A stretch of 28,200 nucleotides of DNA, from the IMG/VR virus record IMGVR_UViG_3300043122_000130, positions 1-28,200 of that record. One strand, 5' to 3'. Shown here piece after piece: positions 1 through 28,200 of this stretch. The notes beneath the pieces were generated by a model, which saw only the letters and a program-made list of their open reading frames with translations, had not been told where the DNA came from and did not search any database. A program made the position numbers and the translations under genes. Numbering within the stretch: position 1 is the stretch's first letter; each line of letters starts with the position of its first letter. Origin of the DNA: a virus.

Positions 1-913
1 AGACGGTCTTTCCTCCATTTGAAAGGTTCTGGATCCTGACTATCGGAGTACCTTCAGTTTTGAATTCAGTATTTTTATATGCCCTGCCGTTAATTACTTG
101 GCAGATTTCTGATAGTTGCTTGACTTCCCACCCCTCTGGTATTTCCCCAAGTTCGGAGTCTTGCATTGCCGCAGGAAACAGCGCGGCGGTTTGGGCAAGT
201 TTGTTAAATGCCTCCGAATTGTTGGCTTTTAAACCGTGCAGCTCATCAAGGGTTTTGGCAGAAATGGCACTCATGGCAGCCAGTTCGGCATCCGCAGCGC
301 TACCACCTTGTGCCAAGGTTTCAATCTTGGCTTTGACGGGATCAAAATCGACAAACCAGCTTTTGAATAGAGCTTGAGCTATTTGTTCTAAGGTTTGGCT
401 GGTTTTGTTATTTAAAGCTATCTTATCGTCAATTTCTTTTAGAAATTTACCAGCTTCCTTTCTTAGCTCTCTATCTGGGTAATCAAACTCAAACTCAGCT
501 AGAGACTGCCAAGCTACACGCTGCCGACCAGATGTTCCTTCCATGCGCGACTGAGCATAAGCTCTAAAATCGGAATGCCTCGTCAAGTAATAGACATAGT
601 CCTCATCGTATTCTGGTTCTTTGGCGGACATGACAATAAATTCTGTGGAACCATGCCCGTGCTCATCCTTGTCTAAACAGCTTACTTTTGCTATTTTTCC
701 ATTCTCGAGACATGGCGTAATTCGTGCAAATAATGTATCGCCATTTTTAAATTTTGCCCCTCCACCTTTAAACTCTCTCTCTCCGAGCTCGCTTACATCT
801 CGGCTGTCGACCGGTAAGGCTGCCATTTCTAAGAAAGGCTTGATCTCTCCCTTCTTAATTGGTCGTTTAGGGTTAAAATCGATAATTTCTGATATGGTTT
901 TATTAGAACTCAT
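1..913 (-). CDS. hsdS: Type I restriction-modification specificity subunit HsdS (partial, C-terminus beyond window)
   Basis: The frame is open from ATG at 913 to the left edge, giving about 304 residues of a protein usually 400-450 long. HsdS carries two target-recognition domains that read the two halves of the methylation site and dock two HsdM subunits. Visible here are a first recognition domain (residues 1 to ~150, with ITPCLENGK), a conserved helical spacer (EIDDKIALNNKTSQTLEQIA, then LFKSWFVDFDPVKAK), and the start of the second recognition domain (IPEGWEVKQL, then GTPIVRIQNL), which the edge cuts. The start overlaps the hsdM stop by 11 nt, typical of translational coupling in hsd operons. 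The base composition is visibly richer in G+C than the phage genes to the right. Identification is firm; the recognition sequence cannot be predicted. Confidence 0.93.
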   Translation of the reverse strand, partial: MSSNKTISEIIDFNPKRPIKKGEIKPFLEMAALPVDSRDVSELGEREFKGGGAKFKNGDTLFARITPCLENGKIAKVSCLDKDEHGHGSTEFIVMSAKEPEYDEDYVYYLTRHSDFRAYAQSRMEGTSGRQRVAWQSLAEFEFDYPDRELRKEAGKFLKEIDDKIALNNKTSQTLEQIAQALFKSWFVDFDPVKAKIETLAQGGSAADAELAAMSAISAKTLDELHGLKANNSEAFNKLAQTAALFPAAMQDSELGEIPEGWEVKQLSEICQVINGRAYKNTEFKTEGTPIVRIQNLSNGGKTV

Positions 914-2660
914 AGCCAATCCCCGCAAGATTACCCTTAATCGCCTTTTCTAATCGGTCAGATTCTTCAAACTGAAATTTTAATTGCGCGGTTAATCGCT
1001 GCATTTTTTCTGGGAATGGCTCGCTATCTTCCTCAGCATCGGCTGCGCCAACATAGCGCCCAGGCGTCAATACATAATCATGCTTTTGCATGTCTTCAAG
1101 CTCGGCGCTGAAGCAAAACCCTTTTTCATCTTGGTAGTCAGTGCCCGATTGCCAAGCGTGGAATGTATCCGCAATTCTTTTAATATCTTTTGGATCAAAA
1201 TCGCGTAATACACGATCTTTCATAAAACCGAGGTTGCGGGCATCAATAAACAAAGTTTCACCACGGCGGTCACGCTTGCCTTTCTGTGTTGGTGACGTGC
1301 CACCTTTCTTGTTTTTGGTTAAAAACCAAATACAGGCGGGGATTTGTGTATTGGTGAAAAGTTGTCCTGGTAGGGCCACCATACATTCAACAAGATCAGC
1401 CTCGATAAGCGCTTTGCGGATCTCACCTTCGTTGTTGGTATTGGAACTCATGGAACCATTAGCGAGTAATAGGCCCATTGAGCCGTTATCGTTAAGGTGG
1501 TGCAGCATGTGTTGTATCCAGCCGTAGTTGGCATTACCTTGCGGCGGTGTACCATATTTCCAGCGAGTATCGCCCTCCAGTTTGGCGTGCCACCAGTCTT
1601 TGATATTAAACGGCGGATTGGCCATCACAAAGTCAGCACGCAGGTCGGGGTGTTGGTCATCTAAGAAGGTATCGGCGTTCTTTTTGCCAAAGTTAAAGTC
1701 GATACCACGAATCGCCATGTTCATAGCGGCCAGCTTCCAAGTAGTTGGGTTGCTCTCTTGACCATAGACAGAAATATGTTTGCGCTGTTCAGCAGCGTTG
1801 TAATGTTTATCAGCGGCATGAGCTTCGATGAACTTGTCGTTACTCACAAAGAAGCCACCGGCCCCCATTGCAGGGTCATAGACTCGGCCTTGATAAGGCT
1901 GGAGCATTTCAACGATCAGTGTAACGATGCTTTTTGGAGTATAATACTGGCCGCCTTGTTTGCCTTCTGCTAAGGCGAATTGACCAAGGAAGTACTCGTA
2001 TACATGGCCCAAAATATCTTTGCTGTGTAGATCGAGCTTTTCGCCGTTGTACTCAGGGTTACGGAAGCTGGTATCAGAGAAGCGGTTGATTAACTCAGTA
2101 AGGTTGTGATTATCTACCTCATAACGGCTGATGCGAGGCAGAACCCCTTTTAGCTTGGGGTTGGCCAGCTTGTCGTCGATTTTATAGGTTTCGATTGCTT
2201 CTAATGCATTGTCGATGAGTTTAGAAATTGAGCTAAGTTTAAAGACTTCTTTTTCGCCATTAGGCCCGGCTGCTTGAATCTCAATTTCTGTGCCAATAGG
2301 CAGCGCCGCTGTACTTTTAAGAAATTCCCAGCGTGACTGTTTTGGCACCCAGAAAACGTTTTTCTCTTGGTAATATTCGTGCAGTTCTAACTCTGAGTTT
2401 ACTGCTTCGTTGTACTCTTCTTCAGAGTCATAATCTTCACGAGGCATGTAATAAATATTGTCATCGCTATCGTCCTGAGTAAACAACTGCCGTAACTCTT
2501 GTTGGCGCTCTTCAAAGGCGTCTGACACATACTTTAGAAAGATGATCCCTAGCACGACATGCTTATAGTTGGCGGCATCTAGATTGTTACGTAACCGATC
2601 GGCTGCCGACCACAACTTCACATCGAGTTCTTTTAAAAACTGCTGTTCTGAATTATTCAT
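903..2660 (-). CDS. hsdM: Type I restriction-modification methyltransferase subunit HsdM
   Basis: This 585-residue protein is full length for the family. It transfers a methyl group from S-adenosylmethionine to adenine N6 as part of the HsdM2-HsdS complex. The N-terminal HsdM_N helical domain is seen in residues 1-60 (KLWSAADRLRNNLDAANYKH, then FLKYVSDAFEERQQEL). The methyltransferase domain contains the SAM-binding motif YDPAMGAGGFF near residue 260 and the catalytic motif IV, ADFVMANPPFN, near residue 345. GLLLANGSMSS and LPGQLFTNTQIPACIWFLTK are also standard family segments. The ATG follows GGGAAGAAC and lies 8 nt after the stop of the upstream frame; the C-terminus overlaps hsdS. hsdR is not in the window. 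Confidence is very high. Confidence 0.97.
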   Translation of the reverse strand: MNNSEQQFLKELDVKLWSAADRLRNNLDAANYKHVVLGIIFLKYVSDAFEERQQELRQLFTQDDSDDNIYYMPREDYDSEEEYNEAVNSELELHEYYQEKNVFWVPKQSRWEFLKSTAALPIGTEIEIQAAGPNGEKEVFKLSSISKLIDNALEAIETYKIDDKLANPKLKGVLPRISRYEVDNHNLTELINRFSDTSFRNPEYNGEKLDLHSKDILGHVYEYFLGQFALAEGKQGGQYYTPKSIVTLIVEMLQPYQGRVYDPAMGAGGFFVSNDKFIEAHAADKHYNAAEQRKHISVYGQESNPTTWKLAAMNMAIRGIDFNFGKKNADTFLDDQHPDLRADFVMANPPFNIKDWWHAKLEGDTRWKYGTPPQGNANYGWIQHMLHHLNDNGSMGLLLANGSMSSNTNNEGEIRKALIEADLVECMVALPGQLFTNTQIPACIWFLTKNKKGGTSPTQKGKRDRRGETLFIDARNLGFMKDRVLRDFDPKDIKRIADTFHAWQSGTDYQDEKGFCFSAELEDMQKHDYVLTPGRYVGAADAEEDSEPFPEKMQRLTAQLKFQFEESDRLEKAIKGNLAGIGYEF

Positions 2661-2668
2661 GTTCTTCC

Positions 2669-3502
2669 CTATGCTGTGACGCTATCGAAACCAGGCGCAA
2701 TCGCAAGGTTACCGACACCGTATAAAGTTTGATAATTTTTTAGCCATAAATGGAATTCGGGTGTTTTTAGCAGAGCCTCTTTGGAGCAATCAACATTCCA
2801 AAGCCGAAGCAAGTACCCAGTGGTTGCTGCTCTAATCTCAACCTTTAGAACGCCACCCGTCATGCCATAGTCCAGCTCTATCGCTTCGCTGTGCTCAATA
2901 CGTGGATGCGGCACTAACTCTAGCTCTACAAAGCGATTCCATTGCCGATCTTGGGTTTCAAGTTCAGCCTCTGACAGAATGGAATCCTCAAGATAATTAA
3001 CCACAACACGGTTCTCTCTTCCAACCACTTCAAATATATATGTACAAGATTTATCTAACCCTTTCATATTTTCCCAATCTAAAGCAGATTCTATTAAATC
3101 TTTCCAAGTACGATCCCAACCTTGAACAGATAATAATGGCATCAACATACTTTTGGTACGGTACATCCAACCATAAGGTTCGCAATAGAACACACTTATT
3201 AAACTCCCATCCACTTTTTCATAAATGGTTAAATCTTTGAGTTCAAAAGTGACACCGTTTTCACCTTGATTGAAGAACCTATCAAAAGCACGACTTACTA
3301 CAGAGTAGGTTACACCACCTAATTCTTCTTTTATGACAAGAGATCGACACTCTCGTACAATAGGGTGATTTTTAGGAGAATCTATTTGGTTATAGTTTAA
3401 CACTCTTAGTGCAGGAAACCTTTCATCAATAGAAACCTTGATTGCAAATTCTTCTACTAATTTTTCTAAACCATATTTGTTTAAATATTCTAATACTTTC
3501 AT
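2669..3502 (-). CDS. T4 Rnl1-like RNA ligase N-terminal part joined in frame to an unrelated C-terminal segment
   Basis: The 277-residue frame starts at ATG 3502 behind AAGGAAAATTATT. Residues 1-170 resemble T4 RNA ligase 1: an RVLNYNQI-like N-terminus, the nucleotidyl-acceptor motif I YEKVDGSL (lysine 96; T4 uses lysine 99), and the motif IIIa-like stretch TYIFEVVGRENRVVVNY. Rnl1 enzymes seal tRNA broken by host anticodon nucleases. After about residue 175 nothing matches the family: motif IV (EGYV-like), motif V (K.K) and the helical C-domain are missing. The last ~100 residues (for example GGVLKVEIRAATTGYLLRLW) are coded by DNA with the composition of the hsd genes. The stop lies 8 nt before hsdM. 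I read this as a phage ligase fragment fused to the tail of a bacterial gene upstream of hsdM, by recombination or assembly. Ligase activity is unlikely as written. Confidence 0.7.
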   Translation of the reverse strand: MKVLEYLNKYGLEKLVEEFAIKVSIDERFPALRVLNYNQIDSPKNHPIVRECRSLVIKEELGGVTYSVVSRAFDRFFNQGENGVTFELKDLTIYEKVDGSLISVFYCEPYGWMYRTKSMLMPLLSVQGWDRTWKDLIESALDWENMKGLDKSCTYIFEVVGRENRVVVNYLEDSILSEAELETQDRQWNRFVELELVPHPRIEHSEAIELDYGMTGGVLKVEIRAATTGYLLRLWNVDCSKEALLKTPEFHLWLKNYQTLYGVGNLAIAPGFDSVTA

Positions 3503-3521
3503 AATAATTTTCCTTTAGATA

Positions 3522-3568
3522 AATAAAAAGCTTGCATGAATAATACTCCATGCAGGCTTTAGTGTCAA
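3522..3568 (-). terminator. Rho-independent terminator overlapped by a sigma-70-type promoter
   Basis: Two 12-base arms, 3527-3538 and 3549-3560, pair with one G-U wobble around a 10-base loop. On the minus strand the hairpin is followed by TTTTTATTT, so it should end leftward transcription after the 3585-4022 gene. The same DNA carries a minus-strand promoter: TTGACA (3563-3568), 17 nt, TATTAT (3540-3545). Its -35 box lies just before the hairpin and its -10 box lies in and beside the loop. It would restart transcription into the RNA ligase frame, whose ATG is about 40 nt on. Both elements are read directly from the sequence; their activity is inferred. Confidence 0.65.
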
Positions 3569-3584
3569 CACTTTATTTTATAAA

Positions 3585-4022
3585 TTATGCAGTTTCCACA
3601 ACACGCCATTGTAGCTGAGAATCTGATAATAGTTTAATTGGTTTAAGATGCACCTCACGCCCTGTGCGTTCAAGGATATCCTCGTTCACAACTTTAGCAC
3701 GTACATTTGTGTTATGGTCTTTCAACTTTTCCATAACTTCACCTGATGCGATAATATTCATCTTAGCTTCTTCTAATGTGAAACTTGTACGAACACCTTT
3801 CTTTTGGAAAACGATTCGCTGATCATCTTCTAAGTTGATGTTATTATCTACTAAAGTTAATGTCACTTCTTTAAGGGTATTTGTATTCATGTTATTCTCC
3901 TGTTGTTTGTAAGTTTTAAATTGTTCTGAATCTTCTTGGGTAGTCATAAGTAAATTCTTATTCATAGTTGCTGCAGAAGGAGTAATACCACCCGCACCTA
4001 ACCTTGTACTTAATTTTGCCAT
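3585..4022 (-). CDS. Unrecognised phage protein with two in-frame ribosome-start sites (145 or 101 residues)
   Basis: The long form starts at ATG 4022 behind GAGGAGAAATAA. A second in-frame ATG at 3890 has an equally strong site, CAGGAGAATAAC, and would give a 101-residue protein beginning MNTNTLKEVTL. The first 44 residues are low in complexity, while the short form looks like a compact domain (VTLTLVDNN, FTLEEAKMNIIASGEV, VHLKPIKLL). It is the last gene of the leftward operon, directly downstream of the rIIA-like gene and before a terminator. A position like that of T4 rIIB is suggestive, but no rIIB similarity can be seen. The frame may be an ancient fusion of a 44-codon gene with the next one. 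The function is unknown. Confidence 0.7.
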   Translation of the reverse strand: MAKLSTRLGAGGITPSAATMNKNLLMTTQEDSEQFKTYKQQENNMNTNTLKEVTLTLVDNNINLEDDQRIVFQKKGVRTSFTLEEAKMNIIASGEVMEKLKDHNTNVRAKVVNEDILERTGREVHLKPIKLLSDSQLQWRVVETA

Positions 4023-4032
4023 TTATTTCTCC

Positions 4033-5151
4033 TCATAATTCATAAATAATTTCATATAGTGTATCAATATGTTCTTGCATTGTAAACCCTTCATACACAA
4101 TTTCTTCATGGTCGTGGTCATTAACCAATTGTTGGAAAGCTTGTGTAATTATTTCAACCTTTGTACGAGTTGATTCTACTTCAATAATTTCCATCGAAGC
4201 TACCATATCATTGTAGGCAACACTTTCCTTAATAGCCTTAACTTGATTACTGTTGTCCAAGTATTTAACCTTGTTACCACATTTAGTTAATTCTTCATAT
4301 TCAGTGAAGTTACTTGTTACAATGTGATTATCATATTTCTCAATGAATTCTTCACCAAATTCCTCTGATACTGAAAGTGTAGAACTATCCGATGTGTACC
4401 ATGAATCCATCACATATTCACAATCTGCTTTCTTAGATTTGATAGCTTCTACCAAAAGTTCCTTATCTGGGCATTGTTTCCAAATTTTAGCTGTAAGACG
4501 ACTTATTTCCCATTGGGAAGCAGAATTACGGTCTTGGTTCAAAGGTAATACTTTTGGTGCAAAATTGTAACTGTATTTGAAAGAGTTGTTTTCACAAACA
4601 TACATATCACCACAGAAGATTTCACCGTTGTCCTCTCCGTGGGCAATTACATCACCATACTTAGTGGAGAATAGTACTTCTCGGTCTTGGAACTCTAAAC
4701 AGCGTTGTTTAACTTCATCAAGAATATCTTCCGACAAACCTGATATAATTACTGTAAAGTTACCCGTAGGAGTAAGAGGCTCTTCTTTAATAACTAATAT
4801 ATCTTCTTCAAAATTTTCACAAAACTCATAAGAAGACTCCCACTTTACTTTGTTATTAATAATCTCTACACTACAACCTAGGTCTGTTAGAACAACGAGT
4901 CCCTGCACGGCACCCAGACCGAATTGGCCGCGTTTGGAGTCATCTGATCGCTTATCTGAGAGTCCCATCATAAGTATAGAAGTTGAGACTTCGATGTTCT
5001 TATTGGTTAAAGAGATATAATCATCTCCGAAATAATGCTCTTGTTCTCCCTCAGAGTCCAACCAATTGCTAATGTATTCAGCAATAGCTTTGCTCGCAGA
5101 CCAATGATGGAAACACCCTCTACTAAAATTAGTCTTATATATTTTACTCAT
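4033..5151 (-). CDS. GHKL-type ATPase, probably T4 rIIA-like
   Basis: This 372-residue protein starts at ATG 5151, which overlaps the previous stop by 8 nt and follows GGAGGCAGTT. The N-terminal 90 residues have the features of a GHKL (gyrase, Hsp90, histidine kinase, MutL) ATP-binding fold: an N-box with E25, N29 and D32 in AEYISNWLD, followed by MMGLSDKRSDDSKRGQFGLG (residues 61-80) as the glycine-rich ATP lid. No histidine-kinase phosphoacceptor, receiver or membrane segment is present. Stand-alone GHKL proteins of this kind in phages are usually annotated as rIIA-like; T4 rIIA is a membrane-associated protein that counters the Rex exclusion system. The rest of the protein is unrecognised. 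Confidence is good for the ATPase fold and moderate for the rIIA relation. Confidence 0.72.
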   Translation of the reverse strand: MSKIYKTNFSRGCFHHWSASKAIAEYISNWLDSEGEQEHYFGDDYISLTNKNIEVSTSILMMGLSDKRSDDSKRGQFGLGAVQGLVVLTDLGCSVEIINNKVKWESSYEFCENFEEDILVIKEEPLTPTGNFTVIISGLSEDILDEVKQRCLEFQDREVLFSTKYGDVIAHGEDNGEIFCGDMYVCENNSFKYSYNFAPKVLPLNQDRNSASQWEISRLTAKIWKQCPDKELLVEAIKSKKADCEYVMDSWYTSDSSTLSVSEEFGEEFIEKYDNHIVTSNFTEYEELTKCGNKVKYLDNSNQVKAIKESVAYNDMVASMEIIEVESTRTKVEIITQAFQQLVNDHDHEEIVYEGFTMQEHIDTLYEIIYEL

Positions 5152-5980
5152 AACTGCCTCCTAATAAACCACCTTGTAGTGTGAAAAGTATTCTTATACT
5201 ATCCGTAGAAGATTTAGCCACATCCTTATGACTAATAGTATTGTATTCATAATTAACGTGGTTGTATACACTCCTTAATATCTCAGAGGATATGTTACCT
5301 GCTGAATACTCTTCTTGCAGTACAGAATATACATGATTTCTTTTATAACGTTCATAAAGTGCTATTAGGTATGTAGCATCTTTCGACCTAACTGCCTTCC
5401 CTTTCTCTAGATGAGTTACCCACTTTTTACCTGCCTGATGCCAAGATACCCCTGCAGTTTTCCTATCCACCCCTAAAGTATTAACTCTTGGTGGTACAAG
5501 ATAACACAGCTCTTTGCAGTATACCTTATTACCTATTCTTGTCAGGTCCTTATCCAGATGTATACCTTTAACCTTGCAATTTTTCTGGGAATAAAACCAC
5601 TCCGCGAAGTTTTGAAAGTTATGCCATTCAGTAGCTACTGTCACCCCCGCCCCTCCATAATTGCAGTAGTCTGGACATATCTCACTGTAACATCTTTTTA
5701 GCATACGAGACCAATATTTGTAAGCAGTATTCTTACCCGAACCATCATCTAGTCTAGTATGGTAAACCCCATAACCAACATAACCCACATCGTATAAGGT
5801 TTTTACTAGAGAATCTTTTACCTGTCCTTTTCTAAGGGTCTGTGCTGATATGTTCCTTTTTCCTCCAGTATTAACAAACTCTACATCAATATCATACTTA
5901 CTATTATACTTAATGACTTTCAAATAACCACACCTATCTGTAGGGTAGATCATACCTTCCTTTATGTTACTAACACCCAC
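5144..5980 (-). CDS. Homing-endonuclease-like protein (HNH/AP2-type phage family)
   Basis: The protein has about 278 residues. GTG 5980 is chosen because AGGAG sits 7 nt before it; TTG 5986 is too close to that site. The pattern matches the phage HNH/AP2 endonuclease family as I know it. It has an N-terminal segment (DRCGYLKVIKYNS, VEFVNTGG), a central YWSRMLKRCYSE and ATEWHNFQNFAEWF, then LDKDLTRIGNKVYC and CYLVPPRVN. A C-terminal AP2-like DNA-binding stretch (GVSWHQAGKKWVTHLEKGK) follows. Such genes are often free-standing mobile elements. This one sits between two small-overlap neighbours and has a promoter-like sequence 44 nt upstream, inside the preceding gene. Nuclease activity is an inference from the family. 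Confidence 0.68.
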   Translation of the reverse strand: MGVSNIKEGMIYPTDRCGYLKVIKYNSKYDIDVEFVNTGGKRNISAQTLRKGQVKDSLVKTLYDVGYVGYGVYHTRLDDGSGKNTAYKYWSRMLKRCYSEICPDYCNYGGAGVTVATEWHNFQNFAEWFYSQKNCKVKGIHLDKDLTRIGNKVYCKELCYLVPPRVNTLGVDRKTAGVSWHQAGKKWVTHLEKGKAVRSKDATYLIALYERYKRNHVYSVLQEEYSAGNISSEILRSVYNHVNYEYNTISHKDVAKSSTDSIRILFTLQGGLLGGSYE

Positions 5981-5982
5981 GA

Positions 5983-6240
5983 TCAATCTCCTAATGTAAA
6001 AGTAATAACATTCTTAGAAGCATCCATTGTAAAATCGACACCCTCTTTTGTCAAGTAGTTTTCAATTGCTCGGAAAGGAATACTTTTTGTAACTTTATCC
6101 TTGTGCAATTGGATCATTCTGCCACTACCATTTCGTGCATGAGCAACCACCACATCTGTAATATAAGTTGAAATGGCTTCAAGGGTTTCCTCTTCCGCTT
6201 CATTGAATGTTTCTGTTAACTGTTGATAAAACTTTGACAT
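5983..6240 (-). CDS. Small phage protein, unrecognised
   Basis: This is an 85-residue protein with its ATG at 6240 behind CAAGGAGAATAATT. It is acidic and mostly helical at first (FYQQLTETFNEAEEETLEAISTY), with a basic middle (HARNGSGRMIQLHKDKVTKS) and a beta-rich end (VDFTMDASKNVITFTLGD). No catalytic motif or membrane segment is visible. Its stop lies within the ribosome site of the endonuclease-like gene, so the two are probably coupled. The coding DNA for residues ~62-72 also holds a minus-strand promoter match. The function is unknown. Confidence 0.72.
   Translation of the reverse strand: MSKFYQQLTETFNEAEEETLEAISTYITDVVVAHARNGSGRMIQLHKDKVTKSIPFRAIENYLTKEGVDFTMDASKNVITFTLGD
6026..6054 (-). 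promoter_or_regulatory. Intragenic sigma-70-type promoter before the endonuclease-like gene
   Basis: On the minus strand TTGACA (6049-6054) is separated by 17 nt from TACAAT (6026-6031). It lies inside the 5983-6240 gene, about 45 nt upstream of GTG 5980. The match is near consensus, but it is in AT-rich coding DNA, so chance is possible. If real, it gives the mobile endonuclease-like gene its own transcription. Confidence 0.45.
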
Positions 6241-6242
6241 AA

Positions 6243-6410
6243 TTATTCTCCTTGCTTCAAATCGGCAACACTAATTTTACCTTGGCGTAATTTTAAAAGA
6301 GTCACTTCGCACAAAGGTTTGCTCTCACTTGCAAAAACTGTGATTTTATTTGTTTCATCGAACACTTCGTAAAATTCACCAACTATTGTTAATGTGTATT
6401 TATTCTTCAT
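6243..6410 (-). CDS. Small phage protein, unrecognised (55 residues)
   Basis: The start is ATG 6410 (MKNKYTLTIVGEFYEVFDE) because AAAGGAGATCCCAA precedes it; the longer frame to 6458 has no ribosome site. The start overlaps the end of the upstream membrane-protein gene by 11 nt. The sequence alternates beta-strand-like segments (YTLTIVGEFYEVF, ITVFASESKPLCEVTLLKL) and ends in Gly-Glu. The final codons GGA GAA TAA double as the ribosome site of the next gene. The function is unknown. Confidence 0.68.
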   Translation of the reverse strand: MKNKYTLTIVGEFYEVFDETNKITVFASESKPLCEVTLLKLRQGKISVADLKQGE

Positions 6411-6825
6411 TTGGGATCTCCTTTTCAGTGATAAGTTTTGGTACAGGGATATCTGCACTTTCTAATAGTGATTTTATCTCAGTATCATCTTCCGCCCACG
6501 ATTGTAATTGATTAATCACAGCTTTTTGGGAAAGGGTGATACTCTCTTGTACAAGAAAAGTTTCCTGAATAAGGTAACCTGCAGCAATATACTTCATGGT
6601 TTGTTGTGAAGGTATAATCCATACAAAAAACAACACTACTACCAAAGTTTTAGTTGGAAAGTATTTCTTCCAATATGGTGTGACATCGTGGTTATCACAT
6701 GCAGAGAATCCTGTGATGATGAAAGCTATAACGACAACTACTGAAAACAGGGTAAGAGTAAATCCAAGAAAACCTCCCAGCTTACTGAGTAAATCTACAC
6801 CCCATACTAATAATGCTAATTCCAT
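6400..6825 (-). CDS. Phage membrane protein, unrecognised
   Basis: This 141-residue protein starts at ATG 6825 behind AAAGGGAAATAATT. Two or three hydrophobic segments are clear: residues ~18-42 (GFLGFTLTLFSVVVVIAFII) and ~58-73 (TKTLVVVLFFVWIIPS), with a weaker one near 2-16. The C-terminal ~55 residues are polar and acidic (LQSWAEDDTEIKSLLESADI), probably cytoplasmic. It is an inner-membrane protein encoded in the leftward operon two genes downstream of the lysozyme-like gene (with two small genes between them), so a role in envelope modification or lysis is conceivable, but no holin-type feature is decisive. Confidence 0.68.
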   Translation of the reverse strand: MELALLVWGVDLLSKLGGFLGFTLTLFSVVVVIAFIITGFSACDNHDVTPYWKKYFPTKTLVVVLFFVWIIPSQQTMKYIAAGYLIQETFLVQESITLSQKAVINQLQSWAEDDTEIKSLLESADIPVPKLITEKEIPNEE

Positions 6826-6827
6826 AA

Positions 6828-6920
6828 TTATTTCCCTTTTTGTTTAAGTTTATTTAAATCTGGCATAACAACTTTATTATACTGGTAATATTTTTCCAAG
6901 GCTAATTGATAGTTGTTCAA
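6828..6920 (-). CDS. Very small ORF (30 residues), possible gene
   Basis: A 30-residue frame (MNNYQLALEKYYQYNKVVMP...) starts at TTG 6920. This overlaps the previous gene's stop as TTGA and has AGGTGG six nt upstream. It ends 2 nt before the next ATG and carries that gene's AAAGGG ribosome site in its last codons. The fit between neighbours is exactly the packing used elsewhere in this operon, which is the main evidence. The function is unknown. Confidence 0.45.
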   Translation of the reverse strand: MNNYQLALEKYYQYNKVVMPDLNKLKQKGK

Positions 6921-7099
6921 AGTTTACCACCTTTAATCAAACATAACACTGCCCCTTTTAAAACTACACCTGTTTCCCCAAGAACTGTCATTTTTAAAGC
7001 GCTGGCTTTATCAAAAGTGCTCACCTGTTCTAGGTCAGAATCAGGGCAATCCATTGTGAACTGTCGTAAAACATTTTTATTATCTTTTGCGTAAATCAT
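6917..7099 (-). CDS. Small phage protein, unrecognised (60 residues)
   Basis: ATG 7099 follows AGGAGAAGTATT. The protein begins MIYAKDNKNVLRQFTMDCPD and ends in a hydrophobic stretch (LGETGVVLKGAVLCLIKGGKL) that is too short and broken to call a membrane segment with confidence. It lies 13 nt after the lysozyme-like gene. The opposite-strand frame over the same bases lacks a ribosome site and runs against the operon. The function is unknown. Confidence 0.65.
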   Translation of the reverse strand: MIYAKDNKNVLRQFTMDCPDSDLEQVSTFDKASALKMTVLGETGVVLKGAVLCLIKGGKL

Positions 7100-7112
7100 A
7101 ATACTTCTCCTG

Positions 7113-7736
7113 TTATTTAAAATTTGAACAACGTTTCAATATGTTCATATAGTGAACCACTTTGTTGTAGTAGTCAACACCTTTCTTCAAACTTCTTTCA
7201 TCTTTTTGATTTCCGATATTATATGACATGATCATTTTCTTCCAATTCCCTTTGTGAACCTTTTCAAAATGTTGTAACACATCCAGCGCAAGGTATGCCC
7301 CTAATGCATCATCCATCACCACTTTGGTAATCATTTCCTGCTTTTTCCAATAGGATGTTACTCCTAGGATGTTGAATATATTTTTCTCATTGATTTGAAA
7401 TAACCCAAAATCCTTTGATTCAATGTTGATTCGATATCTCCCACCATGTGATTCTTGCAGCGCTATACTGCTTAAACTCCAGCCTAGATTATGAGGTTTC
7501 CCATAATTGTAAGCATATTCTAAACGGTATTGTTGTTCAGCGGAAAGTGAGTCCCATTCTGAACAATCCTTGCCATATGCAGCATCACACAGGACGATAC
7601 AGAGGAGAATAACATTTAGCCAAGCAAACATCTTCCAAAAGGATTTGCGTTCGTCAGAGAGCCTTCTGCGCTGATTATTCTCACTGTGGTAATCTTCTTC
7701 TAAATGTTGGAATGGATTATTGGGATCATCTATCAT
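7113..7736 (-). CDS. Membrane-anchored lysozyme-like (SLT-type) muramidase
   Basis: The start is ATG 7736, chosen because it forms an ATGA overlap with the upstream stop and follows AAAAGGG; the product has 207 residues. A basic N-terminal tail (NQRRRLSDERK) is followed by one hydrophobic segment (residues ~35-53, FAWLNVILLCIVLCDAAYG), acting as a signal anchor or signal peptide. The rest is a soluble lytic transglycosylase/lysozyme-like domain: IALQESHGGR with the likely catalytic glutamate 95, then FGLFQIN, and MSYNIGN. It should cleave the glycan strands of peptidoglycan in the periplasm. Its place in the non-structural leftward operon, and its anchor, suggest local wall work or a signal-anchor endolysin rather than a tail lysozyme. 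No holin is certain nearby. Confidence 0.82.
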   Translation of the reverse strand: MIDDPNNPFQHLEEDYHSENNQRRRLSDERKSFWKMFAWLNVILLCIVLCDAAYGKDCSEWDSLSAEQQYRLEYAYNYGKPHNLGWSLSSIALQESHGGRYRINIESKDFGLFQINEKNIFNILGVTSYWKKQEMITKVVMDDALGAYLALDVLQHFEKVHKGNWKKMIMSYNIGNQKDERSLKKGVDYYNKVVHYMNILKRCSNFK

Positions 7737-8050
7737 AAAATCATCCCTTTTGAGCATGACCAAACCTTTTTAGCAAACTCCTTTTCATATTCCCATTTCA
7801 AACTACCGAGTTTTGTAGTTTCTATAAATAATGTAAATTTGTCAGTAGAAATCCTATTAGTGTTGATGATATCAACTATTTCAAAAGGGTTTTTATTACT
7901 ACAACTACAACAAGGAAGGAATCCTGTACCAACAAACACATTATCTTTGTGTTGTTCTCCTTTCAAAAGTGCTGTAATACAACAATTAGGGTAACCATAA
8001 TACTTCCCAAAGAGTTTCCAACCTTTTAAAGTGTTATTATCTTTTATCAT
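7733..8050 (-). CDS. Cysteine-rich phage protein, probable metal binder, unrecognised
   Basis: The start is ATG 8050 behind AGAGGTATAAA, giving 105 residues; the frame's extension to 8080 has no ribosome site. Cysteines come in pairs: YGYPNCCI near residue 20 and GFLPCCSCSNKNPF near residue 45, with one more near the C-terminus (VWSCSKG). The pattern Gly-Tyr-Pro-x-Cys-Cys followed by Pro-Cys-x-x-Cys recurs in small phage and bacterial proteins of unknown role as I recall, and suggests a bound zinc or iron-sulphur centre. The stop overlaps the start of the lysozyme-like gene. Confidence 0.68.
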   Translation of the reverse strand: MIKDNNTLKGWKLFGKYYGYPNCCITALLKGEQHKDNVFVGTGFLPCCSCSNKNPFEIVDIINTNRISTDKFTLFIETTKLGSLKWEYEKEFAKKVWSCSKGMIL

Positions 8051-8156
8051 TTTATACCTCTTAAATTTTTCAAAATCCAATTGTGTAAACGTTTACCTTT
8101 TAAAGGTTTAGGATATTAGTCTAAGGGTTGATTAAAGTCTGAAAATGATGTGATTA

Positions 8157-8468
8157 TCATAAAGTTACCTCGTAATCATCACAATCTTCATATTTAGGTA
8201 AGTGTAATAAATGTACCAGACTAGACCTAACTAAGAAAGTACGTATATCGCTTTTCCAACTACGTTCTGATTTTTCTATTTCAGAGATACACTCTTTGAT
8301 ATGATCACTTTCGAAATTACAATCTTCCCATACAATATGAGAATGTCCGAAAAGTAAATCATTCTCACAATAACCGTAATTTTCTAAAAGTTTTACATGT
8401 AAGTCAAAGATACTTTTTGCTTCATTTTCCCAATACTTCGTGATTAAGATTGACCGTAATACTCTCAT
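8157..8468 (-). CDS. Phage protein, unrecognised (103 residues)
   Basis: ATG 8468 follows GAGGAATTATT and overlaps the upstream stop as ATGA. The product (MRVLRSILITKYWENEAKSI...) is acidic and mainly helical, with FDLHVKLLENYGYCENDLLFGHSHI in the middle and LVRSSLVHLLHLPKYEDCDDYEVTL at the end. No known motif or membrane segment is seen. A 106-nt gap separates it from the next gene, the largest gap in this part of the operon. That gap holds a short palindrome, ACCTTTTAAAGGT, and no convincing promoter. Confidence 0.68.
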   Translation of the reverse strand: MRVLRSILITKYWENEAKSIFDLHVKLLENYGYCENDLLFGHSHIVWEDCNFESDHIKECISEIEKSERSWKSDIRTFLVRSSLVHLLHLPKYEDCDDYEVTL

Positions 8469-8701
8469 AATAATTCCTCATTTAATAATCTCATTGACAT
8501 CATATCCCAGTTGTTGTCCATTATAAACTGGTAAATAACCTCCTCTGCTAAATTATCGTCCACTTCATTCCAGAGGTAATTATACTTAGAAGTGTCTCCT
8601 TTCATGAACACAAGGATAAACAATTGCCCCATTCTTACTGTTCCGCGAGAATAGTTTTTGTAGTAGTGGTGTTTAAATTCTAAAAATGACATAGTTTTCA
8701 T
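8465..8701 (-). CDS. Small phage protein, unrecognised (78 residues)
   Basis: ATG 8701 is preferred because it overlaps the previous gene's TGA as ATGA; the ribosome site (GGTGGG) is weak, so coupling is likely. The product starts MKTMSFLEFKHHYYKNYSRG and has a short hydrophobic run (MGQLFILVFMKG) and an acidic C-terminus (YQFIMDNNWDMMSMRLLNEELL). The function is unknown. Confidence 0.62.
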   Translation of the reverse strand: MKTMSFLEFKHHYYKNYSRGTVRMGQLFILVFMKGDTSKYNYLWNEVDDNLAEEVIYQFIMDNNWDMMSMRLLNEELL

Positions 8702-8853
8702 AATAATACCCACCATGTGTTGTTTTCACCCATCAATACCATTTCTCCTAGGGTGGTGTTATAATACACATTAGTATGTTTATTTTTCTGTAAACCTTTA
8801 TCCAATACAAGTATTAGCGCATCATCTTTTTCAATTTCAACATAAGTTTTCAT
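8698..8853 (-). CDS. Small phage protein, unrecognised (51 residues)
   Basis: A 51-residue frame opens at ATG 8853 behind GAAGGGAAATAACCC and closes by ATGA overlap with the next gene. It reads MKTYVEIEKDDALILVLDKG and ends GENNTWWVLL. It fills the gap between two better-sized genes with perfect operon packing, which supports it although it is short. The function is unknown. Confidence 0.6.
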   Translation of the reverse strand: MKTYVEIEKDDALILVLDKGLQKNKHTNVYYNTTLGEMVLMGENNTWWVLL

Positions 8854-8856
8854 GGG

Positions 8857-9033
8857 TTATTTCCCTTCTTCAATAGCTTGTTTATAAGGTTCACTACCTA
8901 TTTTCCAAACTAATAAGTCTTCTATTAAACGTTCCAATCTTTTAACACGAAATTCGGTGTTTACTAAGAGTTCATGTTGCTCACAAGGAGGTTTGCTGCG
9001 GAAAGTTGATCTCTTTGTAATGATTTGTTTCAT
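8857..9033 (-). CDS. Small phage protein, unrecognised (58 residues)
   Basis: The start is ATG 9033, because GAAGGATAATATT stands before it; the upstream ATG 9048 lacks a site. The product is basic (MKQIITKRSTFRSKPPCEQH) with a helical middle (TEFRVKRLERLIEDLLVW). It could be a small nucleic-acid or protein binder, but no family is recognised. Confidence 0.6.
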   Translation of the reverse strand: MKQIITKRSTFRSKPPCEQHELLVNTEFRVKRLERLIEDLLVWKIGSEPYKQAIEEGK

Positions 9034-9037
9034 AATA

Positions 9038-9166
9038 TTATCCTTCATGCTTTTCTATTAAACCAATAAGTATTAACCCTACGCCCATAATTGTCCAGCC
9101 TACAACACTACCTTGAGCTGTGCCAACAGCAATGCTGAGAATTATTAATCCTATAAATATAATAAT
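9038..9166 (-). CDS. Possible small membrane protein starting at ATT (42 residues)
   Basis: The minus-strand frame from 9166 reads two hydrophobic segments joined by a glycine-rich turn (IIIFIGLIILSIAVGTAQGS, then VVGWTIMGVGLILIGLIEKH), a typical two-span mini-protein. No ATG, GTG or TTG opens it. AAGGA (9176-9180) stands 9 nt before ATT 9166, so a rare ATT start, or a damaged start codon, has to be assumed. Without it the operon would have a 117-nt gap. The stop lies just before the next start. Real coding is likely from the protein character; the start is doubtful. Confidence 0.42.
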   Translation of the reverse strand: MIIFIGLIILSIAVGTAQGSVVGWTIMGVGLILIGLIEKHEG

Positions 9167-9450
9167 AAATTATTTTCCTTTTTAAATTCATTTTCATACC
9201 AATTGTACACATCATCTAGATCAAGGTAAATATCTGTAGAAGAATAATCCTCTAAAAATTCCACAGTTATACGAACACGCCATCCAGATAAATGTACCAA
9301 GTTTAATTGATAATCTTCTTTTGTCCAACCCCAATTACCATTAATCATTTCCTTCTTAAAAGAATCTTCTTTAGCAAAGATACATTCAATTAGACAACGA
9401 GTGGTTGTTTGCACTTGTACAAATTCTTCTGGTGTAATTGACATTTTCAT
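9151..9450 (-). CDS. Phage protein, unrecognised (99 residues)
   Basis: ATG 9450 follows GAGGAAATATT and overlaps the upstream stop. The product begins MKMSITPEEFVQVQTTTRCL and has a beta-rich centre (YQLNLVHLSGWRVRITVEFL) with an acidic end (IYLDLDDVYNWYENEFKKEN). No family is recognised. Confidence 0.66.
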   Translation of the reverse strand: MKMSITPEEFVQVQTTTRCLIECIFAKEDSFKKEMINGNWGWTKEDYQLNLVHLSGWRVRITVEFLEDYSSTDIYLDLDDVYNWYENEFKKENNLLLYL

Positions 9451-9635
9451 AATATTTCCTCGTTAGGTAATTTATGGTGGGTTACACATAAACATTGTAG
9501 TTCATACTTATTCCCTTTTTCAATATAAGATTTTATTTCACAATACTTTTCGTAATCTACATAAACCCAATCTCCATACGGAATACTACTGTACCTTTCA
9601 TCAAATACGCATCTGTAACGGTAAACCTTATCCAT
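9447..9635 (-). CDS. Small phage protein, unrecognised (62 residues)
   Basis: ATG 9635 follows GAGGAAATATT. The product is rich in tyrosine and charged residues (MDKVYRYRCVFDERYSSIPY) with CLCVTHHKLP near the end, a possible but unproven metal site. It is the first gene after the consensus promoter at 9680-9707, so it heads a leftward transcript. Confidence 0.64.
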   Translation of the reverse strand: MDKVYRYRCVFDERYSSIPYGDWVYVDYEKYCEIKSYIEKGNKYELQCLCVTHHKLPNEEIL

Positions 9636-9679
9636 AATATTTCCTCTTTTAAAAGTAGCTAACGTCTATTTGTGTAGTC

Positions 9680-9707
9680 ATTATAATGTTATTGATTAAG
9701 TTGTCAA
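9680..9707 (-). promoter_or_regulatory. Consensus sigma-70-type promoter, leftward
   Basis: On the minus strand a perfect TTGACA (9702-9707) and a perfect TATAAT (9680-9685) are 16 nt apart. The -35 box overlaps the stop codon of the 9704-9910 gene. It should drive the long leftward operon that begins at 9635. This is the best consensus match in the window. Confidence 0.78.
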
Positions 9708-9910
9708 GCATTAATTTCAGGTACATCAATTAACACAGAAGGATAATTCTTAATATCATGTTGCCTTCCCAAAATCCATCCCATTCCGAAAATATTACAT
9801 CGGGTTAAAGTGTAATCACTGTGGAAATGTAAATCTCCATTTGTGTCAAAGTAGTATTCATCTTCTGCGATGTGGAATGCTTTTATAAACTCTTTTTCAA
9901 TTTGTGTCAT
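9704..9910 (-). CDS. First leftward early gene, unrecognised (68 residues)
   Basis: The start is ATG 9910 behind AACAGGAGAGCACC; the frame runs upstream to 9967 but that part overlaps the promoter. The product is acidic (MTQIEKEFIKAFHIAEDEYY) with a histidine-bearing middle (DLHFHSDYTLTRCNIFGMGW). It is the gene nearest the leftward promoter of the divergent control region, a usual place for very early host-takeover proteins. No function is recognised. Confidence 0.66.
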   Translation of the reverse strand: MTQIEKEFIKAFHIAEDEYYFDTNGDLHFHSDYTLTRCNIFGMGWILGRQHDIKNYPSVLIDVPEINA

Positions 9911-9938
9911 GGTGCTCTCCTGTTTAAATAATAGAATT

Positions 9939-9967
9939 ATAGTAAAGGTAGGTGATGTTTGTGTCAA
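9939..9967 (-). promoter_or_regulatory. Sigma-70-type promoter, leftward, of the divergent control region
   Basis: TTGACA (9962-9967) and TACTAT (9939-9944) are 17 nt apart on the minus strand, about 30 nt upstream of ATG 9910. It faces the plus-strand promoter at 10026-10053, so the two transcripts start back to back. Confidence 0.72.
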
Positions 9968-10025
9968 GGTGTAATTTGGAATAATTAGGAAGAAGTTTTA
10001 AAAGTTTATTATTTAAACAAAGGTG

Positions 10026-10053
10026 TTGACTTGATGAGGCGGTGTGCTATTAT
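10026..10053 (+). promoter_or_regulatory. Extended -10 sigma-70-type promoter, rightward early operon
   Basis: TTGACT (10026-10031), a 16-nt spacer ending in TGC, and TATTAT (10048-10053). The first gene starts 31 nt on. The same layout (16-nt spacer, TGC before the -10 box) recurs at 19504, 20715 and 22983. The DNA between this promoter and the leftward one (9968-10025) is very AT-rich and shows no further clear motif. Confidence 0.75.
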
Positions 10054-10084
10054 TTGAGGAAATTGATTTGGAGAGGATATTCCT

Positions 10085-10333
10085 GTGGCACAAGAAACTA
10101 CAATTGAACAAAAACTACTTGACTTACAAACAGCATTTTGTGTAGAATCAGCATTACGTTCTAAATGGGAAAGAGAAGTTTTCCAAATGAGAAACATTTT
10201 AAAAGATATGGGAATATTAGATGATGTGGACGAATGTATGAAAGGGTGGCAAGAGGAGAACAATGTCAACCATTTGGTGCAGGTTCTTGGGAACAAGGAT
10301 TATAGTGTCAAAGAGGACGTTGGAGAAGAGTAA
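10085..10333 (+). CDS. First rightward early gene, unrecognised (82 residues)
   Basis: GTG 10085 follows GGAGAGGATATTCCT. The product is almost all helix (TTIEQKLLDLQTAFCVES, REVFQMRNILKDMGILDD) and acidic at its C-terminus, suggesting a small coiled-coil protein. It is the first gene of the rightward operon. It is followed by a hairpin, AAGGGG-ATAA-CCCCTT (10344-10359), without a U-tract. The function is unknown. Confidence 0.66.
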   Translation: MAQETTIEQKLLDLQTAFCVESALRSKWEREVFQMRNILKDMGILDDVDECMKGWQEENNVNHLVQVLGNKDYSVKEDVGEE

Positions 10334-10435
10334 TCTTCTGAGGAAGGGGATAACCCCTTTGATAAGCATTACACTCTTGTATCTAGGCTACGAAAGGATA
10401 TGATTGGTAAATAATTTTAATTTGAGGAGAAAGGT

Positions 10436-11059
10436 ATGAAGGATTTTAAAAGTTGGGATGAATCATTTTACACAGAAGATTATGATCAGGAAATGTTGAA
10501 CTTTATTAATAGTAATTATAGTGTAGACTATGTTAATGGGTGGAAGGTACAAACATCCTTGTGTCAACGTGGGGGAGAATTTTTTGTATCGAGACGTAAT
10601 GGATACGATAAAATGATATCGCGAGAATTAACAAAAGAAGAATTCAAGCGTAAAATTGGCATGGTAATAGAAGAGGAGAAAGTTGCGGATAAGGATGCTT
10701 TCAGTAAAAGCGATTTGATTGATGGTATGTTTGTTATGTGTCGTAATGGTGATGTTTTCCTAAAATTAGGTAACACTTTAAATAGTTTAACTGGTTATTT
10801 AGACTTAGAGGTTTATTCTAATACTTTACTTGATGAAGATTCAGAAGAAGATTGGGATATCGTAGAAGTGTACCAGATAGAAGGAAAAGAGTGCACTATA
10901 TCACGTATGCTAGAGGAAAAACATGGATTAAAATCTATCTGGAAACGTCCTCTTGAGAAAACACAACCCCAACTTAAACTGGAAGACCTTCAACAGAAGA
11001 TGGAAGCCTTACAAGAAGAAATGAACATTTTACAAAAGTCAATTGAATCAGGAGAATAA
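10436..11059 (+). CDS. Phage protein with C-terminal coiled coil, unrecognised (207 residues)
   Basis: ATG 10436 follows GGAGAAAGGT. The N-terminal part (MKDFKSWDESFYTEDYDQEM) and the middle (LIDGMFVMCRNGDVFLKLGN, TGYLDLEVYSNTLLDEDSEE) look globular, with beta strands. The last ~35 residues (KLEDLQQKMEALQEEMNILQ) form a clear heptad coiled coil and end in Gly-Glu, whose codons are part of the next ribosome site. The coiled coil suggests it forms oligomers. No family is recognised. Confidence 0.72.
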   Translation: MKDFKSWDESFYTEDYDQEMLNFINSNYSVDYVNGWKVQTSLCQRGGEFFVSRRNGYDKMISRELTKEEFKRKIGMVIEEEKVADKDAFSKSDLIDGMFVMCRNGDVFLKLGNTLNSLTGYLDLEVYSNTLLDEDSEEDWDIVEVYQIEGKECTISRMLEEKHGLKSIWKRPLEKTQPQLKLEDLQQKMEALQEEMNILQKSIESGE

Positions 11060-11061
11060 TT

Positions 11062-11235
11062 ATGGTAGATTTATACAACAAGCCACAAAAAGGTGATGAA
11101 GTTCAGGCAATGAAAGCTCGTATTGCACATTTAGGTGATTGTTTGGCAAGGGTGAGACAAGAGGAGAAGGATATACTTTTGGCGATGGAACGTCTTGTAA
11201 AAGCGAGTACTTTTGGTGATCAGGCGGGGGATTGA
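11062..11235 (+). CDS. Small helical phage protein, unrecognised (57 residues)
   Basis: ATG 11062 follows GGAGAATAATT and the frame ends at TGA 11235. The product (MVDLYNKPQKGDEVQAMKAR, then LARVRQEEKDILLAMERLVK) is a charged helical protein. The gene fits exactly between its neighbours and the next start lies 3 nt on. The function is unknown. Confidence 0.62.
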   Translation: MVDLYNKPQKGDEVQAMKARIAHLGDCLARVRQEEKDILLAMERLVKASTFGDQAGD

Positions 11236-11237
11236 TT

Positions 11238-11471
11238 GTGAACATATATTTTGATGAAGAAACTCTTGATTTGTTACGGAAGCATCTAGAAGGTGTTCAA
11301 ATATTAGATTTTAACGGGTATATTAATCCTTATGAGGTTGCCCACTTATTACAGAAAAGTGTAATTAAAATGGAGAGTTTACAGATGAGATTGAACAACG
11401 CTCACAAGAGGGAACGAAAATACGAGGAGATGTTAGAGGAAACGATTAGTATGCTTAAAGAGGGATTATGA
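11238..11471 (+). CDS. Small phage protein, unrecognised (77 residues)
   Basis: GTG 11238 is chosen, with the G-run GGGGG 7 nt upstream; TTG 11232 overlaps the previous stop and is an alternative. The product starts MNIYFDEETLDLLRKHLEGV and is helical toward the end (ESLQMRLNNAHKRERKYEEM). It overlaps the next gene by ATGA. The function is unknown. Confidence 0.62.
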   Translation: MNIYFDEETLDLLRKHLEGVQILDFNGYINPYEVAHLLQKSVIKMESLQMRLNNAHKRERKYEEMLEETISMLKEGL

Positions 11472-11785
11472 TCATGAATAAAGTTGAATTAGCTAAAATG
11501 TTAGGTCTTACTATTGATTACACAACGAAGTATCATTGGCAGATAAAAGGACTTCTTGAGAATGATTGGGATATTATAGAGGAAACCTTTTGCAATGAAA
11601 AATTCTCTGTCACTGTTGATCAAGAGGACTTAGTGGAATTGGAGATTTCAGAAGATGATATGATTTCTGATGGTGACATCAAAGTGTGTACCAAGCAGGT
11701 GGGAGATTTAATTTGGGAAAGGGCTGCAGACATTTACCTGAAAAGGGTTCATCGTGCGGCTATGTTGATTGGAGGTGATGAGTGA
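11468..11785 (+). CDS. Phage protein, unrecognised (105 residues)
   Basis: ATG 11468 overlaps the previous TGA and follows GAGGGATT; ATG 11474 is an alternative. The product is acidic (KVELAKMLGLTIDYTTKYHW, FSVTVDQEDLVELEISEDDM). It ends with GGTGATGAG TGA, whose DNA supplies the ribosome site GGAGG of the next gene. No family is recognised. Confidence 0.66.
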   Translation: MIMNKVELAKMLGLTIDYTTKYHWQIKGLLENDWDIIEETFCNEKFSVTVDQEDLVELEISEDDMISDGDIKVCTKQVGDLIWERAADIYLKRVHRAAMLIGGDE

Positions 11786-11913
11786 GTGAACAGATGTTTG
11801 TTAGATTGATTGCGGCAGTGTTATGTATTACACTTGCATTATTTGGGTTTACATATGACTCAGGGTGGGCATTCTTTGGAAGTGTGATTGCGTTTTTAGT
11901 GGCGTTGGATTAG
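11782..11913 (+). CDS. Small two-span membrane protein (43 residues)
   Basis: GTG 11782 overlaps the previous stop as GTGA with a strong GGAGG 6 nt upstream. The product is a mini-protein with two hydrophobic segments (FVRLIAAVLCITLALFGFTY and WAFFGSVIAFLVALD) separated by DSG. It probably sits in the inner membrane. Similar mini-proteins occur at 9038 and 22821 in this window. The function is unknown. Confidence 0.6.
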   Translation: MSEQMFVRLIAAVLCITLALFGFTYDSGWAFFGSVIAFLVALD

Positions 11914-11922
11914 GAGAAGTTT

Positions 11923-12150
11923 ATGCACGAGAGTGATATTGTAGAGTTGATTAAAGATACAGTTAAAAGGAATCTTGTAGTGAATGTTCACACTGCAAAA
12001 GATAATTTTAGTGGAGTTAATCTTCACGTAGATTTATCTTTCAGAGGAGAAGATCCTTTTTACCGAGATACCTCTTATATAGATGCGGATTACTCTGAGG
12101 AAGAGTGGATGGGTGATATAAACAAACGTGTTACTATTGAAATAGGGTGA
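11923..12150 (+). CDS. Small phage protein, unrecognised (75 residues)
   Basis: ATG 11923 follows TTAGGAGAAGTTT. The product (MHESDIVELIKDTVKRNLVV) has a beta-rich middle (VNLHVDLSFRGEDPFYRDTS) and an acidic end. It is followed by a 94-nt spacer holding a run of eight G residues and a promoter match. The function is unknown. Confidence 0.64.
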   Translation: MHESDIVELIKDTVKRNLVVNVHTAKDNFSGVNLHVDLSFRGEDPFYRDTSYIDADYSEEEWMGDINKRVTIEIG

Positions 12151-12181
12151 TTTAACAAGAGGGGGGGGCAACCTTAAAGGT

Positions 12182-12210
12182 TTGACACTTTGTGGAAGAG
12201 GTGGTATCAT
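12182..12210 (+). promoter_or_regulatory. Sigma-70-type promoter
   Basis: TTGACA (12182-12187), 17 nt, TATCAT (12205-12210), in the intergenic spacer 35 nt before ATG 12245. It would give the RNase H and replication genes an additional start. The spacer is G-rich, unlike the surrounding DNA. Confidence 0.5.
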
Positions 12211-12244
12211 TTGTGGACTGAGAGATTTTGATAGGAGAACATTT

Positions 12245-12535
12245 ATGAAGGTGTACAATTACACAGATGATTCATGGTGGGACGGAGATGAAGATTGTCC
12301 TTGCTGCAGTGGACTACTTTTCGAATGTTATAATGCACAAGGGTGGTGGCAGAATGGGAGTGCTTCTAGCTTATGGAATCTTTATGTAGATGCGATCATT
12401 GCACACAAAGCGGAAGAAAGCGGAGATGATTACCACCACTTAGCAGAACATTCATACTATTTATATGAGGGATTTACTTTGGAAGAGTTATCCACTTTGT
12501 GTGAAAGGTTGGGTATTGTTTTAGAGGAAGCTTAG
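12245..12535 (+). CDS. Phage protein with a CxxCC-type motif, unrecognised (96 residues)
   Basis: ATG 12245 is chosen, with ATAGGAGAACATTT upstream; the longer frame from 12182 runs over the promoter. The product is acidic and rich in tryptophan and cysteine (DDSWWDGDEDCPCCSGLLFE, NAQGWWQNGSAS) and ends in a helix (LSTLCERLGIVLEEA). The CPCC motif could bind metal or be redox active. There is only one such pair, so it is not the zinc ribbon missing from the primase. The function is unknown. Confidence 0.64.
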   Translation: MKVYNYTDDSWWDGDEDCPCCSGLLFECYNAQGWWQNGSASSLWNLYVDAIIAHKAEESGDDYHHLAEHSYYLYEGFTLEELSTLCERLGIVLEEA

Positions 12536-12588
12536 GTTGAAGAAGAGGAACATTTGCGGAAGAGTGATTAAATTTGAGGAGAAGTGGT

Positions 12589-13074
12589 TTGGGTGATGAT
12601 GTGGTTTTACCAGTAGTGGATATATGGACGGATGGGTCAGCTTTGAAAGCTGCAGAGGGTAAATTTTATTGTGGTGCGGGTGTTGTATTGGTTTATGGGG
12701 AGAAGGTGAAGGAGATTAGCTTACCTCTGGGGTTTGCTACAGTTAATATAGCAGAACTGACAGCACCCATAGAGGGTTTAAAGCAATTAAAAAGGAAGTG
12801 CAGGGTTAATATTATGAGTGACTCACAATACACCATAGACACACAGGAGACTTGGTACAATAACTGGTGCCTTAGAGGTTGGAAAACTCAAGCAGGTGCA
12901 GAAGTGAAAAACAAAGATTTGATACAACTTCTCAAAAAGTTAAGTCTTGAACACGAGGTCACTTGGGTTAAGGTGAAAGGGCATTCAGATCTTCCTTTGA
13001 ACGATCTAGCAGATAAATTGGCTTGTGAGGCAAGTGCCAAAGTTAAGGAGAAAGATATTGAATCAGCAGAATAA
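12589..13074 (+). CDS. Ribonuclease HI
   Basis: The protein has 161 residues. TTG 12589 is chosen with AGGAGA 6 nt upstream; TTG 12574 would include that ribosome site in the coding region. It cuts the RNA strand of RNA-DNA hybrids and so removes replication primers. The four carboxylates of the fold are present: D15 in IWTDGS, E56 in AELTAP, D78 in MSDSQY and D142 in NDLADKLA. H132 in KGHSD is also present. Its size matches E. coli RNase HI (155). It overlaps the start of the primase-helicase gene by 17 nt, so the primer maker and primer remover are probably translated together. T7 uses its gp6 exonuclease for this task. Confidence 0.9.
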   Translation: MGDDVVLPVVDIWTDGSALKAAEGKFYCGAGVVLVYGEKVKEISLPLGFATVNIAELTAPIEGLKQLKRKCRVNIMSDSQYTIDTQETWYNNWCLRGWKTQAGAEVKNKDLIQLLKKLSLEHEVTWVKVKGHSDLPLNDLADKLACEASAKVKEKDIESAE

Positions 13075-13963
13075 ATACCCTGAAGGGTACTATAAGAAAG
13101 GAGCTAATAAAAAGCAGATGACAAATTTTAAGAATAATTCCAATTACTCGCAGGAAACTTTAGAAGAAGTTTTAAACTACCCATGTGAGGCTATAGAAGA
13201 TCGAGGTATTACACAAAAGACTGCTGAGAAGTTTGGAGTGAGAACTAAGTTTAGTGCAAAAGACGGTATCACCCCAGAGGCTTATTACTTCCCTTACTAC
13301 ATGGAAGGGGAATTAGTAGGGTTCAAAAAACGAGACATAACAAAACCTAAACAGCAGAAAGGTCATTTCACCTCAATAGGATTTCAAAGTATTAAATGTG
13401 ATCTTTTTGGCACGGATGTATGTAATAAAACTGGCGGTAAGAAAATATGGGTGTCTGAGGGAGAATTTGATGCTTTAATTATTTGGCAAACCCTGAAAGC
13501 TATGTACCCTCAAGGTAACCCTAATGTTGTTAGCATATCTAATGGGACTGCCAGTGCTGTTCAGAATATAGGTCAGAAAAATAATTTAAAGCATCTTAAA
13601 AAATATTCAGAAGTAATCTTAAGTTTCGATAATGATTCTGCAACAGCTAGTGAAAAAGCTGAGGGTATTATGAAAGGTAAAGAAGCCACTTCTGCGGTGT
13701 ATGGTTTGTTACCTGACATTAAAGTTGTTAGTTTGCCAGAAGATAAAGATCCTTGTGAGGCTTGGAAAGAGCTAGGAGAGAAGGAGTTTTATTGGTGTTT
13801 AATGAAACCTATTCAATATACTCCAGAAGGGTTTGTCAAATATTCGGAAATCCGTGAAAAAGCTATCGAACTTCCTACACTTGGCAAGCCTTGGCCTTGG
13901 GATGCTTTAACTAAAGTAACTCTTGGTAGACGAGTAGGGGAAGGGATTTACTTTGGTGCTGGT
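13058..13963 (+). CDS. Primase-helicase, T7 gp4-like, exon 1
   Basis: This is the first exon, 302 codons, of a 622-residue protein completed by 14842-15804. TTG 13058 is chosen because AAGGAG lies 7 nt upstream and the first residues (MNQQNKYPEGYYKKG) read well. The exon holds a TOPRIM primase core: WVSEGEFDAL (E134, E136) and ILSFDNDSA (D191, D193), which bind the catalytic metals. The N-terminal zinc ribbon of full-length T7 gp4 is absent, as in the short gp4B form, so primer synthesis may need another protein or may be lost. The exon ends at YFGAG, the first half of the Walker A loop. Without splicing the frame stops 3 codons later. Confidence 0.88.
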
Positions 13964-14059
13964 AAACATTTTTAATGCCAGCCTAACAAGAAATTGTTAG
14001 AAAACAACTATGTGAACTCAGGGGAACTCTAGAACAGACAATCCTGAGCTAAGTTACCA

Positions 14060-14088
14060 TTGACAAACCCTGTTATTTAAGATAGAAT
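14060..14088 (+). promoter_or_regulatory. Promoter inside the intron, for the HNH gene
   Basis: TTGACA (14060-14065), 17 nt, TAGAAT (14083-14088), 29 nt before ATG 14118. The -35 box overlaps the inner end of the 5' P6 strand. This gives the endonuclease a transcript separate from the helicase message; in T4 td the I-TevI gene likewise has its own promoter within the intron. Confidence 0.6.
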
Positions 14089-14117
14089 GAAGTTTTAAAT
14101 AGTAAGGTTGATTGATA

Positions 14118-14639
14118 ATGATTGAAGAGTGGAAAGAAATTGAAGGTTTTAGTAATTATTTTATCTCATCTTTTGGGAGTGTTAAAAGTCTTAAAAGAAA
14201 GGTTCCAAGAATACTACTACCTGATTTAAACAAAGAAGGTTATTTAAGAGTTTCTTTAAGTGATAACGGCAAAGTGTCTAGGTTTAGTGTACATAGATTA
14301 GTTGCTTTACATTATAAAGATAACCCAAAGAATGAGCCTTTTGTTAATCACAAAGACGGAGATAAACAAAACAACAATTCAGATAATCTAGAGTGGTGTA
14401 GCTGTTCTTATAACACAATACATGCTTTTGAGAATGGATTACGTATACACGGAGAACTTGCACCTAATGCACAGTTAACTGATGAGATTGTTGTTAAAGT
14501 TTGTGAACTGATTCAATCAGGTTTGAAAAGAAAGCAGATATTAGATTTAAAATTACACGAAGCATTAAACAAAAGTAAGTTTGATGATATAAGATCTAGG
14601 AAATGCTGGAAAAGAATAAGTATTAATTATCAATGGTAA
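14118..14639 (+). CDS. Intron-encoded HNH homing endonuclease (NUMOD4 + HNH)
   Basis: The protein has 173 residues; ATG 14118 has AAGG 10 nt upstream, and the TTG two codons earlier is poorer. Residues 2-27 (EEWKEIEGFSNYFISSFGSV) form a NUMOD4 DNA-binding motif. Residues 57-93 form the HNH nuclease: FSVHRLVALHY, then VNHKDGDKQNNNSDNLEW. A C-terminal helical part (ELAPNAQLTDEIVVKVCELI, RKQILDL) resembles the helix-turn-helix region seen in related intron enzymes. It should cut the intronless helicase gene near the Walker A codons and so spread the intron. Its stop codon and last two codons form the 3' strand of intron stem P6, so RNA structure constrains the protein's C-terminus. Confidence 0.9.
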   Translation: MIEEWKEIEGFSNYFISSFGSVKSLKRKVPRILLPDLNKEGYLRVSLSDNGKVSRFSVHRLVALHYKDNPKNEPFVNHKDGDKQNNNSDNLEWCSCSYNTIHAFENGLRIHGELAPNAQLTDEIVVKVCELIQSGLKRKQILDLKLHEALNKSKFDDIRSRKCWKRISINYQW

Positions 14640-14841
14640 AAAGTGCAACGACTATCGAAACCACATCGTGAGATGGAAGGGAGTAGAGTACACCCAAGTG
14701 GGTGGAAGCGCATAGCCCTTAGCAAGTAATGTTGAAGGTGAAGATATAGTCTGAACTTCTGTGGGGACACAGAGACGCAGCTAACGTTGTGAAAACGTCA
14801 GTGATGCTGGTGTGGATTAACGAACCACATTGAACAAATTG

Positions 14842-15804
14842 GTTAAAATGGGAAAGAGTGTTATAGTAGATACACTCACAGAACATATTATCTCCACAGA
14901 GAAAAACAAGTTTGGTGATCCTCAGAAAGTAGCTCTATTCAAGTTTGAAGAGCAACCTGATGAAACTATTAAGAAAGTGGCAGGTAAGTTTTACAAAAAG
15001 GATTTCTCTAATCCAGAGAAAATTATCTTCATAAGTAGTGAAGGGAAAGAAGTTGATATCTGGGGAAATGAGATTAGAGACAACCAGAACTATTTCTCAC
15101 ACGAAGAACTTGTCAAGGCTGTAGACAGTGTTGGTGATAGCGTAGTAATGTATAACAACTACGGTAGATGTAACTGGGATGAATTAAAAGGTGCTATCCG
15201 TCATGCAGTATTAGTTGAGCATGTAGAAGATATTGTAATAGATCCTGTAACTCGTTTAACAGCAGGTATGACTGCAGCGGAAGCAAACACAGAGCTTGAA
15301 AGATTTGCTGATGAAATTAGTAAGATGAGCCAAGACTTAGGTTTTACATATTATTGTTTCTGTCACCTTAAAGCACCTGAGGGTAAACCTCATGAATTAG
15401 GAGCTAAAGTATTTTCTTCTCAATTCCGTGGATCTCGTGCTATGATGCAAGCCTGTTTCTACATGATAGGTCTGGAAGGCAATAAAGATCCAGAAGAACC
15501 TGAGAAAGTTCAGAATACAAGGCACCTTGTTGTGCTTGATGATAGGAAGTTTGGCAGAACTGCTCGTATACCTTTATTTTATGATGTAGACACTGGGGTG
15601 TTTGCTGAACCGCCTGAGGGTTTCTTAGAGGATGAGTATGCTCAGAGGTTATCGGAATGGACAGTTACTGCACCAGTACAAGAAAGTCTTATCAGACAAC
15701 CTGAAAACGTTTCTATCGAAGTGTTTGAGGAGGGGGTTAATGACACTGTGGACTACCAATCTATAGATGAGGATTTTAGTGATGAAGAATTACCATTTGA
15801 ATAA
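14842..15804 (+). CDS. Primase-helicase, T7 gp4-like, exon 2 (DnaB-type helicase domain)
   Basis: This is the second exon, 320 codons plus stop. It completes Walker A (VKMGKS, lysine 307 of the joined protein) and holds the rest of a hexameric RecA-type 5'-3' helicase: Walker B-like DIVIDPVTRLTAG, FCHLKAP, and SSQFRGSRAMMQACFYMIGL. The segment VVLDDRKFGRTARIPLFYDVDTG corresponds to the T7 gp4 region ending in the arginine finger and YNKETG-like strand. The C-terminus (DEDFSDEELPFE) is an acidic tail resembling SSB tails, which in T7 gp4 binds the polymerase. A frame opening at TTG 14830 inside the intron has no ribosome site and is not a real start. The DNA polymerase gene begins 10 nt after the stop. 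Confidence 0.9.
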   Translation, partial: VKMGKSVIVDTLTEHIISTEKNKFGDPQKVALFKFEEQPDETIKKVAGKFYKKDFSNPEKIIFISSEGKEVDIWGNEIRDNQNYFSHEELVKAVDSVGDSVVMYNNYGRCNWDELKGAIRHAVLVEHVEDIVIDPVTRLTAGMTAAEANTELERFADEISKMSQDLGFTYYCFCHLKAPEGKPHELGAKVFSSQFRGSRAMMQACFYMIGLEGNKDPEEPEKVQNTRHLVVLDDRKFGRTARIPLFYDVDTGVFAEPPEGFLEDEYAQRLSEWTVTAPVQESLIRQPENVSIEVFEEGVNDTVDYQSIDEDFSDEELPFE

Positions 15805-15813
15805 GGAGTTTGT

Positions 15814-18324
15814 ATGGCAAAGTTTGTTTTCGATTTAGAGACTACAGGTTTAATGAACTCTTCTAGTATCGATTATACTAAAGAAGGTTACCCATTAAGA
15901 GAAGATTTTAAAATCCATTGTGTGGTGGCTCAAGATGTAGACACTAAAAGGATCTTTGCTTTCTATGACGGGGAGAAGTACGATATAATTTGTTCCAAAA
16001 CAAGTAAACGTATTAACTATACTCATCTACCTCTAGAAGACTTTAAACGTGTACTTAACAGTGCTAAGTCATTGATAGGGCACAATATTCTGAATTATGA
16101 TCTGCTTGTTCTAAAGAAATACTGGGGTATTGATTATACTGTCGGGGAGAAAGAGGGTGTAGAAGACACTGTTAATGGTAGAGAGTGTTACTTGGATGAC
16201 ACCCTTGTGAAGAGTAAACTCCTTAATCCTGATAGGCAAGGAGGTCACAGCTTAGCTAATTTTGGTAAGTTATTACAATTCAAAAAAGGTGATTATGGTA
16301 AAGAAGATAATGCTTGGGATAAGTTCTCTAAGGAAATGCTTGCTTACTGTATCGATGATGTAAGATTAAACACTCTTGTACATGAGCGTCTTAACAAAGA
16401 ATGGGGTGATTGGGATTGGGGTGATGCCTATAGGTTAGAGAAAGCTACGAAAGAGTTAGTTACAAGAGGGGAGCAGAGAGGTTACTACTTTGATAAAGAG
16501 TTAGCGGAATGGTGTGAGGAAGATCTGAATAACAAACTTAAAGTTATTGAAGAAAAAGTTACTCCTCTTCTACCTCGTAAAACTCTACCTAAGAGCAAGC
16601 AACCTACTTTCCCAGCTAAACCTTTCTCAGGTGATGGATCTATTTCCGCAAATGGTTGGAATTTTTTAGAGAATCATTTAGGTTACAAGGTTAATAGAGA
16701 AGCTTTAGAGATTGTAGTTCCTCCTAAAACTTCTTTTAAAGGTGACGGAACTTTAAGTAAAGCAGGTATTAACTTTTGTATTAAAGAAGGTTGTGAAGAC
16801 GAGGAGTTGATGCCTGAGTTTATACGTTCCAGACTTAAACGTGTTCAAGAGTTATCTCCATTACCTGAGGATGAACTTGTTAAGGCGAAAGAAGATTTAA
16901 GAAATGGTGTTATGCCTGATCTAACTACCCCTATGACATTAGCAGATCAGAAGGAACTCAAAGAGTATTTAGTAACTTTAGGGTGGAACCCTTTGGTTTG
17001 GTCAGAAGATGATTTAAGACTTGATAAAAAAACAAAGAAACCTGTCTCTCAAGAACAGTATGAAACTAGGGTTGAGAGATATGTTAAAGAAACTTTAGAA
17101 AGTCCTTTCTGTAAATATAGGTGTGAATTCTTAGGTGTTAAACCAGAGGGATTAAAAGCTAAGCTTATGAACCATGATATAAGTAGACCTCTTAAAAGGT
17201 ATGGTAGCCCTAAATACACTATAGACTTAGAGAAAACTATAGACCCTAATTTGAAAAAACTAGGAGAGAAGGTTGAGTGGGTGAAAGATGTTGTTGATTG
17301 GTTAACCTACAGACACAGACGTAATGCAATCCACTCCCCTCCTAATGCCAGTAAGAAAGAATGGAGTGGTTGGTTAACAAACAAAAGGATTTTAGAAGAT
17401 AATCGTATACCTACGCCAGCAGATACGTGCGGGGCTAGTACGGGGCGTTTTACACATATAGATATTTGTAATATTCCCAGAGTATCAAGCACTTACGGCA
17501 AATACATGAGAGCTTTATTTGGTGTTGATCCAGAAACTCATTATCAAGTAGGTATGGATTTCGACAGTTTAGAGGCTAAGATTGAAGCTCATTTCTGTTA
17601 TCCTTACAAAGGAGGTGTTGAGTATGGTGTTAGTTTAACAGCAGCTAAACCTAATGATATTCACTCTGTAAATGCGAGGAAAATGGGTGTAGATAGGGAC
17701 TCAGCTAAAACTTTAAAATATGCAAGCTCATACGGTGCCCAGCCACCTAAGTTAGCTAAACAAATGAACTGGCCTCTTGAGAAGGCTAAACAAGTCTTTG
17801 AAGCTTTCTGGGAAGCATCTTCACCTTTAAAAAGTTGTTTAGATACAACGAAAAAGGAATGGGAGAATAATCGTAAAAAGTACATTAAAGGGTTAGATGG
17901 GAGAAAACTTTTTGTAAGAAGTCCCCACTCAATTGGGAACATGTTATTCCAAAACGCTGGCGTGACATGTGCTAAACGTGCTGCTGTTTGGTGGGATAGA
18001 CAAGTACAAAAGGAATGTTTGAAAGGCGTCAATATGATGTGTATGTACCATGATGAGCAACAAACAGAAGATTTAAAAGAAAACGTTAAATTTAAAATGT
18101 TCTCTGATGAAGAGTCTGCTATTAGTTGGAAGAAAACACATGAAGAAAGTACTGGTAAAATCTTATCTGATGTCGGTCACAAAGGTGATAAATACTTTGT
18201 CGCCTACTGCAGATCAGGTGAATTAGCAGCTTTAAGTTGCGGCTATGCAAGCAGTTATTATAACTTAAACGTAGAATTAAGTGGCGGCTATATCCTCGGT
18301 AGAAACTGGGCTGACTGTCATTGA
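15814..18324 (+). CDS. DNA polymerase, family A, T7 gp5-like
   Basis: The 836-residue replicative polymerase starts at ATG 15814 behind AAGGAGTTTGT. The N-terminal 3'-5' proofreading exonuclease has FDLETTG (D7, E9), LIGHNILNYD and YCIDDVRLN. The polymerase domain has motif A VGMDFDSLEAKI (D582), motif B DRDSAKTLKYASSYG (R628, K632, YG) and motif C MYHDE (H746-E748). There is no 5' nuclease domain. The final GRNWADCH matches the T7 gp5 end GPNWAICH, which helps fix the lineage. The segment between motif C and that end is about 40 residues longer than in T7 (704 residues in all). T7 polymerase uses host thioredoxin as clamp; whether this one does cannot be told. Confidence 0.95.
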   Translation: MAKFVFDLETTGLMNSSSIDYTKEGYPLREDFKIHCVVAQDVDTKRIFAFYDGEKYDIICSKTSKRINYTHLPLEDFKRVLNSAKSLIGHNILNYDLLVLKKYWGIDYTVGEKEGVEDTVNGRECYLDDTLVKSKLLNPDRQGGHSLANFGKLLQFKKGDYGKEDNAWDKFSKEMLAYCIDDVRLNTLVHERLNKEWGDWDWGDAYRLEKATKELVTRGEQRGYYFDKELAEWCEEDLNNKLKVIEEKVTPLLPRKTLPKSKQPTFPAKPFSGDGSISANGWNFLENHLGYKVNREALEIVVPPKTSFKGDGTLSKAGINFCIKEGCEDEELMPEFIRSRLKRVQELSPLPEDELVKAKEDLRNGVMPDLTTPMTLADQKELKEYLVTLGWNPLVWSEDDLRLDKKTKKPVSQEQYETRVERYVKETLESPFCKYRCEFLGVKPEGLKAKLMNHDISRPLKRYGSPKYTIDLEKTIDPNLKKLGEKVEWVKDVVDWLTYRHRRNAIHSPPNASKKEWSGWLTNKRILEDNRIPTPADTCGASTGRFTHIDICNIPRVSSTYGKYMRALFGVDPETHYQVGMDFDSLEAKIEAHFCYPYKGGVEYGVSLTAAKPNDIHSVNARKMGVDRDSAKTLKYASSYGAQPPKLAKQMNWPLEKAKQVFEAFWEASSPLKSCLDTTKKEWENNRKKYIKGLDGRKLFVRSPHSIGNMLFQNAGVTCAKRAAVWWDRQVQKECLKGVNMMCMYHDEQQTEDLKENVKFKMFSDEESAISWKKTHEESTGKILSDVGHKGDKYFVAYCRSGELAALSCGYASSYYNLNVELSGGYILGRNWADCH

Positions 18325-18343
18325 TTATTAAAGGAGAAAACAA

Positions 18344-18700
18344 ATGAATAAATTAAATAAATTACAACCTGTACTATCTACATTATATATGTATTCAGGT
18401 GACGAAGATGAATGTTGTATGAAGCACTTCGAGAACGGTCTATGTATTCTTTACAAAGGAGGTGACCCTTCTAACCAAGATCTATATGTAGATTACAATA
18501 ATTCAGGTATCACTTCAGAAGAGTGGAGTAAGTACGAAGAAGATATATCTTACGAACCTAAAGATACTTTCAGAGGAGACCTGTGGAAAGAGGTTTACGA
18601 TGTTTACCAAGAGCTGTCTGAAAAAGATAGAGAATTCTTTTGGGGTAAAGTATTTCCTTACGGCCACATCACTTCTAGTAGTTGGTTACAATACTACTAA
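18344..18700 (+). CDS. Phage protein, unrecognised (118 residues)
   Basis: ATG 18344 follows AAAGGAGAAAACAA, 19 nt after the polymerase stop. The product is acidic and rich in tyrosine and tryptophan (TLYMYSGDEDECCMKHFENG, DYNNSGITSEEWSKYEEDIS). It closes the replication operon and is followed by the palindromic spacer. No motif is recognised. Confidence 0.68.
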   Translation: MNKLNKLQPVLSTLYMYSGDEDECCMKHFENGLCILYKGGDPSNQDLYVDYNNSGITSEEWSKYEEDISYEPKDTFRGDLWKEVYDVYQELSEKDREFFWGKVFPYGHITSSSWLQYY

Positions 18701-18746
18701 AATAACCCAACCAAAAAGCCCTCCAACAAGGCCTCCCCTCATAAAA

Positions 18747-18792
18747 TAAGTCTACAATTTTGCCAAATATAAGTGTCACTTTTGTAGACTTA
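18747..18792. repeat. Nested palindrome in the spacer after the replication operon
   Basis: TAAGTCTACAA (18747-18757) and TTGTAGACTTA (18782-18792) are a perfect 11-base inverted repeat around 24 nt. That loop itself contains AAGTGTCACTT (18771-18781), a palindrome with one central base. A third small hairpin, TGTTGC-CAC-GCAACA, follows at 18814-18828. The 236-nt spacer 18701-18936 is otherwise non-coding and strongly pyrimidine-rich on the plus strand. The site could be a terminator, operator or replication origin. The lack of a U-tract on the plus strand argues against a simple rightward terminator. Confidence 0.6.
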
Positions 18793-18854
18793 CCTTTCCC
18801 AAACACCTCCCTCTGTTGCCACGCAACAACCTCCCTTTTATTTCAAATTTCCCC

Positions 18855-18883
18855 TTGACACCATCCCACCTTTCCCTTAATAT
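18855..18883 (+). promoter_or_regulatory. Sigma-70-type promoter
   Basis: TTGACA (18855-18860), 17 nt, TAATAT (18878-18883), 54 nt before ATG 18937. It starts the accessory-gene group after the palindromic spacer. Confidence 0.65.
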
Positions 18884-18936
18884 ATCTCCTATCGAAACAG
18901 AATGTTTCAAATTTTAAACTTTTTAGGAGAATACTT

Positions 18937-19272
18937 ATGAGCGAATATAGCCTTGTCACAAACACCCCTTCCCACAAGAAGAATATCTGTTGTGTAAGTG
19001 GGGAGTATACGGAAAATAGCTTACGTCTTAATGAAGATTCAGGTTACTGGAAGAGTTCCACCACTATCTATGTTAAGGAATCTTTAGTGGAAAAGAAATG
19101 GATTGGGGATAATTTATTTGTTTTCATCAATAATCAAGTGTTTTGGGAAATAAACCGTTGTGACCTAGATGTGATTGCTCCTGTAAGAAGTCCTAAAGAG
19201 TTCCAATATCTTGTACATGAAGAAGAATATTCAACTATTGAAAAATGTAACTTTTCTTGTGATTATAAATAA
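18937..19272 (+). CDS. Phage protein, unrecognised (111 residues)
   Basis: ATG 18937 follows TTTAGGAGAATACTT. The product is polar with several cysteines (SLVTNTPSHKKNICCVSGEY) and beta-rich segments (DNLFVFINNQVFWEINRCDL). It is the first gene after the 18855 promoter. No family is recognised. Confidence 0.66.
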   Translation: MSEYSLVTNTPSHKKNICCVSGEYTENSLRLNEDSGYWKSSTTIYVKESLVEKKWIGDNLFVFINNQVFWEINRCDLDVIAPVRSPKEFQYLVHEEEYSTIEKCNFSCDYK

Positions 19273-19283
19273 GGAGAATAATT

Positions 19284-19490
19284 ATGTACAACGAAAACGG
19301 TGTTCCAGAAGAAAAAGATTTAAACTTGCAGATTATGTCGTTCATGGTTGTGAAGTTTAACTATGAAGCGGATTGTTACAACCAGTACTCAATACGAATG
19401 AGTTTGAAAAATGCTATGAGACTTTGCGCTAAGAAACGTTCAGATGACCCAACTGGTGATTACAAAGTACACGGTGAATTGGATTTTTAA
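19284..19490 (+). CDS. Small phage protein, unrecognised (68 residues)
   Basis: ATG 19284 follows GGAGAATAATT, the module repeated through this region. The product reads MYNENGVPEEKDLNLQIMSF and MVVKFNYEADCYNQYSIRMS and is followed by a short hairpin, TTGGATT-TTT-AATCCAA, over its stop. The function is unknown. Confidence 0.64.
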   Translation: MYNENGVPEEKDLNLQIMSFMVVKFNYEADCYNQYSIRMSLKNAMRLCAKKRSDDPTGDYKVHGELDF

Positions 19491-19503
19491 TCCAAAAAGC
19501 CTA

Positions 19504-19531
19504 TTGACAAAGTATTCCGTTTTGCTAAGAT
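19504..19531 (+). promoter_or_regulatory. Extended -10 sigma-70-type promoter
   Basis: TTGACA (19504-19509), a 16-nt spacer ending in TGC, and TAAGAT (19526-19531), 53 nt before ATG 19584. It belongs to the four-member TGC class. Confidence 0.66.
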
Positions 19532-19583
19532 ACCCTTGTAAACAAATGAACAACTTTTAAAATTAATTATTGGAGAAAATACT

Positions 19584-19889
19584 ATGAATACTATTTATGA
19601 AATCTGGATTTTCAACGAAGTACGTTATCAAAGTTGGAATACTTCCAATAAAATAATCGCTGGAAAAGAGTACCTACTTTTAGATAAATGTTCTCGTAGT
19701 GAACCAGAAGGAGTTAGACACTGGGCTACATTTCATGAACTTGATGAAAATGGGGTACCTAAAACCGATAAAATTTTCGTAGGAGATTACGATTGGTGGT
19801 TTAAACAAATAGATTTTAAAACAGCCACTAAAGTTGGTGAAATTGAAAAAGTTTGTAAATGGAAAATTAAAGTTAAAACGGGAGAATAA
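19584..19889 (+). CDS. Phage protein, unrecognised (101 residues)
   Basis: ATG 19584 follows TTGGAGAAAATACT. The product (MNTIYEIWIFNEVRYQSWNT, ATFHELDENGVPKTDKIFVG) is beta-rich, soluble and ends in Lys-Thr-Gly-Glu. Its last codons, GGA GAA TAA, are the ribosome site of the lipoprotein gene. The function is unknown. Confidence 0.68.
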   Translation: MNTIYEIWIFNEVRYQSWNTSNKIIAGKEYLLLDKCSRSEPEGVRHWATFHELDENGVPKTDKIFVGDYDWWFKQIDFKTATKVGEIEKVCKWKIKVKTGE

Positions 19890-19892
19890 ATT

Positions 19893-20444
19893 ATGAAAAT
19901 ATTTAAAATGTTATTAGTGGTGTTGTTGGTAGGTGGTCTGTCTGCTTGTGGTAATCCTTTGGACAAAAATCTTGTCAATCAGAAAGAGTTAGTAGTATTG
20001 TCTGTATTAAATGATAAAGTTTATAACTCTTGTTCCGCTAACCCAAAAGAGGTAATCAGGGTTATAAACAAGAGAACATCTGCACCTATTATAAATGATT
20101 CTTTCCGAGACGTAGAATACCTTATTAAAAGTTTTGATAACTCTTTGAAATGTAATACAGTGACCACAACCATACAAGATTTATACTTTAAATTATACGG
20201 AGAGAAGTTATTTTCGGATAGTAAGGTGACTTTAGAAAAAGAATCAGCTATTACATCAGAATTACTTTCTGCAAAGGAGATAAGAGAACTTACTGCCACA
20301 GTTAAAACTTGTAATATTGCTAAGGTTAAGGTGATATCTTTACTTGACCAAAATAACCTGCTCACTATAGATGACAAGAATGTCATTGAAAAACTTGTAT
20401 TGCGTTGTGAAAGTGATAAACTTCTTCAAGAATTAAATAACTAA
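19893..20444 (+). CDS. Phage-encoded lipoprotein
   Basis: This 183-residue protein starts at ATG 19893 behind GGAGAATAAATT. The N-terminus is a classic lipoprotein signal: MKIF, a hydrophobic core (LLVVLLVGG) and the lipobox LSAC with cysteine 19. Glycine and asparagine follow, so the +2 residue is not the aspartate that retains lipoproteins in the inner membrane. The mature part has several cysteines (NSCSANPK, KTCNIAKV, LRCESDK) that may form disulphides. Lipoproteins in phage early regions, such as T5 Llp, can block the phage's own receptor after infection; that role here is only a suggestion. There is no Rz or spanin partner. Confidence 0.78.
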   Translation: MKIFKMLLVVLLVGGLSACGNPLDKNLVNQKELVVLSVLNDKVYNSCSANPKEVIRVINKRTSAPIINDSFRDVEYLIKSFDNSLKCNTVTTTIQDLYFKLYGEKLFSDSKVTLEKESAITSELLSAKEIRELTATVKTCNIAKVKVISLLDQNNLLTIDDKNVIEKLVLRCESDKLLQELNN

Positions 20445-20457
20445 AGGAGAATAAATT

Positions 20458-20685
20458 ATGAAATTCAAATTAACACCACCTCCTTCTACAGATGCTGGCA
20501 CTTATTGTGGAATTGACAAAACCACCTTCCAATGGAACACTCCTGTAGAAGCGGTATACCTGTGTCCGAAGAAGAAAGGGATTCTCGTATTAGGAGAAGA
20601 GTTTATACGCTTAGGTGGCTCTCCTGACATATTTAAAAAGGAAATCTCTTATATCTGGGGATGTTTTGAGGAAGTGGAGGGATAG
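20458..20685 (+). CDS. Small phage protein, unrecognised (75 residues)
   Basis: ATG 20458 follows AAAGGAGAATAAATT. The product (MKFKLTPPPSTDAGTYCGID, CPKKKGILVLGEEFIRLGGS) looks beta-rich and globular, with two cysteines near its middle and one near its end. It ends the transcript group before the next promoter. The function is unknown. Confidence 0.64.
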   Translation: MKFKLTPPPSTDAGTYCGIDKTTFQWNTPVEAVYLCPKKKGILVLGEEFIRLGGSPDIFKKEISYIWGCFEEVEG

Positions 20686-20714
20686 CCCCATCCAAATAAA
20701 TATTAAAACTTTTG

Positions 20715-20742
20715 TTGACTCTGTTTCCCGTTGTGCTAATAT
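20715..20742 (+). promoter_or_regulatory. Extended -10 sigma-70-type promoter
   Basis: TTGACT (20715-20720), a 16-nt spacer ending in TGC, and TAATAT (20737-20742), 46 nt before ATG 20788. It shares the layout of the early rightward promoter at 10026. Confidence 0.7.
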
Positions 20743-20787
20743 TACCTTATTCCAACGGGGGATATAATTTAAAAAGGAAACCTTATT

Positions 20788-21192
20788 ATGAAACAATACA
20801 TTATGATGAATAAAGAGAACAATAGAGTTATTATTAATTCAGATCTACACAATAACCACCTAAGTGGGGAACTAGGTAACACTCGTGTACATGATTTCAA
20901 TCCAACTTTATTTAATAAAAACTTTAAGAGTGTGATTAAATCTTGGTGGATGGGTGCAGACCTAATACCTGTAAAATTTATTCTACTTGATTCTGATTGG
21001 GTTGAGAATCTTTTTACAGAATATGAGTGGCTTTATTTAAAAGGTTCGGGTAAAGTTTATAAAGTGTACCACTACTCTTCGAAAGAAGTCACCCTCAACC
21101 CTTTTGTTAACAGATTTGGTCTTGATGAGAAGGTATATATTAAGGATGTAGGCAAGCTATCTTACGAAGATTTTTTAGTATTTCAATTTTAA
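20788..21192 (+). CDS. Phage protein, unrecognised (134 residues)
   Basis: ATG 20788 follows AAAAAGGAAACCTTATT. The product (MKQYIMMNKENNRVIINSDL) is soluble, with aromatic segments (NFKSVIKSWWMGADLIPVKF, YEWLYLKGSGKVYKVYHYSS). It is the first gene of a promoter-led group. The next gene repeats the same leader, AAAAAGGAAACCTT. No family is recognised. Confidence 0.67.
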   Translation: MKQYIMMNKENNRVIINSDLHNNHLSGELGNTRVHDFNPTLFNKNFKSVIKSWWMGADLIPVKFILLDSDWVENLFTEYEWLYLKGSGKVYKVYHYSSKEVTLNPFVNRFGLDEKVYIKDVGKLSYEDFLVFQF

Positions 21193-21204
21193 AAAGGAAA
21201 CCTT

Positions 21205-21606
21205 ATGAATATTTCACAACACTTTGGCAAATTTACCAACTTACCACAAGCATCTCGTACAAGTTTATTAGCTATTGCAGATGGACACTTTCATTCAATT
21301 GATAGCACCACTGGTCATGAAGTGTTTGCCATAAATAGAGGACTTGCACACTGGTTGCTACACAATTGCGAACATGAAGTTCCTCCTTTAGAAAAGGCTC
21401 GTTCTGCAAGTATCCTAGCTCATCAATATTCAACTTCTGGTGCAAAAACCTCTTGGCCTAAGAAACCAATTGTGATAAACTGTGATGAAGCTCGTATCGA
21501 AGATGGAGCGACTAGGTTGTACGCAATTGCTTATGCACAAACTAAAGGGGTGTGTATGCCAATTGAATTCAAAACTGAAATTAACGATGATGAAGAAGGA
21601 GAATAA
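21205..21606 (+). CDS. Phage protein with a faint ParB/Srx-like C-terminal signature (133 residues)
   Basis: ATG 21205 follows AAAAAGGAAACCTT. The C-terminal part, KKPIVINCDEARIEDGATRL followed by YAIAYAQTKGVCMPIEF, has the layout of ParB/Srx-type domains (a Val-Ile strand, then DG-x-TRL, then a helix and a VP/MP strand). The N-terminal part (ADGHFHSIDSTTGHEVFAIN, RGLAHWLLHNCEHEVPPLEK) is histidine-rich and not part of that pattern. ParB-like phage proteins bind DNA or hydrolyse nucleotides, but the usual order of motifs is not met, so the call is tentative. The gene ends in Glu-Gly-Glu, overlapping the next ribosome site. Confidence 0.6.
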   Translation: MNISQHFGKFTNLPQASRTSLLAIADGHFHSIDSTTGHEVFAINRGLAHWLLHNCEHEVPPLEKARSASILAHQYSTSGAKTSWPKKPIVINCDEARIEDGATRLYAIAYAQTKGVCMPIEFKTEINDDEEGE

Positions 21607-21607
21607 C

Positions 21608-21913
21608 ATGTGCAAAAAGGATCAATGCCAGCAGAAGTGTAAATCATGTATCAAAAATTACACTGATGCAGAATCACCGATTAAACCATATAATATAATT
21701 TTAGAAGGAAACCCTGTTATGGATTGGAAAGAACAACAGCGTCACGATGATATCATTCTTGAAATTGAAACTTTATGTAAAGGAATAACATCCGCAGAGA
21801 GGGATAAGCGCATGGAGGAAGTGTTAGAGCTTGTCAAAGAGTTGCAGGTGACACTTACCTTTGCTGAGAAGATTGGTGTTGACACAGACGCTTACAAACA
21901 CTTTATACGGTAG
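21608..21913 (+). CDS. Phage protein with N-terminal cysteine cluster, unrecognised (101 residues)
   Basis: ATG 21608 follows GAAGGAGAATAAC; the frame extends back to 21482 within the previous gene but without a ribosome site. The product begins MCKKDQCQQKCKSCIKNY, with four cysteines in 14 residues that could hold a metal. A helical, charged remainder follows (ILEIETLCKGITSAERDKRM, EVLELVKELQVTLTFAEKIG). The function is unknown. Confidence 0.66.
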   Translation: MCKKDQCQQKCKSCIKNYTDAESPIKPYNIILEGNPVMDWKEQQRHDDIILEIETLCKGITSAERDKRMEEVLELVKELQVTLTFAEKIGVDTDAYKHFIR

Positions 21914-21921
21914 GGCTTGTT

Positions 21922-22110
21922 ATGAAAATTGGATTCTTGTTGAAGTGGATTTTTGTGTTAATTGGTGTCCTCGTGGTGTTGACCTTTGTAAAAGGGATTG
22001 CTATTATTGGTGTGTTGACACTTCTTGTGGCAATGTTCTTTTCACTAAGGGAATATATCAACAAAGGTATTGATTATCTTAAAAATGTTATTGGTGGAAT
22101 TTTTAATTAG
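21922..22110 (+). CDS. Small membrane protein, unrecognised (62 residues)
   Basis: ATG 21922 has TAGGG 7 nt upstream. Residues 4-42 are hydrophobic (FLLKWIFVLIGVLVVLTFVK, GIAIIGVLTLLVAMFF), forming two spans. A short amphipathic tail (REYINKGIDYLKNVIGGIFN) follows. The size and layout would also suit a holin, but no lysis gene is adjacent. A second frame over the same bases starting at 21861 gives an implausible cysteine-tryptophan-rich product and is left out. Confidence 0.62.
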   Translation: MKIGFLLKWIFVLIGVLVVLTFVKGIAIIGVLTLLVAMFFSLREYINKGIDYLKNVIGGIFN

Positions 22111-22124
22111 GAGGTAGAAGGATT

Positions 22125-22382
22125 ATGAGTGTTACTAACGCTTACAGACAAGGTTATTCAAATTCTAAATCAGGTTTGGAAAAGGATAATCCTTATAAAA
22201 GGTTAGATAAGATGCGGGATAGTTATGCATGGGATAGGGGGTTTGAAGATTATAAAAATGGTTTTGTGTATCAACCTCCCTATTCAGAAGATGATTTTGA
22301 AAATGGATGTATAGTGTCTTCTCATTATATGGAAACTAAGAATAAGTTTTACCCTTGGACTAAAACAGAAGAAGGAGAATAA
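22125..22382 (+). CDS. Ribosome modulation factor-like small protein (85 residues)
   Basis: ATG 22125 follows GGAGGTAGAAGGATT. The pattern AYRQGYSNSKSGLEKDNPYK followed by AWDRGFEDYKNG matches the RMF-type motif as I know it: a Gly-Tyr repeat, Asn-Pro-Tyr about ten residues later, and Trp-x-x-Gly at the end. RMF (55 residues in E. coli) silences ribosomes as 100S dimers. Related small proteins are common in phages, with unknown roles. The C-terminal 35 residues are extra. The gene ends in Glu-Gly-Glu, giving the next ribosome site. Confidence 0.58.
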   Translation: MSVTNAYRQGYSNSKSGLEKDNPYKRLDKMRDSYAWDRGFEDYKNGFVYQPPYSEDDFENGCIVSSHYMETKNKFYPWTKTEEGE

Positions 22383-22384
22383 TT

Positions 22385-22819
22385 ATGGAAAATTATGATA
22401 TGGTAGCAGCAATTGGGTTCTTATTATGGGCAGTGAATATGTTACTTCCTGTGGTGTTGGGTATTATTACAGGGTTAGTATACTTCTGGAGTCGGGGCAA
22501 GGTTAATCTTAGTTTGGCATCCCGTTACCAATCTTTTAAGTGGCGAGAGGATAAGGATTTGTGGTTAAAGGGTTACCCTACTAGCTGGCTTGTTATGTTT
22601 ATAATGGTAGAAGGGATTCTTGGATTCATTGTAACAGCACTTCTTGTTAAGGCAGGTATACCTATCACCATTGCATCGGTAACACTTTTATCATTACTCT
22701 ACCTTCCACGATTTATCATCGACTTGACAAAAGGTTTGAAAATGAATCACAAAAGTGGTGACTTGGAGGAAATTAACTCTTTGAAGAAACGTTTAGAACA
22801 ATCGGAGAAAGGAGAATAA
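22385..22819 (+). CDS. Phage membrane protein, unrecognised (144 residues)
   Basis: ATG 22385 follows GAAGGAGAATAATT. Three hydrophobic segments are clear: residues ~7-34 (AAIGFLLWAVNMLLPVVLGI and onward), ~66-88 (TSWLVMFIMVEGILGFIVTA) and ~92-112 (IPITIASVTLLSLLYLPRFI). A cytoplasmic charged tail (LEEINSLKKRLEQSEKGE) follows, with a short coiled-coil character. It groups with two other small membrane proteins at 21922 and 22821. The function is unknown. Confidence 0.68.
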   Translation: MENYDMVAAIGFLLWAVNMLLPVVLGIITGLVYFWSRGKVNLSLASRYQSFKWREDKDLWLKGYPTSWLVMFIMVEGILGFIVTALLVKAGIPITIASVTLLSLLYLPRFIIDLTKGLKMNHKSGDLEEINSLKKRLEQSEKGE

Positions 22820-22820
22820 A

Positions 22821-22979
22821 ATGAAAGAAGATAAAGTAATTTCGGGGTTGCTTATGGCAGTAGGGGCGGTACTTATGTTGTCTAGTTACACTGGGATAAC
22901 ATCCACATCTATATTGACAGGAGTTCTAGTGTTCAGTGCAGGTAGTATCAGCTTACTACTTAGCAAACCTAACAAGTAA
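22821..22979 (+). CDS. Small two-span membrane protein (52 residues)
   Basis: ATG 22821 follows AAAGGAGAATAAA, and the stop is TAA at 22977-22979. The product has two hydrophobic segments (ISGLLMAVGAVLMLSSYTGI and TSILTGVLVFSAGSISLLL) with charged ends. It probably lies in the inner membrane. Its stop is 3 nt before the -35 box of the next promoter. The function is unknown. Confidence 0.62.
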   Translation: MKEDKVISGLLMAVGAVLMLSSYTGITSTSILTGVLVFSAGSISLLLSKPNK

Positions 22980-22982
22980 CAT

Positions 22983-23010
22983 TTGACAACAACCATAATT
23001 ATGCTACAAT
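22983..23010 (+). promoter_or_regulatory. Extended -10 sigma-70-type promoter for the SSB gene
   Basis: TTGACA (22983-22988), a 16-nt spacer ending in TGC, and TACAAT (23005-23010). The coding start lies 155 nt on, so the message carries a long leader. It is the fourth member of the TGC promoter class. Confidence 0.72.
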
Positions 23011-23165
23011 GTAACAATATAGAATAAACAAGCACATTAACGGAATGCAATATTCCTAAAAAGCTACGAGAGTGGCAAGGAGAGAACCTAAAAATCAAAC
23101 GGCATTTTCGCCAATTAATAAAACATTTTAGTCCAACTGGACATTTTTAATAAGGAATAATATTT
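23011..23165 (+). promoter_or_regulatory. Long structured leader of the SSB message
   Basis: No gene fits in this stretch. It holds three small hairpins: GGAAT-GCAAT-ATTCC (23041-23055), GGC-ATTTT-CGCC just after 23100, and GTCC-AACT-GGAC followed by ATTTTT shortly before the start codon. The last resembles a weak terminator. It also has GGCAAGGAGAGAACC near 23080, a ribosome-site look-alike without a following gene. Phage SSBs such as T4 gp32 repress their own translation through leader structure; a similar role is possible but not shown. Confidence 0.4.
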
Positions 23166-24368
23166 ATGACATTTTCATTTACCCCTGAGACAGCTTCTTC
23201 TGGTAGCACTGGTGGCGGTTCTGCAGTATCAGATGATCAATGGAAAGAATGGAACGATTATTACTACAGCTTACTTGATGGAAAGGAACAACCTCATAAG
23301 AATAAACAAGGTGATGTTGTAGAAGGTCGATTTTATAAGAAGAAGAAACTTGTAGGTAAGCTTGCAATGTTGGTAGATTGTGGTTTACAACCTCAGCCTG
23401 ATTCTTCTTATGAGTGGAAAGGTGAAGCTGGTAATGGAGATACCTTGAGTGCAGAGGAAAAAGCCCATGTTGAGAAGTATCCTGATAACTACTTCAAAAC
23501 AGTTGATGGTAAACGTATGCAATTTAAACCTGAGCGTCCTACGCAAGAGTTTGCATTCTACTTTGACTTCCCTAAGATTATGGTAGATTGGACTAAACAT
23601 CCTATTGAAGCGTTACATAGTCTTGGTCAGAAACCTTTACGTGTAGGTTACAACGGTTACTTTAAGAATAGTAGTGTGGGATTGGAAGGTTTTGCAAAAC
23701 AGTTACGATTTACCCCTAATTTCCGTACTGGTAAAGTTAGTCCAAATAACCCTATCTACAAGATTGCTACTGCTATGAATGTTGCTGACGAGTTCGAAAG
23801 TAGTAATTATGATTTTGGTAAATTAGCAGGTGGTCATTGTTTCTTCGATGTGTACATCACAAAGAATGTTTACAACGGTAAATCTTACTATGATGCAGAA
23901 ATTAAGAACTATTCTGAAATAACGGAAATTGAAGCAGGTGATAACACTATTACGGTGGCACAACAAATTCCAGAAAGTAATATCCCTTTTGTAGGTGTGA
24001 CTCTTAATGGTGGTAATTATTCTGATGAAGTATTGGATATGGTTTCACACAAGAAAGAGTTGATGGCAGTGTTACCTCGTGCAAAAGCGTTCCAACCAAA
24101 TGCAACAAAGAATCCTGACTTCTGGTTAGGTTGTAATTGGAAAGATAGTGACCTTTGCAAAGCTTTAGGTGATCGTGCTCCGAAAGTGGATAAGAATGGT
24201 GACAAGGTTCCTGTTGCTGGGACGGAAGTAATTCCTCAAGGAGTGTCACAAGGTGTGAAACAGGAATCTGTTCAGCAAAAGGATAAAGTTGTAGAATCAC
24301 CTGTAGAGGAAAGTTTCACAACTTCGGAAGATAACTTCGACTTCGATGAAGACCAGATCCCTTTTTAG
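23166..24368 (+). CDS. Probable single-stranded-DNA-binding protein
   Basis: This 400-residue protein starts at ATG 23166 behind ATAAGGAATAATATTT. The N-terminus (PETASSGSTGGGSAVSDD) is flexible. The centre is a large beta-rich domain with many aromatic residues (EFAFYFDFPKIMVDWTKH, GYNGYFKNSSVGLEGFAK, GGHCFFDVYITKNVYNGKSY). A linker (EVIPQGVSQGVKQESVQQKD) and an acidic tail, EDNFDFDEDQIPF, follow. That tail is the hallmark of bacterial SSBs (DDDIPF) and of T7 gp2.5 and T4 gp32, where it contacts polymerase and helicase. The size is larger than any of these, and the core cannot be aligned by eye. It has its own promoter and long leader and ends the rightward transcript. Confidence 0.7.
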   Translation: MTFSFTPETASSGSTGGGSAVSDDQWKEWNDYYYSLLDGKEQPHKNKQGDVVEGRFYKKKKLVGKLAMLVDCGLQPQPDSSYEWKGEAGNGDTLSAEEKAHVEKYPDNYFKTVDGKRMQFKPERPTQEFAFYFDFPKIMVDWTKHPIEALHSLGQKPLRVGYNGYFKNSSVGLEGFAKQLRFTPNFRTGKVSPNNPIYKIATAMNVADEFESSNYDFGKLAGGHCFFDVYITKNVYNGKSYYDAEIKNYSEITEIEAGDNTITVAQQIPESNIPFVGVTLNGGNYSDEVLDMVSHKKELMAVLPRAKAFQPNATKNPDFWLGCNWKDSDLCKALGDRAPKVDKNGDKVPVAGTEVIPQGVSQGVKQESVQQKDKVVESPVEESFTTSEDNFDFDEDQIPF

Positions 24369-24423
24369 AAGTGATAATTTAGGTTAAGGTTTCCCTTAGA
24401 CAATATTTAATTATACATGTAAG

Positions 24424-24461
24424 AAAGCCCCAAGAGACAATTAAGTTTCTTGGGGCTTTTT
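24424..24461. terminator. Bidirectional rho-independent terminator between convergent operons
   Basis: AAAGCCCCAAGA (24424-24435) pairs perfectly with TCTTGGGGCTTT (24448-24459) around a 12-base loop. The plus strand continues TTATT after the stem; the minus strand continues TTACATG. It lies between the SSB stop (24368) and the tail-fibre stop (24488), so it can end both transcripts. It is stronger in the rightward direction. Confidence 0.88.
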
Positions 24462-24487
24462 ATTACCTAAAATTTACCTCACCTAAA

Positions 24488-25432
24488 TTACGCCACTCGT
24501 TCCCAAATGTACACAACTTCGTAAGGAGGTAATGTTGCTGTTGTAGAAACTCCACCACTTAAACCATGTGTGTGACTCTCACCACCACCAAAAGTATCAC
24601 TTTCTGTAGTAGTATTGTAGTATAACCAATAGGTATTGTTGTTGTCAGTGCCATCGCTACCTGTATTATCATTATAATTAGAAGGCATCAATTCCTTATA
24701 AGGTGCAGTCTGGGTCTGCCCACTGTCCTCTGCGTGATAACGATCTCTGTAATCATGGTTATGTACATATGTAGGTACTTGTGCTTCAGTAAGTGTGTGA
24801 CTTTGTACCGTAAAAGTATTATTGTGAGTGTGGGTTTTAACACCCCCAGTTTTACCTGTTAAATCAAAATCAGAATCCTCTTCATCCAAACCTATTAACA
24901 TTCTACCTTTAATAAGGTTCCATGTACCAACTCCAAACCTTGTTGCAGGAGACTCTTGTGACTTAGTTATCCATGTATCTCCTACTTTAGGAATAACCTT
25001 ATCTTGCAAGGCATTTAAAGCATCTGAGAGAGCCGTTAACTGTGTTTGAAGGTTTGTTTCAGTTGTTGTAAGGGTGTTGGCTAAGGCATCATCTCCTGCA
25101 ATCCTAGAGGCTTCTTCTGCGTCAAGGTTGCTTTTAAGTTGGCCATATTCTGTATTAAGCTTAGTTTGAAGTTGATTATCCGCCACAATACGGGCAGCTT
25201 CTTCTGCATCAATAGCAGTTTGTAAATTATCAGCTGCCTCTTGTTGGACAGTGAGTATACCTTCTGCTAATGTATGATTAATTTCATTGAAGATTTGACG
25301 AGATAACCCTTGGTCGCTACTTAAACCAGAATCCCTCATCTCCTCTGCAATTTCTCGTCTATTTGGTTCGCCTGTGATTGGGTCATTCACTAAATTATTA
25401 GCCCAACCAATCCCGCTATCTGTTACTGGCAT
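24488..25432 (-). CDS. Tail fibre / receptor-binding protein with collar-type tip
   Basis: This 314-residue protein starts at ATG 25432 behind AGGAAAGAAAATA. Residues ~60-145 are a helical coiled shaft with a repeated unit (NLQTAIDAEEAARIVADNQL and NLDAEEASRIAGDDALANTL). The C-terminal half is a phage collar-type domain: GTWNLIKGRMLIGLDEEDSD, then LTGKTGGVKTHTHNN, a run of HxH pairs and SHTHGLSGG. It ends in LPPYEVVYIWERVA, the usual last strand. In T4 gp12 such histidine pairs hold metal ions along the trimer axis. It is the last gene of the tail operon. No chaperone gene follows. Confidence 0.85.
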   Translation of the reverse strand: MPVTDSGIGWANNLVNDPITGEPNRREIAEEMRDSGLSSDQGLSRQIFNEINHTLAEGILTVQQEAADNLQTAIDAEEAARIVADNQLQTKLNTEYGQLKSNLDAEEASRIAGDDALANTLTTTETNLQTQLTALSDALNALQDKVIPKVGDTWITKSQESPATRFGVGTWNLIKGRMLIGLDEEDSDFDLTGKTGGVKTHTHNNTFTVQSHTLTEAQVPTYVHNHDYRDRYHAEDSGQTQTAPYKELMPSNYNDNTGSDGTDNNNTYWLYYNTTTESDTFGGGESHTHGLSGGVSTTATLPPYEVVYIWERVA

Positions 25433-25443
25433 TATTTTCTTTC

Positions 25444-26118
25444 CTATACGTAATTTCTACTGTTGTAAGACTCTGCTAAAAGCCCTCTAACTGAATCTGG
25501 ATTATTATCTAAAAAGCTATCCTCTGGGAGTACACTACTCCAACCATAAGCACCTTCTGGGATAGGGTCATAACTTTCTGTAAAAGCATTGTAATTCTCT
25601 AATTGATTATCCTCTGCAGGAATAACACCAACACCATTTTTAAGATGTATCACTGTGTGTGCATTCACACCTGCTAAAGAAACCCTATCCACCATAACAG
25701 CAATATCACTTGGGACAGACTCTCCGCCATTCACTTGGATAGAAAAGGAAGCAGGGTAATGGGGAGATAATCTCACATCATCAACGCTAGTTAACTCTTT
25801 TACAAAGTTCAATACTTCTGGAGTAGTACCGCTTCCGTTATCCACTGTCCTCTGAAACTTTATTTGGTCTCTGTAAACACTGTCATCATCAGTAGTTCTC
25901 TCTACTCCTGAAAGTTTACCAATCAACTCTAATTGATAACCTGTTGCAGTGTTTACATCACCCCCTTGTGCAAAAAGTTTCATCAGTTCATCTTGAAATA
26001 ATTGATCTTCTGCTAGGAATATACTTAGAAGTTTTTTAGAGTTTTCTGCAAACCTGAATTGTGTTGGTAGAAGATCTTCTGCGTAGGATAGATAATCTCT
26101 TTCAACTATATCCGACAT
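25444..26118 (-). CDS. DUF2612-like tail protein
   Basis: This 224-residue protein starts at ATG 26118 behind GAAGGATAACATT. ATGYQLELIGKLSGVERTTD, DSVYRDQIKFQRTVDNGSGT and TPEVLNFVKELTSVDD follow the pattern of DUF2612, a family found between baseplate J and the tail fibre in contractile-tailed phages. The C-terminal third (NYNAFTESYDPIPEGAYGWS) is specific to this phage and may attach the fibre. It probably links the baseplate to the fibre, as gpI does in P2; that is inferred from gene order. Confidence 0.75.
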   Translation of the reverse strand: MSDIVERDYLSYAEDLLPTQFRFAENSKKLLSIFLAEDQLFQDELMKLFAQGGDVNTATGYQLELIGKLSGVERTTDDDSVYRDQIKFQRTVDNGSGTTPEVLNFVKELTSVDDVRLSPHYPASFSIQVNGGESVPSDIAVMVDRVSLAGVNAHTVIHLKNGVGVIPAEDNQLENYNAFTESYDPIPEGAYGWSSVLPEDSFLDNNPDSVRGLLAESYNSRNYV

Positions 26119-26122
26119 AATG

Positions 26123-27583
26123 TTATCCTTCTAAAATAATTATCTTACCTGAAAGCTGTGTAGCTTCTTCTGATGCAGATACTTTGACGGGGGTGCTTGA
26201 GTAGACAGGAGTTTCATTAACATCAACACTGCCGAACAATTCAACTTCAACTGTTTCAATACCTGTTACATTTTTAAATATATTAGAAGATACTCTGCCT
26301 TGGATAACATCTGTACCTGCATCAAGATTGTTGATATAGCTCATAACAGAATCAGAAATTAACTGAACACCGTTAGAAGGGAATTCCTCTTCATCATAAA
26401 GTGTGTAGGTTATACGTGTTGAAATATATTTGTTAAGAACTCGGCTATAGTACACTTTATAAGGAAGTCCGTTTTCATCTTCTATTTCAGTATCTGTACT
26501 ACCATAAAGTTCAATACCTGCCCCTACTGTTTCGTATAAGGTTTCAGCTATATCTTCATCAATACCTCCTTTCACAACAACTTCTAAACTCTTAGGAGGC
26601 CTCCCTTCTGAATCAGTTTGCATTGTCTTGTTCTGACCTACAGATACATCACTAACCCCTTCTAAGGCCAGTACAGCTGATTTAATAGCTCTGGCTGTAG
26701 CTTTACCTAATAATGCGGGGGATTGCTTAAAACGCTCTCTAAGCTCTTCATCTGTCTCTCTATATCTACCACCATTGATTAAACTGTTAGTGAAAGATTC
26801 TATTGCAGAAAAAGGAGGTGCTATTGTTAAAGAGTTTGCCAAGAAAGAATAATCCCCTTCTTCAACGTATTCAACATTGATGGCTTTTGATATTTCACAT
26901 CTATCAATTTCAAAACCTGATTGTAAGGTTAATGTGAAACTGGGGGTTGTATCAATAACAGTGTCTTCACTTCTAACAGTCCAAGATAAATACCCGTTCA
27001 AAGATGATTTCTCAATGTAGTATCCACTCGATACAAGGTCAGCTTCTAACAGGTCCACTGCATCGTTGAAACTACCTTCTGTAGTAGTATTCCTTGTGAA
27101 AGTGACACCGTTAATAATAAGTGTAATATCACCACTATAACCTATTTCATAAGTTGCCTTGAACCTATGTAACTCTGCTGTAGAAATAGTATTTACAATA
27201 GTGGTGTTGAATTCTGCATTGTTATTATTGTAGAAGCTACTTCCTGCTGGCAATGTCATCTCATCTTCATATTTCAAAGTGACAATAACATCCCCTGTTG
27301 CATTAACAGCTTCTTGCCTGTATATTAACTTACTTGCAGTTAAGTAGTCTAAGAATATACCAGATGCTTGGTCAATATCCATCATACTTTGTAATGCTTG
27401 AACAGAAGACCAGTTCTGTGCAAGAGGTAAGCTTAGAATGTTAACTAATATCTTAAATTTATTATCTGGGTTGGAATCAATATCAATTCCAAAATTAGTA
27501 TTTATTTCAGAAGAAAGATCTGATATTATATTCTGGAACCTTTTAGCTAAAAAGCCTGTCTCGGTTAGTCCGTATTCTGCCAC
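26123..27583 (-). CDS. Baseplate J-like protein
   Basis: This 486-residue protein starts at GTG 27583 behind GGAGATTTAACC. The N-terminus (TETGFLAKRFQNIISDLSSE, LVNILSLPLAQNWSSVQALQ, DQASGIFLDYLTASKLIYRQ) and the centre (GGRYRETDEELRERFKQSPA, ATARAIKSAVLALEGVSDVS) are standard for the Baseplate_J family (P2 gpJ, Mu gp47). These proteins form the wedge of a contractile tail. This is the strongest evidence that the phage is a myovirus. A beta-rich insert (residues ~150-220) lies between the two conserved parts. Confidence 0.92.
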   Translation of the reverse strand: MAEYGLTETGFLAKRFQNIISDLSSEINTNFGIDIDSNPDNKFKILVNILSLPLAQNWSSVQALQSMMDIDQASGIFLDYLTASKLIYRQEAVNATGDVIVTLKYEDEMTLPAGSSFYNNNNAEFNTTIVNTISTAELHRFKATYEIGYSGDITLIINGVTFTRNTTTEGSFNDAVDLLEADLVSSGYYIEKSSLNGYLSWTVRSEDTVIDTTPSFTLTLQSGFEIDRCEISKAINVEYVEEGDYSFLANSLTIAPPFSAIESFTNSLINGGRYRETDEELRERFKQSPALLGKATARAIKSAVLALEGVSDVSVGQNKTMQTDSEGRPPKSLEVVVKGGIDEDIAETLYETVGAGIELYGSTDTEIEDENGLPYKVYYSRVLNKYISTRITYTLYDEEEFPSNGVQLISDSVMSYINNLDAGTDVIQGRVSSNIFKNVTGIETVEVELFGSVDVNETPVYSSTPVKVSASEEATQLSGKIIILEG

Positions 27584-27585
27584 GG

Positions 27586-27948
27586 TTAAATCTCCAATTG
27601 TATTATTGTGTAACTTCCTGAGATAAGGTTCGCTTTGAAAGAAACATTAAGTTTTTGGTCAGTGGTGATAGAAGTGTAAGATATGATAGATTTTATAGCA
27701 GGATCTTGTGTGATAGTTTTTCTCACATATGTATCAGCAAGTGCTTTACTATTACCTTGGGAAAGTATACTTTGTATCCAAGGGATACCATAATTAATAT
27801 CCCTAAACCACTCACCTTTGTAACTTCTTAACTTTATTTCCAACCTTTGAGCGATGTTCTCAGGACTATCCTCTTCAAAGAAAGCTAAATCATTCCCTGA
27901 AAAGGTGATATCATTTGTTGTTCTGCTTAGAATTATATCCGAAGACAC
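27586..27948 (-). CDS. Baseplate wedge protein, gp25/W-like
   Basis: This 120-residue protein starts at GTG 27948 behind AAGGAGAATCCTT. The features fit the gp25/GPW family (and the related DUF2634): ENIAQRLEIKLRSYKGEWFR followed by DINYGIPWIQSILSQGN. It then ends in beta strands. These proteins form the inner baseplate and start sheath assembly, next to J as here; the stop is 3 nt before the J start. Confidence 0.85.
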   Translation of the reverse strand: MSSDIILSRTTNDITFSGNDLAFFEEDSPENIAQRLEIKLRSYKGEWFRDINYGIPWIQSILSQGNSKALADTYVRKTITQDPAIKSIISYTSITTDQKLNVSFKANLISGSYTIIQLEI

Positions 27949-27966
27949 AAGGATTCTCCTTAGTTA

Positions 27967-28200
27967 TTATTTTTCTATCTTTCCGTAAGGGTTTTTGTAA
28001 TACCCGTATCTTATCTCGTAGTAAGTGTATTTAATCGGCTGCCATATTACACCATCACGCTGAATTTGCATTGCATGTACCTGCTCATGTCTAATCAATC
28101 GCTGATTGTCCATGTAGTCAGGGTGCAAATAAATCACACCCCACGCACTTGTCCAACCTATGAATTTAAACTTTTTAAGTAGCCAAAGCAAGAAACCTTT
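27967..28200 (-). CDS. Small HExxH protein, possible zinc peptidase-like (N-terminus beyond window)
   Basis: The frame is open to the right edge; a TTG at 28191 could start it but no ribosome site can be judged there, and the codons before it read K-G-F. The visible 74+ residues include RLIRHEQVHAMQIQRDG, an HExxH zinc motif in a helix, and a tyrosine-rich tail (YTYYEIRYGYYKNPYGKIEK). Small proteins of this type occur in phage tail clusters and bacterial genomes as putative metallopeptidases. The usual third zinc ligand is not evident, so catalysis is unsure. Confidence 0.66.
   Translation of the reverse strand, partial: KGFLLWLLKKFKFIGWTSAWGVIYLHPDYMDNQRLIRHEQVHAMQIQRDGVIWQPIKYTYYEIRYGYYKNPYGKIEK

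Follow-up and report, generated by a model that had tools for sequence, protein, structure and literature searches.

Results

A primase-helicase gene divided within its P-loop

Can a phage primase-helicase gene that is broken inside its Walker A motif still be read as one gene, and what is the DNA that divides it? We addressed this question in 28.2 kb of a viral contig (the window), in which the primase-helicase gene lies in two pieces, with an RNase H-like gene (12574-13074) on one side and a gene for DNA polymerase (15814-18324) on the other, and in which gene calling gives three separate ORFs across the primase-helicase and the DNA that interrupts it (Table 1). The phrog_239 profile was matched at positions 80-366 by the first primase-helicase ORF and at positions 368-633 by the second, so the gene is broken between neighbouring profile positions. 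Removal of 13964-14841 gave a single 622-codon open frame containing GEGIYFGAGVKMGKSVIVD and encoding the P-loop GAGVKMGKS. The best PDB matches of the joined protein were to T7 gp4 (E=7e-18, residues 44-575), with the T7 P-loop SGMGKS aligned to the restored P-loop, and both the PDB matches and phrog_239 gave the gp4-type order of a Toprim domain followed by a RecA-like helicase domain with Walker A. These results agree with a first-pass annotation of this DNA, which had described two exons of a T7-like (gp4-type) helicase joined in phase inside Walker A; the same motif is read in intronless relatives. A T7-type N-terminal zinc-binding domain was not evident from alignment to T7 gp4 or from inspection of cysteines, because the alignment begins at T7 residue 79; the first 43 residues of the joined protein contain only one cysteine. 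Judged by its sequence, the joined protein is gp4-like and not a full gp4A.

The first-pass annotation had also proposed that unspliced message would give a helicase lacking ATP binding. The reading frame contradicts this proposal: translation of the unspliced frame halts three codons into the intron (GAG-KHF-stop) and, because of the in-frame UAA, unspliced mRNA would yield a 305-residue primase-only protein.

Table 1. Coordinates of the primase-helicase exons, the intron and its parts in the window.
Feature	Position	Strand	Evidence or remark
5′ exon, primase-helicase	13058..13963	+	302 codons, TTG start, Toprim domain; phrog_239 E=1.8e-73; Toprim_2
P1 exon strand GCUGGU	13958..13963	+	6/6 pairs with IGS, U.G at splice site
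Group I intron, 878 nt, terminal G (omega-G)	13964..14841	+	RF00028 E=1.1e-6; covarying helices in relatives; same-site homologues
P10 5′ strand UUUUAAU	13970..13976	+	7 bp with GUUAAAA 14842-14848
In-frame UAA stop, P1 loop	13973..13975	+	Unspliced frame translates to end GAGKHF*
P1 internal guide (IGS) GCCAGC	13977..13982	+	Exon covariation in L119/L020 (GCGGGU/GCCCGC), L130, L009
P2 hairpin CUAACAA-GAAA-UUGUUAG	13983..14000	+	Read from sequence
P3 5′ strand CUAUGUG	14008..14014	+	3′ strand CGCAUAG 14709-14715; 56/56 pairs in 8 introns; swapped strands 61%
P4 (CUCAGG/CCUGAG) and P5 (UCU/AGA)	14017..14048	+	Covarying
P6 5′ strand UUACCAUUGA	14054..14063	+	10/10 with 14630-14639; helix kept by unrelated sequences in other introns
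NUMOD4 + HNH_3 homing endonuclease, 173 aa, in P6 loop	14118..14639	+	PF07463 9e-13; PF13392 5.7e-7; phrog_59
P6 3′ strand UCAAUGGUAA	14630..14639	+	Overlaps final codons and stop of HNH gene
P7 5′ strand GACUAU	14650..14655	+	3′ strand AUAGUC 14746-14751; RF00028 alignment; identical in 7 introns compared
P8 hairpin CCUU...AAGG	14717..14738	+	Covarying
P9 hairpin UCUGUG-GGGA-CACAGA	14758..14773	+	Sequence reading and RF00028 alignment
P9.2-type hairpin GUGUGG...CCACAU	14810..14830	+	49/49 pairs in 8 introns
3′ exon, primase-helicase (VKMGKS..., RecA-like helicase domain)	14842..15804	+	phrog_239 E=1e-62; T7 gp4 alignment

Splice sites and the P1 and P10 helices

Exon 1 ends in GGTGCTGGT at 13963, the intron starts with AAACATTTTTAAT and exon 2 starts with GTTAAAATGGGA at 14842, so that G 14841 is the final intron base and the exon junction joins GGT to GTT in frame. 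The splice sites after T 13963 and G 14841 had been placed there before our analysis, and these coordinates proved exact, with empty alleles continuous at the codon concerned. Both boundaries have the group I hallmarks: the 5′ splice site follows a U that is paired to G in P1, and the intron ends in G. The earlier proposal that P1 and P10 both pair fully was also borne out in the window, where P10 is one base pair longer than had been described. P1 was complete in 8/8 introns tabulated. A 6-bp P1 arose in 11% of shuffled sequences, the window P10 alone had a shuffle p-value of 0.015, and a 6-bp P1 directly adjacent to a 6-bp P10 was found in 0.02% of shuffles. The P10 pairing was absent from the introns at the same site in phages A5-4, UPEC06, A7_1 and W70, and a compensated version (UUGAU/GUCAA) was found in L020 only. 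We therefore reject P10 as a general feature of these introns and regard it as weaker support than P1, because it is unconserved among same-site introns.

A covarying group I ribozyme core

An Rfam scan matched RF00028 on the correct strand (E=1.1e-6), giving the match that the first-pass annotation had anticipated, at a score of 35 bits that lies under the 50-bit gathering score. The match was split by the ORF, with a separate second match for P4-P6 at 14018-14109. The ORF-less intron at the same site in W70 scored 70.4 bits, above the gathering score. Helices P3-P8, including the guanosine site in P7, were present in the window and in its relatives, and covariation across related introns was found for P1, P3, P4, P5, P6, P8 and P9.2, with six sequence versions each of P3 and P6 and seven each of P8 and P9.2. 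Hairpins lie between P7 and the 3′ strand of P3, an arrangement typical of subgroup IA.

Pairing was 94-100% in cognate strands versus 46-82% when strands were swapped between introns; the cognate values are partly so by construction, because the strands were picked by hand, and the weight rests on the swapped-strand values and on the independent Rfam matches. The MAFFT alignment was not used for pair counts because it moved P3 by one column in L119, L130 and L009. Thus the identification of 13964-14841 as a group I intron in the first-pass annotation is backed by Rfam, by the covarying core and by intronless relatives.

An HNH endonuclease gene in the P6 loop

The first-pass annotation had passed over an endonuclease gene inside the intron. 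Its ORF is intact over 173 aa, both its NUMOD4 and HNH_3 domains exceed the Pfam cut-offs, and the closest solved relative of the protein is I-HmuI (1u3e, E=2.6e-17). The last ten bases of the gene, including its stop codon (TCAATGGTAA), form the 3′ strand of P6. The presence of this gene in the intron would make the intron a mobile one. HNH proteins were found in all same-site introns but that of W70; the window protein was only 43-44% identical to those of the E. coli phages. In the HNH tree, the only supported groups were A5-4/UPEC06/A7_1/L193 and two smaller ones, and the tree gave no resolution on whether introns at the window site form a single clade. The window also has another HNH endonuclease gene, this one free-standing (phrog_2081; 5144-5986, minus strand).

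Filled and empty P-loops in related phages

Relatives were found with a 3′-exon pattern that excludes empty sites and by tblastn with the joined protein. Introns at the exact phosphate used in the window were present in the E. coli Vequintavirinae A5-4 (749 nt), UPEC06 (753 nt), A7_1 (750 nt) and W70 (283 nt; no ORF, whole ribozyme kept), and in at least three metagenomic contigs, L119 (789 nt), L130 (775 nt) and L020 (1367 nt); the intron in L029 is truncated by the contig end. Three further introns lay downstream, that of L226 by 2 nt (GGTGT|A) and those of L009 and L193 by 12 nt (GGT|AAA of GKS). At all three insertion positions joining restored GxGVKMGKS (11/11 introns), and the guide tracked the exon, with GCCAGC for GCUGGU, GCCCGC for GCGGGU and GCCCAU for AUGGGU. 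The HNH proteins of L193 (12-nt site) and A5-4 (window site) are 70% identical and form a fully supported clade, which argues that one intron lineage occupies two positions of the P-loop motif. A further contig carries an in-frame Hint/LAGLIDADG intein in the P-loop of this helicase family (L178:2030-3000); it is inserted at GK|S, 15 nt farther downstream than the window intron.

Rather than keeping the 878 nt as coding sequence, which the first-pass annotation had named as a refuting observation, close relatives had an empty and continuous site. GAGVKMGKS was uninterrupted in the intronless contigs L002-L007 and in Vibrio phage 11895-B1, and no intron was present at the window site in A73 and LTH01, two E. 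coli phages closely related to the A5-4 group. Among the best 80 viral loci for the helicase (tblastn), 74 were called continuous, and the other 6 were interrupted or truncated. The automatic call for L178 was continuous despite its in-frame intein, and exclusion of the contig-end cases L184 and L234 left four clear introns and one intein, counts that do not amount to a rate because many loci are near-duplicates. The contig L184, left out of the counts, begins at the exact first base of exon 2 (L184:1-20), which perhaps reflects an assembly break at an intron carried by only part of the population.

Several other insertions were also seen. The L020 intron (reverse strand) holds two endonuclease genes, an HNH gene in P6 and a LAGLIDADG ORF whose insertion point follows CAACGACTA and either adjoins or falls within the 5′ strand of P7. 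The W70 helicase gene contains an additional HNH group I intron, after the MMR codons (GATGCGT|AAT; L012:3211-4057), and L195 and L202 have introns at this downstream position. A Pakpunavirus DNA polymerase intron (L167:1470-2190) has the P1 AUGGGU/GCCCAU in common with the helicase introns of the 12-nt site, a possible sign of a route between genes. The terminase gene of Vibrio phage 277E43-1 (L166:1506-2430) contains an apparent intein inside Walker A (GSAG|C...GN|SGKS) and, directly after FIGFDEL in the Walker B region, a group I-like intron.

Exon sequence next to the intron in E. coli phages

Across the 110 nt that lead up to the site, the four intron-carrying E. coli phage alleles, which are of the Septuagintavirus type, are identical to each other and differ from the intronless alleles of A73 and LTH01 by 12.7% and 7.3%, respectively; farther upstream, UPEC06 is identical to LTH01 over 590 nt. 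Comparison of A5-4 with A73 over 1182 positions gave 28 differences, of which 17 lie no more than 100 nt from the site (Fisher 1.6e-7). No position differs between +54 and +591, and each of the 27 changed codons is synonymous. This block fits co-conversion of flanking exon during homing, a reading suggested by the sequence patterns that is not exclusive, since recombinational acquisition of an intronless allele would also produce it. A73 and LTH01 themselves show somewhat more differences near the site (7% versus 3%); therefore, the intronless alleles may have been diversified there. The tract belongs to relatives and not to the window's own lineage, for which the nearest empty allele, L002, has only about 73-77% DNA identity.

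Discussion

Weighing the explanations

Three separate ORFs in gene calls could reflect a pseudogene or an assembly artefact, that is, a frameshifted helicase and a chance HNH gene. The relatives already refute this explanation, to which we give practically no credence: the joining is exact and in frame, the core covaries, and same-site introns occur in independent isolates and contigs. An insertion that does not splice, leaving a split gene that makes separate primase and helicase polypeptides, has a precedent in the mobE-split nrdA of phage Aeh1 (PMC7344957). Each half would be translatable here, given the stop of exon 1 and the in-frame starts of exon 2 at TTG 14830 and ATG 14848, and one HNH-bearing insertion in phage CB7 failed to splice (PMC7344957). 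Such a split would nevertheless part GAG from VKMGKS inside the P-loop, and it sits poorly with a covarying ribozyme core and in-frame joints at three insertion positions. It also fails to account for the ORF-less W70 copy, which retains a whole ribozyme although an insertion serving only the endonuclease would have no use for one. We consider it very improbable.

A degenerate intron that still splices, with an inactive HNH gene and vertical inheritance in place of homing, is unlikely but deserves more thought. No homing tract was found for the window among empty close relatives, loss and vertical inheritance look alike at 73-77% DNA identity, and W70 exemplifies loss of the ORF. On the other hand, the HNH ORF of the window is intact over its full length with both domains above their Pfam cut-offs, and related introns at the same site are flanked by apparent tracts of recent homing. 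Taken as a whole, splicing and homing included, the window very probably contains a mobile group I intron in the primase-helicase P-loop.

From sequence we infer splicing, nuclease activity and the nuclease cut site of this mobile intron, which would act as follows. The intron RNA would fold in the primase-helicase transcript, with exon 1 GCUGGU paired to the guide GCCAGC, and two guanosine-initiated transesterifications would join GGU to GUU and restore GAGVKMGKS. In co-infections, the I-HmuI-type HNH protein would cut or nick intronless helicase alleles close to the P-loop codons, and repair of the cut allele would copy the intron and flanking exon into the intronless helicase gene. The exon tract seen in the relatives speaks indirectly for such cleavage near the insertion site.

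Relation to known phage introns

The element is of a known kind. Phage HNH introns such as that of the SPO1 DNA polymerase gene (with I-HmuI), and the T4 td, nrdB and nrdD introns as the general model, resemble the window intron in their group I core, U.G 5′ splice site, omega-G and ORF in a peripheral loop, with an HNH protein similar to I-HmuI. What differs is the host gene, a primase-helicase, and the site, the Walker A motif; according to a review (PMC3984707), the usual hosts of phage introns are genes for DNA polymerase, ribonucleotide reductase and terminase. In the same phage neighbourhood as the window, the Vequintavirinae phage CB7 has HNH-type introns in its terminase, DNA polymerase and nrdA/nrdB genes, and splicing of those in terminase, DNA polymerase and nrdB was shown by RT-PCR (PMC7344957). 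No Walker A interruption was reported for the CB7 primase-helicase (PMC7344957), whose exon-2 part was covered in one piece by tblastn. The unannotated introns of A5-4, UPEC06, W70 and A7_1 share the exact site and a homologous core with the window intron and, except in W70, the HNH gene. The paper describing A5-4, A7-1, A73 and W70 mentions neither introns nor HNH genes, and it ascribes to A73 and W70 "different DNA helicases", read as different replication strategies (PMC11370258); this difference is likely an intron artefact, because the helicase gene calls are split. We found no prior report of the helicase P-loop insertion site in the open-access literature.

The interesting part is the repeated use of the P-loop. 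P-loop inteins such as that of L178 follow the same target logic, an unchangeable motif, but splice as protein whereas the window element would splice as RNA. We see a real, if slightly less than even, chance that phage primase-helicases have in their P-loop a hotspot that was colonised more than once and by different routes (three intron positions spanning 12 nt, two of them used by one lineage, and an intein at GK|S). Endonucleases would target codons that are fixed at the amino-acid level and that the phage cannot do without, while the RNAs of the introns would re-target within the motif by guide changes.

These findings extend the range of sites occupied by phage group I introns to the P-loop of a replicative helicase. 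They also caution that, where a "DNA primase/helicase" is annotated in pieces in these phages, the division is probably an artefact of an intron. With matched filled, empty and ORF-less alleles, and with a visible tract that fits co-conversion, the cultured E. coli phages offer a natural system for homing and re-targeting.
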